From positions 2,750,501 to 2,814,500 of the forward strand of contig NZ_CP098747.1 in the NCBI RefSeq assembly GCF_023746535.1: 64,000 nucleotides of DNA, given 5' to 3'. Numbering within the stretch: the stretch's first letter is position 1; every line of letters starts with the position of its first letter. The stretch comes from Sneathiella marina. Lineage in GTDB: Bacteria; Pseudomonadota; Alphaproteobacteria; Sneathiellales; Sneathiellaceae. Shown here in pieces: positions 1 to 64,000 of the stretch. A model generated the notes under the pieces. It ran no database searches and had not been told where the DNA came from. It saw nothing but the letters and a program-made list of their open reading frames with translations. The position numbers and the translations under genes were made by a program.

Positions 1-37
1 ACCATGCGTCTGACGAGAATTAGAAGAGGAAGGATCA

Positions 38-355
38 ATGCCCTTGGAAACTCAAATTGCCTTGATAAGCACGATTACGGATAAACAACTCCAATTTCAG
101 GATCTTGGTGACGAAAATCTTGTTTGGCAACCCCCGCCACCTGAATTTCTGGAGCCCTTTAAATACCATCGTTGCCGGTGCTCCGGCCCCACCTCCGGGC
201 ATCAGATTGCCTTGAAATATGACGGATTAATATGCCGCATCGATGTGACAGCCTGGGGCGTATCATACCGTAAATCAACACCGAGTTTTCAAGATATAGA
301 GGTCATCCAGATCACGCAGACGGAACCTTACAGGCTGGAAATAATATTTATGTGA
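38..355 (+). CDS. Hypothetical protein, 105 aa
   Basis: I do not recognise this protein. A purine-rich ribosome-binding site (GAAGAGGAAGG) lies about 7 bases before the ATG, which supports expression. The product is soluble-looking, with a proline run near residue 32 and two Cys in a CRC triplet near residue 46. It has no signal peptide or membrane segment. About 160 bases of non-coding DNA separate it from the His-rich gene downstream. It could be an intact small protein or the remnant of a longer one, because what lies upstream is outside the window. Confidence 0.45.
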   Translation: MPLETQIALISTITDKQLQFQDLGDENLVWQPPPPEFLEPFKYHRCRCSGPTSGHQIALKYDGLICRIDVTAWGVSYRKSTPSFQDIEVIQITQTEPYRLEIIFM

Positions 356-518
356 TTGGTGTCTGAATAGTCTTCGCTGATAGCCTTAATTCTCGACTGC
401 ACTCCTTCATGAAATACGCATTTAGCTATCAGTTTTACTCACAAATACCCCGCCGCTGCGTCCTTAAGATATTGCCAACTAGACTTCCCGAAAAATTTCT
501 TTTTCAAAAGGAGAGATC

Positions 519-1514
519 ATGCAGCATCCACATGCCTACCACTACGACACGACGCCCAGTCCTGCCTTATACCATCACCATTATCACTACCATTATCATT
601 ATAGCTATTTGGCCCATCATAATTTCGGAAACACCGATGCCTCAGCCCATCCGCATCACCCATTGAAGCATCTCGCGCATGCTGAAAACCTCCACCCGCA
701 CCATTTGTACGCCCGTCATCCATATCATCTTAGTCCTCAGCCACAGTATACGCACGCTGCTCATTCTTCCCCGCAACATTATCATCAGTTGGAATTTCAA
801 TTTCAATATCCGCATACTGACAACGCACATCAATTGGAGAGTGCTGGTCATGTGCTTCATTTCAAAAAAATAATTGCCACCAGCGATACAACAAAAACAC
901 ATTGGGTTTGGCATATTACCGATCATAGGCGAACAGTTGTAAAAACCTCTGAACATATCCACAGTAGCTTTGAAGAATGCGTGAGAGATGCCCGGCATTA
1001 TCATACCAAACTGATCATCCAGCATCAGGATATTGAAAAAACCAGCTGGGCCTGGGTGGTCACTGACCATCATGGCGTTCTTATTAAAAAATCGACAACG
1101 ATCCACGCAACATTTGTCAAATGTGTGCATGATGCCCACCGCCATCTAACGGCGCATGACCATTCTTCCCTTGTTCCTTATCATCAGGCAGATCATGCCG
1201 GGCATACGCTACATTTCAGGAAAATCGTCGCAACAAACGATGCAACAAAAACCCATTGGGTATGGCACATCTGCAACCATCGAAAAGTCGTCATCAAAAC
1301 GTCTGAACATATCCATAGTAGGTTTGAAGAATGCGTGAAGGACGCCCGGCATTATGATACTAAACTGATCATCGAACATAAGGATATTGAGAAATCCAAC
1401 TGGGCCTGGGCGATTACCGACCATCATGGAATCCTCGTCAAAAAATCTACGACAACCCACGCGACATTTATTAAATGTATCGACGATCTTCACCATTATC
1501 ATGGGGACATTTAA
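519..1514 (+). CDS. Histidine-rich protein with duplicated YegP-like repeats, 331 aa
   Basis: No function is known to me. The N-terminal ~109 residues contain 27 histidines, including an alternating His-Tyr run at residues 19-28, with many Pro, Gln and Tyr. There is no signal peptide. Residues 110-211 and 228-329 are two copies of one module, about 70% identical by hand alignment with a period of 118 residues. Each module splits into two shorter units with the pattern W-x-W ... DH ... K-(T/S)-S ... H ... F-x-x-C-(V/I) ... D. This resembles the beta-beta-beta-alpha repeat of the DUF1508/YegP family, which also occurs in tandem, so four units are present. That fold assignment is inference. The ATG has a strong ribosome-binding site (AAAAGGAGAGATC), and a hairpin terminator follows the stop. 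His-rich segments often bind Ni, Zn or Cu, but no metal role is shown here. Confidence 0.8.
   Translation: MQHPHAYHYDTTPSPALYHHHYHYHYHYSYLAHHNFGNTDASAHPHHPLKHLAHAENLHPHHLYARHPYHLSPQPQYTHAAHSSPQHYHQLEFQFQYPHTDNAHQLESAGHVLHFKKIIATSDTTKTHWVWHITDHRRTVVKTSEHIHSSFEECVRDARHYHTKLIIQHQDIEKTSWAWVVTDHHGVLIKKSTTIHATFVKCVHDAHRHLTAHDHSSLVPYHQADHAGHTLHFRKIVATNDATKTHWVWHICNHRKVVIKTSEHIHSRFEECVKDARHYDTKLIIEHKDIEKSNWAWAITDHHGILVKKSTTTHATFIKCIDDLHHYHGDI
846..1511 (+). repeat. In-gene tandem duplication, ~354-bp period
   Basis: Two copies (about 846-1150 and 1200-1511) of a ~300-bp coding module lie inside the His-rich gene. They begin at the matching Gly-His codons 110 and 228. The protein copies agree at about 72 of 101 aligned positions, with conservative changes such as I/V, K/R and D/N, so the duplication is old and has been kept in frame. 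Confidence 0.8.
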
Positions 1515-1526
1515 CCGCATGAAAGT

Positions 1527-1565
1527 GGCATACGGCGGAGCATTACTCGCCGTATGCTGTGTTTT
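1527..1565. terminator. Hairpin terminator between convergent genes
   Basis: A perfect 9-bp inverted repeat, CATACGGCG (1529-1537) and CGCCGTATG (1548-1556), has a 10-base loop. It extends by a G-C pair and is followed by GTGTTTTT on the plus strand. It lies 14 bases after the His-rich gene stop and just beyond the gatB stop. The plus strand has the U-tract; the minus side has only a weak TTTC. Confidence 0.7.
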
Positions 1566-3019
1566 TAGGCATCCAGTTTCGGTTTCAGAATCTCCGTCAC
1601 AACACCAGGGTTGGCTTTTCCCTGTGTCGCTTTCATCACCTGCCCCATGAAAAAGCCGAACAACTTGTCCTTACCACCTTGATACTCGGCAACCTTATCC
1701 GGATTAGCGGAAATGACCGCGTCAATAGCGGCTTCGATAGCGCCGGTATCGGAGACCTGCTTCAATCCCTTTTCCTCAACGATATCTCCAGCCGCCTTGC
1801 CCGTATCGAACATTTCTTCGAACACTTCCTTGGCTATTCTGTTGGAAATCGTGCCATCAGAAATCAGATCAATTAAGGCTCCAAGAGCCGCGGCAGAAAC
1901 AGGACTGTCAGCTAAATTTTTACCAGTTCTATTCAGGTTACCAAACAATTCACCGATAACCCAGTTGGCGGCAAGCTTGGCGTCACGGCCTTCCGCCACC
2001 AATTCAAAATAATCGGCGACTTCTTTTTCCGCGACCAAAACACCCGCGTCATATGGGGACAGCCCTAATTCGCTGACAAACCTCGATTTTTTTTGATCCG
2101 GCAATTCAGGAAGTGTCGACTTGATTTTCTCAATGAACGCATCGTCAAACTCAAGCGGCAACAGATCCGGATCCGGGAAATAACGATAGTCGTGGGCTTC
2201 TTCCTTGGACCGCATGGAACGCGTTTCACCTTTGACCGGATCATAAAGCCTGGTTTCCTGATCGACACTGCCACCGGCCTCCAGAATATCCACCTGGCGG
2301 TTTGCCTCATACACAATGGCCTGCTGCATAAAACGCACTGAGTTGATATTTTTCATTTCGCAGCGTGTTCCGAACTCGTCCCCGGGACGACGCACAGAAA
2401 CATTAACATCAGCCCGCATGGACCCTTCATCCATATTGCCATCACAGGTACCAAGATAGCGGACGATACTCCGTATTTTTTTCACATAGGCCGCGGCCTC
2501 TTCCGGTGACCGCATATCCGGTTCAGACACGATTTCCATCAGCGCAACGCCAGACCGGTTAAGGTCGACAAATGTCTGGCTGGGATGTTGATCATGGAGG
2601 CTTTTGCCGGCGTCCTGTTCCAGATGAAGGCGTGTAATACCGATTTCGCGGCTTTCCTCACCTTTCAGATCAATGGTAATTTTTCCTTCACCAACAACCG
2701 GCTGCAAATACTGACTGATCTGATAGCCTTGCGGTAAATCCGCATAAAAATAATTCTTCCGGTCAAACACAGAGAACTTGTTGATCTTTGCATTGAGGCC
2801 GAGACCTGTGCGAACCGCCTGCTCTACTGCCATTTCATTAATGACGGGCAACATACCCGGCATCGCCGCATCAACAAAGGATACCTGTGTATTCGGTTCT
2901 GCTCCATACTTCGTATCGGAGCCTGAAAAGAGTTTCGAATTTGACGTTACTTGTGCATGGATTTCAAGGCCGATCACGACCTCCCAATCTCCGGTGGCAC
3001 CCTGTATAATCATTCCCAT
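1565..3019 (-). CDS. gatB: Asp-tRNA(Asn)/Glu-tRNA(Gln) amidotransferase subunit B
   Basis: GatB activates the side-chain carboxylate of misacylated Glu-tRNA(Gln) or Asp-tRNA(Asn) so that ammonia from GatA converts it to the amide. The family signature [13 protein letters not shown] follows the start. The core includes [17 protein letters not shown] and the [14 protein letters not shown] segment, and the C-terminal tRNA-binding YqeY-like domain ends in [16 protein letters not shown] place the start at 3019: the ATG follows GGAGGGGG-TAAT, whose purine tract lies over the end of gatA. An in-frame ATG at 3040 would add seven residues inside gatA and lacks such a site. Length (484 aa) is normal. 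It is the last gene of a gatC-gatA-gatB operon. Confidence 0.97.
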
Positions 3020-3020
3020 A

Positions 3021-4499
3021 TTACCCCCTCCACCAGTCATCTGGCGTGGCTGTAAAGTCTGCAGCTGTCTCCAGGACGCCAGCTACTTTAAACAGAGTTT
3101 CCTCATCAAACGGTTTCGCAAGTACCTGCAATCCAAGAGGTAACCCGTCGGCCGACAATCCCGCAGGTACAGAAATACCTGGAAGCCCGGCAAGGCTACC
3201 CGGAACAGTGAAAACATCATTTAGATACATTGCCAGCGGATCATCACTTTTCTCACCAAATCCGAACGCCGCAGACGGCGCTGTTGGCGTTAGAATCGCG
3301 TCAACATCCTGAAAAGCCTGCTTAAAGTCATCAGCAATCCGTGTACGGACTTTCTGCGCTTTCAGGTAATAGGCATCATAATATCCAGCTGACAAGGCAT
3401 AGGTGCCGATCAACAAGCGGCGCTTCACCTCGTCGCCAAAGCCTTCCGCCCTGGTACTGGCATACATATCATTCAGATCTTCACCTTCAACCCGCAATCC
3501 AAACCGAACACCGTCATAGCGGGCCAGGTTGCTGGAAGCTTCTGCCGGTGCAATTATGTAATAGGCCGGCAAGGCATATTTCGTATTTGGCAAGCTGATA
3601 TCTATGATGTCGGCACCTGCCGCCTTCATCCAATCGATGCCTTGATCCCAAAGCGCCTGTATTTCAGGCTTCATTCCATCCAGCTGGTATTCTTTGGGAA
3701 TACCAATACGCAAACCCCGTATGTCACCACTCAAAGCTGCCTGAAAATCCGGTACGGGCATATCAACACTCGTGCTGTCTTTAGGATCAAACCCAGCCAT
3801 TGCTTGCAACATAATCGCGGAATCACGAACCGATCGGGTCATCGGCCCGGCCTGATCAAGACTGGAGGCGAAGGCAACAATGCCCCAGCGAGAACAGCGG
3901 CCATAAGTCGGCTTCATGCCCACAATACCCGCGAAGGACGCAGGCTGGCGAATGGATCCACCTGTATCGGTTCCGGTTGCCGCCATTGCACTAAACGATG
4001 CGACAGAGCTCGCGGATCCGCCAGAGGAGCCGCCCGGTACCATCGCGTGGTCATCTCCTGTCCGTCGCCAAGGGTTGATTACATTGCCGTAGAAACTTGT
4101 TTCGTTCGACGACCCCATAGCGAATTCATCAAGATTAGCCTTACCCAGCATAACCGCACCTTCGGCCCATAGATTACCGGATACAGTTGATTCATATTTT
4201 GGCGTAAAGCCGTCCAGAATATGAGAGGCTGCTGTCGTGAGCACACCTTCCGTACAAAAAAGGTCTTTCATGGCAATGGGAATGCCGTCCATGAGCCCGG
4301 CCTCCCCTTTCGCCCGCCGAGCATCCGACGCCGTTGCCGCCTCTACCGCTATTTCCGGTGTTTTCGTAATGAACGCATTCAAAACATTTGAGGCTTCCAT
4401 TGCGGTGATATGTGCAGCTGTCAATTCGCGGGCGGAGAAATCTCCCGCGGCCATGCCGTCTAATGCCGCCGATACGGTCAGTTTGGTAAGATCAGTCAT
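3021..4499 (-). CDS. gatA: Asp-tRNA(Asn)/Glu-tRNA(Gln) amidotransferase subunit A
   Basis: GatA is the glutaminase subunit of GatCAB: it releases ammonia from Gln or Asn, which passes to GatB. The amidase-signature Ser-cisSer-Lys triad is visible: the Lys in [13 protein letters not shown], the cis-Ser in the [11 protein letters not shown] loop and the nucleophile Ser in [13 protein letters not shown]. Length (492 aa) fits the family. Its ATG overlaps the gatC stop by one base (ATAATGA type), which indicates translational coupling, and its 3' end carries the gatB ribosome-binding site. Confidence 0.98.
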
Positions 4500-4786
4500 T
4501 ATTCGATTACCTTGGGCACAGAGAAAAAGCCGTCTTCACCGGACGGTGCATTCACAACAACTTCACCGGCATAGCCGCCATCAGTCACCTGGTCTGCACG
4601 CCAGCGCATCTGCATGTCCGCAACCGAGGTCATCGGCTCAACATCGTCTGTATCAACTTCACCAAGCTGTTCAATCCAGCCTAATATGTTATTCAATTCG
4701 TCCGCCAGATGGTCGAGATCTTTTTCCTCGACTTTTATGCGGGCCAAATTGGCAACTTTTGCCACAGTGGCTTTATCAAGCGACAT
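4499..4786 (-). CDS. gatC: Asp-tRNA(Asn)/Glu-tRNA(Gln) amidotransferase subunit C
   Basis: GatC is a small scaffold that wraps around GatA and GatB. It has the family N-terminus ([28 protein letters not shown]), the mid-protein [11 protein letters not shown] segment and the C-terminal FFSVPKVIE tail. At 95 aa its length is normal. It heads the gatCAB operon and is transcribed divergently from ruvX; the shared promoter space is 4787-4893. Confidence 0.97.
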
Positions 4787-4893
4787 CTGTCACCCTTTAC
4801 TATAAAAGAAGCTTATCCGGAAAGTCGGCCCGGAACTTTTGTTCAACTTAAAACAGGCGCCAAACCGACATTGGCCGCAAATTAGCGTAAGCA

Positions 4894-5352
4894 ATGCTCC
4901 TCGGCAACCCCACCTATCTGAAACATTTACTTCCCCTGGAAAAAAAACTGCTGGGCATGGACCCGGGAACCAAGACGATTGGGTTGGCGGTCTCAGATCC
5001 CAGACTAAAAGTAGGCACTCCCTTGGTTACAATCAAGCGTCGAAAATTCAAGGAAGATATGTCTCAGATTTCAACGATCATCGACGATCACGCGATCGGC
5101 GGATTTGTAATCGGACTACCTTTGAATATGGATGGAAGTGAAGGGCCGCGTTGCCAATCGATTCGCCAGTTTCAAAAAAACCTGGAAGGATATTTCGATT
5201 TTCCCATGTGCTTTTGGGACGAACGCCTTTCCACCATCGCAGTGACAAGAACTCTGCTGGAGGCGGACGCATCCCGCGCAGCGCGGGCAAAAGTCGTTGA
5301 TAAAATGGCCGCCGCCTATATCTTGCAAGGTGCCCTCGACGCAATGCGATAA
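4894..5352 (+). CDS. ruvX: RuvX/YqgF RNase H-fold nuclease
   Basis: This is a YqgF-family RNase H-like protein, classed as a putative Holliday-junction resolvase and also implicated in 16S rRNA 5' maturation. The four acidic active-site regions are present: [15 protein letters not shown] (Asp23), [18 protein letters not shown] and [12 protein letters not shown]. Length (152 aa) is typical. It starts the plus-strand run and lies 55 bases before pyrB, a common alphaproteobacterial neighbourhood. Confidence 0.95.
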
Positions 5353-5407
5353 TTTTTGCATCCGTGCTTGCCCGAAGCCGCCTTCATCGCTATACAATTT
5401 CCTTTTA

Positions 5408-6352
5408 ATGACAAATGTAAACACGATCCCATTTGCCCATCGGCATCTTCTTGATATTGCACGCCTTAATGCTGGCGATATCAATCAGTTGTTAGATCTG
5501 GCAGAATCCTACGCGAGCCTTTCCAGAACAGCTGACAAAAAACAGTCTGTTCTCAGCGGCAAAACCCAAATCAATCTCTTTTACGAAAACTCGACACGTA
5601 CCAGAACGTCGTTCGAACTTGCGGGCAAACGGCTTGGAGCTGACGTAATTAATATGTCCGTGGGCTCAAGCTCCGTTAAAAAAGGAGAAACCTTGATTGA
5701 TACGGCTATGACCCTGAACGCCATGCATCCTGACGTTCTGGTCATCCGGCATTCTGATTCAGGGGCACCGCATCTCCTCAGCCAGAAAGTCGATTGTGCG
5801 GTTATCAACGGTGGTGACGGTAGCCACGAGCATCCAACGCAGGCATTGCTGGACGCCCTGACAATCCGTCGCCGCAAAGGTCGGCTGGAAGGCCTTATTG
5901 TCGCCATTTGCGGTGATATCCAACATAGCCGTGTGGCACGCTCCAACATTGCCCTCCTCAATATAATGGGTGCGCGGGTGCGTGTTGTTGGCCCGACAAC
6001 TCTGGTGCCGCCAAACGCTGCAAAAATGGGCGTCGAAGTTTATCACAAGATGTCAGATGGGTTGAAAGACGCTGATATCGTCATGATGCTTCGCCTCCAG
6101 ACAGAACGCATGCAGGGGTCGTTCGTCCCGTCGGTCCGTGAGTATTTTCATTTTTTCGGATTGGACAAAGACAAACTCACCCATGCAAAACCAGATGCTT
6201 TGATCATGCATCCAGGCCCGATGAACAGGGGTGTGGAAATCGATTCAGAAATTGCTGACGATCTGAATATCAGTGCTATTTCGGAACAAGTGGAAATGGG
6301 CGTTGCTATTCGCATGGCCTGCCTTGACCTCCTAACTCGAAAGGCCGGATAA
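5408..6352 (+). CDS. pyrB: Aspartate carbamoyltransferase catalytic subunit
   Basis: PyrB joins carbamoyl phosphate and aspartate to make carbamoyl aspartate, the committed step of pyrimidine synthesis. Visible motifs are the carbamoyl-phosphate loop [23 protein letters not shown] and [12 protein letters not shown]. The ATG at 5408 gives a 314-aa protein of normal length. A reading frame open from 5297 overlaps ruvX and has no family resemblance in its first 37 residues. The stop codon TAA is directly followed by the ATG of the DHOase-like gene, so the two are cotranslated. No pyrI-like regulatory subunit is seen nearby. Confidence 0.97.
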
Positions 6353-7645
6353 ATGACGTTACCTGTACATGCGCTTGTCAATGCCAGGTTGTTGGATCCC
6401 GCGACCTCGACGGACGAGATGGGTGGATTGCTTATCCAGGATGGAAAGATCCTTGATTGGGGGTCTCATATCAGGAACGAGGGCTTACCGGAACAGGCGA
6501 CAATTGAGGATTGTCAAGGTTTCTGCCTGGCGCCGGGCCTCGTGGACGCTCACGCCTATCTGTGTGAGCCCGGTAAGGAACATCGTGAAACCATGGCAAC
6601 TGCCGGTATGGCCGCTGCCGCAGGCGGTGTCACGACAATGAACGCTTTTCCCGCCACGGAACCGGTAATTGACGATCCAGCTTTGGTTGAAATGGTTTCC
6701 AGACGGGCGAAAAATACTTGTGCAGTAAATGTCTGTATTACGGGGGCCCTGACAAAGGGATTGCTGGGCGCAGAAATGGCTGAATTTGGCCTTCTTGCCC
6801 AAGCCGGTGTTGTCGCCATCAGCGACGGCCAATTCGCTATTGGCAATATCAACCTGATGCGCCGCGCCTTGGCCTATGCCAGCATGTTTGACTTGCCGAT
6901 TATTGTTCATGCCGAAGAACCGGCGTTGGCGTCGGGCGGTGTCATGACCGGCGGCAGAACTGCGACTTTTATGGGACTCAAATCCATTCCAAATTGCTCA
7001 GAAGCTATTCTTGTGGAACGCGATATCCGGCTTGTGGAAATGACGGGCGCCCGTTGGCATGCTGCACATTTAAGTACCGCAGATGCCCTTGACACTATCC
7101 GGCGGGCAAAAGACAAAGGGCTGCCCGTAACTGCTGGTACTGCACCGCATTACCATGCGCTGAATGACCTGGAACTCGGCGAATATCGGACATTTGCACG
7201 GGTTTCACCGCCGTTGCGAGAAGAAGAACAAAGACTGGCTGTCATAGAGGCCCTAAAAGACGGAACGCTCGATGTCATCTCTTCCCAGCATTTGCCACAA
7301 AGTGCTGACAGCAAGCGCGTCCCTTTTGCCCAGGCGAAACCGGGTGTCATTGGACTGGAGACTATGTTACCGGTGAGTTTGCGGCTTTATCATAATAAAG
7401 ATATTGAGCTTTTAACCCTATTGCACAGAATGACAGTTGCCCCGGCGAAACTCTTGGGGCTGGACGCTGGACGGTTAAAAAACGGCGCCGCTGCTGATAT
7501 CATCTTGTTCGATCCGGAAAAACCATGGCAAGTTGATGGGGATGCCCTTAAGTCAAAATCCAAGAACACGGCATTTGACGGTCATTTGCTGCAAGGGCGC
7601 GTAATGAAGACATTTGTTGACGGCACAGTCGTCTTTGAACTTTAG
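6353..7645 (+). CDS. Dihydroorotase-like protein (PyrC'), probably non-catalytic
   Basis: The protein is homologous to class I dihydroorotases along its full 430 aa. It keeps [24 protein letters not shown] and [13 protein letters not shown]. Key catalytic positions are changed, however. The metal-binding D-x-H-x-H-x-R is D65-A-H67-A-Y69-L-C71, losing the second His and the substrate Arg. The catalytic-Asp motif TDHAPH is S-Q312-H-L-P-Q, losing the Asp. This matches the inactive PyrC' proteins known from Pseudomonas, which assemble with aspartate carbamoyltransferase. The pyrB stop and this start are contiguous, which fits a structural partner of PyrB. A working dihydroorotase would then be encoded elsewhere. 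Automated pipelines would likely label it simply pyrC. Confidence 0.88.
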
Positions 7646-7655
7646 GATCCTTGTA

Positions 7656-8309
7656 ATGCCAGATCCCCTTGGTGATTTTAGCTATACCTGGCCATATCTT
7701 GCGGCAGTGATCGTTGGGTATTTTATCGGTTCTATTCCTTTTGGACTGGTTTTGACGAAACTTGCCGGTTTAGGGGATGTTCGTAAAATAGGCTCGGGTA
7801 ACATTGGTGCAACGAATGTTCTCCGGACCGGAAACAAGGGCCTTGCTCTTGCAACACTACTATTGGATGGCGGCAAAGGCGCTTTGGTCGTCCTTCTCGC
7901 CTATACATATCTTACTCAAGATTACGCTGTCCTGGCAGGCGGAGGTGCTTTCCTCGGCCACCTTTTTCCGGTATGGCTCAAATTTAAAGGCGGTAAAGGC
8001 GTCGCAACCTTTATCGGAATCATGTTCGCCATAAGCTGGCCGGCCGGGCTTGCAGTAGGTATTACCTGGCTGTTGGTTGCCTTTACTTTGCGCTATTCAT
8101 CTTTATCAGCATTAATTTCCGCCGCGCTTGCACCGGCCTATCTCTATGGGTTGATGGTATTGTCACCAATCGGAAATAGCTATTTTGGTGATGTGCAGCG
8201 CATCGAGTTCGCCGGGGTTATGGCGGTTCTGATTTTCGTGCGGCACTATCAAAATATCGGCCGCTTGTTGAAAGGGACCGAGCCCAGAATAGGCAAGAAA
8301 AAGGAATAA
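7656..8309 (+). CDS. plsY: Glycerol-3-phosphate acyltransferase PlsY
   Basis: PlsY is an inner-membrane enzyme that transfers acyl groups from acyl-phosphate to glycerol 3-phosphate, starting phospholipid synthesis. The three cytoplasmic motifs are visible: [30 protein letters not shown], and the late [10 protein letters not shown]. Several hydrophobic helices fit the membrane topology of the family. The ATG at 7656 gives 217 aa, a normal length. A longer frame from 7614 starts inside the preceding gene and adds unrelated residues. It lies 10 bases after the PyrC'-like gene. Confidence 0.95.
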
Positions 8310-8390
8310 GCACCTTTTAATTGAAATATAGTTTCCAAAAACTATATATACGAGATGTTCAGCTTATAAATTTCAAAACCTAATATCCAA

Positions 8391-8765
8391 ATGAAGCCCC
8401 ATCAGGACCAGGTTGACCACCTAAAAAGATTCTCGGCAGCTGTCAAACGCAGCTTTTCACAAAATGTGCGCCGCCGAAAAGCAGTTATTGCTCAACGATC
8501 TGAGACTTTTTGCCGGAGTTACTCTCTCCGCCCCAAAGAGGTGAAGAATTATCAATCCCCTTACGTAAAAGAAAAAACGGCCTTGCCTCCCTTTTCAGGC
8601 AAAATAGAGATCCCGCCAACCTTCACAACCAAGCGCGGAAAAATATCTAGCGAAATTGCAAATCCGACGATTCCCGTGAATCCCTCTCTTGATATCCCTC
8701 AGGAAGAATTGCCTCGACAACCAAATTCAGCATGGAGGCTGTTTGACATGGCACCCCGGTTTTAG
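8391..8765 (+). CDS. Hypothetical basic protein, 124 aa
   Basis: I do not recognise this product. It is rich in Lys, Arg, Ser and Pro, has no membrane segment or signal peptide, and no convincing ribosome-binding site precedes the ATG. It sits alone in a 589-base space (8310-8898) between plsY and dprA. The rest of that space is AT-rich, with a long T-tract near 8851-8861, and holds nothing else I can name. The open frame may be genuine but fast-evolving, or chance. Confidence 0.35.
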   Translation: MKPHQDQVDHLKRFSAAVKRSFSQNVRRRKAVIAQRSETFCRSYSLRPKEVKNYQSPYVKEKTALPPFSGKIEIPPTFTTKRGKISSEIANPTIPVNPSLDIPQEELPRQPNSAWRLFDMAPRF

Positions 8766-8898
8766 TGACCGGCGCTGAATTCGAATGTGAAGCTTGCAAT
8801 TTCTGAAGAGTCGTCTAGCGTGACAAGCCCTTTAGAAGAGTATTATATTATTTTTTTTTCAATTGACGCGATTATGCTATTTCTGTCATTTTACCTAA

Positions 8899-10020
8899 AT
8901 GGAAAACCGAAAAGAACTTTCAGCTGAAGCAAGGATATGCTGGTTGCGCTTGATTCGTTCGGAAAATGTCGGGCCGATTACTTTTTTCCAGCTCCTCAAT
9001 CGTTTTGGGAATGCCGAAGCGGCCCTGGAGGCTCTTCCGGAACTTGCGCGACGTGGAGGACGGAAGAAACCCTTCAAAGTTTTCTCGAAATCCAAGGCAG
9101 AAAGGGAGCTGCAATCAATTGAAGATTTTGGAGGATCACTGCTTGCGGCATGCGAGACCGACTATCCCTCTTCCCTGTCCGTAATAGCAGACCCGCCACC
9201 CGTGATTACGGTTAAAGGGCATAAACATCTTCTCAATCAAGATATAGTCGGTATCGTAGGCGCCAGAAATGCGTCTGCAGCTGCAATACGCGTAACCAAG
9301 ACAATTGCGAATGACCTGAGCGAAAATAAAATAGTTATCGCGTCCGGCCTCGCAAGAGGAATTGACACCGCAGCGCATCAGGCCGCTTTGTTCGGTGCTA
9401 CGATTGCGGTCATTGGTGGTGGCATCGATTATCCATATCCACGCGAAAACGCTAAGCTTCAGCAGCAAATTTATGAGCAGGGCATCGTCATTGCAGAGCA
9501 GCCCTTTGGTACCGTTCCCCAGGCTCGCCACTTTCCGCGACGCAATCGGATTATTTCAGGCGTGTCGCTAGGTGTGTTGATCGCCGAAGCTTCACCCCGC
9601 TCCGGTTCCCTCATTACCGCGCGATTGGCGCTTGAACAAGGCCGTGAGATTTTCGCGATTCCCGGCTCGCCGCTAGATCCCCGTACGAAAGGTACGAATA
9701 ACCTAATTCGAAATGGCGCAACTCTGGTTGAAAGTGCCGAGGATATTCTGTCTGTCCTGAAATATGTTCGCCTCCGCCCGCTAAAAGAGCCAGATATTCC
9801 AATCCAGCCTTTTGGACGATCAGCTCTTGCAGATGAACAGGAAGCGAATATGGCACGCCCTCATCTCATGTCACTTTTAAGCCCAACACCCACAGAAATT
9901 GATGAGCTAATCCGGCAAACCGATTGGCATCCGGCAACGGTTTTGACGATTTTACTTGAACTTGAGTTGGCAGGCAGAATAGAACGCCATGTCGGAAACA
10001 GGGTTTCCATCATCGAATAG
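8899..10020 (+). CDS. dprA: DNA-processing protein DprA
   Basis: DprA protects incoming single-stranded DNA and loads RecA during natural transformation. It has the N-terminal SAM-like region (residues ~10-75), the Rossmann-like core with GIVGARNAS, SGLARGIDTAAHQAA and GGGIDYPYPREN, the HFPRRNRIISG motif, and a C-terminal winged-helix-like DML1 domain (PTEIDELIRQTDWHPATV). At 373 aa it has the full three-domain length. The gene is about 70 bases upstream of topA, the usual alphaproteobacterial order. Confidence 0.96.
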   Translation: MENRKELSAEARICWLRLIRSENVGPITFFQLLNRFGNAEAALEALPELARRGGRKKPFKVFSKSKAERELQSIEDFGGSLLAACETDYPSSLSVIADPPPVITVKGHKHLLNQDIVGIVGARNASAAAIRVTKTIANDLSENKIVIASGLARGIDTAAHQAALFGATIAVIGGGIDYPYPRENAKLQQQIYEQGIVIAEQPFGTVPQARHFPRRNRIISGVSLGVLIAEASPRSGSLITARLALEQGREIFAIPGSPLDPRTKGTNNLIRNGATLVESAEDILSVLKYVRLRPLKEPDIPIQPFGRSALADEQEANMARPHLMSLLSPTPTEIDELIRQTDWHPATVLTILLELELAGRIERHVGNRVSIIE

Positions 10021-10092
10021 CGTCTCTATATATGACAAACAGGTAACCCGGCAGACGGGTCAAATTGTCGAAAGAAAGTCAGCGGTGTTTTT

Positions 10093-12702
10093 ATGAACGT
10101 AGTTGTTGTCGAGTCTCCAGCAAAAGCCAAGACTATCAATAAGTATTTGGGAAAAGATTATACAGTCCTGGCTTCTTATGGTCACATTCGCGATCTGCCG
10201 TCGAAAGATGGATCTGTAAAACCAGATGAAGACTTCGCCATGGATTACCAGAATGATTCGAAATCGGCGAAACATATCAAAGCAATTGCCGATGCATTGA
10301 AAGACGCCGATAACCTTTATCTTGCAACTGACCCGGATCGTGAAGGCGAAGCCATTGCCTGGCACGTCATGAAGGTTATGGAAGAGAAAAAGAAACTCAA
10401 AACGGCAAAGGTAAGTCGCGTTGTATTTAACGAAATAACCAAACGGGCCGTTTTGGATGGCATAGCCAATCCCCGTGAACTGGACATGAACCTGGTCAAC
10501 GCACAGCAAGCGCGCCGGGCACTTGACTATCTTGTCGGATTTACACTATCCCCTGTTTTATGGCGGAAGTTGCCAGGCGCAAAGTCTGCAGGACGTGTGC
10601 AATCTGTTGCGTTGCGCCTGATATGTGAGCGCGAGCTTGAAATCAATGCCTTTGTTCCTGAGGAATATTGGAGCATTGACGCGGACTTCCTGACGGCGTC
10701 AAAAGACAAGATTACCGCACGCCTGACATATCTGGACAATAACAAGCTGGACAAGTTTTCACTGCCCAACGCAGAATCAGCAAACGCTGCTGCGGAAAAA
10801 GTGCGCGCAGGTGCATTCTCAGTTGCTGAAGTCACGCAAAAACCGGCGAAAAGAAACCCCTCCCCGCCTTTCACAACTTCTACCCTGCAACAAGAAGCCT
10901 CTCGGAAGCTTGGTTTTGGCGCCAAACGCACGATGATGGTAGCCCAAAAACTATATGAAGGTTTTGATATTGATGGCGAAACCCAGGGCCTCATCACTTA
11001 TATGAGAACCGATGGTGTGAGTCTGGCCGACGAAGCGATAGAAAGCGCGCGCACTGTCATCGCCAAGGAATATGGTAGTGAGTTTGTGCCGGACAAGCCA
11101 AGGGAATACAAGAACAAGTCAAAAAATGCACAAGAAGCTCATGAAGCAGTTCGCCCGACGGATTTAAGCCGGACTCCAGCAATTGCTGCAAAGTATCTCG
11201 ATCAGGAACATGCACGGCTGTATGAGCTGATTTGGAAGCGGACAATTGCCAGTCAGATGGAGAGTGCGCGTCTGGAGCGCACAACAATCGATTTTTCTGA
11301 CGGCAAAGGTCAGACGCTTCGCGCGACGGGCAGTGTTGTGAGGTTTGCCGGCTTTCTGAAGCTATATGAAGAAGGCCGGGATGATACCGCTGCAGACGAT
11401 GACGGCAAGCGTCTCCCGGCAATTGAAAAGGGAGCAACGGTCGATACGGACATCGTGCGCGAAGACCAGCATTTCACTGAGCCAGCCCCTCGTTATTCTG
11501 AGGCCAGTCTCGTCAAAAAACTTGAAGAACTGGGCATCGGCAGACCCTCCACTTACGCCTCAATCATTTCGGTACTGCAAGACCGCGATTATGTCCGGAT
11601 TGATCAAAAGAGATTTATTCCTGAAGACAAAGGACAGCTTGTCACTGCCTTCTTATCCTCTTTTTTCACCCGATATGTTGAATATGATTTCACCGCCCAG
11701 CTGGAAGAAAAACTGGACGATGTTTCAGATGCCAAGATCGATTGGAAACAGGTATTGCGTGATTTCTGGTTTGATTTCAATTTGTCTGTCGAAGGCACGT
11801 CCGAACTGCGCGTCACCGATGTCCTGGAAGAACTTAATCGGGTACTAGGACCCTATGTCTTTCCGGAAACGGAAGAGGGGAAAGATCCGCGCGCCTGTCC
11901 GAAATGCGAAGATGGCAGGCTTAGCCTGAAAACCGGCCGCTTTGGCGCTTTCATCGGGTGTTCCAATTACCCGGAGTGCCGTTTGACTCGCCAATTAGGA
12001 GATGATACAAGCGGCGCCGATGACGATACGAATGAAGGGCCAAAAGAAATCGGCCTAGATCCAGCAACCGGATTAATGATCACCTTGCGCAAAGGACCCT
12101 ATGGTCCCTATTTGCAACTAGGTGAACCGGAACCAAAGAAAAAACCCAAACGCGTTTCCATCCCGAAAGATGTCCCCTTGGACAGTGTTGATTTCGAGCT
12201 GGCCGTTCAGCTTATGGCACTGCCAAGAGAAGTTGGCCTCCATCCGGAATCCGGCACCATGATTTCCGCCGGACTTGGACGCTATGGTCCCTATGTGGAA
12301 TGCGATAAGAAATATGGCCGCCTTACCAATAGTATGGAGGTTCTCACAGTTGGTATGAACCGCGCTGTTGAACTATTGGCGGCAGCGAAACCAAGCAGTG
12401 GACGTGGCAGAGCCGCACCGCCGCTTAGAGTAGTTGGTCCTCATCCTGCGGATGAAGCCGACATAAATGTGAAAGACGGTCGTTATGGGGCATATGTAAC
12501 TCATGGCGGCATTAATGCCACAATTCCAAAAGGCTCTGACCCGCTGACGATCACTCTTGAAGAAGCGGTGAAGCTGTTAGCAGATCGAGCAGAGAAAAGC
12601 GGCAAGAAACCAAAATTGGCCAAAAAGGCCAGCGCGCCCAAGAAAAAAGCTGCGGCAAAAAAGAAACCCGCAGCCAAAAAATCTGTGGCTGACGCAAAAT
12701 GA
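10093..12702 (+). CDS. topA: DNA topoisomerase I
   Basis: This is a type IA topoisomerase that relaxes negative supercoils. The TOPRIM domain starts at once (VVVESPAKAKTINKYLG) and carries the acidic motif LATDPDREGEAIAWH. The catalytic tyrosine is Y303 in GLITYMRTDG. A C-terminal zinc-finger unit follows (CPKCEDG ... GCSNYPEC), then several topoisomerase-C repeat units (KGPYGPYLQLG, GRYGPYVEC, GRYGAYVTHGG). The last ~35 residues are a Lys/Ala-rich tail, as in other alphaproteobacterial TopA proteins. The length is 869 aa. Confidence 0.97.
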   Translation: MNVVVVESPAKAKTINKYLGKDYTVLASYGHIRDLPSKDGSVKPDEDFAMDYQNDSKSAKHIKAIADALKDADNLYLATDPDREGEAIAWHVMKVMEEKKKLKTAKVSRVVFNEITKRAVLDGIANPRELDMNLVNAQQARRALDYLVGFTLSPVLWRKLPGAKSAGRVQSVALRLICERELEINAFVPEEYWSIDADFLTASKDKITARLTYLDNNKLDKFSLPNAESANAAAEKVRAGAFSVAEVTQKPAKRNPSPPFTTSTLQQEASRKLGFGAKRTMMVAQKLYEGFDIDGETQGLITYMRTDGVSLADEAIESARTVIAKEYGSEFVPDKPREYKNKSKNAQEAHEAVRPTDLSRTPAIAAKYLDQEHARLYELIWKRTIASQMESARLERTTIDFSDGKGQTLRATGSVVRFAGFLKLYEEGRDDTAADDDGKRLPAIEKGATVDTDIVREDQHFTEPAPRYSEASLVKKLEELGIGRPSTYASIISVLQDRDYVRIDQKRFIPEDKGQLVTAFLSSFFTRYVEYDFTAQLEEKLDDVSDAKIDWKQVLRDFWFDFNLSVEGTSELRVTDVLEELNRVLGPYVFPETEEGKDPRACPKCEDGRLSLKTGRFGAFIGCSNYPECRLTRQLGDDTSGADDDTNEGPKEIGLDPATGLMITLRKGPYGPYLQLGEPEPKKKPKRVSIPKDVPLDSVDFELAVQLMALPREVGLHPESGTMISAGLGRYGPYVECDKKYGRLTNSMEVLTVGMNRAVELLAAAKPSSGRGRAAPPLRVVGPHPADEADINVKDGRYGAYVTHGGINATIPKGSDPLTITLEEAVKLLADRAEKSGKKPKLAKKASAPKKKAAAKKKPAAKKSVADAK

Positions 12703-12733
12703 ATGTGCCCGAATGGGCAGAAACTAGGAAAAT

Positions 12734-15046
12734 TTGAATATAAAATCTAAGACAAAAACACCCTTCCCAACGAAACAACAGATACGTACCTTTATCGAAG
12801 ATAGTGACGGTCCTGTTGGTAAAAGAGAGATAGCGAAAGCCTTCAATATAAAAGGCGCAAATCGGATACCTCTCAAAAAACTCTTAAAAGAACTTGTTGT
12901 TGAAGGCGGCCTGGAACAGGGCCGCAAACGCGAACTTTCCCCAAAAGGGACACTTCCCGCTGTCGCGGTCATTGAGATGACCGGACTAAATGAAGATGGT
13001 GAAGCCCTTGCTAAACCCGTCAATTTTGATGACGCTACATCACCGCCGGTTATCTATCTGGTGCAAGACGGTAAAACCAAGACGAAAGCACCTGGCAAGG
13101 GTGACCGGTTACTCGCCCGCCTCAGCCGTTCCAAAGACGGCACTTACGATGCGCGGGTAATCCGGGCATTACAAACGGCCACAGGTCCCGTTCTCGGCGT
13201 TTTTACGAAAGTCGCTAAAGGCGGACGTGTCCAGCCGACAGATCGGAAGTTAAAGAAAGAGATTGTTATCCGAGAGGAAAATTCCGAAGGCGCCCAATCA
13301 GGAGAGGTTGTGCTCTGCGAAATCCTTCCCGGTAAGGCACTATCATTACCTGAAGGCAGGGTTAGGGAGCGGCTTGGACCCATGGGCGATGCTGCCTCTG
13401 TAAGCCTGATTGCAATCCATGCCCATGGCATTCCTTCTGAATTCAGCCCAACAACCTTAAAGGAAGCAACAAGCGCGCAACCCGTATCACTTGGCAGCCG
13501 GACAGATCTTCGTGATATTCCCTTTATTACCATTGACCCGGCTGATGCCCGTGACCGAGACGACGCTGTCTGGGCCGCAGCGGATGAAGATCCGAAAAAT
13601 AAAGGGGGCTGGCAAATCATCGTCGCCATCGCAGATGTCGCGCATTATGTTAGATCAGGCTCTGCATTAGAGAAATCCGCTAAAGAACGGGGAAATAGTG
13701 TTTATTTTCCGGATCGAGTGGTTCCAATGCTCCCCCATGAATTGTCGAGCGATCTCTGTTCACTGCATGAAAATGTCGACCGGCCTGTCATGGCCGTGCA
13801 AATGTGGTTTGATGCGGACGGCAACAAACTTCGCCATAAATTTATGCGTGCGCTTATTCGCAGCCGCGCGTCCCTCACCTATAGGCAAGCTCAAAATGCC
13901 TGGGAAGGACATCCCGATGAGGCGACTGAATTATGGAGTAAAGAGGTCATTCAGCCTCTCTATAAAGCCCATGAAGCGCTAAAAAAAGCTCGAATGAAAC
14001 GGCAGCCACTTGACCTTGAACTGCCGGAACGGCGGATTGAGATGGGTGAGGATGGATTTATCAAGGCGGTTCACAAAAAACACAGATTCCAAGCTCATAT
14101 GCTCATCGAGGAATTTATGATCCAGGCCAACGTTGCCGCAGCAGAAACGCTGAATAAGCTGCGTCACCCGTGTATGTTCCGGGTGCATGAACCGCCGTCC
14201 GCTGACAAAATGCAGGGCCTACATGAAGTTCTGCGCGAAATGAATATTAGTTTTGCCAAGGGCCAGGTTATGAAAACCGAAGCCTTTAACCGGATATTGG
14301 GGCAATCTAAGACTGAAAATGACAAGGAGTTACTTAGTTCCCTAGTACTCCGGACGCAATCGCAGGCCGTCTACAGTCCGAACAACCTGCATCATTTTGG
14401 CTTGAATTTACAAAATTATGCACATTTTACCTCGCCAATCCGGCGATATGCCGACTTATTGGTTCACCGGAGTCTCATAACCGCCTTAAAACTCGGCGAC
14501 GGCGGACTTGAAAATACAGACGCAGATGATTTTGAAGATATCGGCGTCCATATATCAGGTCTTGAACGTCGTGCGATGATTGCAGAACGGGAAACCAATG
14601 ATCGCTTTACAGCCGTCTTTCTGGTAGAAAAAGTTGGAGAGACTTTCTCGGCGAAAGTTTCCGGCGTGACGCGAGCTGGACTTTTCCTAACCTTTGACGA
14701 CACAGGCGCCGATGCATTGATTCCCATATCAACGCTGGGACAAGACTATTTTCGGTTTGACGCCGACAAACATACACTCGTTGGCGAAAGAACAGGCCAG
14801 ACCTACCGCCTTGCGGACCGTTTGACTGTGCGTTTGAAAGAAGTAAATATCGTTACGGCCAGCATGATTGCCGAAATAGCAGATGGGACCGCTCGGTCCC
14901 GATCTGAAAAATCCGGCAATGCGAAACGGCAGACTTCGAACCGGAGATCCCAGTCAAGATCTGCCACTGCCCGGCCCGTAAAAAAGAAAAAGAAAACCAT
15001 GCCGAAGGGAAAGAAACGCGCTCTTCGGAAAAAGAGAAACGACTAG
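12734..15046 (+). CDS. rnr: Ribonuclease R
   Basis: RNase R is a 3'-to-5' hydrolytic exoribonuclease that degrades structured RNA. It has an N-terminal winged-helix region (residues ~12-65), cold-shock domains, and an RNB catalytic core with the metal-binding aspartates in ITIDPADARDRDDAVW. The segment HFTSPIRRYADLLVHR and a C-terminal S1 domain follow, ending in a Lys/Arg-rich tail. The best start is the TTG at 12734 after AGGAAAAT, which gives a normal N-terminus; no nearer ATG does. It lies 31 bases after topA and is probably cotranscribed with it. Confidence 0.95.
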   Translation: MNIKSKTKTPFPTKQQIRTFIEDSDGPVGKREIAKAFNIKGANRIPLKKLLKELVVEGGLEQGRKRELSPKGTLPAVAVIEMTGLNEDGEALAKPVNFDDATSPPVIYLVQDGKTKTKAPGKGDRLLARLSRSKDGTYDARVIRALQTATGPVLGVFTKVAKGGRVQPTDRKLKKEIVIREENSEGAQSGEVVLCEILPGKALSLPEGRVRERLGPMGDAASVSLIAIHAHGIPSEFSPTTLKEATSAQPVSLGSRTDLRDIPFITIDPADARDRDDAVWAAADEDPKNKGGWQIIVAIADVAHYVRSGSALEKSAKERGNSVYFPDRVVPMLPHELSSDLCSLHENVDRPVMAVQMWFDADGNKLRHKFMRALIRSRASLTYRQAQNAWEGHPDEATELWSKEVIQPLYKAHEALKKARMKRQPLDLELPERRIEMGEDGFIKAVHKKHRFQAHMLIEEFMIQANVAAAETLNKLRHPCMFRVHEPPSADKMQGLHEVLREMNISFAKGQVMKTEAFNRILGQSKTENDKELLSSLVLRTQSQAVYSPNNLHHFGLNLQNYAHFTSPIRRYADLLVHRSLITALKLGDGGLENTDADDFEDIGVHISGLERRAMIAERETNDRFTAVFLVEKVGETFSAKVSGVTRAGLFLTFDDTGADALIPISTLGQDYFRFDADKHTLVGERTGQTYRLADRLTVRLKEVNIVTASMIAEIADGTARSRSEKSGNAKRQTSNRRSQSRSATARPVKKKKKTMPKGKKRALRKKRND

Positions 15047-15139
15047 CTTGTGCGGCAGAGTGTCGCAAAGGTCTTTTCAACGTATTTATCTTTCCCAGAT
15101 AGTGGTAGATTCTTCTGAACGGACGGGAATTGATATATT

Positions 15140-15523
15140 ATGACAATTGCACAAACAGAACGATCTTTGGGTCAGGCATTTCGAAACGGCTTGTTGTGTC
15201 GCTGTCCCGACTGCGGCAAAAGCAGCGTTTTTAACGGCTACATCAAGGTCAAGCATACTTGCGATTCTTGTGGCCTCGAATTGCACCATCAGCGGGCGGA
15301 TGACGCTCCGCCCTATTTCACCATGCTCATCGTCCTGCATTTTGTCATTTCCGGTTTGTTGACCGTTCAGCAGACCTATGATCCAGCAACATGGATCCAA
15401 TTGAGTATCTGGTTACCCGTTTCATTGGTCGCCGCGCTTTGGTTGCTCCCGCGGGTTAAAGGGGCACTTATTGGCATTCAATGGGCCAGAAGAATGCACG
15501 GTTTTGGTGGCGACTTTACATAA
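15140..15523 (+). CDS. DUF983 family membrane protein
   Basis: A small membrane protein of the alphaproteobacterial DUF983 family, function unknown. It carries two zinc-ribbon-like pairs, CPDCG (residues ~28-32) and CDSCG (~48-52), then the family motif RADDAPPYFT and two hydrophobic helices (about residues 64-83 and 90-105). Its length of 127 aa is typical. It lies between rnr and a NUDIX gene, a position in which the family is often found. Confidence 0.9.
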   Translation: MTIAQTERSLGQAFRNGLLCRCPDCGKSSVFNGYIKVKHTCDSCGLELHHQRADDAPPYFTMLIVLHFVISGLLTVQQTYDPATWIQLSIWLPVSLVAALWLLPRVKGALIGIQWARRMHGFGGDFT

Positions 15524-15582
15524 AAGTTAGACTTGCGGAGTTGAAACAGGCATATTCAATGAAAAAATAGGAAATTCGTTGA

Positions 15583-16302
15583 ATGAGCACTGAAAAGAAA
15601 AGATCGGTTGCGGAAAGCCGCACTGATGGTACCTCTGCCCCTCGCCCGAAAGACGCCGCAACCCTCATTTTATACAGGCAAAGCCGAAATAAGACTGAAA
15701 TTCTTATGGGCGAACGGAGTGCCCGGCACAGCTTTATGCCCAATACCTATGTTTTTCCCGGCGGACGGGTTGATGCCAGTGACAGCAGGATTCCCGCGGC
15801 AAAGGGGTTGCGTGAAGATGTATTGGCACGCCTGGTAAGAGGTGGCGCCACGCCGGCCCGTGCCCACGCCCTGGCCGTTGCAGCCATCCGCGAAACGTTC
15901 GAAGAAACCGGATTACGGCTCGCCGCGTCACATGCCGCGCCTAAGCGCTCTCGTGTCCAGGTTTGGAACGAATTTGGAACTCTGTCTTGCGGTCCTGATT
16001 TATCTAAACTTGATTATATTGCGCGCGCTGTCACCCCCCCATCCCGCAAGAAAAGATTTAACACCCGCTTTTTTGTCGCTGACGCCGAAACGCTGGAAGG
16101 TGACCTCAAAGGGTCCGGTGAATTGCTGGATTTGAAATGGGTAACCATCTCAGAAGCCCTCGATCTGGATATTCCCCTGATAACCGAACGGGTGCTTGGA
16201 TATGCGGATACTTTTTTGAAAAACAAACCGGAACCGATTGCCAGCATGCCTGTGCCAATGTTCCAGATGCGCCATGGAAAACGCGTGTTTTCTGAAGAAT
16301 GA
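15583..16302 (+). CDS. NUDIX hydrolase (NUDT8/19-like), 239 aa
   Basis: A NUDIX-fold hydrolase, likely acting on a nucleoside diphosphate-linked compound; the substrate is unknown. The catalytic core RETFEETGL (residues ~104-112) follows FPGGRVD after an insertion. Such an insertion is typical of the NUDT8/NUDT19 (acyl-CoA pyrophosphatase-like) group. The ATGA overlap with the next gene links it to a second, related NUDIX protein. The N-terminal ~20 residues are Lys/Arg/Ser rich. Confidence 0.88.
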   Translation: MSTEKKRSVAESRTDGTSAPRPKDAATLILYRQSRNKTEILMGERSARHSFMPNTYVFPGGRVDASDSRIPAAKGLREDVLARLVRGGATPARAHALAVAAIRETFEETGLRLAASHAAPKRSRVQVWNEFGTLSCGPDLSKLDYIARAVTPPSRKKRFNTRFFVADAETLEGDLKGSGELLDLKWVTISEALDLDIPLITERVLGYADTFLKNKPEPIASMPVPMFQMRHGKRVFSEE

Positions 16303-16931
16303 GTATCCTTGAAACGCCAAACAAACCTGTCACGCCAAGGCATGCGGCCAGCCTCGTCATCTATGAGCAACGTGGAAACGACACCTTTGTTTTGATGGGA
16401 AAACGGGCCAAAGCCCATCGATTTCTACCGAATGTCTATGTATTTCCGGGAGGGCGTGTAGACACGGTAGATGCATTCGCCAGCCCATCTTTTCCTCTGC
16501 AACAACCGGTGCAGGACCTGTTGTCTCAGCCTTCTAACATGGCCCATGCTGTCGCAGCGGCGGCCGTTCGCGAGACCCATGAAGAGACCGGCCTCGTCAT
16601 CGGCAAGGTCCATGCGGATCAACTTGTTCCAGATTTTTCCAATTTGGATTATATTGCGCGCGCCATTACCCCATCTGTTAGTCCCATCCGGTTCAATACA
16701 CGATTTCTAATGATCCATGCCCGCCACGTAAGCGGTGATCTCAGCGGATCTGGTGAGTTGATTGACCTCAAATGGGTTTCCGTTCGCGAAGCCTATAAAA
16801 TGCAGCTCGTGGATGTTACGGAATTTGTTCTGGAGGAGATGGAGAAAAAACTGTCGACACCAGCTCAAAAAATCACCAAAGTGCCCTTGTTTACTTACTA
16901 TCGTGGAAAGCCACTCATCCGCAATACCTGA
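16299..16931 (+). CDS. NUDIX hydrolase, paralogue of the preceding gene, 210 aa
   Basis: A second NUDIX hydrolase with the core RETHEETGL and the same framing as its neighbour: FLPNVYVFPGGRVD at the start, SNLDYIARAITP mid-way, and DLSGSGELIDLKWV near the end. The pair share these segments almost word for word, so they arose by tandem duplication. The start overlaps the previous stop by four bases (ATGA). Substrate unknown. Confidence 0.88.
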   Translation: MSILETPNKPVTPRHAASLVIYEQRGNDTFVLMGKRAKAHRFLPNVYVFPGGRVDTVDAFASPSFPLQQPVQDLLSQPSNMAHAVAAAAVRETHEETGLVIGKVHADQLVPDFSNLDYIARAITPSVSPIRFNTRFLMIHARHVSGDLSGSGELIDLKWVSVREAYKMQLVDVTEFVLEEMEKKLSTPAQKITKVPLFTYYRGKPLIRNT

Positions 16932-16946
16932 ACCTGGTGCTCTTCA

Positions 16947-18113
16947 ATGACAGAGAATAAGCCGGACAACATGCTGGCGCTGATCGCTATAATTGCGGCG
17001 GTTACTGCCATGGCGGTTTCCTTAAGCCTTTCAATACCCCTTGTTTCTCTATCTTTGGAGCGGCGGGGCTATGGCAGTGACATTATTGGCCTGATGGGCT
17101 CCCTCCCCGCCCTTTCGTTCCTGCTGGGATCTCCTTTTATTCCCTTTTGGACCCGCTTGTTTGGCGTTGGGAAAATGCTTTGGGGCGCCTTGATCCTTGC
17201 CGCCATCTGCATTCTTTCTCTCGCCATCTCAGACAATATTTATTTTTGGTTTTTCCTACGCTTACTAATTGGCTTTTCAATGGCCATTTTATTTCTCATC
17301 AGCGAAGCGTGGATCAATACGATTGCTAGAGAGGAAACCAGAGGCCGGACAATAGCCATATATGTCTCCGTCATGACCTGCGGTTTTGCTTTTGGGCCTG
17401 TTCTCATTAATATTATCGGGGCAGAAGGTGTCTTCCCCTTCATTGTCTCAAGCCTCATTGTATTCTCTGCAGGATTCGCCTTTTTACTTGTCGGTGGAAA
17501 ATTTCCGGATTTAAGCGCCCAAAGCAAATTTTCTATTTTGCGGTTCTTCAAGATAGCACCAATGATCAGTGCTGCCGCCCTGCTTGTGGCCTTCTTTGAC
17601 GGATCTGTTTTAACGCTTCTCCCTGTGTATGGGGTAAAGACAGGTCAAACCATGGAAATGGCTGTATTGATGACAAGTGCACTGCTCGCAGGGAATGTGG
17701 TCTTGCAGCTACCCATTGGCTGGTTGGCAGACAAATACGATCGAAACTGGGTGATTCTTGGATGCGGCATTCTCGGTGTAGCCGGTGCACTTCTGCTCCC
17801 CTTAACAGTATCTGAACCCTATCTGCTGTGGCCTATGCTGATTATTTGGGGTGGCGCCGTTGTCGGGACTTACACGATTGCGCTCGTGATAATGGGGCAG
17901 GATTTTAAAGGCGGCGATCTTATTACGGCAACGGCAGCTGTTGGCGCGCTTTGGGGTCTGGGAAGCCTTGTTGGCCCGACGACAGCAGGCGTCGCTATGG
18001 AGATCATTAAACCCCATGGCATGCCGATCACCTTCGCTGCGGCCTGCTTCATATTCGTGCTTCTTGCGATCTGGCAGATCTCTACATCGAAAGCCGCCAG
18101 AAATAATCCATAA
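16947..18113 (+). CDS. MFS transporter, 388 aa
   Basis: A major-facilitator permease with about twelve hydrophobic helices. The conserved loop between helices 2 and 3 is degenerate, but the mid-protein GWLADKYDRNWVI (residues ~252-264) is a clear MFS loop signature. The SLSIPLVSLSLERRGYGSDIIGLMGSLPAL opening resembles drug-efflux or sugar-type MFS members; the cargo cannot be read from sequence. It is 15 bases after the NUDIX pair and upstream of rpmG. Confidence 0.88.
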   Translation: MTENKPDNMLALIAIIAAVTAMAVSLSLSIPLVSLSLERRGYGSDIIGLMGSLPALSFLLGSPFIPFWTRLFGVGKMLWGALILAAICILSLAISDNIYFWFFLRLLIGFSMAILFLISEAWINTIAREETRGRTIAIYVSVMTCGFAFGPVLINIIGAEGVFPFIVSSLIVFSAGFAFLLVGGKFPDLSAQSKFSILRFFKIAPMISAAALLVAFFDGSVLTLLPVYGVKTGQTMEMAVLMTSALLAGNVVLQLPIGWLADKYDRNWVILGCGILGVAGALLLPLTVSEPYLLWPMLIIWGGAVVGTYTIALVIMGQDFKGGDLITATAAVGALWGLGSLVGPTTAGVAMEIIKPHGMPITFAAACFIFVLLAIWQISTSKAARNNP

Positions 18114-18215
18114 TTTATGTATGTCAGGCTTGACTTCAGCAATTAAATCCGTATTTTCCGAGCTCAATTATTTATTTCTTTTGCCGAAGAGCGAAAGACG
18201 ACTGGAGTTTCGGAC

Positions 18216-18383
18216 ATGGCTAAGCCGACCACATTGAAAATTAAACTGGTAAGCACAGCTGACACTGGCTTTTATTATGTCACCAAAAAGAACCCGCGTA
18301 CATTGACGGAAAAAATGGTGATGCGTAAATATGATCCGGTTGCACGCAAACATGTCGATTTCAAAGAAGCTAAAATCAAATAG
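18216..18383 (+). CDS. rpmG: 50S ribosomal protein L33
   Basis: A 55-residue protein beginning [20 protein letters not shown] and containing [18 protein letters not shown] and [10 protein letters not shown], the L33 pattern. It lacks the zinc-binding Cys pairs, so it is the Cys-minus form. A GGAG ribosome-binding site lies 8 bases before the ATG. It is an isolated gene; the 228 bases to the end of pleD hold no other feature I can support. Confidence 0.97.
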
Positions 18384-18611
18384 TTTCCGCTCCTTCATTT
18401 TCTTGGAAGTATTCCTGTTTGCTCGATCCTAAAGCAAATGGACTTTCTGACATCTAATCGGTGTCACTATCACATAAGTTAAATTCACCTATATTCTTGA
18501 TTGAATATTCCTGCCGGAATGCCAGTGGCTCTCGAAGTCGCCAGCTGGGCAGCCCTCCGACCAAACATTTCAACAATTACTTATCGTGAAAACCCGAGTT
18601 GCCAGGATTAG

Positions 18612-19991
18612 TTAAGCCGCAACGTTTCCTGAATTGACCACCACTCGGTTACGGCCATCTCGTTTCGCGGCATACAGGGCCTCATCCGCCCGTTTTAACA
18701 ATGTCGCGGCGTCTTCTTGCTCGCGCGACACGGTCACGCCAATGGAACAGGTTATGTCCAACTCAATCATACCTTTGCTATCTTTGAAAGACTGATCGGC
18801 AATTTGCCGGCGAAGCCTCTCCGAGACGCCCGAAGCAATTGAAAGGTCTGTGTCCGGCATGACCACGACAAATTCCTCTCCGCCATACCGACAAGCGAGA
18901 TCTACGCCGCGCACGCCAACACCGATACGGCTGGCAAATCCTTGAATGACATCGTCGCCAACATCGTGACCATGGGTATCATTTACATTCTTGAAAAAAT
19001 CGATATCCATAATCAGGACGGAAACGGGCTTATAATCCATTTTGGCCCGCTGCAATAACGCCTCAAGGTGATTGGTCATATAACGCCGGTTATAAAGCCC
19101 CGTCAGGCTATCCGTGACGGCCAATTCCATACTGCGATGGTAATTATGGCGCAGCCGGTCCTGATATTGCTTACGCAGGATTTGTGTCCGCGTACGAACG
19201 ATTAACTCATTGATATCGATTGGTCGCATGACATAATCGCTGATGCCGATTTCCAAGCCCTTCATGAGTTTGTCTTTGTCGACTTCATCAACGAGCGTCA
19301 AAATCGGCAATTGCCGTGTTTCTTCAAAAGTACGGATACGCGAGCAAAGCCGCAACGGGTCATTTTCCGCGGCATCAAGGCTTATTACGACAAGATCAAA
19401 ATCACTGCCGCGTAACAAGGCCTGCGCTTCGTCCATATTCCTTTCGACCACAACATCATATTCTTCGTCATAAACCTTGGTGATCTGGTCAACAGAATAT
19501 TCATTATCATCAATCAGTAGAATACGGGCATGGCGAATGGCGACTTCTTCTTCTTCGGAAGTATTGATAACCCCCAGATCAGAGCTTGTTTCTTCGCGAA
19601 GACGAAACTCATCCATCATCATTTTTAAACGCAACAACGATTTTACACGGGCAAATAATGCTATGTCATCTACCGGTTTTGTCAGAAAATCATCTGCGCC
19701 TGCTTCCAGTCCCTGCACCCGGTCCGTTGCTTCACTGAGCGCGGTGACCATAATAACGGGAATATGGGCTGTACGGGGGTCCTTTTTCAGGCGCCGGCAC
19801 ACTTCAAACCCATCCATCTGAGGCATCATCACGTCGAGCAAGATAAGGTCCGGCGGGGAATTATAAGCCAATTCCAGCGCGTCCGGACCGTTATAGGCTG
19901 TCTCGACATCGTAATACTCAACTGAAAGCTTCGCTTCCAGAATCTTTACATTTGGGATTACGTCATCGACGACGAGGATACGGGCTGACAT
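18612..19991 (-). CDS. pleD: Response regulator / diguanylate cyclase PleD
   Basis: PleD makes cyclic di-GMP when phosphorylated, controlling cell-pole development in alphaproteobacteria. The order is receiver 1 (residues ~1-120, phospho-acceptor Asp in LLDVMMPQMDG), receiver 2 (~150-270), then a GGDEF-type cyclase (~295-455). The active-site motif is GGEEF. Five residues before it lies RGVD, an RxxD allosteric inhibitory site. Receiver 2 is degenerate around its acceptor position (VVISLDAAEND), as in PleD generally, where it acts as a dimer adaptor. It follows divK by three bases, the usual divK-pleD operon. Confidence 0.96.
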   Translation of the reverse strand: MSARILVVDDVIPNVKILEAKLSVEYYDVETAYNGPDALELAYNSPPDLILLDVMMPQMDGFEVCRRLKKDPRTAHIPVIMVTALSEATDRVQGLEAGADDFLTKPVDDIALFARVKSLLRLKMMMDEFRLREETSSDLGVINTSEEEEVAIRHARILLIDDNEYSVDQITKVYDEEYDVVVERNMDEAQALLRGSDFDLVVISLDAAENDPLRLCSRIRTFEETRQLPILTLVDEVDKDKLMKGLEIGISDYVMRPIDINELIVRTRTQILRKQYQDRLRHNYHRSMELAVTDSLTGLYNRRYMTNHLEALLQRAKMDYKPVSVLIMDIDFFKNVNDTHGHDVGDDVIQGFASRIGVGVRGVDLACRYGGEEFVVVMPDTDLSIASGVSERLRRQIADQSFKDSKGMIELDITCSIGVTVSREQEDAATLLKRADEALYAAKRDGRNRVVVNSGNVAA

Positions 19992-19994
19992 ATG

Positions 19995-20357
19995 TTAGTC
20001 CAAAAATTCTTTAACGGTGTTCAGGAAGTTTTCAACGGAAATTGGTTTCGCTATGTAGGCTTCGCAGCCCCCCTCGCGAATTTTCTCTTCATCCCCTTTC
20101 ATCGCAAATGCCGTCACAGCAATGACTGGAATAGACTGCAGGGTTTCATCCTCTTTGATCCATTTTGTAACTTCCAGCCCAGATACTTCGGGTAACTGAA
20201 TATCCATTAATATCAGGTCAGGTTTATGTTCGCGAGCAATTCCCAGTGCTTCCATACCATCTTTGGTTTGCAAGGTATTGTAACCATGCGCATCCAGCAA
20301 ATCGTGGAATAGCTTCATATTTAGTTCGTTATCTTCGACAATCAATACTGTCTTCAT
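19995..20357 (-). CDS. divK: Single-domain response regulator DivK
   Basis: DivK is a stand-alone receiver that transmits cell-division cues in the PleC/DivJ-CtrA network. The protein (120 aa) starts [21 protein letters not shown]. It has the acceptor Asp in [13 protein letters not shown], the Thr in VIAVTAFAM and the Lys in YIAKPIS. I chose the ATG at 20357, which follows GGAAG and matches the family start; the open frame up to 20468 adds an unrelated 37 residues. It is cotranscribed with pleD. Confidence 0.96.
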
Positions 20358-20561
20358 TTTGATACTTCCATTTTCCGCGGCAAACGGTACATTTGAGTAG
20401 TTACTTACAAAAATCTGTCTCTTAAAGATCCGGAAGAATATTGCGCTTTGCCATGGCGCCTTTCCCAAATGCTAAACTTAAGACTATCATTAGTTCCCAA
20501 TAAACCGAAATATGTTTAATTTTCCCTTACTTTATACAAATGTTTTAGAAGAAACCCAGCA

Positions 20562-20837
20562 ATGAACCAGGAACAGTCAGAAATACTAGCACTGCAAGCC
20601 CTAGCTTATATTACAGGCGATGAAAAAACCCTTAATTGGCTTATATCTGAAACAGGTGTTAGTCCCGCTGATATAGGGAATGTACAGGACCCAAACGAGG
20701 TACTAGCCGGGGTTCTAGATTTTTTGCTTGCCCATGAAGAAATCCTGGTTGAATTTTGTACGCAGCAGAATATCCCCCCTACCAATCCAGCTCGGGCCCG
20801 CCGCTTTTTACCGGGTGCGGTAATGGAGGATTACTAA
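20562..20837 (+). CDS. DUF3572 family protein
   Basis: A 91-aa alphaproteobacterial protein of the DUF3572 family, function unknown. The family pattern is clear: ALQALAYITGDE, then VLAGVLDFLLAHEEILVEFC, and the ending ARRFLPGAVMED. No membrane or signal segment. Its stop abuts the start of the HAD-like gene, so the two are expressed together. Confidence 0.9.
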   Translation: MNQEQSEILALQALAYITGDEKTLNWLISETGVSPADIGNVQDPNEVLAGVLDFLLAHEEILVEFCTQQNIPPTNPARARRFLPGAVMEDY

Positions 20838-21509
20838 ATGACAAATGATATTCATAAAGATGTTCTGCCGCAATTGGCTAAGCTGGCCATCGATCCGCAT
20901 CGCCCTCTTATAATTTCCGATGCCGATGAAGTTCTGTTTAATTTTATGATTGGATTGGAAGGGTTACTGGCGTCGCAAGAGCTTTATTTTGACTGGTCTT
21001 CATTTGCCCTGACTGGAAATATCCGCCGGATTGCTGACAAGCAACCTATCAGCCAAGAAGAGGTTGGTGGCTTGCTGTCGGAATTTTTCGAGCATCGGTG
21101 TATTGATTTGCCGGCTGTTGACGGTGCTGCCGCGGGACTGAAAGCATTGAGCAAGCATGCACAAATTATCGTTTTGAGCAATATTCCCCCTAAATATGCG
21201 CATCATCGGGTAACAGGCCTCAAGGATAAAGGGATGGATTATCCTCTTATCGCAAATATCGGTAGCAAAGGAGAAGTTGTCCGCCATCTTACGCAAGGTA
21301 TGAGCGCCCCGGCCTTCTTTATCGACGATATCCCCCACAATCATAGTTCTGTCAATATCCACGCCGCCCATGTTCACCGGCTTCATTATATTGCAGATGA
21401 AAGATTGTCAGCGCTTTTAGGCCCCGCTGAACACAGCCATACCCGGCTATATAACTGGCCTGAAATCGAGGCCCATATCATCCAGCATATTGAGACTGGC
21501 GCCGGTTAA
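20838..21509 (+). CDS. HAD-superfamily hydrolase-like protein, 223 aa
   Basis: The HAD motifs are recognisable: motif I ISDADEVLF (nucleophile Asp near residue 26), motif II VLSNIPPKY, a Lys in IGSKGEV, and motif IV FIDDIPHN. It is probably a phosphatase, but the substrate is unknown. The ATG follows the DUF3572 stop directly and the gene ends two bases before dinB, so three genes form one operon. Confidence 0.82.
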   Translation: MTNDIHKDVLPQLAKLAIDPHRPLIISDADEVLFNFMIGLEGLLASQELYFDWSSFALTGNIRRIADKQPISQEEVGGLLSEFFEHRCIDLPAVDGAAAGLKALSKHAQIIVLSNIPPKYAHHRVTGLKDKGMDYPLIANIGSKGEVVRHLTQGMSAPAFFIDDIPHNHSSVNIHAAHVHRLHYIADERLSALLGPAEHSHTRLYNWPEIEAHIIQHIETGAG

Positions 21510-21510
21510 A

Positions 21511-22794
21511 ATGGGTGCTCTTTGCCGGCAATGTCTAGAAATAATTGCGGATAAGGAGTTATCGGCAGCGACCCGTTGTCCGGCCTGCCGCTCTCCAAGA
21601 CTCCTCAAGCATCCGGAATTATTTGATCTTTCCCTGGCACATGTTGATTGTGACGCCTTTTATGCTGCGGTGGAAAAGCGGGATAATCCAGATCTGAACG
21701 CCCATCCGCTCATTGTTGCGTATGACGGTGCCCGCAGTGTTGTGTCAACCTGCTGCTATATCGCCCGCATGTCCGGCGTCCGATCTGCCATGCCGCTGTT
21801 CAAAGCCAAAAAACTCTGTCCAAATGCAAAAATTATCGCGCCGCAGATGCAAAAATACGCGGCAGTCAGCAAAGAGATCCACACATTATTCCAACAATTG
21901 ACACCGGATATCGAACCTCTTTCCCTCGATGAGGCATTTCTGGATCTTTCAGGTACCGAAAGCCTGCATCATAGATCAGCCGCACAATCCATGGCGTGGT
22001 TAGCCCGGGAAATTGAAAACACCGTAGGTATCACCGTCTCAGTCGGTCTCAGTTACAACAAATATCTCGCAAAGCTGGCGTCAGATCTCGACAAACCCAA
22101 CGGATTTGCGGTCATTGGTCAACAGGAAGCGCTGGAGTTTCTAAGCCGCCGCCCCGTCAGTGATATCTGGGGCGTTGGCAAAGCCCTCAATCGCAAATTG
22201 GCGGCAGCCGGAATCACAACAATCGGGCAGTTGCAGCATCGAGAAGAAGCCGACCTGGTGGCCCGTTACGGTGTCATGGGGAGCCGTCTGTATCACCTTT
22301 CCCGCGGTCAGGATAGCCGGATTGTTAAAGCGGGGCAGCGGGCCAAGAGTATCTCGGCCGAAACAACTTTCAGTACGGATATTTCAGATCCATCAATTTT
22401 ACTCGCGCGCCTCTGGCCGTTATGTGAGAGGGTTTCAAAACGCCTGAAAGCATCAAACAAAGCAGGAAAAACCATAACGTTGAAAATGAAAACCGGGGAT
22501 TTCAAGACACTGACGCGAAGTCACACTCTTCCATACCCCACACAATTGGCGGAAACCTTGTACCGTGAAATTACACCGTTACTTGAAAAAACAATTCCGC
22601 AAAAGGACTTTAGACTTATTGGTGTTGGTATCAGCAGTTTTGGCTCGCTAGAAGATGCGGACAAACCGGATCTCCTGTCTACTCAAAATAACAACCGTGA
22701 CAAATCAGTTGAAGCCGCCATTGACAAGGTACGCGCCAAATTTGGAGATACTGTCATCGGAAAGGGTCGCGGGCTGAAATCAAAAAAGAAGTAG
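21511..22794 (+). CDS. dinB: DNA polymerase IV with N-terminal zinc-finger extension
   Basis: A Y-family translesion polymerase. The catalytic motifs HVDCDAFYAAVEKRDNP and SLDEAFLDLSGT are present, followed by thumb and little-finger domains and the helix-hairpin-helix region VWGVGKAL. Upstream of the polymerase, residues ~5-35 carry CRQC and CPAC, a probable zinc knuckle, as seen in other alphaproteobacterial DinB proteins. I place the start at the ATG at 21511, one base after the preceding stop; an in-frame start at 21490 overlaps the HAD gene. Length about 427 aa. Confidence 0.93.
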   Translation: MGALCRQCLEIIADKELSAATRCPACRSPRLLKHPELFDLSLAHVDCDAFYAAVEKRDNPDLNAHPLIVAYDGARSVVSTCCYIARMSGVRSAMPLFKAKKLCPNAKIIAPQMQKYAAVSKEIHTLFQQLTPDIEPLSLDEAFLDLSGTESLHHRSAAQSMAWLAREIENTVGITVSVGLSYNKYLAKLASDLDKPNGFAVIGQQEALEFLSRRPVSDIWGVGKALNRKLAAAGITTIGQLQHREEADLVARYGVMGSRLYHLSRGQDSRIVKAGQRAKSISAETTFSTDISDPSILLARLWPLCERVSKRLKASNKAGKTITLKMKTGDFKTLTRSHTLPYPTQLAETLYREITPLLEKTIPQKDFRLIGVGISSFGSLEDADKPDLLSTQNNNRDKSVEAAIDKVRAKFGDTVIGKGRGLKSKKK

Positions 22795-22804
22795 TTCCAA
22801 CGGG

Positions 22805-23908
22805 TTAGCGGCACATTTTTTTCACATGCTCCCAGGCTTCCGAGCTCATGGCGCCGCCTCCGGTTTTACCTGCCGAGGTTATCAACGCCAGGCGGTCCTC
22901 TATTCCCGGATGCGTATCGAATAATGCGAAATCAAAGGTTTCGGTTTTGTTGTTTGCATGAATCTTCTGTAAAAGCTCGTTCATCGGCGAAACATCGAAA
23001 CCAGCAGATTGCATAAGCAGTATCGCCATCTCGTCCGCTTCTGTTTCCAGTTCCCGGCTATATGTCGAGCTCACCGCCATTTGGCCAATTGCGGCCAACG
23101 CCACACCACCCGAAGCATCACCCACAAGCAAACTAAAAATGGTCGCAACACCAGTTCCCAATATAAAACTCTTCATTGGATGGCGAAATTTCGCATGGCC
23201 AAGCTCATGCGCTAGAACACCCGTAAAACCATTAGCCTCATCAGCCAAGTCCAGTAACCCCGAGAAAATCAAAATCTTGCCGCCCGGAAGCGCAAATGCA
23301 TTTGCAATGGGTGATTTGATGACCGTTACCTGTAAATCTTGAACTTCGTCACCAGCACTGACATTCAGTTGTTGCAATACTCTTGAAATTTCCCGCTCAC
23401 CCTCCGGATCGCGGCAAATTATGGCGTCCGCTGTGCTGTTCTGTTTGCGGGCAATGGACTCTATTAAAAAGCTCTTCGTTTGCTCACCAATATCTTCCCG
23501 AAGCTTATCTGGAAGTATCCATGCAATTTGAGTTGTAAGAACTGGCAAGACAACGGCGAAAATGAATATCACCGATGCAATCGCTCCGCCGCCCCAGAAA
23601 ACATAGGGTTTCCACCAGCCGGGCACCAAAGGTCGAGACTTGTAAAGCCGAGGGCATTTTGCATTTACATCGCGAATGAAATCCGGATCTTCAACGATCA
23701 AGCGAGCGGCGTTGTCGGCAGCAACAGATAATCGAAGTTCGCCTACCGCTGGTCCCGCATTTTCATCCCGTAAGGAAGCCAATGGCCACTTATCCATTAA
23801 CGATCCGGTATCTGAAATAATCTTCAGCGAACCATCTTCAATTTCAACAGAAACCGATTGTGCCTTGGCAGTTTTACCATCAAATAAACGAGCCAGAAAA
23901 GTTGCCAT
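22805..23908 (-). CDS. M48 family zinc metalloprotease, membrane-anchored
   Basis: A membrane-anchored M48 protease. The zinc site HELGH lies in GVLAHELGHAKF, with the third ligand Glu in ELETEADEMAI downstream. A hydrophobic helix at about residues 105-130 anchors it. The first ~90 residues form a different domain. It may act in envelope protein quality control; the exact substrate is unknown. Its ATG overlaps the stop of the DUF898 gene by one base (TAATG). Confidence 0.92.
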   Translation of the reverse strand: MATFLARLFDGKTAKAQSVSVEIEDGSLKIISDTGSLMDKWPLASLRDENAGPAVGELRLSVAADNAARLIVEDPDFIRDVNAKCPRLYKSRPLVPGWWKPYVFWGGGAIASVIFIFAVVLPVLTTQIAWILPDKLREDIGEQTKSFLIESIARKQNSTADAIICRDPEGEREISRVLQQLNVSAGDEVQDLQVTVIKSPIANAFALPGGKILIFSGLLDLADEANGFTGVLAHELGHAKFRHPMKSFILGTGVATIFSLLVGDASGGVALAAIGQMAVSSTYSRELETEADEMAILLMQSAGFDVSPMNELLQKIHANNKTETFDFALFDTHPGIEDRLALITSAGKTGGGAMSSEAWEHVKKMCR

Positions 23909-25140
23909 TAAAAAGCACCCACATCCAATGCATCGGCAAAGCCTTCCCCATATTTCGGGGATTTTCTGGCGGACGCTGCTGCATGCTCAAATGCATCAAT
24001 ATTTGAAATCTCGATAGATTTGCACACCGCTTCAACCAGAGGAACGATAAGGAACAACATTTTTACGATATCATATGCGATATAGGCCGCAAAAAACCCA
24101 ATCATCAGGATGATTATCCCGGCATCGCTTGCAAGGATCAGCAAATAATAAATCACTGCTGCAAATCCGAAATAGCCAACGAAAGCCAGGGCCAGCAGCA
24201 AAAGAAATATGGATAATATGGATTGAATGGTGAGGCTCGATGAGAAACGCGCGGTCGCAAAACTTGTCTTTTCAACGAGATACCTGAACTCCCACACTCG
24301 AACTGCAAAGGACAGAACACTCAATGTCAAAAAAACCACCAATCCGCCGATTCCCAGAATCCAGCCCGCATATTGGTCGCTTGCGAAGATTTCCTCGTTC
24401 AAAATCGGCGTTGCCTCTGCAGTAACTTCTAGCGCTTCAACAGAATACAAATAATACCCCGATAATCCGAGAATGGCTTGGGTAACAAGAATGGCCGGCC
24501 AATATATCCGGAAAAGCCCCTTTGCCGTTCCCTGATAAGTAAACCAGGTATCGCCAAACTGAGTATTTTTCAGCTGATAATTCAATCTGAATGCCTGTAA
24601 CCACGGATATGCCCATCCAAGTGTAGCAATAGTAGCAATGGTCCAAAGCAGGACATACAGAGCATAGTTAAACCCACTTCCAGTCAGGAAAAACCGAATT
24701 CCTCTCCAGGACGTCCTGGACAACCTGTATCGCCACAAACGGTACCTCGCGAATTGCCAGAAAAAATACAAAAAAACGAAATTCAAAACCTGCCCGACAA
24801 TCAGGGGGTCCGGCCCTGCAACTGCCAATAAATCCGTTATCAGCCCGGCAGCCAGCATAATCGGCATCAGAATAATCATCGCGATCAGGAAGCCGATAAA
24901 CAATTCTTTCGCCCGCCCGAGATATTCCAGGCGATCATGTTTGATTATCACGCCATGCCACAAAATTCGCCGGATATGTGTTTTCGCCCAGAACCGATAT
25001 ATTCCCAATGTTAAAAAGCTGAATATCTTGTTCTTGATCAAGCGTATCAATAGTTGCTTGCGGGAGATGGAAAAAAGTATTTCCGAGTTTTCGTGCTCAC
25101 TGCCCTCGCGGACGAGCTCATGCTCTACTGTCGATACCAT
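23908..25140 (-). CDS. DUF898 (YjgN-like) membrane protein
   Basis: A multi-helix integral membrane protein with the DUF898/YjgN signature: YRFWAKTHIRRILWHG early on, then FRLNYQLKNTQFGDTWFTY mid-way. About eight hydrophobic segments are visible across 410 aa. The function of the family is not established. Translational overlap with the M48 protease suggests they act together in the envelope. The start has no strong ribosome-binding site. Confidence 0.88.
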   Translation of the reverse strand: MVSTVEHELVREGSEHENSEILFSISRKQLLIRLIKNKIFSFLTLGIYRFWAKTHIRRILWHGVIIKHDRLEYLGRAKELFIGFLIAMIILMPIMLAAGLITDLLAVAGPDPLIVGQVLNFVFLYFFWQFARYRLWRYRLSRTSWRGIRFFLTGSGFNYALYVLLWTIATIATLGWAYPWLQAFRLNYQLKNTQFGDTWFTYQGTAKGLFRIYWPAILVTQAILGLSGYYLYSVEALEVTAEATPILNEEIFASDQYAGWILGIGGLVVFLTLSVLSFAVRVWEFRYLVEKTSFATARFSSSLTIQSILSIFLLLLALAFVGYFGFAAVIYYLLILASDAGIIILMIGFFAAYIAYDIVKMLFLIVPLVEAVCKSIEISNIDAFEHAAASARKSPKYGEGFADALDVGAF

Positions 25141-25197
25141 AATTGTATCCGTTTAAGTTGCTAGTTAATCAACATTTTTAACCGCTGGCGCTGTTAC

Positions 25198-26019
25198 CTA
25201 TTCCGACGAACATTTTTCAGGTTCGAGAAAGGAGAAATTGGACATTTTTCCATTCAAGGAAAATTCCTGATACTTCAGCCGAAGATCCATTGCGACGCCA
25301 TTTTCAAACATCTTCATGCCGACTTCATAATCCGGTTCATTCATTTGTTCGCGTAAATCGAAAAAAGACAATTGTAACGGCCAGTAGCTGCGATCTTTCA
25401 ACTCTTCAAGAACATCAGATGGATCGGCAAAGGTTTTTTTCTTACCGATAACAGCCAAGGTATCAGAGAGCCCTTCTGCGCCATTGCCATCAAAGACTTT
25501 TGCGGACAATAGATTCTCTCCAGACAAAGCTGCTTCGATTATGGACCGGGTATGCTCAGCTGGAAATACGACAGTTGCCGGTAATTCCATGTCATCCTGC
25601 GCCGGTTCAGAAAAGGTTACTGACGCCGTGCCTTCCTGCCGCTGGGCGACGCCACTATATTTATCAATTTGCTGTCCATTAAGTCGATTGGACATATCAA
25701 ATCTCATGATATTGCCCTCATTATCTTCCCAAGTAGACAGATTGTAATCTGAAACAATCGCCCCGCCTTCGATATTGACCATTTCGAGCACCATTCGCTG
25801 ATTCATGATTATGCCTTCGCATTGTTGCTCAAGCCTTAAGACAATGCGGCCTCGCACAGCTTCAATACCGCTATTCGTGGATAGTTCCTCTAATTTTAAA
25901 TCGTAAACCGCTTGATGCGAGGCCAACTGCAAGGGTGCGGCTGTAAGCGGTGGGGTCCATGCAAGAAAATTTGCAAGGGCAGCCAACAAGAGGGTTTTCG
26001 GTTTTGGTATTCTGATCAT
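25198..26019 (-). CDS. eipB: EipB-like periplasmic protein (DUF1849)
   Basis: This matches EipB, a periplasmic beta-spiral protein needed for envelope integrity in Brucella. Residues 1-27 form a signal peptide (AALANFLAWTPPLTAAP). The mature part begins with the family's ASHQAVYDLKL, and the two conserved cysteines, here C67 and C270 of 273 aa, would form the known disulfide. Neighbouring M48 and DUF898 genes fit an envelope role. Upstream spacing to DUF898 is 57 bases. Confidence 0.88.
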   Translation of the reverse strand: MIRIPKPKTLLLAALANFLAWTPPLTAAPLQLASHQAVYDLKLEELSTNSGIEAVRGRIVLRLEQQCEGIIMNQRMVLEMVNIEGGAIVSDYNLSTWEDNEGNIMRFDMSNRLNGQQIDKYSGVAQRQEGTASVTFSEPAQDDMELPATVVFPAEHTRSIIEAALSGENLLSAKVFDGNGAEGLSDTLAVIGKKKTFADPSDVLEELKDRSYWPLQLSFFDLREQMNEPDYEVGMKMFENGVAMDLRLKYQEFSLNGKMSNFSFLEPEKCSSE

Positions 26020-26376
26020 AGCGCCAATCTCTTAAAAACGATGACGAACTATCCCCCTCAAAAGCTCTAAAGTATCTACTAATAACTCCCGGCGGAATAT
26101 CTGAAAAGATATAATGGCAGAAATAATGTTAAAACAAAGTGTCCTCGTACTTTTATTCCCTCTTTTGGGAATTTTATTCCTCCCTGGCTTTAGGAAGGCT
26201 AAGAGCGTATCAGCAAAAAAATAAACTATCTTATTGAAATTAAACATTTTTTTCTTCTTTTCAGTGGATTTCTACAATCGTGGCATAAAGATTGCTTGAA
26301 GGTAGACAACAATAGTGAAATTTAATCTTTCAAAGCGCGGCGTAAATTTTCCCGCTTGTCAGATGAGGAGAAATAA
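26020..26376. other. Intergenic space between eipB and the GGDEF gene
   Basis: 357 bases, AT-rich, shared by the divergent eipB and GGDEF starts. The only site I can name is the sigma-54-like promoter listed next. An open frame on the minus strand (26032-26247) has no ribosome-binding site and low-complexity content; I do not accept it as a gene. Confidence 0.5.
26281..26296 (+). promoter_or_regulatory. Sigma-54 (RpoN)-like -24/-12 promoter
   Basis: The bases TGGCATAAAGATTGCT match the RpoN consensus TGGCACG-N4-TTGCW at TGGCA and TTGCT, with the correct GG-to-GC spacing. Only two of the defined positions differ. It points to a transcript start near 26307, about 70 bases before the GGDEF gene. 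An enhancer-binding protein site was not identified. Confidence 0.55.
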
Positions 26377-27078
26377 ATGACTGCTAACATGTCTGCTTTA
26401 CCTGCTACAGGAACCGGTTTGGCTTTTGGCGCCGAACAGGAAGTGCCATTCCATCTGGAAAACTTAGCCAAGAAGATAAAGAATTCGCCACATAACAGCG
26501 CAAATCCCCAATATTGGCAGACGATTAATCGGGTCATTGCTTACGCGGCAAGTGCCGAACAGCATATTTCGGAGCAACAGGCTCGTATTCGTGAATTGGA
26601 AGAGCTCTCGTCAACCGATGAACTTACCGGTCTTCCAAACCGCCGGGGTCTGCAGGAGTTCATGGCCCGCATGCTCTCCATTTCCCGTCGGCATGACGAA
26701 CAAGGTGTCCTCGCATTTCTCGATTTGGATGATTTCAAAATTATTAATGATCACTACGGGCACGAAACCGGTGACCGGCTTCTAAATGTATTTGCCAAGG
26801 CGTTAAAATCCAGCTTGCGTGATTCTGATTTTGTAGCTCGCATCGGCGGTGATGAATTTGTCTTTGTCCTTGTCCGTAGTTCCGAAGAGAACGGTATTAA
26901 CCGGGCACGCGCCATCCAACAGCAAATTGGATCCAGCTTCATTACAGCGCAAGGCAAGGAGCTCCCGTTACGAGCGAGCCTGGGTGTTGCCGCTTTCAAT
27001 GGGGAAGCTACTCTTGCCCAGCTTTTAAGATCCGCAGATCTGGATATGTATAAAGATAAACGCGCCCGCAAAACCTAA
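26377..27078 (+). CDS. Diguanylate cyclase (GGDEF domain), 233 aa
   Basis: A soluble GGDEF protein predicted to make cyclic di-GMP. A ~65-residue unknown N-terminus and a short coiled segment (residues ~55-80) precede the GGDEF domain, which opens with STDELTGLPNRRGLQEF. The active-site motif IGGDEF is intact, and RDSD lies five residues before it, an RxxD inhibitory site. No membrane segment or known sensor domain is seen. A GAGGAG site lies 7 bases before the ATG, and the upstream sigma-54-like promoter suggests conditional expression. Confidence 0.92.
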   Translation: MTANMSALPATGTGLAFGAEQEVPFHLENLAKKIKNSPHNSANPQYWQTINRVIAYAASAEQHISEQQARIRELEELSSTDELTGLPNRRGLQEFMARMLSISRRHDEQGVLAFLDLDDFKIINDHYGHETGDRLLNVFAKALKSSLRDSDFVARIGGDEFVFVLVRSSEENGINRARAIQQQIGSSFITAQGKELPLRASLGVAAFNGEATLAQLLRSADLDMYKDKRARKT

Positions 27079-27118
27079 CATTTCCAGCGAGAATATTTTT
27101 GAAGCTGGGCGGGCCCGG

Positions 27119-28363
27119 TTATCCGAGCAAAAACAACTCGATCGGTTCACGGACACCACGGAGCGCGTGAAATCCGCAGGATTTCAGTTCCTGCTTGCAT
27201 CCGACTGCTGCTTTCACAAATTCACCGGATGCGAGAAAGTCCGTCTCCAAAGTGTCACATAAAACTTCAATTCGGCTCACTTCATTTACCGCAGGGCCAA
27301 TCACCGTAAAATCAAGCCGTGTTTCTGACCCGACATTTCCGTACATGACATCCCCAATATGAACCGCAATATCGAGCCCCATAGTCGGTTCGCCGCTCGC
27401 GTCACGGTCATCATTGAGTTTCCGCACTCCCTCTTTCATCCGATTAACAGCCTGCAAAGCCGTCTCACATATGGCCGGAACATCCTGATCTGTTAGGGCA
27501 AAAGCCGCCAGGATCCCGTCACCCATAAACTTGAGGATTTCACCACCTGCCAGCTCAATTGGGCTGGCCATATGATCAAGATACAAATCAAGCATCTCCA
27601 CCAGCTCAGTTTGAGGCATGGTATCCGAAAGCTTGGTGAACCCCTTCAAATCTGCATAAATAAGCACAGCGTTTATACTCTCAACCGAGCCACGACGCAC
27701 CTGACCAGACAATACCTTGCGTGCAGTATCCTTGCCGATATAGGTTTCCAATACCGACCTTGCTGTTCGAAATGAGGCAATACTTCGCACTGCCAACGCA
27801 AACAGGGGGATGGCCCGATGTAAAATCGTATATTCTTCTTCGGTGAACCCGCCAGGGCGATCAGAAGCCCAGCTAGTCACTAGGCCGCCCATTTCTCGAG
27901 AATCATCAAAATCCCAGCCAAAATCAAATACCTGGCAAAACCAGTCTGTCATACCCTCATCCCGAAATTCCACAAGCACTGGAAAATCCAACTCAGTTTC
28001 CGACTCAAGTTTACGATGCAGGAAATTGATATTATTGGTTAACATAAAAAAGAACGGGCTCGAAAACCAGCCTTCGCCCGGAACATCCGTATGCAAGACA
28101 TTGGTGTTTAGAACCAATCCCTCCCCGCGGCGCCACGTATACATGAAGGCGCTGACTTGCGGATGAATGGCGCTCAAGGCAATGTTACCGCGCTTGAGCT
28201 TGATCCCTAGTTCAGACAAGCGTTCACAAAATTCCGTGAAGAGATCCCTCACGGCATTCCCTGACATGCCTTTGTCGATCAACCAGGCAAACAGCTCTTC
28301 TTGCGGATTCTGTGCCGGGAAATGTGCACATTCGATGTAAGGATTCTTAATGTTAACACCCAT
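27119..28363 (-). CDS. Class III adenylate/guanylate cyclase with unknown N-terminal domain
   Basis: A soluble class III cyclase. The catalytic domain (residues ~225-390) has both metal-binding aspartates, in VLIYADLKGFT and FMGDGILAAF. It also has the Lys in ILKFMGDG and the Asp in RLDFTVIG that favour ATP. The first ~200 residues have no name I can give; they recur in this type of cyclase and could be a sensor. The start at 28363 (GTGTTAAC after the ATG) follows AGGTGATCCA; a start at 28399 would add 12 residues but lacks a ribosome-binding site. It converges on the GGDEF gene. Confidence 0.88.
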   Translation of the reverse strand: MGVNIKNPYIECAHFPAQNPQEELFAWLIDKGMSGNAVRDLFTEFCERLSELGIKLKRGNIALSAIHPQVSAFMYTWRRGEGLVLNTNVLHTDVPGEGWFSSPFFFMLTNNINFLHRKLESETELDFPVLVEFRDEGMTDWFCQVFDFGWDFDDSREMGGLVTSWASDRPGGFTEEEYTILHRAIPLFALAVRSIASFRTARSVLETYIGKDTARKVLSGQVRRGSVESINAVLIYADLKGFTKLSDTMPQTELVEMLDLYLDHMASPIELAGGEILKFMGDGILAAFALTDQDVPAICETALQAVNRMKEGVRKLNDDRDASGEPTMGLDIAVHIGDVMYGNVGSETRLDFTVIGPAVNEVSRIEVLCDTLETDFLASGEFVKAAVGCKQELKSCGFHALRGVREPIELFLLG

Positions 28364-28562
28364 TGGATCACCTGATTGGAGAGGATCATCCACTTCCATA
28401 TAAGCCGATAATACCCACAGTTAAGAAGAAAATAAAAAAAATCTGACGACCGCGTGTTCTGAAGCACAAGCAGGTACATTCAATGGCGGATTTGGAGACT
28501 GGTTCTTGACGTTATCTCATGATAGAGATTGGTGGCGCACATAACAAGAGGCAGTAGCACCC

Positions 28563-30038
28563 ATGGCGGATAACATAAAAAAATATTGGCAAAATTACAT
28601 TAATGGCGACTGGGTGGATGGAATAGATAAGGATCGGATTTCCATCGAGAACCCGGCCACGGGAAAAGAGGTTGCTGAAATTGCCCGCGCCAAGGGAAAC
28701 GATGTAGATTTGGCTGTTACTGCCGCGCGGGCATGCTTTGAAAGCCGGGAACTTTACAACATGCGGCCAACCAATCGTGGCCTGCTAATGTTCGAAATTG
28801 CCCGCCACCTGACCGAGATGGCAGATGATATTGCCCTCACGGAATGCCTCGATAACGGTAAGACCATTGCCGGCGGCAAAAATGAAGCCATGGCCGCAGC
28901 GCGCTACTTTACCTATTACGGCGGTCTCGCCGACAAGCTTGAAGGCCGAATGATCCCTTTAGGAGCAGATTACCTGGATTATACGATCCCCAGTCCGTTC
29001 GGTGTCTCTGCGCAGATTGTACCCTGGAATTTTCCATTGCAAATTGCGGCACGTTCCGTCGCTTGTGCGTTGGCGACAGCGAATACTGTGGTTCTGAAAT
29101 CACCGGAACTCTCACCCCTTTCAACCTATTTTATCGCCGAGGCCTGTCATCGGGCGGGCGTTCCTGCAGGCGCCGTAAATATCCTGTGCGGATTTGGTCA
29201 TGATTGCGGGGCAGACCTTGTCGCTCATCCGGATATTGATCATATTGTATTTACAGGATCTGTGGCGACCGGCCAATCCATCCTGCGCGCCGCTGCCGAA
29301 CGGGTTATTCCCTGCATCATGGAACTGGGTGGAAAATCCGCAGGTATCCTGTTCGAAGACGCCGATGTGGATCAGGCGATCACGTCGACAGCCAGCGGCA
29401 TATTCTCTCATGCCGGACAGGTTTGTTCCGCCCAATCACGCCTTATTGTCCCAACGAAAATGCAGGATGAGGTTGTCGAGAAAATGGCGGCAAAAGCCAA
29501 TAGCCTTTCCATCGGCCCTGGCATTGAGGGGCATGACCTGACGCCGGTTATTTCAGGGCAACAAGCAGAAAAAATCGAGGGCATGTGCCTGGCTGCTGCA
29601 CAGGCAGGGGCGGAAGCCGCCGCCGGCGGACGGCGACGCGACGATATGGCAGGTCATTTTATTGAACCGACCGTCTTTGCAAATGTCTCCCCGGACATGA
29701 CAATAGCTCGGGAGGAAGTCTTTGGCCCCGTATTGGCTGTCCTGACCTATGACGATGTGGACGAGGCCATTGCACTAGCAAACGGGACCGATTATGGTCT
29801 CTGCGCTGGCGTTTATACCAAGGACCTAAATACAGCACATTGGGCGGCAGATCGGCTATCGGCCGGCCAGGTTTTTGTAAATGAATGGTTTGCAGGTGGT
29901 ATAGAAACACCGTTTGGCGGTACAAAAAGATCTGGCTATGGCCGAGAAAAAGGTCAGGAAGCCCTGCAGAATTACGTACAGACTAAAAATGTCGGCATTC
30001 GTGTGACAGCAGGGGGAGGCGGACGTCCTGGCGGCTGA
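28563..30038 (+). CDS. Aldehyde dehydrogenase family protein, 491 aa
   Basis: NAD(P)-dependent oxidation of an aldehyde to an acid. Visible sites are the general-base Glu in ELGGKSAGILFED, the catalytic Cys in SHAGQVCSAQSRLIV, the Rossmann FTGSVATGQS and the EEVFGPVL motif. Length is normal. The substrate is unknown. RidA follows by 31 bases, and enamine/imine deamination beside an aldehyde dehydrogenase suggests an amine or amino-acid breakdown route. Confidence 0.93.
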   Translation: MADNIKKYWQNYINGDWVDGIDKDRISIENPATGKEVAEIARAKGNDVDLAVTAARACFESRELYNMRPTNRGLLMFEIARHLTEMADDIALTECLDNGKTIAGGKNEAMAAARYFTYYGGLADKLEGRMIPLGADYLDYTIPSPFGVSAQIVPWNFPLQIAARSVACALATANTVVLKSPELSPLSTYFIAEACHRAGVPAGAVNILCGFGHDCGADLVAHPDIDHIVFTGSVATGQSILRAAAERVIPCIMELGGKSAGILFEDADVDQAITSTASGIFSHAGQVCSAQSRLIVPTKMQDEVVEKMAAKANSLSIGPGIEGHDLTPVISGQQAEKIEGMCLAAAQAGAEAAAGGRRRDDMAGHFIEPTVFANVSPDMTIAREEVFGPVLAVLTYDDVDEAIALANGTDYGLCAGVYTKDLNTAHWAADRLSAGQVFVNEWFAGGIETPFGGTKRSGYGREKGQEALQNYVQTKNVGIRVTAGGGGRPGG

Positions 30039-30069
30039 TTAAAATAGAATACACAGATAGGATAGAAAC

Positions 30070-30537
30070 ATGTCAGGTAAAATTGATGCTCGGCTTGCCG
30101 AGATAGGTGTCGAAATTCCAGTCGCGGCCATGCCTGCCGCGAATTACGTCCCATATGTCGTTAGCGGCAATATGGTTTTCGTTTCCGGCCAGGTCCCTTT
30201 CGTAAATGGGGAACTGCAATATCAAGGCAAAGTCGGTGCTGATTTTGATACGGACACTGCTATCAAATGCGCTCGGGTCTGCGCCTTGAATATCGTGGCG
30301 CAAGTCAAGGCAGCTTGCGACGGCGATCTGGATCGTGTGGTAAAATGTGTCAAGCTTGGCGGTTTCGTAAATTGTATCGATGGATATGGAGAACAGCCAA
30401 AAGTCATCAACGGGGCTTCTGATCTGATGGTTGAGATTTTTGGGGACAAAGGACGCCATGCGCGTTTTGCCGTCGGCACGAATGCCCTCCCCATGAATGT
30501 GGCCGTTGAAATCGATGCCGTCTTCGAAATCGCCTAA
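30070..30537 (+). CDS. RidA/YjgF family protein, 155 aa
   Basis: A Rid-family protein that likely hydrolyses reactive enamine/imine intermediates. The core NMVFVSGQVPF and RVCALNIVAQVKAA are typical, and the Arg in HARFAVGTNALPMNVAVEID sits at the substrate-binding position. It is longer than classical RidA (~128 aa), as in the Rid subgroup with an N-terminal extension. A ribosome-binding site (AGGAT) precedes it by 6 bases, and it probably shares a transcript with the aldehyde dehydrogenase. Confidence 0.9.
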   Translation: MSGKIDARLAEIGVEIPVAAMPAANYVPYVVSGNMVFVSGQVPFVNGELQYQGKVGADFDTDTAIKCARVCALNIVAQVKAACDGDLDRVVKCVKLGGFVNCIDGYGEQPKVINGASDLMVEIFGDKGRHARFAVGTNALPMNVAVEIDAVFEIA

Positions 30538-30651
30538 TCGGAATTATTTAATGAAATTCTGCCTCAATTCACGCCACCATGTTATCGGGGGATACTTGGC
30601 AACCAAAACGTCGTTTCTTTGCGGCGATGAGACAAAATTATAGAGTAGTGA

Positions 30652-31800
30652 ATGTCTGAAGCCCTCGCGATTAAAACTCTGCAATCGATTTCTGAAATAA
30701 CCGAGAAAGACTGGAATGACTGTCTCGAGACAGATCACCCCTTCGTTACGCATCAGTTTCTGAAGGCACTTGAAGATAGTGGCTCGGTTACGGCTGAAAC
30801 CGGGTGGATGCCCTATCACCTGGTGTTGGAGCTGGACACGGAAATTGTCGGTGTCGCACCAATGTATGTCAAAGGCCATAGTCAGGGCGAGTATGTGTTT
30901 GATTACAGCTGGGCCCATGCTTATGAGCGGGCTGGTGGAAAATATTATCCAAAGTTGCAATTATCTGTCCCCTTCTCACCAGTGACCGGGCCCCGTCTTC
31001 TCGTACCTGCCGGACCCGACCAACCTGTCCGTCAACGCGCGCTCTTACAAGGAGCGCAACATGTCGCCAGTGAATTAGGCTTGTCATCTGTCCATCTGAC
31101 CTTTCTGGCAGAAAACGAAAAGTTGTTAATGGAAGAAGCTGGCTTCCTAATCCGTGCAGGAGAGCAGTTTCATTGGGTCAATAACGAGTATTCTGATTTC
31201 GACGCCTTTCTCGCCCAGCTATCTTCGCGAAAACGAAAAGCTATTAAGAAGGAGCGCATTGGCGCAACGGAAACAGGTCTTGAATTTGAAACTGTAAGCG
31301 GGCCGGAAATTGCTGAGCGGCATTGGGACGCCTTCTTCAATTTCTATATTGATACGGGCAGCAGGAAATGGGGCACTCCCTACCTTAACCGCAGCTTCTT
31401 TAGTCTGCTCAGCGAGTCGCTCGGCGACGCCATCGTACTGTTCATGGTCAAGCGTGATGGCCGTTATATTGCGGGCGCCCTCAATCTAAAAAGCCGTGAC
31501 TGCCTCTATGGCCGTTATTGGGGTTGCATTGAAGATCATCGATTTCTACATTTTGAAACTTGTTATTACCGGGCAATCGAATATGCGATTGATCACGGTA
31601 TCCAGCGCGTGGAAGCCGGTGCTCAAGGCCCCCATAAATTAGCTCGTGGATATCTTCCGACGAAAACCCATTCTGCGCATTGGTTGCGAGACCCCGGATT
31701 CCACGACGCGGTTGCTGAATTCCTGAAAGCCGAGACTCGCGAAATTGACGCGGAACTCAATTATCTTTCAGCGCATTCCCCTTTTCGTCAGCAAAAATAA
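30652..31800 (+). CDS. FemAB-like GNAT acyltransferase (DUF482)
   Basis: A 382-aa protein of the DUF482 acyltransferase-like family, related in fold to FemAB/GNAT proteins. The N-terminal segment carries DHPFVTHQFLKALEDSGSV, and the C-terminal half has GRYIAGALNLKS, YGRYWGC and QGPHKLARGYLP, the family signature. The acyl donor and acceptor are unknown. The upstream RidA gene is 114 bases away, so the two may be separately expressed. Confidence 0.87.
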   Translation: MSEALAIKTLQSISEITEKDWNDCLETDHPFVTHQFLKALEDSGSVTAETGWMPYHLVLELDTEIVGVAPMYVKGHSQGEYVFDYSWAHAYERAGGKYYPKLQLSVPFSPVTGPRLLVPAGPDQPVRQRALLQGAQHVASELGLSSVHLTFLAENEKLLMEEAGFLIRAGEQFHWVNNEYSDFDAFLAQLSSRKRKAIKKERIGATETGLEFETVSGPEIAERHWDAFFNFYIDTGSRKWGTPYLNRSFFSLLSESLGDAIVLFMVKRDGRYIAGALNLKSRDCLYGRYWGCIEDHRFLHFETCYYRAIEYAIDHGIQRVEAGAQGPHKLARGYLPTKTHSAHWLRDPGFHDAVAEFLKAETREIDAELNYLSAHSPFRQQK

Positions 31801-31880
31801 GATTACCTACCAACAATTTTGATCATTCTTTTGGAAGTCAAAGGTTGAATAATTCTCAATTTTGATATATATAGGTATTG

Positions 31881-31896
31881 ACGTTTACGTAAACGT
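31881..31896 (+). promoter_or_regulatory. 16-bp perfect palindrome, probable operator
   Basis: ACGTTTACGTAAACGT reads identically on both strands. A TTGACG hexamer overlaps its left end (31878-31883). It resembles the operators of MerR-type LiuR regulators of branched-chain and acyl-CoA catabolism, and is placed as a promoter operator would be, 50-70 bases before the diiron gene. The assignment to LiuR is inference; no regulator gene lies next to it. Confidence 0.55.
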
Positions 31897-31947
31897 AAAG
31901 GTAAGCCAGATAAGATGCTACCACCCAGAAAAGATAAAGGGATGACG

Positions 31948-33051
31948 ATGACCGACCATATTACCCATGATCCAATTTATAATACGGCCCACCGCGACGA
32001 TTTCCCCGGCATGATGAATGTAGATCGTTATGGCGCGAGAACAGACGCATTTGACGCGATCATTTCGGCCACCCATGATCACTTCTGGGACCCAATGGAT
32101 ACCGCGTATCTGGATTTCTCCAGCCCGTTCGATCTAAAAAACGAATATTTGATGCCACGGGAAACCTTTCCGGAGCTTCAAAGCGCCGTTGTAGATAAAC
32201 TGGATGAGGGGCAACAGATTCACCTTGCCAACGAAAGTACGAGATGGAGTCTATCGGGTATTCTGCATGGCGAGCAAGGCGCTTTGAGCCTGAGTGCGAG
32301 CTTGTGCCACATACTGGTCGATCCCGGCGCGCAGGAATATGCGTCGAACCAGACCAGAGAAGAAGCCCGTCACGTCACGGCCTTCAGTCGCTATATTCAT
32401 ACCCGCTGGGGAAAACCCTACCCTGTCGGAGAAGCACTTGGTGGCTTACTTACGGAACTTGTAGGTGCAGAGGAAGTCTATAAAAAACTGGTCGGCATGC
32501 AAATGCTGGTTGAAGGACTGGCCATGGGCGCGTTCGCAAATTTCCACTCGAAAACCAATGACCCTCTCCTCAAACGCCTAACTCAGCTGGTTATGACAGA
32601 CGAAGCATTTCATCATAAATTTGGTAAAATCTGGGCTGACAAAACCATTCCAAAACTGGGAACAGAAGAGCATAACCGGGTTGAGGATTGGGCAGCTCAA
32701 TGTTTTGAAACTGTTTTGTTCAATCTGGTCAATATTCGGCAGAAACAGGTCATCTATGATCAATTTGGCCTGGATTGGCAATGGGTACGTGATGCCTGCC
32801 GTGAAGTTTTCACGGACAAAGATCGCCGGAACACACTCAAGGAATCGACCAATATTTTTCGGGTGCTTATCAAGACCTTGATGAATTCCGGCATTATCAC
32901 GGATCGAACCCGCCCAATTTATTCTCACTGGGTAGATATGGATCAAATGGAAGGCGAGAACGAAGACATGATCGGATACGCCATTGCCGATGAAGGGATC
33001 GAATATCTCAAAACCATAAATCGTGGCCGCAAGGTAATCGGCCAGAAATAG
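31948..33051 (+). CDS. Ferritin-like diiron oxygenase-like protein, ~367 aa
   Basis: Four helices carry the diiron ligand pattern E...ExxH...E...ExxH: E109 (HGEQGAL), E139-A-R-H142, E189 (LVEGLAMG) and E219-A-F-H222. This points to a non-haem diiron oxygenase/oxidase or N-oxygenase-type protein. I do not recognise the substrate, and the family assignment stays at superfamily level. Start chosen at 31948, where AAAGGG sits 6 bases before; in-frame ATGs at 31915 and 31942 are alternatives. It lies 110 bases before a Baeyer-Villiger-type monooxygenase, so the two oxygenases may act in one pathway. Confidence 0.8.
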   Translation: MTDHITHDPIYNTAHRDDFPGMMNVDRYGARTDAFDAIISATHDHFWDPMDTAYLDFSSPFDLKNEYLMPRETFPELQSAVVDKLDEGQQIHLANESTRWSLSGILHGEQGALSLSASLCHILVDPGAQEYASNQTREEARHVTAFSRYIHTRWGKPYPVGEALGGLLTELVGAEEVYKKLVGMQMLVEGLAMGAFANFHSKTNDPLLKRLTQLVMTDEAFHHKFGKIWADKTIPKLGTEEHNRVEDWAAQCFETVLFNLVNIRQKQVIYDQFGLDWQWVRDACREVFTDKDRRNTLKESTNIFRVLIKTLMNSGIITDRTRPIYSHWVDMDQMEGENEDMIGYAIADEGIEYLKTINRGRKVIGQK

Positions 33052-33161
33052 ATACCTCCCTGCCCGTGTTTTGGATTATACCTTTGATCTGAGCACGGGC
33101 CATGGTACCCCAAAAATAACAATAAAAACAAAGCGCCGGTAACGCTGGCATTGAGGGCAAG

Positions 33162-34664
33162 ATGAATATAGCAACGGACATCAGTAAAACTGCGGATCAA
33201 ACCATTGACCATTTTGATGTTTTGATCGTCGGGGCAGGCATTTCTGGTATCGATGCGGCGTATCATCTGCAAAATGACTGCCCTGAAAAAACCTTTGCAC
33301 TGGTAGATAGCCAGGAGACGTTTGGTGGCACCTGGAGCACTCATAAATATCCGGGAATTCGCTCCGATAGTGACCTTTTTACTTTTGGCTACAAATGGAA
33401 GCCGTGGATGGGTGCGCCGATTGCAACGGCAGAGGAAATTCTTAAATACCTTGATGAATGCCTGGATGAAAATGACATTCGTCGACATATCCAGTTTCAG
33501 CGGGAAGTAAAAACCGCGAGCTGGTCCAGTGCAGAAAAATGTTGGACAGTAGAGCTTTTCTGCAAAGATTCCGGCAAGCTACAACAGCTAACCTGTAATT
33601 TTCTCTGGATGTGTCAGGGATATTATCGCCATTCAGAAGGATATACACCGGAATTTAAGGGGAAGGATCGTTTTGAAGGTGACATCGTTCATCCGCAGAC
33701 CTGGCCTGAAGACCTCGACTACAAGGACAAGAAAGTTGTCGTTATCGGCTCCGGTGCCACCGCGGCAACCTTGATACCGGCAATGGCCAAGGACTGTGCA
33801 CATATTACAATGCTGCAGCGGTCCCCGACATATTTCTTCGCGGCCCCCAACCGAAATGAAGTCGCTGATATGTTGCGAGAACTGGATGTGCCCGACGAAT
33901 GGACACATGAAATTGCCCGGCGCAAAGTCCTGTCCGACCAGAAGCTGATTACACATCGATCTTTCAATGATTCCGATGCATTGAGAAACGAACTGATCAT
34001 GGGTGCCAAGCAATATCTGGGGGAGGATTTCGACGTTGAAGCTCATTTTACACCGAGTTATCGCCCTTGGAGACAGCGGCTGGCCTTTGTGCCCGATGGT
34101 GACCTGTTCAGAGCGATCAAATCCGGTGACGCCTCTGTTGTAACCGACCAAATCGATACCTTCACGGAAAAAGGCATTCTGCTCAAGTCCGGCGATGAGC
34201 TGGAAGCTGATATCATCGTTACCGCAACCGGTTTCAATATGAACGCATTGGGAGATGTCGCCTTTACCATTGATGGGGAAGATTTCGATTTTTCAAAAAG
34301 CTGGGCACATCGCGGTATTTTGTTTTCCGGTCTCCCTAATTTGGCCTGGGTGTTTGGTTATTTACGGACGAGTTGGACCATGCGCTCCAATCTGGTTGCC
34401 GATTTTGTTGCACGTCTGTTGAACCATATGGATGAGAAAGGAGCGTCGGTGGTGACACCCCGTCTTCGTAAGGAAGATGAGGATATGCCGGAACTGCCGC
34501 TTGTTGATCCGGAAAACTTCAATGCCGGATATCTGATGCGCCACATGCATATCATGCCAAAACAAGGTGACCGGCAACCATGGATCTTCAGCCAGGACTA
34601 TTATTCAGAAAAGGATGAAATTCCTGCAGCTGACCTGGAAGACGGGACGCTCGAATATAAATAG
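33162..34664 (+). CDS. Baeyer-Villiger-type flavin monooxygenase, 500 aa
   Basis: A class B flavoprotein monooxygenase. The FAD Rossmann motif VGAGISGIDAAYHL is near the start and a second one, VIGSGATAATLIP, is mid-protein. Between them residues 171-182 carry F-x-G-x3-H-x3-W-P, the BVMO fingerprint (FEGDIVHPQTWP). NADPH would reduce the flavin, which inserts oxygen into a ketone or aldehyde; the real substrate is unknown. It is the last gene before the convergent AOX operon. Confidence 0.9.
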   Translation: MNIATDISKTADQTIDHFDVLIVGAGISGIDAAYHLQNDCPEKTFALVDSQETFGGTWSTHKYPGIRSDSDLFTFGYKWKPWMGAPIATAEEILKYLDECLDENDIRRHIQFQREVKTASWSSAEKCWTVELFCKDSGKLQQLTCNFLWMCQGYYRHSEGYTPEFKGKDRFEGDIVHPQTWPEDLDYKDKKVVVIGSGATAATLIPAMAKDCAHITMLQRSPTYFFAAPNRNEVADMLRELDVPDEWTHEIARRKVLSDQKLITHRSFNDSDALRNELIMGAKQYLGEDFDVEAHFTPSYRPWRQRLAFVPDGDLFRAIKSGDASVVTDQIDTFTEKGILLKSGDELEADIIVTATGFNMNALGDVAFTIDGEDFDFSKSWAHRGILFSGLPNLAWVFGYLRTSWTMRSNLVADFVARLLNHMDEKGASVVTPRLRKEDEDMPELPLVDPENFNAGYLMRHMHIMPKQGDRQPWIFSQDYYSEKDEIPAADLEDGTLEYK

Positions 34665-34698
34665 GGTGTACCGTCGGTCCCAACATCCCTAAATACTG

Positions 34699-35379
34699 TC
34701 AATCAACAATAATATTGTTGCCCGATTGGCGCGTGAGCAATTTGTCAGCGAAGCCGTGATTAACATCCCGATGCTCCGCCTCGTCAGCTCGAATGGCAAG
34801 AACAACATCGCGCAATCGGGCGTTTTGCGGTAACTGCCAATACTCAATGGCGATTTGTGGCGCGCGTACATTCTCTTGCCGCCCCGCGTCAATTTCCACC
34901 AAATATTGCGTATAACTTATAACAGCTTCTTCCTCGAAATAGCCAACAACACGATGAGCCGTAGCCGGGCTTAACAAATACAGCAGGAAATAGAAATTAT
35001 AGAAGATGATTTGCGTGAGCATGATAATGAAGCGTTCCAACCGGCTTGGTTGGGCAATTTCCACGAAGGTCATCAGATGCATACGCTCATTCTCCGCTTC
35101 ATCCAGTAAAATCTTGATCCAGCCCTGATCATCGCGAATATGGCGCAAAGCCGATAAATGCTGCCAAAGCCCACCAACCATCCCCGGAACTGCCGCCACA
35201 GTTTCCAGAACAACAGCCCGGTGGCCGTATCTTTTTGCAAAAAACCTGTCTGCAAAAAACCGGAGCATTTTGACAAATCCGAAGGCGATCCGGTCCCGCA
35301 AAGTACTAGGTATAATGTGACTGTCTATTTGGGGTGATGTGCGCATGCCTTCCGGCGGAGTTCTATTTTTAAACAACAT
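34699..35379 (-). CDS. Alternative oxidase (AOX), bacterial
   Basis: A membrane-bound diiron ubiquinol oxidase that reduces oxygen without pumping protons and is insensitive to NO and cyanide. The diiron ligands are visible: ETVA, LLDEAENERMH, FEEEAVISY and RADEAEHRDVNH. A hydrophobic hairpin (FIIMLTQIIFYNFYFLLYLL) sits in the membrane. Start taken at 35379 with GAGG four to six bases before; a longer frame begins with TTG at 35400. It is the last gene of the NsrR operon, which connects it with nitric-oxide stress. Confidence 0.94.
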   Translation of the reverse strand: MLFKNRTPPEGMRTSPQIDSHIIPSTLRDRIAFGFVKMLRFFADRFFAKRYGHRAVVLETVAAVPGMVGGLWQHLSALRHIRDDQGWIKILLDEAENERMHLMTFVEIAQPSRLERFIIMLTQIIFYNFYFLLYLLSPATAHRVVGYFEEEAVISYTQYLVEIDAGRQENVRAPQIAIEYWQLPQNARLRDVVLAIRADEAEHRDVNHGFADKLLTRQSGNNIIVD

Positions 35380-35380
35380 A

Positions 35381-35659
35381 TTAACCTCGATAGAATTCAA
35401 CTTTGAAAGTGACCGGCTGCGTCACTTGGACATGGTGTCGCACGGTCGGTTCGATGACGGCATGATTGCCGGACTGGATAAATGTTGCGACTGGCACCGG
35501 CGCTTCCAGAACGAATTCAAGCCCGCCCGTCAGAACACATAGTTTTCCCCAAACCCCGGGTTTTGTAGAATGGGCGGCCTGCAGGGATTTCGGCACTGAT
35601 TTTTCGGTAAAAACCGGCGTTTCACTGTATTTCGTGAGATTTTGAAAAGGGTCTGCCAT
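35381..35659 (-). CDS. DUF1971 (YeaR/TehB N-terminal-like) protein
   Basis: A 92-aa cupin-like protein of the DUF1971 family, found alone in YeaR and fused in TehB. It has the family pattern PKSLQAAHSTKPGVWGKL, LEFVLEAPVP, VIEPTVRHHV and VEFYRG. In E. coli the yeaR operon responds to nitrate and NO through NsrR, and here it sits inside an NsrR operon. It overlaps the truncated haemoglobin stop as TAATG. Its biochemical role is unknown. Confidence 0.9.
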   Translation of the reverse strand: MADPFQNLTKYSETPVFTEKSVPKSLQAAHSTKPGVWGKLCVLTGGLEFVLEAPVPVATFIQSGNHAVIEPTVRHHVQVTQPVTFKVEFYRG

Positions 35660-36105
35660 TATCCAGCCTGCTTTTTTATGCCGGGATATCCAAACATTGA
35701 AAGCTGCAGACTTTCCGCAATGCGTTCCGCCCGCTCCATAAAGTAGGGGATCACTTCCGGTGTCGGCGCTGTCGCCTCAAGTGTTTGTCGAAACAACGCG
35801 AGCCAAATCTGAAAATGTTCCTGAGTTACCGTTGAGAGCTTATTGTGCACCACCACTGGCTTGCCATTATAGCGCCCGCTATTCATGGCGACGGAAGACC
35901 AAAAATCCTTCATTTTTGCCAAATGAGGCGTCCAGTTACCACCAATTTTCGCCGCGAATATCGGGCCCAGTCGATTGTCCGCCCGAACCGCTTCATAAAA
36001 AGTCTCAACCAACTCCGAAATATACGCATCGTCAATGCCCATACGGGCCGCGGCCTCCTGAATTTCACGCCGCCGTTCCTCCGCGCTTCGAACTACAAAT
36101 GTCAT
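35659..36105 (-). CDS. Group III truncated haemoglobin
   Basis: A 148-aa globin that probably handles NO or O2. The group III pattern is visible: ISELVETFYEAVRADNRLGPIF, WTPHLAKMKDFWSSVAM, and the HFQIWLALFRQTL helix with the proximal His. A GGAGG site with 7-base spacing lies upstream, and the start overlaps the nsrR stop (TAATG). Position between nsrR and alternative oxidase suggests NO detoxification. Confidence 0.93.
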   Translation of the reverse strand: MTFVVRSAEERRREIQEAAARMGIDDAYISELVETFYEAVRADNRLGPIFAAKIGGNWTPHLAKMKDFWSSVAMNSGRYNGKPVVVHNKLSTVTQEHFQIWLALFRQTLEATAPTPEVIPYFMERAERIAESLQLSMFGYPGIKKQAG

Positions 36106-36545
36106 TATACAGCCTCCGATTTAAGTAATTTCCATAGCTGCGAGTTGTCGGCTACCAGATTTTCGACAGAATATTGATCAAGCACTTGGAGAAAAGCTTC
36201 CACGGCTTGCTTCAAGACGGATGACAATCTGCAGGCCGCTGTTATGCGACAAGTCCCATCCCGCCCGGCAAAGCATTCCACAAGAGCAAAATCTCCTTCA
36301 ATATGGCGGACGATCGTACCGACATTGATCCGGGCTGCGGGATAAGCCAGTCGCAATCCCCCGGCCCTTCCGCGAACCGTATCGATATATCCCAATTGCC
36401 CAAGTGTTTGAGCAATCTTCATCAGATGGTTTTTAGAAATTCCGTAATGCTCGGAAACCTCCGCAATCGTGACAAGGGTTCCCGGATTAACGGCCAGATG
36501 CATTAATAGCCGCAAGGCGTAATCGGTTTGTGTATTCAGGCGCAT
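36105..36545 (-). CDS. nsrR: Rrf2-family NO-sensing repressor NsrR
   Basis: A 146-aa winged-helix repressor that loses DNA binding when NO damages its iron-sulfur cluster. It has the Rrf2 helix-turn-helix (LVTIAEVSEHYGISKNHLMKI), the RGRAGGLRLA wing, and cluster cysteines C91, C99 and C105. E. coli NsrR has C91, C96 and C102. It heads the operon with truncated haemoglobin, DUF1971 and alternative oxidase, and its own promoter carries an NsrR box, so it is likely self-regulating. Confidence 0.94.
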   Translation of the reverse strand: MRLNTQTDYALRLLMHLAVNPGTLVTIAEVSEHYGISKNHLMKIAQTLGQLGYIDTVRGRAGGLRLAYPAARINVGTIVRHIEGDFALVECFAGRDGTCRITAACRLSSVLKQAVEAFLQVLDQYSVENLVADNSQLWKLLKSEAV

Positions 36546-36558
36546 AGCTTATCCTTTA

Positions 36559-36598
36559 AAGATGCATATTATATACATCTTTAAAATTCGCTTTTCAA
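36559..36598 (-). promoter_or_regulatory. nsrR promoter with NsrR box (36559-36581)
   Basis: The 11-1-11 inverted repeat has half-sites AAGATGCATAT and ATATACATCTT (complement AAGATGTATAT) around one central T; 10 of 11 positions agree. This is the classical NsrR box. On the minus strand a -35 TTGAAA (36598-36593) and -10 TATATA (36575-36570), spaced 17 bases, put the box over the -10, where bound NsrR would block polymerase. The nsrR ATG is 14 bases beyond the box. Confidence 0.85.
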
Positions 36599-36621
36599 GG
36601 CCTTAACATAGAAAAATTGAA

Positions 36622-37032
36622 CTAATCGTCTTTCGGCCCAACCCAGCCAAACGGATTGTGGGCAATCTCCCAGAGGTGACCGTCAGGATCTGCAAAATAC
36701 CCATGATAACCGCCCCAATGGGCTTTTTGCGGAGATTTTACTTCCGTTGCACCAACCTCAAGAGCTTCCGCCATCAGTTTATCGACCTCCCCCTCTGTCA
36801 TTACATTATGACAAAGATTAAAACCGCTATAACCACTTCCGATTGGGGATACTGTTGCATCATTTGCCAGCGCCGATCGTTCGCATAGCCCAAGCCACGT
36901 GCCATTCAGGTCAAAAAAAGCGACAGTCGGTGGCGACTCAATCATGGGCAGGCCCAGCCCGTCTCGATAGAAATTGATAGATTTTTCCAGATCTTGTACG
37001 GCAAGCGATACCATGCTTATTCTCGGTTTCAT
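36622..37032 (-). CDS. VOC-family (glyoxalase-like) protein, 136 aa
   Basis: A vicinal-oxygen-chelate fold protein with two beta-alpha-beta-beta-beta units. Opening motif: VSLAVQDLEKSINFYRDGLGLP; closing: WGGYHGYFADPDGHLWEIAHNP, with the usual metal-site Glu. The family covers isomerases, dioxygenases and antibiotic-binding proteins; the substrate is unknown. It is upstream of the nsrR promoter on the same strand but separated by about 80 bases. Confidence 0.88.
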   Translation of the reverse strand: MKPRISMVSLAVQDLEKSINFYRDGLGLPMIESPPTVAFFDLNGTWLGLCERSALANDATVSPIGSGYSGFNLCHNVMTEGEVDKLMAEALEVGATEVKSPQKAHWGGYHGYFADPDGHLWEIAHNPFGWVGPKDD

Positions 37033-37163
37033 TTTTCATCTCATTTGTTATTTGTTCATGTTATGTTCATATCATGAGTGCGTAAGAAAGACGAGTAGGT
37101 AATCCACCTCATTTTTACATATTTTAGGATTCCCGCACCAACAAACAGTGATATGCTGTTTCG

Positions 37164-38054
37164 ATGAATCTCAAACAAATCACAACGGCAAAGATCACAG
37201 GCACCGTCGAAACCTCACTTTCGGGAGATGCGACGCGTCTCTTTCCGTGGTGGAGTGTTACAAAAACCGTTTTGGCGACGACCGCATTGCAGCTGGCTGA
37301 TCAAGGCCACCTTGCCTTAGACGAAAAGCTATGGAATTCCCCTTACAGCTTGCGCCAATTGCTGCAACATCGGGCAGGTGTTCCTGAATATGGCCGTCTT
37401 GAAACTTATCACGCAGCGGTTGATCGAGGCGACACGCCCTGGTCTCCGCAAGAAATGCTGGAAAGAGTTAAGGTTGAGCAGCTTGATTTTGAACCGGGCA
37501 CGGGATGGGCCTATTCCAATGTCGGTTATTTACTGATCCGACAATTTATCGAACGGGTTATGGGCGCGGATATTGAAACAGTAATGCAAGAGCAGGTCTT
37601 TGGACCCCTGCAATTGCCATCCGTTCGCCTGGCCAGAAATCCCGACGACCTAGCCAATACCGCGTGGGGAAACGGGGCCGGTTATCATCCCGGTTGGGTT
37701 TATCATGGCTTACTCATCGGCAGTGCCGTTGATGCTGCACTATTCATGAACCGAATTTTGACCGGGCCGCTATTATCTCCGAAATTCCGGGAGACAATGA
37801 CGTCCCCCTTTGAAATAGGAGACTCTATTGCAGACCGGCCCTGGAGAACCCATGGTTATGGCCTTGGTGTGATGATGGGGCAAGTAGCAGACGCGGGACT
37901 TGCCATAGGCCATTCGGGGTGTGGAGCGGGAAGTGTCTGCGCTGTCTACCACTTTCCTGAGCTGGATACCCCCAGCACAACCGCTGCCTTCGCCCAAGTT
38001 GCAAATGAAGGCGAGACCGAGTGGGCTGCTGTCCAACTGGCAACAGCCCCGTAA
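37164..38054 (+). CDS. Serine hydrolase (class C beta-lactamase-like), 296 aa
   Basis: A beta-lactamase/D,D-peptidase fold hydrolase. The nucleophile motif S31-V-T-K34 lies in FPWWSVTKTVLA, the Tyr motif is Y117-S-N, and a GHSGCGAG segment near the end supplies the third motif. There is no signal peptide, so it is probably cytoplasmic, and at 296 aa it is short for the family. The substrate (ester or amide) is unknown. Confidence 0.87.
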   Translation: MNLKQITTAKITGTVETSLSGDATRLFPWWSVTKTVLATTALQLADQGHLALDEKLWNSPYSLRQLLQHRAGVPEYGRLETYHAAVDRGDTPWSPQEMLERVKVEQLDFEPGTGWAYSNVGYLLIRQFIERVMGADIETVMQEQVFGPLQLPSVRLARNPDDLANTAWGNGAGYHPGWVYHGLLIGSAVDAALFMNRILTGPLLSPKFRETMTSPFEIGDSIADRPWRTHGYGLGVMMGQVADAGLAIGHSGCGAGSVCAVYHFPELDTPSTTAAFAQVANEGETEWAAVQLATAP

Positions 38055-38062
38055 AATTTAAT

Positions 38063-38986
38063 TTAGACTGCGCGGATCTTATATCCGAGTCTCGGAAAAT
38101 GCACACAAACCTGATCAACCTGCGGATCACTCCTCAGCAATGACACCCTATCAAGGGTCAATTGCTGAAGATTTCCACTCACTGCCGGACCACCGCCCGT
38201 CGGTTCGACGGACACTTTCATACCCAGCGCCAGATTCAAGGGGTCATTGGGGTCAATAAACGAAGCCGTTTGCGGTGTTGCTTCCCTCGCGATATCAAGG
38301 GCCCTTTCATCACTCATGTCCTCATGGGGGCCATGGCCAATATCCCGGATTGATTTCTCCCATCGTACCAGATGGTCAAACTGGCTCAAAAACGCCTCCC
38401 CTTCCGCCATGCGGTCACGCAGGAACCAAACCAGATAATAGGAAAATGCGTCCATCAGCCCGGGCATTGGTCCGGACAGATATTCTGTTGTTTTCAGGCT
38501 GTTATTGATCCAGCTGAACTGGGTTCGGACATTGGCCAGACAATCAAGATACTTTGCCTGAATATCCTCCAGCGAAAAATCTGATCCAAAATACAGGGGC
38601 CCGCGATCTGCCAGAAATTCAGGTGGCATATTGGGGCTCATTTCCACAAGCGCAACCGTCACCACATCCCGAAACAATGGCCCATCTGTCCAATTCCCCA
38701 CAGCCCAGTCCAATTCTCCTTTGGTCGCCGACAATAAGCTTGATTCAGGAAAACGATTCTCCAGTTCACGAATAATGCAGCTGGTATCACAATAGATATC
38801 GGCTCCAATCTGCAATACTGGTGTCAGGCGATACCCGCCGGTCAAGGGCATAAGATTTGGTTTTGGCGGTAGTCTTGGAATGATCACGGATTGCCAGCTT
38901 AATCCCTTGAAGCCAAGAATAGTCCGGATTTTTTCCGTAACCGGGGATTGCGGATAATGATGAAGGATAATTTGATCGTCGCTCAC
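38063..38986 (-). CDS. Glutathione S-transferase family protein
   Basis: The N-terminal thioredoxin-like domain is visible in IILHHYPQSPVTEKIRTILG, with the cis-Pro in the LTPVLQIG strand and the DTSCIIRELE motif, followed by a helical domain. It has about 60 extra C-terminal residues (PNDPLNLALG onward) beyond a standard GST. A GTG start at 38986 follows GGGAG with 7-base spacing; an in-frame ATG at 39013 would add nine residues. Convergent with the serine hydrolase by 8 bases. Substrate unknown. Confidence 0.85.
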   Translation of the reverse strand: MSDDQIILHHYPQSPVTEKIRTILGFKGLSWQSVIIPRLPPKPNLMPLTGGYRLTPVLQIGADIYCDTSCIIRELENRFPESSLLSATKGELDWAVGNWTDGPLFRDVVTVALVEMSPNMPPEFLADRGPLYFGSDFSLEDIQAKYLDCLANVRTQFSWINNSLKTTEYLSGPMPGLMDAFSYYLVWFLRDRMAEGEAFLSQFDHLVRWEKSIRDIGHGPHEDMSDERALDIAREATPQTASFIDPNDPLNLALGMKVSVEPTGGGPAVSGNLQQLTLDRVSLLRSDPQVDQVCVHFPRLGYKIRAV

Positions 38987-39152
38987 ATGGTTACTCCCAT
39001 AAAACCTGCGCAACTCTTTGGACCATCAATAATAGGATATGTCTAGGCTAATTGCGCATTTCCTGAATTATCCCATAATCCAGAGCACCTGATCCTATTG
39101 AGGCTACTCTATCAAGATTGACGCCAAAGAGGACTTCACCCATAGTTCTGAA

Positions 39153-41324
39153 ATGCTGGCAAAAAAACTGACATACTCCAAACATCTCCCTCTTTGGGTG
39201 TTATGTGGCACATTACTTGGGATTATTACGGGTATCCTGTTTGGAGATCAGGCGTCGGTGCTAAAGCCTATTGGCTCAACATATGTCAAGCTGATGCAGA
39301 TTGTTGTTTTCCCTTACATTATTTGCTCTTTGCTACATGCATTGGGAAGCCTTGCGCCAAAGACAGCCTTGCGACTTTTTCGCTGTAGCTGGTTTATCTA
39401 TCTCTTTTTGTGGGCCGTGACCCTCCTGACAATTTTCATTCTCTCCTTGGCCATCACTCAGGCGCCAACCCCCAGTTACCTGAACGCAACAATTGTTCAG
39501 AACAAGGATGCTTTACTCGATCTGCTCATACCCGTTAATCCCTTTTTTGATCTGGTAAACAACAATATTCCCGCCATCGTAATTTTCTCGATCATCTATG
39601 GCATCGCAATCCAGAAAATTGACAAGAAAGAAACCTTCCTTGATGTGCTTAACCTGATCAAACAGGCAAGTGTAACTATTTGGGAATGGGTGGTTATGCT
39701 TGCGCCATTTGCGGTTTTTGCTCTTTTCGCGGATTCATTTGGTACTCTCGATCTTGAGACACTCACCAGCCTTTCAACGTATCTACTCACCATGCTGGCC
39801 GGAACACTTATTCTCGCCTTCTGGATTTTACCGGCAATAATTTCGGCGATGTGCCCAATTAAAACCCAGGAGATATTGCTAGATCTCAGAAGTGCTTTTG
39901 TTATCTCCGTGGTGACATCCCTGTCTGTCGCCGCGTTACCGTTCATTCAAAAAGCTGCAGAAAGGCTGGCAAATCAGGTAAAAATTGAAGATGACAACAG
40001 CTCAGAAATCATCAGTACAACCTTAGCCGTTAGTTACCCACTCGCCCAGATCGGTAATTTTTTTATCTGGCTTTTTGTGCTTTTTGCCGCTTTCTATTAT
40101 CGGGCCCCAATCTCGCTGGATGACCAGCTTATCCTGCCATTTGTCAGTTTGCTGTCCAGCTTTGGGTCACCAAGCACCTCAATAGATGCCGTTACTTTTC
40201 TGGCAGAATGGCTGACATTTCCGACTGAAGCCAGCGCACTTTACGTTGAAATGATGACCCTGACCCGTTATGGGCAGGTTCTGGTTTCCGTAATGGGGTT
40301 TGCCTTCATCACTTTCCTCGTCACCTTGCGCTATTACGGAAAGTTGAAATTCAATATCAAACGCGGAGCATTGGCCCTGTTGATCAGCGTCAGTGTCTTG
40401 TCTTTGGTCACGATCGGTATTCGCGCTTTCGAAAATCGCTATGACAGCTCGAAGCCGCCGACTTACCTCACATTCGAATTATCAAAGGAGGCAACAAATG
40501 GCGTTAAGGCAATTATTGAGAGCCCGACAGATGCAGAACGGAGGCCCGACAATCCCTATGCTAAAACTTTAAGCAGAATACAAAAGTCAGGTGTAATCCG
40601 GGTTGGATTTAATTCTGACATCATACCGTTTAGCTATAGAAATGATCGGAACGAGCTTGTCGGCTTTGATATCGCCTATGCCTACCAGCTTGCCCGGGAT
40701 TTGGGTGTAAAACTGACATTCGTGCCGTTTACCTGGGGAAATCTGGAAGATGACTTGAAGAACCACCGGTTCGATATTGCCGCTTCCGGAATTTATGTGA
40801 CCAATAGCCGGTTACGCAGCCTGGATTTCTCTCAACCCTACTATCAAAGTGCTGTCGCCCTTATCGTAAAGGCGGAAAATGCCGAGGAATTTTTCGATCG
40901 GACAGAAATCGAAAAGCGTGACCGGTTAACCATCGGTATATTTGATGATCCGGTCCTAAAGGAAATGGCTGCCCGGTTATTCCCCGAAGCCACGATAAAG
41001 GTTCTGCCCAATTACGGCGATTTACCTAAGCATCCGGAAATTGATGCGGCAATTTGGACGTTGGAACAAGCGCGGGCCTGGGCTGCGCAAAATGAGGACT
41101 ATACAGCCGTGCTTCCGCGGAACTTGGGCGGCAAGATACCAATTGCCTATCTTCTCCCACCGGACTCAGGGGATTTTCGCAATTATCTGGACTATTGGCT
41201 TCGTCTTCAAAGCCTGAGCGATTTTGGCAAACGGATGCATCAGAAATGGATAAACGGCAAACCGGCGCAAGAAAAATCACCGCGCCCTGGATTGATCCGA
41301 AAGATATTTAAAGCAGACAAATAA
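39153..41324 (+). CDS. Dicarboxylate/amino-acid symporter fused to a periplasmic binding-protein domain
   Basis: A 723-aa fusion. Residues ~1-430 are an SDF-family (DAACS) cation symporter with about eight to ten hydrophobic segments and the reentrant-loop region LSSFGSPSTSIDA. Residues ~468-700 are an SBP_bac_3-type solute-binding domain (SGVIRVGFNSDIIPFSY, LVGFDIAYAYQLARDLG, FDIAASGIYVTNSRL, LDFSQPYYQS). In ABC systems this domain delivers amino acids to a transporter; here it is covalently attached to a secondary symporter, presumably facing the periplasm. An in-frame joint and intact halves exclude a simple gene artefact. Likely cargo: amino acids or dicarboxylates. No ABC genes are nearby. 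Confidence 0.9.
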   Translation: MLAKKLTYSKHLPLWVLCGTLLGIITGILFGDQASVLKPIGSTYVKLMQIVVFPYIICSLLHALGSLAPKTALRLFRCSWFIYLFLWAVTLLTIFILSLAITQAPTPSYLNATIVQNKDALLDLLIPVNPFFDLVNNNIPAIVIFSIIYGIAIQKIDKKETFLDVLNLIKQASVTIWEWVVMLAPFAVFALFADSFGTLDLETLTSLSTYLLTMLAGTLILAFWILPAIISAMCPIKTQEILLDLRSAFVISVVTSLSVAALPFIQKAAERLANQVKIEDDNSSEIISTTLAVSYPLAQIGNFFIWLFVLFAAFYYRAPISLDDQLILPFVSLLSSFGSPSTSIDAVTFLAEWLTFPTEASALYVEMMTLTRYGQVLVSVMGFAFITFLVTLRYYGKLKFNIKRGALALLISVSVLSLVTIGIRAFENRYDSSKPPTYLTFELSKEATNGVKAIIESPTDAERRPDNPYAKTLSRIQKSGVIRVGFNSDIIPFSYRNDRNELVGFDIAYAYQLARDLGVKLTFVPFTWGNLEDDLKNHRFDIAASGIYVTNSRLRSLDFSQPYYQSAVALIVKAENAEEFFDRTEIEKRDRLTIGIFDDPVLKEMAARLFPEATIKVLPNYGDLPKHPEIDAAIWTLEQARAWAAQNEDYTAVLPRNLGGKIPIAYLLPPDSGDFRNYLDYWLRLQSLSDFGKRMHQKWINGKPAQEKSPRPGLIRKIFKADK

Positions 41325-41483
41325 CGTGCGGCTTCTGGTTATCAAGGCTCTGTGCGTGCGAATAAGAAAATTTCACAGATATCTAGGCAAATATCAGATA
41401 TGGCTTATACTCTAGCCAGTTCTTTAATGTCTGTTCTACACAATAAAACCCTAACGGGACTGAGTAATTAGCTGAGAAATACG

Positions 41484-42962
41484 ATGACGGTACAAATATC
41501 CGAAAGTAATCCATCGAGAGCCCGCCCTGCCCTGACCATAGACAATGAGACACTTCAGAACGAGATTAGAATTGAACAATCTGTTCAAGTACAAGCCAAT
41601 ATGCCGGTCATCTCTTTTGGCAGCTTTGGGCTCATCCTTTTAGTATTTTACATCTATTGGGATTATGCCCTACAGTCCGGTGCTATTTATCTGCTTATTG
41701 CACTTCTGTTGTCCACACTCCTTCCAATGCGCGGCTATTTCCGGCTTCGAGGCAAACCTCGGCCGGCAAAAGTGAGTATCCGGCGTATTCGCGTATTGGA
41801 GATCTATACGTTGACTGTCGGGCTGCTATGGGCGGCAACCATTTTCATCCTCCTTGCTGTTACAGATCCTGTAGACGGGGTCATCCTGCTTTGGGTTATG
41901 TATGTAACTGCCTATACCGGGGCTTTTTTGAATTCAACCATGGTTCGTGTTGCGGCGGGGTTTGCCGGACCGGTTGCACTGGCAAATGCGATCGGGGCTT
42001 ATATCTACGATGTCATTGATGCCGAGCTTCTCTTGTTCCTGTGCCTGTGCGGTTTGCCTACCCTGGCCTGGATTATCTGGCTCAACGGGAAAGAAACAAA
42101 AATAAATGTCCGCCTCCGTGTTGAGAACAGGCTGGCGGAGTTGGAACGGCGTCGGGTTCTAGAAGTCATCTCGACACAGCTCGGAAAATATATGTCCCCG
42201 CAGCTATACCAATCCATTTTCAGGGGAGAACAGAAAGTCGAGATTGCCTCGAAACGGAAGAAACTCACGGTTTTTTTCTCGGACATTGCAGGCTTTACCG
42301 AGATAACGGACCAATTGGAATCGGAGGAACTGACGGCTCTATTGAACCATTATCTTACGGAAATGTCGAAAATTGCGCTCGAGCATGGGGCGACCATCGA
42401 CAAGTTTATCGGTGATGCCATCGTCGTCTATTTTGGAGATCCCGAGACAAAGGGCGTTAAGGAAGACGCCGCCGCCTGCGTGCATATGGCCATTGCAATG
42501 CAAAAACGGCTTAAGGACCTGCAAATCGGATGGCAGGATCAAGGGTTGATTGAGCGCCCTTTCGCCATCCGGATCGGGATTAATACGGGATATTGTACGG
42601 TTGGAAATATCGGCAGTGAAGAACGGATGGATTACACCATCATCGGCAATGAGGTAAATCTTGCGGCGCGCCTGGAAACCGCCTCTGACATTGGTGGCAT
42701 TTTACTTGCCAATGAAACCTATTCGCTGGTCAAGGAATGGCTGCAAGCGGAAGAACAGGCTGCCATAACAGTAAAAGGTTTCCAGAAACCCATTCGAACG
42801 TTCCGTGTCACCGGCGCTCTTGATGACGCCACCGCCGGTTCATCCTCCCTCCCGGGGTTTTCCCTCGACCTTGACACGGAAAAAATGTCGGATAGCGACA
42901 AACAGTCCGCTGTGCAAAAACTAAGAAAAGCGATCGCCGAGATTGAAGAGCCGCTTTCATAG
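41484..42962 (+). CDS. Membrane-anchored class III adenylate cyclase, 492 aa
   Basis: About six transmembrane helices (residues ~45-205) precede a short coiled linker (~210-235) and a class III cyclase domain (~255-430). The metal Asp residues are in TVFFSDIAGFT and IGDAIVVYFGDP. The ATP-selecting Lys is in KFIGD, and RMDYTIIGNEVNLAARLE supplies the Asp, Asn and Arg. It should make cAMP in response to a membrane signal. The last ~60 residues are low-complexity. It ends at a bidirectional terminator facing clpA. Confidence 0.92.
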   Translation: MTVQISESNPSRARPALTIDNETLQNEIRIEQSVQVQANMPVISFGSFGLILLVFYIYWDYALQSGAIYLLIALLLSTLLPMRGYFRLRGKPRPAKVSIRRIRVLEIYTLTVGLLWAATIFILLAVTDPVDGVILLWVMYVTAYTGAFLNSTMVRVAAGFAGPVALANAIGAYIYDVIDAELLLFLCLCGLPTLAWIIWLNGKETKINVRLRVENRLAELERRRVLEVISTQLGKYMSPQLYQSIFRGEQKVEIASKRKKLTVFFSDIAGFTEITDQLESEELTALLNHYLTEMSKIALEHGATIDKFIGDAIVVYFGDPETKGVKEDAAACVHMAIAMQKRLKDLQIGWQDQGLIERPFAIRIGINTGYCTVGNIGSEERMDYTIIGNEVNLAARLETASDIGGILLANETYSLVKEWLQAEEQAAITVKGFQKPIRTFRVTGALDDATAGSSSLPGFSLDLDTEKMSDSDKQSAVQKLRKAIAEIEEPLS

Positions 42963-42980
42963 CAGGCGGAGCATATAATA

Positions 42981-43020
42981 AAAAACCCTCCCTTGCCCGA
43001 GAGCAAGAGAGGGTTTAATT
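42981..43020. terminator. Bidirectional terminator, cyclase/clpA
   Basis: AAACCCTC and GAGGGTTT form the base of a stem, with inner arms CTTGC and GCAAG around CCGAGA. A-rich and T-rich flanks lie on the two sides. It lies between the convergent adenylate cyclase and clpA, so it can end transcripts from both sides. Confidence 0.8.
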
Positions 43021-43038
43021 GCCTGATCCTAATGAGGG

Positions 43039-45402
43039 CTATTTATCAGCCGTCGCAACATCCTTGCTCGGACCCTTCTTCTTTTTGCGCTTATCTGCAT
43101 CCTCTTTTCGATTGAGCTCTTCGGCGCTCTCGATCTTGAAGGTCAGCTCTCCGGCTTTCACACCAACAGTGACATGGCCGCCCTTTGCCAGTTTGCCAAA
43201 TAACAGCTCCTCGGACAGGGGTTTCTTGATCTTGTCCTGTATGACCCGGCCCAAAGGTCGCGCCCCGTTATTGACATCATAGCCCTCCTTCGCCAGCCAG
43301 CTTGCCGCCGGATCGGAAAGAGAGATAGTTACATTGCGATCCTCAAGCTGTGTTTCCAATTGCAAGACGAATTTTTCCACCACCCGCGATACCACTTCCG
43401 GCGGCAACGGAGCAAAAGGAATGATTGCGTCCAGACGGTTCCGGAATTCCGGCGTAAATAACCGCTTGATCGCTTCCTCATCTTCGCCAACCCGGACATC
43501 ACTGCCAAAGCCAATGGCCTGTTTCGCCATTTCCTGCGCGCCGGCGTTAGTTGTCATGATCAAAACCACATTGCGGAAATCCACTTGCTTGCCATTATTA
43601 TCGGTAAGCTTGCCGTGATCCATGACCTGCAACAAGATGTTAAATAGATCCGGATGGGCTTTTTCAATTTCGTCGAGCAACAGCACGGAATGAGGTTGCT
43701 GGTCGATGGCATCGGTCAGCAGCCCGCCCTGATCAAAGCCAACATATCCCGGAGGCGCACCGATCAGGCGACTAACCGTGTGACGTTCCATGTATTCGGA
43801 CATATCAAAGCGCACGAGATTGAGGCCCATGATCGAGGCTAGTTGCCGGGCGACTTCTGTTTTACCCACCCCGGTTGGCCCGGAGAACAAGTAAGACCCG
43901 ATGGGTTTCTCAGGTTCACGCAAACCAGCACGAGCCAGCTTGATCGATCCAGACAGCGCTTCAATGGCGGCGTCCTGTCCAAAAACAACCCGCTCCAGAT
44001 CAACATGCAATTTGCGCAGGCTCTCTGTATCTTCCTTGGAAACCGATTTCGGTGGTATGCGGGCGATTTTAGCCACGACAGCTTCCACGTCCTTAACGCC
44101 CACCGTTTTTTTGCGTTTGCTTTCAGGCTTCAGCATTTGCGCCGCGCCGACTTCATCGATGACATCGATTGCCTTGTCCGGCAATTTCCTGTCATTGATA
44201 TAGCGGGCTGAAAGCTGGACAGCTGTTCGGATTGCTTCCGCAGTATAGCGGATGCTGTGGAATTCTTCGAAATAGGGCTTGAGGCCCTTCAGGATCTTGA
44301 TGCTGTCTTCCACACTGGGCTCACGCACATCAATTTTCTGGAACCGGCGCAGCAACGCCCGATCTTTTTCAAAATGACTGCGAAATTCCTTATAGGTGGT
44401 TGAGCCAATGCAGCGGATGTCGCCGCTGGCCAACGCCGGTTTCAGCAGGTTAGAGGCATCCATGGCCCCGCCACTGGTCGCGCCCGCGCCGACAATTGTA
44501 TGAATTTCGTCGATAAACAATACAGCGTTCTCGAGACCTTGCAGCTCTGTAATGACAGCTTTAAGGCGTTCTTCGAAATCACCGCGATATCGTGTTCCCG
44601 CCAGCAGTGACCCCATATCCAGCGAATAAATTACCGCCGGTAATAGCACACTGGGGACATCGCCATGAACAATACGTCGTGCCAGGCCTTCAGCAATCGC
44701 TGTTTTTCCAACGCCTGGATCCCCCACATAAAGTGGATTATTTTTCGAGCGACGACATAAAATCTGAATGGTCCGCTCGACTTCTTCCGCGCGGCCAATG
44801 AGCGGATCGATTTTACCACCGGCTGCTTTTTCATTGAGATTAACACAATAAGCATCCAGCGCTTCCAGCACCTCGGCTTTTTCTTCTTCATCGCCGGGCA
44901 CTTCCTGTTCGGGATTAAACTCTCCATCGGTTCCCCGAATGACCCGCGTTGTTTCCTTACCCGGTGATTTCGCAACGCCGTGACTGATATAGCTGATCGC
45001 ATCCAGCCGGGTCATTTCCTGCTTCTGCAGAAAATAAGCGGCATGGCTTTCCCGTTCGGAAAAGATCGCAACCAGAACGTTCGCACCCGTTACCTCTTCA
45101 CGGCCCGAACTTTCAACATTAATCAAGGCGCGCTGGACGACTCTTTGAAAACTCAAAGTCGGACGGGCCTCAACAAAGCCATCCATCACCAAGTCGTCGA
45201 GCTCATCCGTAATGAACGTGTCAAGATCAGACCGGAGTTGATCCAGATCCACATTGCAGGCGCGCATGACCGCAGCGGCATCCTGATCTTCCGTTAGGGA
45301 GTGCAATAAATGCTCAAGCATCGCGAATTCATGTCGGCGTGCTGTCGCAAGGGCCATGGCACGATGTAATGTTTCTTCAAGCGAGTTAGAAAATCCGGGC
45401 AC
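43039..45402 (-). CDS. clpA: ATP-dependent Clp protease ATP-binding subunit ClpA
   Basis: ClpA is an unfoldase that feeds substrates to ClpP. It has two N-terminal Clp repeats (~1-150), a first AAA+ module (Walker A GDPGVGKTAIAEGLA, Walker B VLFIDEIH) and a second (GPTGVGKTEVARQLA, VLLLDEIEKAHPD). A C-terminal Lys-rich tail is present. I favour the GTG at 45402 ([16 protein letters not shown]), which matches the family start and follows GGAGAAAG; an upstream in-frame ATG at 45423 adds seven residues. The start shares a base with the clpS stop (TAGTG), giving tight coupling. Confidence 0.95.
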   Translation of the reverse strand: MPGFSNSLEETLHRAMALATARRHEFAMLEHLLHSLTEDQDAAAVMRACNVDLDQLRSDLDTFITDELDDLVMDGFVEARPTLSFQRVVQRALINVESSGREEVTGANVLVAIFSERESHAAYFLQKQEMTRLDAISYISHGVAKSPGKETTRVIRGTDGEFNPEQEVPGDEEEKAEVLEALDAYCVNLNEKAAGGKIDPLIGRAEEVERTIQILCRRSKNNPLYVGDPGVGKTAIAEGLARRIVHGDVPSVLLPAVIYSLDMGSLLAGTRYRGDFEERLKAVITELQGLENAVLFIDEIHTIVGAGATSGGAMDASNLLKPALASGDIRCIGSTTYKEFRSHFEKDRALLRRFQKIDVREPSVEDSIKILKGLKPYFEEFHSIRYTAEAIRTAVQLSARYINDRKLPDKAIDVIDEVGAAQMLKPESKRKKTVGVKDVEAVVAKIARIPPKSVSKEDTESLRKLHVDLERVVFGQDAAIEALSGSIKLARAGLREPEKPIGSYLFSGPTGVGKTEVARQLASIMGLNLVRFDMSEYMERHTVSRLIGAPPGYVGFDQGGLLTDAIDQQPHSVLLLDEIEKAHPDLFNILLQVMDHGKLTDNNGKQVDFRNVVLIMTTNAGAQEMAKQAIGFGSDVRVGEDEEAIKRLFTPEFRNRLDAIIPFAPLPPEVVSRVVEKFVLQLETQLEDRNVTISLSDPAASWLAKEGYDVNNGARPLGRVIQDKIKKPLSEELLFGKLAKGGHVTVGVKAGELTFKIESAEELNRKEDADKRKKKKGPSKDVATADK

Positions 45403-45734
45403 TATTCTTTCTCCATCGTACATTGTAGGGGATGCTGGTTTTCACGAGCGTGGTCAATAACCTGAGATACTTTTGATTCTGCGACTTCATATGGAAACAC
45501 GCCGCAATTTCCGACACCTTTCTGATGAACATGCAACATAACCTGAACGGCTGTCTGTTCATCCATATTGAAGAATTTTTGCAAAACGTAAACTACAAAT
45601 TCCATGGGCGTATAATCGTCATTCAGCAAAACGACGCGCCACAGAGATGGTTTTTTGGTTTTTGGCTTCGTCTTGGTAACGACGCCTGTCCCTGCACCAC
45701 CTTTATTGCCATCTTTCTTATCGTTGTCACTCAT
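45402..45734 (-). CDS. clpS: ClpS adaptor for ClpA
   Basis: ClpS delivers N-degron proteins to ClpAP. The family motifs are present: [27 protein letters not shown], and [12 protein letters not shown]. The ATG at 45734 gives 110 aa with an N-terminal Lys/Gly-rich tail typical of the adaptor. An upstream TTG at 45746 would add four residues. It is the first gene of the clpS-clpA operon. Confidence 0.95.
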
Positions 45735-45901
45735 CAAAATCTTCAACGAACTAGAAACTCCTATCCTGCATCACCATAAACTGGTGGGTCAAAATTCGCA
45801 CCCTATCCACTTAAGTATATACCTTATCAGGAAATTCAAAAAAAATTCTTACCGAGATACGAAAATATGTACAATTTTTGCTTTTTATTGATAATTGACA
45901 C

Positions 45902-45932
45902 AAAAAAGGCCCGGACCGAAGTCCGAGCCTTT
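45902..45932 (-). terminator. Rho-independent terminator after the phasin gene
   Basis: Read on the minus strand, AAAGGCTCGGAC, a TTCG loop and GTCCGGGCCTTT pair with one mismatch, followed by TTTTTT. The stem is 28 bases past the phasin stop and suits a highly expressed single gene. Confidence 0.85.
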
Positions 45933-45959
45933 CAGGGAAGCTGTACTGAGTTGCGCGGA

Positions 45960-46523
45960 TTAGGCCTGTTTAGAAAACATGTCCAGGTTCGCAGCATATT
46001 GAGCGCCAAATGGCTCAACCATTGATTTCGTTGCATCAACAACCAAAGCATTCAATTTGCTGATTTCTGTGACATATGTCTGAACAGAAGTACGGGCAAA
46101 TTCAGTTTGGATTTCAACAACCTTGGTAACATCTTCAGTTTCTGCAATTGTGCGCGTTACGTTGAAGACTTCCTGAAGGCGATCTGTGCCAAAGTCGAGC
46201 AGAGCAGCACTGAGTTTTTCACTTTTCTCAACTGCGGCATTGCCGGCTTTTACAAATGCTTCTGAATTGTCTTTGTCGTAGAACTGAGAGCCTTCAAAAG
46301 TTTTAACAGCTTTTTCAAAACCGGACTTGCCTTCAGCAAGAGCTTTTTCGTAGTTGGTTTTAAAAGTTTCTGTGTTTGACTTGAATGCTTTTTCAGCTGC
46401 TTCTGCACCGGTAATAAAAGCATCCTGAAGAGATTTGCGGCCAGTTGCCACCATATCTTCAAGTTCTTTTGTTACTTCAGTTGGATCAATTGTCGTTTTA
46501 GTCGTTGTTTTCTTCGTAGCCAT
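45960..46523 (-). CDS. Phasin family protein, 187 aa
   Basis: Phasins coat polyhydroxyalkanoate granules. It begins with a Lys/Thr-rich tail (ATKKTTTKTT) followed by long amphipathic helices, with TEFARTSVQTYVTEISKLN and TKSMVEPFGAQ at the C-terminal side, which are typical of the phasin_2 family. There are no Cys residues. PhaR-like operators flank its promoter and a strong terminator follows, consistent with tightly controlled high expression. No PHA synthase lies in the window. Confidence 0.93.
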   Translation of the reverse strand: MATKKTTTKTTIDPTEVTKELEDMVATGRKSLQDAFITGAEAAEKAFKSNTETFKTNYEKALAEGKSGFEKAVKTFEGSQFYDKDNSEAFVKAGNAAVEKSEKLSAALLDFGTDRLQEVFNVTRTIAETEDVTKVVEIQTEFARTSVQTYVTEISKLNALVVDATKSMVEPFGAQYAANLDMFSKQA

Positions 46524-46560
46524 TGACTTAACCTTTCAGATTAACGTCCCAAATAAGTTT

Positions 46561-46635
46561 TGCTGCACTGCAACAATGTGAACCTTATATAATATTAGAA
46601 AAGTCAATGTCAATGATTTATTGTGCAGTGCACAA
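46561..46635 (-). promoter_or_regulatory. Phasin promoter with two PhaR-like operators
   Basis: On the minus strand, -35 TTGACA (46614-46609) and -10 TATATA (46591-46586) are spaced by 17 bases. Two TGCA-rich sites flank it: TGCTGCACTGCAACAA (46561-46576, downstream of the -10) and the perfect palindrome TTGTGCAGTGCACAA (46621-46635, upstream of the -35). Both resemble PhaR operators known from Paracoccus and related alphaproteobacteria. That PhaR acts here is inference. Confidence 0.65.
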
Positions 46636-46754
46636 AAAAATTAAACGCCTGATAATATTTTGTTTTATAACGTATTTTTATGTTACATCGCTTTGATTTG
46701 AAAAATAATATGGCTTTGCAACAAAAAATTCACACAGTAAATGCCGCAAAATTT

Positions 46755-47447
46755 CTACAAATCCAGCCCGTTGTCACCTACCTGCATGGTGAAGTAAGTG
46801 CTGCCGCCCCGTCCACGTCCACTGTAATACCGGGAGTTTCGGCTGTACTGTATTGGAACATATGGCTCCAGGAAGGCAATGCCTGTTTCATCCCCTTTCG
46901 ACAGAACCTCCCGAAAAGGTAACTTGGCAATATCTGCGTTTCTATCTGTCCAGGCATAATATTTAAACACACCATCCCGGCAAACCATGGCAATCCAGTA
47001 AAATTCATCGGAATGCAGGACCTGTCCTTTTATCGCCGGCTGTTCAAACCCTTCCTTGATTAATGCCTTTTCGATTGCGACCAGATCCTTCAAACTTATA
47101 ATTTTCTTACTGGTATGCGTGCCGGCAATATTCAAACCTGCAGAACTTATCGACCAGTCTGTGCTGATTCCACCCTTGAATACGCGGGTAATCTGCTCCG
47201 CTTCTTTGGCGCCTGGCCATTGCGAAATATTGTATGTCCTGATTTGTTCATCATAAAGACCGTTATAAATCATCCTGTATCGGGATACTGTTCCGGGCTC
47301 ACAGCTTTTACGAATATCATCACCATTGGCATAGGAAAACCATTCAAACGGGCGGACCAGCGGGTTACTCGTTCCCCCTTCAGATGTGCAGGAGGCCAAA
47401 ACTGCAGCCAAAATTCCAAAAGTAAAAAGACGGTTCAGGACATTCAT
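46755..47447 (-). CDS. Hypothetical lipoprotein, 230 aa
   Basis: A signal peptide with lipobox LASC (Cys20) marks it as a lipoprotein; the rest is unknown. It contains a Trp-rich segment (WPGAKEAEQITRVFKGG, YWIAMVCRDGVFKYYAW) and a Gly/Arg/Ser-rich stretch near residues 205-216. It may sit in the outer membrane, because the residue after the lipid-attachment Cys is Thr, not Asp. It lies divergent from the DacF-like gene. No family recognised. Confidence 0.7.
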   Translation of the reverse strand: MNVLNRLFTFGILAAVLASCTSEGGTSNPLVRPFEWFSYANGDDIRKSCEPGTVSRYRMIYNGLYDEQIRTYNISQWPGAKEAEQITRVFKGGISTDWSISSAGLNIAGTHTSKKIISLKDLVAIEKALIKEGFEQPAIKGQVLHSDEFYWIAMVCRDGVFKYYAWTDRNADIAKLPFREVLSKGDETGIAFLEPYVPIQYSRNSRYYSGRGRGGSTYFTMQVGDNGLDL

Positions 47448-47685
47448 TTTAGGAACCTCTGATTTGGGGTCATTAAAGTTACCAGATATTAACTATCTTT
47501 TTTTATAGTTGAAAATGACGAAAGTGACGAGCGGTATTAAGGAAAACACAGTTTGTTTATCTGGGAATTAAATGAAATTAATCGGAATTTTGATGGACAT
47601 GATTCGCAGTATTTTCTACACTCGGCGCCGTTAAGTGATATCGGCGTGTAACAGTAACAGTAAATTTTGACGAACCGGATTCATT

Positions 47686-49113
47686 TTGAGCAATATTAAA
47701 AAATATATTACGGGCCAATTATTTAGAGGGCGTTGTTACAGCGGTATCCGCAATCGGGTTTTTGAAATTCGATATTTGGTGCCGATTTCTGTTTTTATTC
47801 TGGCCTTTCTGGTGATCTTTCAGCCGGCTACAAGTTTTGCGCGTTATGCGGCCCTTGTCATGGACAGTCGCACCGGTGAAGTTCTTTATTCCCGAAATGC
47901 AGATACAAAATTGTATCCCGCTTCGCTCACGAAAATTATGACCCTGTATATGACGTTTGATGCGCTGAACAGAGGTCGTCTGCGCCTCGATCAGAAGCTC
48001 AGTGTCTCCGCACGGGCTGCCGGCCAGGCGCCAACGAAGCTGGGGCTAAAGAAAGGCGGGACAATTACTGTCCGGGACGCGGTATTTGCGCTGATCACCA
48101 AATCGGCAAATGATGCGGCGACCGTTCTTGCCGAAGGTATGGCCAAGACAGAACAGGCTTTTGCCTTGAAAATGACGGCAACCGCCAAACGCCTTGGAAT
48201 GCGGCGGACGAGTTTTCGAAATGCCAGCGGACTCCCAAATCGCCGTCAGAAAAGCACAGCCCGTGATATGGCCCTTCTTGGGGCGGCACTTATTCATGAA
48301 TTTCCGCAATTTTATCATTTCATGGCAATGGAAAAATTCAATTACAAAGGCCGCAATCACAAGAACCACAATAATCTGCTTAAAAAATACAAAGGAGCGG
48401 ACGGCATTAAAACCGGGTATATCCGCGCTTCTGGGTTCAATTTGGTAGCCTCAGCCAAGCGCGGCAACCACCGGCTTGTCGGCGTGATTTTTGGCGGCCG
48501 AACAGCCAAAAGCCGCGACAAGCATATGGCCTCTTTACTGGACCGCAGCTTTGCCCGGATCGAAAAAGCCAGCCCTTCCAGCGTTCCCTTGCCTGCCTAT
48601 AAACCGGCATTGATTGCGTTGGGCTCTCCCCATACCAATCCTAAGGCAAAACCGAAACCGAAGGCCGTTCAGGTCGCAGAGGTTATCACGTCGGCGCCGG
48701 AGCCCTCGCAGTTTAAGAAACCGGCAACCCTGAACGATATTAAAGTCGTTAAAGGCGGCAATACCGGATCGAAACCACGCGCCATGATCACGGCACCTTC
48801 CAAGGAATTAACGGCTACGGCTGTGGAAGAAAAATGGGCAATTCAGATCGGCGCGTATAGCCGTGTTACGACGGCGCGCGATCAACTTTCCAAAGCCGCT
48901 GCTCAAGCCGATGGCCATCTGGATGGCCGCCGGGTCAATATCGAAAGAGCCATCTCAAACGGAAAGCCTTTCTACCGAGCTCAAATGATCGGTTTCAACG
49001 AGGTCGAAGCCCGCGCCGCCTGCCATAGCCTGTCAGAGCGACGCTTTTCCTGCTTTGTTGTCTCGCCCAGTCTCGACTTACCAGCGTATATCGCAGAGAA
49101 AAGCCGATCTTAA
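47686..49113 (+). CDS. D-alanyl-D-alanine carboxypeptidase with SPOR domain
   Basis: A penicillin-binding-protein 5/6-type (S11) peptidase that trims peptidoglycan side chains. The signal-anchor helix (LVPISVFILAFLVIF) precedes the catalytic domain with YPASLTKIM (SxxK), TKSANDAA (SAN) and GIKTGYIRASG (KTG). A Pro-rich linker leads to a C-terminal SPOR domain (~380-465) starting WAIQIGAYSR that would bind denuded glycan at division sites. The start is a TTG at 47686. Convergent with the persulfide dioxygenase-like gene. Confidence 0.92.
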   Translation: MSNIKKYITGQLFRGRCYSGIRNRVFEIRYLVPISVFILAFLVIFQPATSFARYAALVMDSRTGEVLYSRNADTKLYPASLTKIMTLYMTFDALNRGRLRLDQKLSVSARAAGQAPTKLGLKKGGTITVRDAVFALITKSANDAATVLAEGMAKTEQAFALKMTATAKRLGMRRTSFRNASGLPNRRQKSTARDMALLGAALIHEFPQFYHFMAMEKFNYKGRNHKNHNNLLKKYKGADGIKTGYIRASGFNLVASAKRGNHRLVGVIFGGRTAKSRDKHMASLLDRSFARIEKASPSSVPLPAYKPALIALGSPHTNPKAKPKPKAVQVAEVITSAPEPSQFKKPATLNDIKVVKGGNTGSKPRAMITAPSKELTATAVEEKWAIQIGAYSRVTTARDQLSKAAAQADGHLDGRRVNIERAISNGKPFYRAQMIGFNEVEARAACHSLSERRFSCFVVSPSLDLPAYIAEKSRS

Positions 49114-49123
49114 CCCACATCAG

Positions 49124-49984
49124 CTACAACAAATCGACGGGCATTTTTAAATAAGCCACACCGTTCTCTTCGGCTTGTGGAAACTTACCCGCCAGCATGT
49201 TCACCTGAACGGAGGGAATGATCAATGCAGGCATTCCCAAATCCGCATCCCGCCCTTCTCGCAGGACAACGAACTCCTCTTCGCTCATTCCGTCATGCAA
49301 ATGAATATTGTCTTTACGTTGCTCCGCAACAGAGGTCTCCCAGGCATATGCCCGCCCGCCAGGGCCATAGTCATGGCACATGAATAACCTGGTTTCCGCA
49401 GGCAGGGATAAAATCCGCTGGGTCGATTGATATAACACACGGGCATCGCCGCCGGGGAAATCACATCTGGCAGAGCCGTAATCGGGCATGAACATCGTAT
49501 CGCCGACAAAGGCCGCATCCCCAATCTTATAGACAATACAAGCGGGCGTATGGCCCGGTGTTGCAAGAATTTCAAGGGTAAGTTCGCCGACCGGAATCTC
49601 TTCGCCATCCTGAAACAACCGTTGAAACTGAGACCCGTCCGTGTTCATTTCAGGCCCGAAATTGAAGACCTTCTTAAACTCGGACTGCACCACTCCGACC
49701 TCCTGCCCTATACCGATCACACCACCCAGTTTTTGCTGTAGATACGGCGCCGCAGTCAGATGGTCCGCATGCACATGAGTTTCCAGTATCCAGTCGACGG
49801 CAAGACCCGCATCTGTGACAAACCTGACAATGTCATCTGCTGCCGTTGTCGCCGTGCGGCCTGATTTGATATCGAAATCAAGGACACTATCGATAATAAC
49901 GGCCCGTTTGCTATCCGGGTCGGAGACCACATAGCTTACTGTAAATGTGGGCTCATGAAAAAAGGCCTTCACCTCGGGGCTCAT
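49124..49984 (-). CDS. MBL-fold persulfide dioxygenase-like protein (ETHE1/Blh)
   Basis: A metallo-beta-lactamase-fold protein of the ETHE1/Blh group, which oxidises glutathione persulfide to sulfite. The iron-binding motif THVHADHLTAA is intact. The ATPGHTPA, VGDTMFMPDYGSARCDFPGGD and MCHDYGPGG segments match the family. There is no rhodanese domain, unlike full-length Blh. A strong AAGGAG site precedes the ATG. The gene is divergent from the BigR/SqrR regulator and shares its promoter region. Confidence 0.92.
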   Translation of the reverse strand: MSPEVKAFFHEPTFTVSYVVSDPDSKRAVIIDSVLDFDIKSGRTATTAADDIVRFVTDAGLAVDWILETHVHADHLTAAPYLQQKLGGVIGIGQEVGVVQSEFKKVFNFGPEMNTDGSQFQRLFQDGEEIPVGELTLEILATPGHTPACIVYKIGDAAFVGDTMFMPDYGSARCDFPGGDARVLYQSTQRILSLPAETRLFMCHDYGPGGRAYAWETSVAEQRKDNIHLHDGMSEEEFVVLREGRDADLGMPALIIPSVQVNMLAGKFPQAEENGVAYLKMPVDLL

Positions 49985-50043
49985 TCTTGTCTCCTTGCAC
50001 TGAACTCTTCTCGTTCAGAATATCTAAGCATGAATAATTGTTC

Positions 50044-50080
50044 TTGACTATATCTCTATATATACATAGATACAGATATA
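50044..50080 (+). promoter_or_regulatory. bigR promoter and BigR-type operator
   Basis: A -35 TTGACT (50044-50049) and -10-like TAGATA (50067-50072), about 17 bases apart, are overlaid by an AT-rich inverted repeat: TATATCT (50049-50055) and AGATATA (50074-50080) are exact complements, with CTAT and ATAG inside. It resembles BigR operators. A transcript from this -10 would begin around 50079-50080, at or near the ATG, making a leaderless message possible. Confidence 0.6.
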
Positions 50081-50397
50081 TGAAGGTAAAAAAATTTGCA
50101 ATACGCGATATGAAAACGGCAGCCGCCAATGCCTGCGCGCTAATGAAATCCCTCTCCAGTGAAACCCGCCTGTTGTTGCTCTGCCAGATGAATGAAACGG
50201 AGTGCTCGGTAAATGAACTCGCCATAGCACTGGAGATGCGCCCCTCCTCCGTATCTCAGCAACTCTCATTGCTCCGAAAAGACGGTCTGGTAAAAACCCG
50301 GCGTGAGGGACGAACGGTGTATTACTCCTTGAAAGGAGAAGAGGCGACAATGGTCATTTCAGTTCTGTATGCCCTCTATTGTGTGGATTTTAAGTAA
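50080..50397 (+). CDS. bigR: ArsR-family persulfide sensor BigR/SqrR
   Basis: A winged-helix repressor. From the ATG at 50080, Cys35 (LLLLCQM) and Cys101 (LYALYC) are 66 residues apart, exactly the spacing of the two persulfide-sensing cysteines in BigR/SqrR (C42 and C108). The recognition helix EMRPSSVSQQLSLLRKDG is clear. A later ATG at 50110 is possible. It controls sulfide-detoxification genes in relatives, and here it sits between the dioxygenase-like gene and YeeE/YedE genes. It is a short 105 aa, as is usual. Confidence 0.9.
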   Translation: MKVKKFAIRDMKTAAANACALMKSLSSETRLLLLCQMNETECSVNELAIALEMRPSSVSQQLSLLRKDGLVKTRREGRTVYYSLKGEEATMVISVLYALYCVDFK

Positions 50398-50841
50398 ATG
50401 GAAAACTTCACCCCCTATGCATCCCTGGCTGGCGGCCTCCTCATCGGTGTTTCTGCCACCCTTCTGTTGATGGCCGGTCGATTGGCCGGGATCAGCGGTA
50501 TATTGGCTGGACTGATCCCTTTTGACAGTAAAGACAGCCTTTGGCGGATCCTGTTTATTGTCGGTTTGATTGTCGGGGCGGGCCTATATCCCGCTTTGGG
50601 CGGGGATATGTCGGCAATGAATATCAATCCGTACGGCTTGAGCGAAACGGCCCATACCGCCCTTTTAATCCTTGCCGGATTACTTGTCGGAATCGGAACC
50701 TATGTCGGCGCTGGCTGCACCAGCGGTCACGGGATCTGCGGTATTGGACGGTTATCGGTTCGGTCCATCATCGCGACTGTCACTTTTGTCGGGGTCGCCG
50801 CCCTTACCGTCTTTATCCTGCGCCTGATTGTTGGAGGGTAA
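50398..50841 (+). CDS. YeeE/YedE family transporter, N-terminal half
   Basis: A 147-aa membrane protein with four hydrophobic helices and the family's Cys-containing signature GAGCTSGHGICGIGRLS near residue 105. YeeE/YedE proteins import thiosulfate or move sulfur species. The ATG directly follows the bigR stop. With the next gene it forms the two halves often found fused in longer YeeE proteins. Confidence 0.92.
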   Translation: MENFTPYASLAGGLLIGVSATLLLMAGRLAGISGILAGLIPFDSKDSLWRILFIVGLIVGAGLYPALGGDMSAMNINPYGLSETAHTALLILAGLLVGIGTYVGAGCTSGHGICGIGRLSVRSIIATVTFVGVAALTVFILRLIVGG

Positions 50842-50842
50842 G

Positions 50843-51265
50843 ATGCTCAATATCATTAGCCTGATAAGCGGCGGAGTATTCGGTTTTGGCCTGGCCTTGT
50901 CGGGCATGGTTAACCCCAGCAAGATCATCGGGTTTCTTGATATAACGGGAAACTGGGATCCCAGCCTGCTCTTCGTCATGGCGGGTGGTGTACTGGTGAC
51001 CATCATCAGTTTCAGATTTATACTCAACCGGCCAACACCGGTCTTTGGCGGCAAGCTGATCTTGCCAACAAAACAGGACATTGATCCCCAATTGCTTGCC
51101 GGCGCCGGCTTGTTTGGCATCGGCTGGGCGCTTGGCGGATTTTGCCCCGGTCCGGCCTTGAGTGCCCTCGCCTATGGGAACGAGAAAGTCTTTATTTTTG
51201 TGGGTGCTATGATTGTCGGCATCACACTCGCCAAGATCGGGTTGCGATCGTTAAATCCCGCCTAG
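50843..51265 (+). CDS. YeeE/YedE family transporter, C-terminal half
   Basis: A 140-aa membrane protein with SGGVFGFGLALSGMVNPSKIIGFLD near the start and the second Cys motif ALGGFCPGPALSALAYG. The ATG at 50843 follows GGAGGG one base after the previous stop; a TTG at 50828 is inside the previous gene. It completes the bigR-yeeE-yedE operon. Confidence 0.92.
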   Translation: MLNIISLISGGVFGFGLALSGMVNPSKIIGFLDITGNWDPSLLFVMAGGVLVTIISFRFILNRPTPVFGGKLILPTKQDIDPQLLAGAGLFGIGWALGGFCPGPALSALAYGNEKVFIFVGAMIVGITLAKIGLRSLNPA

Positions 51266-51378
51266 CCTCAGTTTCATTTCCATATTTTAGAGATCAGCGG
51301 TCTTTTCCATTTTACCTGACAGGCTTTCATAGCTAGTCTGAACGTCTGCATTGAAACAAGAAAAAAAATGGAAAAATC

Positions 51379-52146
51379 ATGAGTTCATCGAATAAAGTTG
51401 CCATTGTCACAGGGTCTGCAACTGGTGCCGGCGCGGGTATCGCCGTGGGTCTCGCCGAAAAAGGCTACAATGTTACCGTCAATTACACGCGAAGCCTGAA
51501 AGAAGCTGAAGAAACAGTTGCTTTGTGCGAAAGCCACGGCGTCGAGACATTGCTGTGTCAGGCAGATGTCTCCAAGGATGAGGATTGCCGACGCATGGCG
51601 GCGGAAACAATGGAAAAATGGGGCCGTCTTGATGGATTGGTCAATAATGCCGGTCGGACAAAGTTCGTTGCTCATGACGATCTCGATGGTCTGTCCGCTC
51701 AGGATTTTCAGGATATTTACGCGGTAAATACCATCGGTCCGTACCAGATGTCCCGCGCTGTTGCGCCATACATGAAGCAAACCGGCCGTGGTTCCATTGT
51801 GATGATTTCCTCTGTTGCCGGGACACATGGTATCGGATCCTGCATCGCCTATGTTGCGTCAAAAGGTGGTTTGAATTCCATGACCAAAGCACTCGCCAGG
51901 ACATTGGGACCCGAAATTCGCGTAAATTCAATTTGTCCAGGTTTTATTGAAACCCGCTGGTTGTTACAAGGCTATGGTGAAGACAAGTATGAAGCCTATA
52001 AACAGAGCCTTGTTAAAAAGGTGCCGCTGGCAAAAGTCTGTACACCTGAAGATATTGCGGAAACCGCCGCCTGGTTTATCGACGGTGCCAATATGATCAC
52101 CGGTGAAATCATCATTCTTGATGGTGGTATGCATCTGGTCGGGTAA
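51379..52146 (+). CDS. Short-chain dehydrogenase/reductase, 255 aa
   Basis: An NAD(P)-dependent oxidoreductase of the classical SDR type. It shows the cofactor motif TGSATGAGAGIA, the VNNAGRT strand, catalytic Ser in VMISSVAGTH and Y-x-x-x-K as YVASK. The C-terminal SICPGFIETRW and GEIIILDGG motifs follow. Substrate unknown. A TTG-initiated unknown protein follows at 13 bases. Confidence 0.92.
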   Translation: MSSSNKVAIVTGSATGAGAGIAVGLAEKGYNVTVNYTRSLKEAEETVALCESHGVETLLCQADVSKDEDCRRMAAETMEKWGRLDGLVNNAGRTKFVAHDDLDGLSAQDFQDIYAVNTIGPYQMSRAVAPYMKQTGRGSIVMISSVAGTHGIGSCIAYVASKGGLNSMTKALARTLGPEIRVNSICPGFIETRWLLQGYGEDKYEAYKQSLVKKVPLAKVCTPEDIAETAAWFIDGANMITGEIIILDGGMHLVG

Positions 52147-52158
52147 GCCAGTCAAATC

Positions 52159-52899
52159 TTGAAAGCACAAACCGCAAAAATTGACCGCGCCCTTGGCTAT
52201 CCCTATGAGAGGCCCGAAACCTCTTACCTGTTTTCAGGAGGGATCGCCAAGAATTTACCTGGTGACATTGATCTAACCGATCGTCAGCCGGTTCTCGCTT
52301 GCGGATCCAATGGCGCACCTGAACAGCTGCTCAGGAAATACGGCGCCAGGTCGGATATTGCCATTCCCGTCACAGCCGCAACAATGAGCGACATTGCCTG
52401 CACCTATTCTGCACATTTTTCCTCTTATGGCTCTATTGCCGCCGCTCTGTGTACCGTTCCGGGTATCGAAAGCCGAGTACATATCACCTGGCTTACCGAG
52501 GCGGAACTCCAACGCATGCATGAAACCGAAGCAATCGGAATGAATTACCATTTTGCACATCTTGAAGGGGTTACAATCCAATGCGAGGCGACCGGCCCAA
52601 TCAAAAACCTTCATGCTTATATTAGCTTGCGCGGAAGCCTGTTACTGGACGGAAAGCCGGTCTTGTTAAAAGGAATTCCAGCGAAAAAGACACATCTTCT
52701 GAAACTGGACCAGCGCGCCATGCAGGAAGAAATACGCCGCCGGCTTGCGCCGGATACAGCGCTTGAGGACTTTATTCTGGAAAATATTAGCAATCGACTA
52801 ACCCGCCTGAAACGAACGGCCATGATAAGTCAGAAAACGGAGCCTTTTATCCACTCCGGAATTACGGTGCTTTTCCCCAACGCACCCTATCTGGATTGA
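52159..52899 (+). CDS. Conserved hypothetical protein, 246 aa (TTG start)
   Basis: I do not recognise the family. There is no signal peptide or membrane segment. The segment RALGYPYERPETSYLFSGG opens the protein; SNGAPEQLLRKYG and PVTAATMSDIACTYSAHFSSYGSIAAA follow. Because no ATG comes before residue ~117, and upstream in-frame codons run into a stop at 52144, the start is probably the TTG at 52159. It lies between an SDR and an AbrB-type membrane protein in the same direction, all with short gaps. Confidence 0.75.
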   Translation: MKAQTAKIDRALGYPYERPETSYLFSGGIAKNLPGDIDLTDRQPVLACGSNGAPEQLLRKYGARSDIAIPVTAATMSDIACTYSAHFSSYGSIAAALCTVPGIESRVHITWLTEAELQRMHETEAIGMNYHFAHLEGVTIQCEATGPIKNLHAYISLRGSLLLDGKPVLLKGIPAKKTHLLKLDQRAMQEEIRRRLAPDTALEDFILENISNRLTRLKRTAMISQKTEPFIHSGITVLFPNAPYLD

Positions 52900-52909
52900 A
52901 AGCCTGGCC

Positions 52910-53968
52910 ATGAACAGAACCGTAAAAGCTCTTTTGATTGGCGCCCTTGGCGGGGGGCTATTTTTTGCGGCAGACCTCCCTCTTGCCTGGATGCTGGGTT
53001 CAATGACTTTCGCAACCATCGCGGCGCTTCGCGGTGTCGATGTTAAAGTCAACGACCCGTTACGTAAAATCATGACCGCCGTATTGGGTGTCATGCTGGG
53101 CAGCGGGTTCTCAACCGATACACTGGACGCGCTAGCACAATGGAGTGGCGGCCTTTTGCTACTGTTTGCCAGTGTTATCCTCAGCATGGTCGCCGTGTAT
53201 TTGTTTTACCGGAAAATCGGAAAATTTGACCCGGTGACCGCTTATTTCGCCGCTGCGCCTGGCGGGTTTAACGTTATGTATGAAATGGGAGATGCCAAGG
53301 GGGGAAATGGCCCGGTTATCGCCCTAATTCATGCCTCCCGCATCCTGATCCTTGTGATGACAGTCCCGTTGTTCTTCCGCTACGGTATCGGCTTTTCAAA
53401 CACGGAGGATGTGATCCCGCTATTTGGGTCGATCAAGGATCTGGTTGGTGATGGGTTGCTGGTCATTGCCGCTCTCCTTGGCTACGCCATCGGGCGGATT
53501 TGCCGCCTGCCCGCCTATCACCTGATGGGGCCGTTGCTGGTGACCGCAGCGTTCCAAATCACTGGCGTGACCGACGTAGCACCGCCCATGATCTTGGTAT
53601 ATATGGCGCAATTGGTCATTGGAACCGCCATCGGCGCCCGGTTTCTCGGCACCAAATTCTCCGAGATCCGCCATGTCCTCGGGTTAAGTTTTGTCTCGAC
53701 AATCATCATGATTTTAATTGCCTCGATCTTTGCGCTGATATTTGCAGAAACAATTGGTGTGAGTGTTGCCGGTGTGATCCTCGCACTCAGTCCCGGCGGG
53801 CTGGCCGAAATGTCGCTGGTTGCCCTTGCCATGGGAATAGATGTTGCCTTTGTCTCCATCATGCATGCCATCCGGATTTCGCTGATTATCGCCCTTGTGC
53901 CAATGGCATATTCTGCTTTTGACCGGCTTGTTCTCCGCCAAAAGAGAAATCAGGAGCAGGACTCCTAA
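52910..53968 (+). CDS. AbrB-family membrane protein (AmoA-like), 352 aa
   Basis: A polytopic membrane protein of the AbrB/ammonia-monooxygenase-like family. It has two related halves, each with an ...PLAWMLGSMTFATIAALRG and ...YHLMGPLLVTAAFQITG motif, and about ten helices. AAAPGGFNVMYEMG and LSPGGLAEMSLVALAM are the family's repeated signature. Its transport role is undefined. Last gene of a likely three-gene run with the SDR and the unknown protein. Confidence 0.9.
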   Translation: MNRTVKALLIGALGGGLFFAADLPLAWMLGSMTFATIAALRGVDVKVNDPLRKIMTAVLGVMLGSGFSTDTLDALAQWSGGLLLLFASVILSMVAVYLFYRKIGKFDPVTAYFAAAPGGFNVMYEMGDAKGGNGPVIALIHASRILILVMTVPLFFRYGIGFSNTEDVIPLFGSIKDLVGDGLLVIAALLGYAIGRICRLPAYHLMGPLLVTAAFQITGVTDVAPPMILVYMAQLVIGTAIGARFLGTKFSEIRHVLGLSFVSTIIMILIASIFALIFAETIGVSVAGVILALSPGGLAEMSLVALAMGIDVAFVSIMHAIRISLIIALVPMAYSAFDRLVLRQKRNQEQDS

Positions 53969-54044
53969 CCGGAAAACAACGGTGGCCGCATGATAGAGTT
54001 TGGATGCGAAGGAAATTCCCGTTTAGTGCAATGGCAGCAGTGCA

Positions 54045-54115
54045 GACAAATTGACCGCCAACTATCTGCTGGATGTTCCTTCTGCGGCATGATTGGAGAG
54101 GCTGCTTTGTGCCAA
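54045..54115 (+). repeat. Dispersed repeat family 1, copy 1
   Basis: 71 bases similar to 55453-55523. Shared core words are CTGCTGGAT, TTCCTTC and GATTGGAGAGGCTGCT followed by TGTGCCAA. Both copies end in a short plus-strand phrase that reads M-I-G-E-A-A-x-C-Q. Copy 1 lies between the AbrB gene and the panE-like gene. Confidence 0.75.
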
Positions 54116-54205
54116 TAGCGGACATTTCGATCACCCAATTATTGCACATGGTTTAACCGAGCACTTTTCGCTACACTCTCACCGAACTGTGGGGGAGGCA
54201 TTTTG

Positions 54206-55117
54206 ATGCGTATTGTGATTATGGGGTCCGGAGGCCTGGGTGGCCTATTCGGCGGCCTATTGGCACAGGCCGGGGCGGAGGTGATGTTTATCGCCAGAGG
54301 CGACCATTTGCAGGCAATGCAAACCTCGGGCCTGAAAATTATGAGCCAGACCGGCGACGTTGCCCTCTCTTCAGTGCACGCGGTCGACGACCCGACTGGA
54401 GAGTCCGTCGCCGATTTTGTGATCTTCACGGTGAAAGGCGCGGATACACGGGCGGCTTGCGAACTGATCGCGCCCATCGTCGGTCCAAAGACGGGGATTA
54501 TTTGTTTTCAGAACGGTATCGAGGGGATCGATATTCTGGCTGATCGTTACGGTACGGGAGCCGTCTTACCGGGCGCCACCTTTGCGCTCGCGATGATCGA
54601 AAAACCCGGCGTCATTCGTCATGTGGGCGCGGGCAGCCAAACCACGGTCGGTGAATGGAATGGTGAGATGTCGAGCCGGCTGGAAGCCTTCGTGACGCTG
54701 ACCAAAAAGGCCGGTCTGGATGTCAACGGCAGCGATGATATTCATCCCGTGATCTGGAGTAAATTCGTTGCCTTCGCGACCTTTTCTTCCCTGACCAGTT
54801 TGACCCGTCTGCCGTTACGCACGATTGGCACCACACCGGAAACCCTGCAACTGGCCTTCGATGCCATGGCGGAGGTTATTGCCGTGGCCGATGCGCGGGG
54901 GATCAAGGTCCCGGCCCAAATCTTTGAGGATATTAAGGAATTCGTGCAGAACGTGGACCCTGCCTGGAAAACGTCCATGGCCAATGATCTGGCGGCCGGC
55001 AAGGCCATCGAAAGCGACAGTATCTGTGGTTCCGTCCACCGCCTGGGCCAGGAACTGGGAGTGCCGACACCCATCAACACGGTGTTCTATCGGGCTCTCA
55101 AACCCTTCGCCGCCTAA
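54206..55117 (+). CDS. panE: Ketopantoate/2-dehydropantoate reductase-like protein
   Basis: A 303-aa NADPH-dependent reductase of the ApbA/PanE family, making pantoate for coenzyme A or acting on a related keto-acid. The Rossmann motif IMGSGGLGGLFGGLL is at the start, the catalytic Lys lies in DIHPVIWSKFVAFATF, and the substrate helix is near AGKAIESDSICGS. The ATG at 54206 follows GGGGGAGG; a TTG at 54203 precedes it by one codon. The gene is visibly more GC-rich than its surroundings and lies between repeat copies, so it may have been acquired. Confidence 0.9.
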   Translation: MRIVIMGSGGLGGLFGGLLAQAGAEVMFIARGDHLQAMQTSGLKIMSQTGDVALSSVHAVDDPTGESVADFVIFTVKGADTRAACELIAPIVGPKTGIICFQNGIEGIDILADRYGTGAVLPGATFALAMIEKPGVIRHVGAGSQTTVGEWNGEMSSRLEAFVTLTKKAGLDVNGSDDIHPVIWSKFVAFATFSSLTSLTRLPLRTIGTTPETLQLAFDAMAEVIAVADARGIKVPAQIFEDIKEFVQNVDPAWKTSMANDLAAGKAIESDSICGSVHRLGQELGVPTPINTVFYRALKPFAA

Positions 55118-55221
55118 CCAGCGAGGATTTAGCAACCTCAAGCTGTTAGTCTCCTGCCCGTGTTGCACTTGTTCGTAAATCCGCTGCCATTACTGGCGCT
55201 GCAGGTGCCGACGGCAGCTTC

Positions 55222-55351
55222 GGGTCAAAACCGGACGTCATTGCGATTGTAGACTGGTCAAATCGCGCCATCAGCCTAACGAACTTGAAGGCCACGAGCT
55301 CGACGTTTAGTACGTAGCCATTAGCGGATCTCAACTCCACCCGCTACGTCA
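55222..55351. repeat. Dispersed repeat family 2, copy 1
   Basis: About 130 bases matching 56299-56429 at roughly 80%. The clearest shared run is AAATCGCGCCATCAGCCTAA, then GAACTTGAAGGCCACG. On the minus strand both copies read a related phrase (VAFKF-x-RLMARF ... TSGFDPK), so the unit may derive from a coding or pseudocoding element. Confidence 0.8.
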
Positions 55352-55452
55352 AGACTGGATTCTGTCCAGACCTTGCGCATACACCACGAAAAGCCGTCTT
55401 GGCTCAAAACCGAAAGATAACAAGGGCAGCGTGATGGATTGCAAATACGACG

Positions 55453-55523
55453 GACAATTTGACCACTAGCTTTCTGCTGGATATTCCTTCGGCTACATGA
55501 TTGGAGAGGCTGCTATGTGCCAA
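55453..55523 (+). repeat. Dispersed repeat family 1, copy 2
   Basis: The partner of 54045-54115. It ends in GATTGGAGAGGCTGCTATGTGCC and is followed by a 17-codon open phrase from an ATG at 55497 to a stop at 55550. It lies 101 bases after family-2 copy 1 and 55 bases before the DinB-fold gene end. Confidence 0.75.
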
Positions 55524-55578
55524 GAGAAGACGTTGAGGGAAGATATCTAATGTCAGCTCTGAGCCCAAAGCGGATGAG

Positions 55579-56076
55579 CTACGGCATCATTGAAAGGTTA
55601 GAGGGCTCTGGCTTCGCACCTGCCGCGGTAAGCATTGCGTGGACTTGGCCTCGGTGGTGGGTTTGATGATTGAACAGCTCGGTTGCACAGAGCGCCCTTG
55701 ACCTTTCGATCCGTGTTGACCCGCCCCCTATATACCAAGCAACTATTCCGTTGAGGTCGGCATCGAGCAATTGGGTTGCCCATTTCTCGATTTCGTCATT
55801 GCGCTGCGAACGAAGCAGCTTGAAGTCATCCCAATCCGATGGATCGGTAAGAGTGTGCTTGATAGTTTGCTCTGGACGTTCGTTTCCCTTCAATCGCTGC
55901 AATATCAAGGCGTCTGCCCAATAAATATGGTTGAGGGTGGCCGCTATTGATTGGAAAAATGCACCTCGATCCCTCCAACGATCTACATTTGCGAGACCAT
56001 CAGCGGCGGTGACTAAAGAGTTATTCTGCCAACTGTTGTAGCGGGCCATGGTTCGGCAATATTCAACTGATATCAT
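55579..56076 (-). CDS. DinB-fold (DUF664-like) protein, 165 aa
   Basis: A four-helix DinB-superfamily protein, often a thiol or metal-dependent enzyme; unrelated to DNA polymerase IV. The His pair of the metal site is visible as LNHIYWADALI (His) and FNHQTHHRGQVHAML (H-x-x-x-H). Its function is unknown. It sits between copies of the family-2 repeat and, unlike its surroundings, has an intact frame, which suggests a later cargo gene. Start ATG at 56076 lacks a strong ribosome-binding site. Confidence 0.85.
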   Translation of the reverse strand: MISVEYCRTMARYNSWQNNSLVTAADGLANVDRWRDRGAFFQSIAATLNHIYWADALILQRLKGNERPEQTIKHTLTDPSDWDDFKLLRSQRNDEIEKWATQLLDADLNGIVAWYIGGGSTRIERSRALCATELFNHQTHHRGQVHAMLTAAGAKPEPSNLSMMP

Positions 56077-56298
56077 TTATCAATCTCCAATAGTTTTAAA
56101 TGTAGGATGATTTGGGATGCCTGTTGGAAGGCGTTCTGTTTGACGCCCATCGCCAACATTGTGTCTAGCATGAGCTAGGATGTTTGGAGGGCAACCCTAT
56201 TCGGAATTTCGGTTATATCTTGGATGAAGTCAAGCAGCTGGTGTAAACACTATGTCCGCATTGCGGGCCTTTGAGCCCTTCAAACGAATGTCCGCTTA
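56077..56298. other. Non-coding spacer before repeat family 2, copy 2
   Basis: 222 bases with stop codons in all frames at short intervals. It contains AATGTCCGCTT-type words near 56287 that recur at 54117 as the complement. With the neighbouring repeat it makes up 345 bases without a gene. Nothing else identifiable. Confidence 0.6.
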
Positions 56299-56429
56299 GG
56301 ATCAAAACCGGAAGTCCCCACTGTTGTAGGCTCGGCAAATCGCGCCATCAGCCTAATGAACTTGAAGGCCACGGGCCCGACGTTTAGCACGTCGCCGTAA
56401 GCAGGTCTCAACTCTACGGCTCTACGTCA
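56299..56429. repeat. Dispersed repeat family 2, copy 2
   Basis: About 131 bases, partner of 55222-55351, 1077 bases away and in the same orientation. It overlaps the last eight bases of the MATE gene, whose stop codon lies within the repeat. Confidence 0.8.
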
Positions 56430-57753
56430 TAGCGCGTCGCTCGACCCGTGGGTAGACAAGCGCCAAGGTGACGCCGCGTGCCGCCATAAACAGCATCAAC
56501 GCAGCCCACAACCCGTTTGCCCCCCAGAAATTATCGAAAATCTGCATGCCGGTCATATATAAAAGGAATGAGATAATCATGCCGTTCCGCATCTCCTTTG
56601 ATTGAACGGCGCCAATAAAAATGCCGTCAAGCTGGTAAGACCAAATGGAGATGAGCGGCGCCACCATCATCCAGGGCAGGAAGTCTTTCGCTTGCTCCCG
56701 GACATCCGGAATGCTCGTCAACAGGTTGATGAGGGACGGCCCAAACAAAGCGTAAACAAGGGCGTATATCGTGGCAACTATCAAGGCCCAAAAACTGCTG
56801 ACCAATACGATCTCGCGCAACAGCGCCGGTTTTTTCGCCCCCAAGGCCGACCCCACCATCCCCTCTGTTGCGAAAGCAAAACCGTCCAGGCCATAGGCCA
56901 TGATATGCATGAAGTTCATCAACACGGCGACAGCTGCAAGGGTCGTATCGCCTTTTGATGCCGCCTGAGCCGTAAAATAGGCAAAAGCAAAGATAAGCAG
57001 GATTGAGCGAATGAAAATATCGAAATTAACCCGCAATAGCTGAGCAATCTTACCACCGGCAAACAAACTGGAGCGGACCCATGTGCCGCCGAGTTTGAGC
57101 AGGTGTCGCCGTACGAGATAGGCGCCGAACAGGCAGGCACTGACTTCGGAAATAAGGGTCGCTGTCGCGACACCCGCCACATCCCATCCCAGCCCAAGCA
57201 CAAAGACCAAATCCAGTACAATATTCAGGCCGTTCATAAAAATCTGGACCATCAATGCGGCCCGGGTATTTTTGGTTCCGATAAAAAACCCCATCAGCGC
57301 ATAATTGGCCAGAACGGCAGGTGCGCCCCAAACGCGAATGGAAAAATACTCGGAAGCCCCCGCCTCCACCGCCGCAGAACTATCGATCAAATTCAAAGCG
57401 ACCCATAGAACAACGTTCTGAAGGGCAAGCACAAAAACAGATATTATCAGAGATAGCAGGAGCGCCCGCCCCATGACGGCCCGAATCTCGTCCGGATCCT
57501 GTTGGCCTGCCGCCTGGGCAACGAACCCGGTTGTTCCCATGCGCAGAAAACCAAATCCCCAATACAGGAAACTGAACATCATGGCCCCGATTGCCACAGC
57601 CCCTATATAATGGGCATCCGGAAGATGGCCAACAACGGCCGTGTCAACGGCTCCCAGTAAAGGGACAGAAGAATTCGACAGGATTATCGGCCAGGCAAGG
57701 CGCCAAACCTCCCCATGGCTGGAGGCGGCGAAAAATCTCTTAAACGACATCAA
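56422..57753 (-). CDS. MATE-family efflux transporter, 443 aa
   Basis: A cation-coupled multidrug exporter with twelve hydrophobic helices. MATE segments visible include LAWPIILSNSSVPLLGAVDTAVVGHL, GTTGFVAQAAGQQD and FATEGMVGSALGAKKPA. The C-terminus ends in VERRAMT inside repeat family 2. The start overlaps the FAD oxidoreductase stop by four bases (ATGA), so both are cotranslated. Substrate unknown. Confidence 0.93.
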   Translation of the reverse strand: MMSFKRFFAASSHGEVWRLAWPIILSNSSVPLLGAVDTAVVGHLPDAHYIGAVAIGAMMFSFLYWGFGFLRMGTTGFVAQAAGQQDPDEIRAVMGRALLLSLIISVFVLALQNVVLWVALNLIDSSAAVEAGASEYFSIRVWGAPAVLANYALMGFFIGTKNTRAALMVQIFMNGLNIVLDLVFVLGLGWDVAGVATATLISEVSACLFGAYLVRRHLLKLGGTWVRSSLFAGGKIAQLLRVNFDIFIRSILLIFAFAYFTAQAASKGDTTLAAVAVLMNFMHIMAYGLDGFAFATEGMVGSALGAKKPALLREIVLVSSFWALIVATIYALVYALFGPSLINLLTSIPDVREQAKDFLPWMMVAPLISIWSYQLDGIFIGAVQSKEMRNGMIISFLLYMTGMQIFDNFWGANGLWAALMLFMAARGVTLALVYPRVERRAMT

Positions 57754-59048
57754 ATTCCGAAATAATCTCTGATTTTATAACCGATCATCGCCGGCGGCAG
57801 AAACCAGGGTGTGCCATTATAATAGAAACGATCTTCAAACGGTAAATCATCAAAGGCAGTTTCACCGTCTGGATGATCCAGCATCTTCAAGGCGGCTTTG
57901 TGCCCCATATAACCGGACATGGCAACGCCTGATCCGCAATATCCCATGGCATAGTAAATGCCTTCATGCTGACCGATGGTTGGTAAAGGATTAAACCCGT
58001 AAGCTACCTTGCCGGACCAGACATGGGAGATGGCCGAAGATTTAAGTTGCGGGAAGATAGACGTGAGGCGTCGTTGTAACGCTTTTGCCTGTTGCAACGG
58101 CGGTGCCTGGAAAATCGTTGGCCGGCCCCCTAGCAATACGCGTTTTCCATCGGGAGAAGGCCTGTAATAGCTCAACATTTTGCGCGTATCCGTAATCATG
58201 CGCTTTGTCGGGAACAAACTGGTTACGAGATTTTCCGATAGTTCTTCCGTTGCAACAATTGTACTGCCGATGGAAATGACGCGTCGCTGGACGAACGGAA
58301 ACAACTCGCCGCTATATCCATTTGTTGCGATCAAAAGCTGCCGGCTCCGGATCTGGGGTCCTGAAGTCGAAACTGTATAACCCTCTTTACGCCTCGAAAT
58401 CTGCTTTGCCTGCACGGGCGCCATAAGCGTCGCCCCCGCCCGCAACGCGGCTTTCGCCAATCCTTGAGCATATTTCGCCGGATGCAACCCTCCCGTATGA
58501 TGCTGGCGAAGACCGCCTTTATAAATTGCACTATCCACGTCCTCCGCATAGTCGGCCGGCCCAACCATTTCTTCCGGGACGTTGAGATATTTTTGGCGCG
58601 TTTCGAAGTCTCGTGTCATCGATGCTAAATGCGACGCCTGTACCGCCGGATAAAACCGTCCGGTCATGGTAAGGTCACACTCAATATTTTCTTCTGATAG
58701 GCGCTGTTCAATAAACGCGACCGAAGCAAGGGCTTCACCATATATGGCGATTCCCTTTTCCTGGCCATACATGGAAATCAACCCATTTAGCCCCGGTTTC
58801 AGCATATTTCCGATCATGCCGCCATTTCGGCTGCTGGCGCCGAACCCGGGTTTTTCAGACTCTATTATTACGACAGTGTGGCCGGCTTTGGCCAACGTCA
58901 ACGCCGCAGACAGTCCCGTGTAACCACCGCCAATTACCGCCACATCAAAACATGTGTCCGGTTCGGAAAAGGAGATGTTTTCCGGTGCCGCCGCTTCCCA
59001 CCAGAACGGGATCTCCTTCAATCCATCAAAGCGATCGTCCGACGTCAT
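57750..59048 (-). CDS. FAD-dependent oxidoreductase (OrdL/PuuB-like), 432 aa
   Basis: A DAO-fold amine oxidoreductase. The FAD motif is VAVIGGGYTGLSAALTLAKAG, with SSRNGGMIGNML just after, and the C-terminal AMGYCGSGVAMSGYMG closes the fold. Such proteins oxidise secondary amines such as gamma-glutamylputrescine. The ATG at 59048 follows AAAGGA and gives a normal N-terminus; the frame open from 59183 adds 45 unrelated residues. It is coupled to the MATE gene, so one substrate may be both oxidised and exported. Confidence 0.9.
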   Translation of the reverse strand: MTSDDRFDGLKEIPFWWEAAAPENISFSEPDTCFDVAVIGGGYTGLSAALTLAKAGHTVVIIESEKPGFGASSRNGGMIGNMLKPGLNGLISMYGQEKGIAIYGEALASVAFIEQRLSEENIECDLTMTGRFYPAVQASHLASMTRDFETRQKYLNVPEEMVGPADYAEDVDSAIYKGGLRQHHTGGLHPAKYAQGLAKAALRAGATLMAPVQAKQISRRKEGYTVSTSGPQIRSRQLLIATNGYSGELFPFVQRRVISIGSTIVATEELSENLVTSLFPTKRMITDTRKMLSYYRPSPDGKRVLLGGRPTIFQAPPLQQAKALQRRLTSIFPQLKSSAISHVWSGKVAYGFNPLPTIGQHEGIYYAMGYCGSGVAMSGYMGHKAALKMLDHPDGETAFDDLPFEDRFYYNGTPWFLPPAMIGYKIRDYFGI

Positions 59049-59191
59049 TAATTTATCCTTTGGTTGAAATTTCAAGTGCAATTTTTTATTCTGATCAGAC
59101 TGCGTCTTCAAGAGCAAGGGATTAGCGCTCGTATTTGCAAGTTTTTCATGGCGACCTATGTAAAGTAAGTAGCAAAAAGACATTGAGATAA

Positions 59192-59917
59192 ATGGGGAAG
59201 TTTCGCAACGTGGCTAAGAATGTAGAAAAAACGGACGAAAAATCCGGCACCGACGACGTCGCCGAGTTTCTCGCTAAAGTCGCGGCGACGCCGGTCCGGT
59301 CGGCCCCGGGCAAAAGCGGTCGGCTGATCTTCGCCATTGATGCAACGGCTAGCCGCCAGCCCACATGGGATCATGCCAGCCATCTGCAACGAGAAATGTT
59401 TGACGAAGCCGCAGCCATCGGCGGACTGGAGTTACAGATTGCTTTTTTCAGAGGCTTTGGTGAATTCAAGGCAACCGCCTGGACCCATGACAGCCGCGCG
59501 TTGGCAAAACCGATGTCAAAAGTCTATTGCCTTGGCGGCCACACCCAGATCGAAAAGGTTTTGAAGCATACCTTGAAGCAAACAAAAAAAGATCCGGTAA
59601 ATGCGGTCGTTTATATCGGCGATTGCATGGAAGAGGATGCCGATCGCCTCTGCCATCTCTCGGGCCAGCTCGGCATGTTGAAAGTGCCGGTATTTGTCTT
59701 TCAGGAGGGATATGACAGGTTAGCCGAGCAATGCTTCCGGCAAATGGCAAAACTTTCCGGGGGCGCCTATTGCCGGTTTGATTCCGCCAGCGCTGCTGCA
59801 CTCAGGGATCTGTTGCGCGCCGTCGCCGCCTATGCTGCTGGCGGCCGGAAAGCGTTAAGTGATTTCAGCCAAAAAACTGGGGGGGAGACCCTGTTGTTGT
59901 TGAAACAAATAAAGTAA
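59192..59917 (+). CDS. VWA-like domain protein, 241 aa
   Basis: An alphaproteobacterial protein with a von Willebrand A-like core. The metal-site motif reads DATAS (in IFAIDATASRQPTWD) instead of D-x-S-x-S, and TQIEKVLKHTLKQ and VVYIGDCMEED follow the fold pattern. No signal peptide or membrane segment. Function unknown. It is nine bases before a J-domain membrane protein, and the pair is probably one operon. Confidence 0.82.
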   Translation: MGKFRNVAKNVEKTDEKSGTDDVAEFLAKVAATPVRSAPGKSGRLIFAIDATASRQPTWDHASHLQREMFDEAAAIGGLELQIAFFRGFGEFKATAWTHDSRALAKPMSKVYCLGGHTQIEKVLKHTLKQTKKDPVNAVVYIGDCMEEDADRLCHLSGQLGMLKVPVFVFQEGYDRLAEQCFRQMAKLSGGAYCRFDSASAAALRDLLRAVAAYAAGGRKALSDFSQKTGGETLLLLKQIK

Positions 59918-59926
59918 ACTACTGAA

Positions 59927-60637
59927 ATGTTAGCTTATTTTATTATTGGACTGTCGTTATTTGTAGCTCTGCTCATTGGCGGAAACAGTCTGGCAAATGC
60001 CGATCCAAAAAAACTGGTCAAAGCTCTGAGGATCTCGGCAACGATAATCTGTGCATTGTTGGCCGGCTTCTTCATCCTCACCGGACGTTTCGCATATGCC
60101 CCACCCTTTGTTATTGCCGCTTTGTTTTTTCTTCGGAACAAGCCTTTATTCGGCGCTGGCAACGCTCCCTCTTCCGGTCAGCAGTCCGATGTGGAAACAG
60201 ATTGGATAAAAGCCACTCTCAACCACGATAGCGGCGAGATGGATGGTCAAATATTAAAGGGTAAGTATGAATCGCATATTTTATCAACGCTATCGTTTGA
60301 CCAGCTTATGGAATTTCACGACGAAGCGCAGGACGACCCGCAGACACTCGCCATTCTAAATAGCTTTCTGGATCGTTATCACGCACAAGCGGACGCGTCT
60401 GGTGCAACGAGTGAAGAGCAGACAAAAGAACAGAAAACCAGGAAACAATCTGGCACGGGCCCGATGACCAGACGCGAGGCCCTGGATATTCTGGAGTTGA
60501 CGGATGACGCGACTTTAGCCCAAATAAAGAAGGCCCATCGCCAATTGATGAAAAAGTTTCACCCGGACCATGACGGTTCGGAATATATGGCGGCCAAAAT
60601 TAATGAAGCAAAAGACGTCCTGATTAAGACAAATTAA
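59927..60637 (+). CDS. Membrane-anchored J-domain protein, 236 aa
   Basis: Two to three N-terminal hydrophobic helices (~1-22, 35-55, 58-75) anchor it, then a linker and a C-terminal J domain (~178-236) with the DnaK-contact motif HPD in KKFHPDHDGS. It would recruit DnaK to the membrane. Domain order is like Tim14/DjlA-type proteins rather than DnaJ. It follows the VWA-like gene. Confidence 0.9.
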   Translation: MLAYFIIGLSLFVALLIGGNSLANADPKKLVKALRISATIICALLAGFFILTGRFAYAPPFVIAALFFLRNKPLFGAGNAPSSGQQSDVETDWIKATLNHDSGEMDGQILKGKYESHILSTLSFDQLMEFHDEAQDDPQTLAILNSFLDRYHAQADASGATSEEQTKEQKTRKQSGTGPMTRREALDILELTDDATLAQIKKAHRQLMKKFHPDHDGSEYMAAKINEAKDVLIKTN

Positions 60638-60705
60638 AACAGTTCCCTGTAAATTACGCTTAAATTGTCACAATATTCCTTCTAAGTGAGAAAGCTGCCC
60701 GATCA

Positions 60706-61578
60706 ATGTCAAAAATAGTGCGCAAAGCCGTCTTTCCTGTCGGCGGTTTGGGAACAAGATTCCTGCCGGCAACAAAAGCGATGCCAAAAGAAATGCTCCC
60801 TGTTGTCGATAAACCACTCATCCAATATGCAGTGGAAGAAGCCCGAGACGCCGGGATCGAAGAATTTATTTTTGTTACAGGTCGCGGGAAAACAATAATC
60901 GAGGATCATTTTGATCGATCTCATGAGTTGGAAGCTGTGCTGACAGAAAGATGTAAGCATGATCTTCTTGAAGAATTACTCGACGGAATACCCGTCGCCG
61001 GTAGTGTCGCTTATGTAAGACAGCAAGAGCCGCTGGGCCTTGGTCATGCGGTTTGGTGTGCCAAACGCCTGATCGGCAACGAACCATTTGCGGTTATTCT
61101 GGCTGACGATCTTATTCTTTCAAAAACATCTTGTCTTGCCCAGATGACGGCGGCGCGGGAAAAAGCCGGGGGCGGAAATATGCTGGCCGTCATGGATATC
61201 CCCCATGAACATACGTCGCGTTACGGTATTGTTAGTCCAGGCAAGGTAAGCGACCAGTTGGTTAATATTTTAGGCTTGATCGAAAAACCGGACCCCGCAG
61301 ACGCGCCTTCGGATCTGGCAGTTATAGGACGATATATTCTGGAGCCAAAAATCTTCAGTCTTTTGGAAAATCAGACACGCGGTGCCGGTAATGAAATCCA
61401 GCTTACGGACGCTTTGGCTTCCTTGCTCGGTGATGATCCTTTTTACGGTATGAAATTTGAGGGGACGCGCTTCGACTGTGGTGATAAAATCGGCTTCCTG
61501 GAGGCAAATATTGCTTTCGCGCTTGAGCGGCCTGAAATGAGTTCAGCTGTTCGTGATATTGTAAAAAGCTTTACGTAG
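60706..61578 (+). CDS. galU: UTP-glucose-1-phosphate uridylyltransferase
   Basis: GalU makes UDP-glucose. The nucleotide-binding signature GGLGTRFLPATKAMPKEMLPVVDKP is at the start, and FDCGDKIGFLEANIAFAL closes the fold. Length (290 aa) is normal. It leads a galU-ugd-phosphomannomutase series for UDP-sugar and mannose/glucose-phosphate supply to capsule, lipopolysaccharide or exopolysaccharide. Confidence 0.97.
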   Translation: MSKIVRKAVFPVGGLGTRFLPATKAMPKEMLPVVDKPLIQYAVEEARDAGIEEFIFVTGRGKTIIEDHFDRSHELEAVLTERCKHDLLEELLDGIPVAGSVAYVRQQEPLGLGHAVWCAKRLIGNEPFAVILADDLILSKTSCLAQMTAAREKAGGGNMLAVMDIPHEHTSRYGIVSPGKVSDQLVNILGLIEKPDPADAPSDLAVIGRYILEPKIFSLLENQTRGAGNEIQLTDALASLLGDDPFYGMKFEGTRFDCGDKIGFLEANIAFALERPEMSSAVRDIVKSFT

Positions 61579-61621
61579 AGATCACCTTTACGATTTTTGA
61601 TTACCTATCGGAGAAGAAACG

Positions 61622-62932
61622 ATGCGTATTGCCGTAATTGGAACCGGATATGTTGGATTAGTATCAGGTGCCTGTTTCTCTGAATTCGGCCACGACGTGA
61701 TTTGTATCGATATGGATACTCAAAAAATCGAGGGTTTGAAAAAGGGTAAAATTCCTATTTTCGAACCGGGACTGGAAGATCTCGTCATTAAAAACTATAA
61801 GGCCGGCCATCTTAACTTTGATACAAATTTGCAAAAGGCTGTTTCCACGGCTGAAGCTGTATTCATCGCTGTCGGGACACCAAGCCGCCGTGGAGATGGT
61901 CAAGCCGATCTGACTTACGTCTATGCCGCAGCAAAAGACATCGCTCAAAACTTGAGCGGGTACACGGTGGTTGTCAACAAATCAACTGTTCCAGTCGGTA
62001 CAGGAGAAAAAGTTGACAAGATTATCCGCGAGACAAATCCAAAAGCTCAGTTTGATGTTGTTTCTAACCCCGAATTTTTACGTGAAGGTGCAGCGATAGA
62101 GGATTTTATGCGGCCGGACCGGGTTATTGTTGGTGTAACCGCCGACGAAGCAAAGGATGTAATGGCATCTATTTACAGACCGCTATCCTTGTTTCAAACG
62201 CCGATTGTATTTACCAGTCGCGAAAGTGCCGAGCTCACCAAATATGCCGGAAATGCGTTTCTCGCCATGAAGATCACCTTTATCAACGAAATGGCAGATT
62301 TATGCGAACGGGTTGGCGCAAATGTTCATGACGTTGCGAAGGGAATAGGCCTTGACGGCCGCATTGGTGGAAAATTCCTGCACCCCGGACCCGGCTTTGG
62401 TGGATCCTGCTTTCCTAAAGATACCCGAGCCCTTTTTGAAACATCATCCATGGCCGGTGTGCCTCTCAATATTGTCGAAACAGTTATCGATGTTAATGAA
62501 AAGCGTAAAAAGGACATGGCGGCCCGGGTTATTGCAGCATGTGGCGGTTCTGTTTCCACTTTGACGATCGCTGTGCTGGGTTTGACGTTCAAACCCAATA
62601 CCGACGACATGAGGGAAAGCCCAAGCCTTGATATCATTCCGGAGCTGATTTCTGCCGGTGCTTCGATAAAAGCCTATGACCCTGAAGGTATGAAGGAAGC
62701 AAAGGAACTGTTATCAGGCGTGGAATTTTGTGAAAATTCTTATGCAACATTGGAAAACGCAGATGCTTTGGTCCTTATTACAGAATGGAACGAATTTCGA
62801 GCGCTCAATATGGATAAGGTAAAATCCCTAATGAAAGCGCCTATCATGATTGACCTACGGAATATTTATGATCCTGCGGAGATGAGAGGGTATGGTTTTA
62901 CTTACGAAAGTATCGGCCGCCCGACGACATAA
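61622..62932 (+). CDS. ugd: UDP-glucose 6-dehydrogenase
   Basis: Two-step NAD-dependent oxidation of UDP-glucose to UDP-glucuronate. The NAD motif IGTGYVGLVSGACFSEFGHDV is followed by SRESAELTKYAGNAFLAMK and the catalytic Cys in PGFGGSCFPKDT. GLTFKPNTDDMRESPS marks the C-terminal domain. It lies 43 bases after galU, with a GGAGAAG site, and is its functional successor. Confidence 0.97.
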   Translation: MRIAVIGTGYVGLVSGACFSEFGHDVICIDMDTQKIEGLKKGKIPIFEPGLEDLVIKNYKAGHLNFDTNLQKAVSTAEAVFIAVGTPSRRGDGQADLTYVYAAAKDIAQNLSGYTVVVNKSTVPVGTGEKVDKIIRETNPKAQFDVVSNPEFLREGAAIEDFMRPDRVIVGVTADEAKDVMASIYRPLSLFQTPIVFTSRESAELTKYAGNAFLAMKITFINEMADLCERVGANVHDVAKGIGLDGRIGGKFLHPGPGFGGSCFPKDTRALFETSSMAGVPLNIVETVIDVNEKRKKDMAARVIAACGGSVSTLTIAVLGLTFKPNTDDMRESPSLDIIPELISAGASIKAYDPEGMKEAKELLSGVEFCENSYATLENADALVLITEWNEFRALNMDKVKSLMKAPIMIDLRNIYDPAEMRGYGFTYESIGRPTT

Positions 62933-62963
62933 ATTGAGTTATATTTGAGAAAGTGAAACGAAG

Positions 62964-64000
62964 ATGACGGCACATAACTTTGATCCCAGCATTCTGCGGG
63001 AATATGACATTCGTGGTATAGTCGGGGAAACCTTGTTCGAAGCGGATGCCACAGCGATCGGCCGGGCATTCGGAACTTTTTTGACGCAAATCGGGCAATC
63101 CAATATTGCTGTCGGCTGCGATGGCCGGGAAACATCCCCGCCTATGAAAAAAGCTCTGATTGAAGGGCTTACGTCCACGGGAATTGATGTTTTTGACATC
63201 GGCATGGGCCCGACACCCATGCTGTATTATGCGACATATGAACTTAATGCTGGCGGCGGGATCATGATCACGGGCTCGCATAATCCACCAAGCCATAATG
63301 GATTTAAAATGATGCTTGATGGCAAATCATTTTACGGCTCTCAGATACAGGAATTGGGTGCCCTCTGTGCTAAAGGAGACTTTGCTATCGGATCCGGCAA
63401 GTCAGTCGACAGTCCGTTGATAGCCAAATATGTTCAGCGCCTTCTAAAGGATTTTAACCCCGGACGCGATCTTTCCATCGTTTGGGATTGCGGTAATGGC
63501 GCAACCGGCGAGGTGCTGCGAAAAGTCGTCTCAGAATTGCCCGGCCGACATTTGCTGCTGTATGAGGAAATTGATGGTACTTTTCCCAATCACCACCCCG
63601 ACCCAACGGTCGAGGAAAACCTGCAAGATCTAATCCGAACCGTCAAAGGTGTTGATGCAGATTTAGGAATAGCCTTTGACGGCGACGGTGATCGTATTGG
63701 TGTTGTTGATGGTCTGGGGCGTATTTTATGGGGGGATCAACTCCTCGCAATTCTTGCCCGGGAAGTTCTGGCAACCCGGCCTGGCGCCGCTATTATCGCA
63801 GACGTGAAGGCAAGCCAGATCCTATTCGATGCGGTTGAAAAACTGGGCGGCACGCCCATCATGTGGAAGACCGGGCATTCCTTGATCAAATCCAAGATGC
63901 AGGAAGTAAAGGCACCGCTTGCTGGAGAGATGAGCGGGCATATTTTCTACAACGATCATTATTACGGGTTTGACGACGCGTTATATGTAGCCTTGAGGCT
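62964..64000 (+). CDS. Phosphomannomutase/phosphoglucomutase (3' partial)
   Basis: The window ends inside this gene; 345 codons are visible. It is an alpha-D-phosphohexomutase with the phosphoserine loop in TGSHNPPSHNGFK and the Mg-site DGDGDRIGVVD. It begins with ILREYDIRGIVGETL, the family start. The AlgC/ManB type acts on both mannose and glucose phosphates. It completes the sugar-nucleotide set begun by galU. Confidence 0.93.
   Translation, partial: MTAHNFDPSILREYDIRGIVGETLFEADATAIGRAFGTFLTQIGQSNIAVGCDGRETSPPMKKALIEGLTSTGIDVFDIGMGPTPMLYYATYELNAGGGIMITGSHNPPSHNGFKMMLDGKSFYGSQIQELGALCAKGDFAIGSGKSVDSPLIAKYVQRLLKDFNPGRDLSIVWDCGNGATGEVLRKVVSELPGRHLLLYEEIDGTFPNHHPDPTVEENLQDLIRTVKGVDADLGIAFDGDGDRIGVVDGLGRILWGDQLLAILAREVLATRPGAAIIADVKASQILFDAVEKLGGTPIMWKTGHSLIKSKMQEVKAPLAGEMSGHIFYNDHYYGFDDALYVALR

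Follow-up and report, generated by a model that had tools for sequence, protein, structure and literature searches.

The locus described here raises the question of what a protein may be that joins a histidine-rich head to a tandem of small repeats, and whether these repeats belong with the DUF1508/YegP proteins. Members of the DUF1508/YegP family occur in bacteria, archaea and phages and structures have been solved. The literature on the family (DUF1508/YegP/UPF0339) is thin: passages of one report term YegP uncharacterised and describe a YegP homologue that follows capK-capS in 57 cases, its role being left open (PMC13373217). No paper combining Sneathiella, or DUF1508/UPF0339, with histidine-rich proteins was found in the literature searched. 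The gene described here is a natural fusion, seen in one genus, in which a head dense in His is joined to repeats remotely related to DUF1508, the repeats being doubled in this genome. The features discussed below have the following positions in the window (the whole stretch of 64,000 nucleotides that was analysed):

7 to 10: -10 element CGTC of the promoter dyad of the 105-aa gene; the -35 element lies outside the window
38 to 355, forward strand: conserved 105-aa neighbour gene (MPLET...), no recognised family, preceded by the same promoter dyad
439 to 462, forward strand: promoter-like dyad TCACA-N15-CGTC, ECF41-like (-35 core 439-443, -10 core 459-462)
509 to 513, forward strand: putative Shine-Dalgarno sequence AGGAG, from sequence reading
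519 to 1514, forward strand: coding sequence of the His-rich tandem DUF1508-like protein, 331 aa (open frame, repeats, codon statistics)
519 to 845, forward strand: His/Tyr/Pro/Ala-rich head, residues 1-109, predicted to be disordered (composition, model pLDDT)
846 to 1148, forward strand: module A, two DUF1508-like half-repeats at about 846-1004 and 1005-1148 (repeats, hhalign, AlphaFold2)
1149 to 1199, forward strand: His-containing linker between the modules (residues 212-228 have pLDDT <50 in the full-length model)
1200 to 1511, forward strand: module B, a duplicate of A by its identity to A (half-repeats at about 1200-1358 and 1359-1508)
1525 to 1566, forward strand: intrinsic terminator between the His gene and the convergent gatB (strong hairpin and T-run; fold z -3.5)

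The His gene is a real coding gene under selection. In a within-gene comparison modules A and B differ at 21, 13 and 40 first, second and third codon positions, with dS of 1.42 and dN of 0.16, and the heads of four orthologues, where they can be aligned, likewise have a lower dN than dS (e.g. 0.20 versus 1.58). Long antisense ORFs over the gene probably arise because His codons read as Met/Val on the opposite strand. The strong ribosome-binding site and the terminator of the original prediction are both in place (AGGAG at 509-513, hairpin with T-run at 1525-1566), and its view of one gene carrying signals of its own finds support; a conserved ECF-like promoter dyad is now added to these signals. 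The terminator may serve both the His gene and the convergent gatB. The names gatB, recO and those of other housekeeping neighbours, like the Shine-Dalgarno label, are presumed assignments.

Residue counts bear out the predicted head of about 109 residues with 27 His and an alternating His-Tyr run, YHHHYHYHYHYHYSY; the entire protein has 62 His in 331 residues. At an assumed His frequency of 2.3% the binomial tail for 27 His in 109 residues is 3e-20. Block means of pLDDT over the head are 31-45 in the full-length model, which is itself poor (pLDDT 54, pTM 0.26) and was not usable for a fold search. All six orthologous proteins found, this one included, have such a head, which is 84-148 residues long and contains 21-35 His; its sequence drifts and its composition stays high in His (19-34%), Pro (10-23%) and Tyr (7-12%), the densest stretch holding up to 15 His per 20 residues. 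None of the six has a hydrophobic segment of 19 residues (top mean hydropathy 0.87), and the protein is presumably cytosolic.

Behind the head, the two modules of about 70% identity, spaced by 118 residues and each splitting in two, were confirmed: 72 of 100 aligned residues are identical between A and B, the starts lie 118 residues apart, and the halves of each module align to each other with BLOSUM62 scores of 115 and 99 against maxima of 52 and 50 in 500 shuffles. The four-unit layout stands for this genome and not for the other five proteins (189-253 aa), each of which combines a His-rich head with one two-unit module and lacks module B. Apparently a duplication in this lineage gave rise to the four-unit form, and one module is probably a pseudo-dimer of a small DUF1508 protein. 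Among the 14 half-repeats available the W-x-W, a His and a Cys are invariant, and 14 of the 19 columns invariant across the family fall in the module.

How close these repeats stand to DUF1508 was approached by profile comparison. The proposed search with the Pfam DUF1508 model (PF07411) was run and matched none of the six proteins at E<=1; nor did the NCBIfam HVO_2922 model (NF041908, cut-off 90) match any of P0001-P0006 at E<=1, and the repeats passed no Pfam or NCBIfam cut-off. Weak rows for BLUF, PTS_IIA, DUF2255, CT795 and others in the same scans were far under their cut-offs and were set aside. No other named family thus passes its cut-off, and the His head is present in 6/6 proteins, so neither result speaks against the original description. 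Three of three proteins scanned matched PHROG 9303, whose function is uncharacterised, at E 7e-5 to 2e-4, a weak match covering 34-35 residues of the last half-repeat, and a PDB sequence search returned nothing below E 0.36.

A link emerged through short DUF1508 proteins of Sneathiella, of which three out of three scanned pass the PF07411 cut-off with about two thirds of the model covered. The module profile weakly picks such proteins in other Sneathiella genomes (E 0.001-1), and one weakly matched short protein of the own genome exceeds the DUF1508 cut-off; the short paralogue of this genome scores 35.6 against NF041908 (cut-off 90). When the 14 half-repeats were aligned by hhalign with 15 short Sneathiella DUF1508 proteins, the result was a probability of 93.4% (score 35.7, E 2.5e-7), compared with 11.7% (score 17.7) for the best of 100 column shuffles and 0.6% for the reversed control. 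With four YegP halves the half-repeats gave 0.67%, i.e. no detection. The W-x-W strand and the later Cys, which precedes the unit end, align between half-repeats and short proteins, and the upstream dyad is common to both genes; the invariant His of the half-repeats aligns with a Tyr of the short proteins. From these alignments the repeats are best described as a remote relative of DUF1508 at the superfamily level, not a member, and they resemble the single-domain HVO_2922 branch more than the two-repeat YegP. The label "YegP-like" therefore survives as remote DUF1508 kinship (93.4%) and fails for the YegP halves (0.67%) and PF07411 (0/6). With the HVO_2922 family (NF041908; structure 6q2z) the protein shares the WxW strand and units of about 50 residues; it differs from HVO_2922 and the short DUF1508 proteins in its two or four fused units, in His for Tyr and in the His-rich head. 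YegP/UPF0339/DUF1508 proteins (PF07411; 2k8e, 2k49, 3bid) likewise carry tandem units in one chain, but E. coli YegP is without a His head, and neither HMM search nor profile comparison with YegP halves detected kinship. Over the class, DUF1508 matches above cut-off occurred at 18 places in 240 genomes, in frames of 63-158 aa.

From an alignment of seven sequences that included no DUF1508 protein, AlphaFold2 gave a module model with pLDDT 89 and pTM 0.81; the mean pLDDT of the remaining four models is 61-73. Against 999 chains, VIA-align ranked HVO_2922 (UPF0339) at the top (Z 5.6, 54 residues, 2.3 Å), with 2k49 (Z 4.5) and 3bid (Z 4.4), both UPF0339, at ranks 6 and 8; unrelated folds reach Z 4.7, inside the difference of 1 that the tool treats as a tie with HVO_2922, so that the top row is a near-tie and the match taken on its own is no more than suggestive. 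Sorted by E-value, the Foldseek list is headed by endonuclease V, with HVO_2922 at rank 4 (E 0.068, prob 0.93); the leading PDB entries, endonuclease V, reverse transcriptase and RNase H, were read as common strand-helix geometry. In BFVD uncharacterised phage proteins came out on top (best E 1.4e-3), and proteins annotated DUF1508 stood at ranks 8, 23 and 31.

The His gene was found in 6 of 24 Sneathiella genomes (5 of 23 congeners besides the genome of the window), S. chungangensis KCTC 32476 being one named carrier among the orthologue records. It was not found in the other 18 and is therefore dispensable. A convergent gatB follows it in all six, and the 105-aa gene with recO precedes it in five; the sixth contig starts at the gene itself. 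In eight congeners that lack the His gene (L046, L048, L049, L050, L051, L053, L054 and L066) a single locus carries both the 105-aa gene and gatB, and no His gene separates the two. In a midpoint-rooted FastTree phylogeny of recO and the 105-aa protein from 21 of the 24 genomes (G004, G008 and G017 were left out, recO or the 105-aa gene being incomplete) the carriers are scattered through one clade with mixed branch supports, a pattern that would fit one gain followed by repeated loss. Outside the genus, no convincing relative appeared in a class sample of 385 genomes, where three rows with E of 0.003-0.008 were rejected (two had internal stop codons and one lay in a 1,389-aa frame). Of the 25 genomes in the order search one belonged to a different genus, and it gave no match; in the phylum sample the single match among 398 genomes was the own genome; phage and plasmid records gave no match at E 0.01 and viral contigs none. 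An earlier scan of genome contigs with the window protein alone returned 67 stretches and no relative, and a one-motif scan returned 20 stretches with five relatives, all on contigs of the known congeners. Among the genomes sampled the fusion of a His head with DUF1508-like repeats was thus seen only in Sneathiella.

The 105-aa neighbour has a match in 23 of 24 genus genomes and no recognised family in Pfam and NCBIfam scans. Four of its sequences that were read have a C-x-C and a third Cys, a possible metal site. In congeners (e.g. L046-L054) the slot between the 105-aa gene and gatB has, about 20-50 nt after the former, a presumed FNR-type box, TTGAT-N4-ATCAA or near it. Behind the box lies a small ORF, about 38 aa long, whose product has a single membrane-like segment (..REAAYIFxFPVLMLIWAVQSY); at E<=0.1 this ORF has a match in 20 of the 24 genomes, in some a very weak one. 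Neither the box nor the small ORF was found in the slot of the window's genome. FNR control of the His gene was considered and not adopted: a perfect TTGAT-N4-ATCAA lies upstream in four carriers but ahead of the separate small ORF, and the window's slot has no box. In S. chungangensis (L039 and L045) the His gene has ahead of it another, incomplete copy of the gatB 3' end, joined to what is left of the small ORF, which is a sign of earlier rearrangement at the slot.

When aligned, the five His-gene loci with upstream DNA prove to have a single dyad in common, TCACA-N15/16-CGTC, 63-82 nt ahead of the start codon, with a spacer of 15 in four and 16 in one; apart from the copy at 439-462, neither strand of the window holds an exact match. 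A dyad of this kind common to all five arose in none of 300 shuffles, which ignore the kinship of the five regions. TCACA-N15/16-CGTC also stands before the 105-aa gene (21 of 22 genomes) and before the short DUF1508 gene (16 of 17), and the one exception in each set reads CGTT; the two-repeat YegP gene of the own genome is without it. These counts omit L042 (contig begins 34 nt upstream), L066 (contig end) and the missing 105-aa gene of G008; L030 and L033 are without a DUF1508 frame, and L009 and L035, being the same gene, enter as one. As a control, 377 mechanical ORFs with a length of at least 150 aa were examined, and none had the dyad ahead of it; two shorter ORFs in the control stretches (L094, L104) do carry it; a tenth of the own genome holds 8 copies, 6.1 being expected. 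Parts of the ECF literature give the ECF41 promoter consensus as TGTCACA-n16-CGTC (PMC3426412) and describe an ECF41-type promoter as used for RpoE9 in S. meliloti (PMC3616915). The conserved dyad resembles this motif in its -10 CGTC, its -35 core TCACA and the spacer of 15-16, with CGTC at 16±1 at all five His-gene sites, but the first two bases of the full -35 TGTCACA are never both kept (ACTCACA, TCTCACA, CCTCACA, CCTCACA, GATCACA). In S. meliloti, 20 kb of unannotated pSymB sequence, chosen as the expected place of rpoE9, gave one motif match, before an ABC transporter-like ORF.

Taken together, these features suggest a candidate role, to which we assign a probability of about 0.4, as an ECF-controlled cytosolic buffer of metal or protons on a DUF1508 scaffold. 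An ECF-type sigma factor would switch on the His, short DUF1508 and 105-aa genes under stress; the DUF1508 tandem, whose repeats (doubled in this genome) are described as ββ(β)α, would give a stable scaffold; and the head would bind and buffer a surplus of divalent metal ions (Zn, Cu or Ni) or of protons. Hpn and the heads of HypB are His-rich metal-binding proteins with dense histidines in a flexible stretch. The His head is like them in this respect, but is fused to DUF1508-like repeats, in a genome where neither urease nor NiFe hydrogenase was found. No metal-homeostasis gene was recognised by eye among the neighbours, and the rough, presumed metal-regulator patterns tried were absent upstream except for one loose palindrome in L040. 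The head may instead serve a pH response or phase behaviour. The fusion and the dyad it has in common with the bare small version offer two handles on the family, the sigma factor and what the head adds, and induction of the His gene by metal or acid stress would point to a role for the whole DUF1508/YegP family.

A competing view, possible though in our judgement doubtful, takes the DUF1508 tandem as the working part of a stress protein, binding protein or nucleic acid, with the head as a disordered tail responsive to pH or crowding and metal binding incidental. The short paralogue, which lacks a His head, carries the same dyad, the module holds most of the invariant columns, every head is rich in Pro and Tyr as well, and part of a study of zinc-treated E. 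coli lists YegP among stress-linked proteins (PMC10734530). Against this, the retention of His at 19-34% in all six heads, with its dense stretches, seems to exceed what a generic disordered tail would need.

A nickel-storage or maturation accessory for urease or NiFe hydrogenase, as with other His-rich nickel proteins, is in line with the composition and with the presence of urease alpha in 19 of 24 genus genomes and 5 of 6 carriers (in G008 as a fragment). It is nevertheless very unlikely, because no urease was found in the four-unit carrier genome, which is 99.8% complete, and NiFe hydrogenase was found in 0/24 genus genomes. Just as little probability attaches to a cell-surface or secreted protein, adhesin or extracellular metal binder: the surface role was put forward by the original prediction alone and went unsupported, a hydrophobic N-terminal segment being seen in none of the six proteins. 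We find it barely credible that the ORF is spurious, or that the head is just the outcome of low-complexity drift in CAT/CAC repeats. Short tandem repeats of CAT/CAC units do occur in the heads of L039, L040 and L041, with CATTAT units in that of the window, and the head is hard to align; against drift speak the third-position bias and a dN lower than dS, seen in the modules as well as in alignable heads, the mixture of both His codons, and the conservation of the dyad and of the position beside gatB.

A short DUF1508 gene was detected in 2 of 6 His-gene carriers versus 15 of 18 non-carriers (Fisher p 0.04), in related genomes and by a search that was marginal and unequal across them (PF07411 was run on few). 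That the His gene swaps for the short one is a lead only. It would fit a rather improbable wider scheme, in which one clade adds a His-rich double-unit version, perhaps replacing the short one, to a small ECF-type regulon of the short DUF1508 and 105-aa proteins, maybe tied to the production of R-bodies, whose gene run in the same genome has the dyad and an ECF sigma gene next to it; the head would then be a sensor or buffer of pH or metal within that response.

The two shorter dyad-bearing ORFs of the control stretches were inspected separately. L104:19464-19742 (minus strand) is an orphan ORF of about 91-93 aa with the dyad 34-40 nt upstream and no Pfam match at E<=0.1. L094:15331-19426 (own genome C1:1835331-1839426) is an R-body gene cluster, with seven RebB-like ORFs recognised by eye and PF11747 over its cut-off in two of three scanned and below it in one. 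The first gene of the R-body run, L094:17317(-), has TCACA-N16-CGTC with the CGTC about 66 nt before its ATG. An ECF-type sigma gene adjoins this cluster, and P. aeruginosa is known to have a reb cluster that comes with a sigma factor of its own (PMC8322103).
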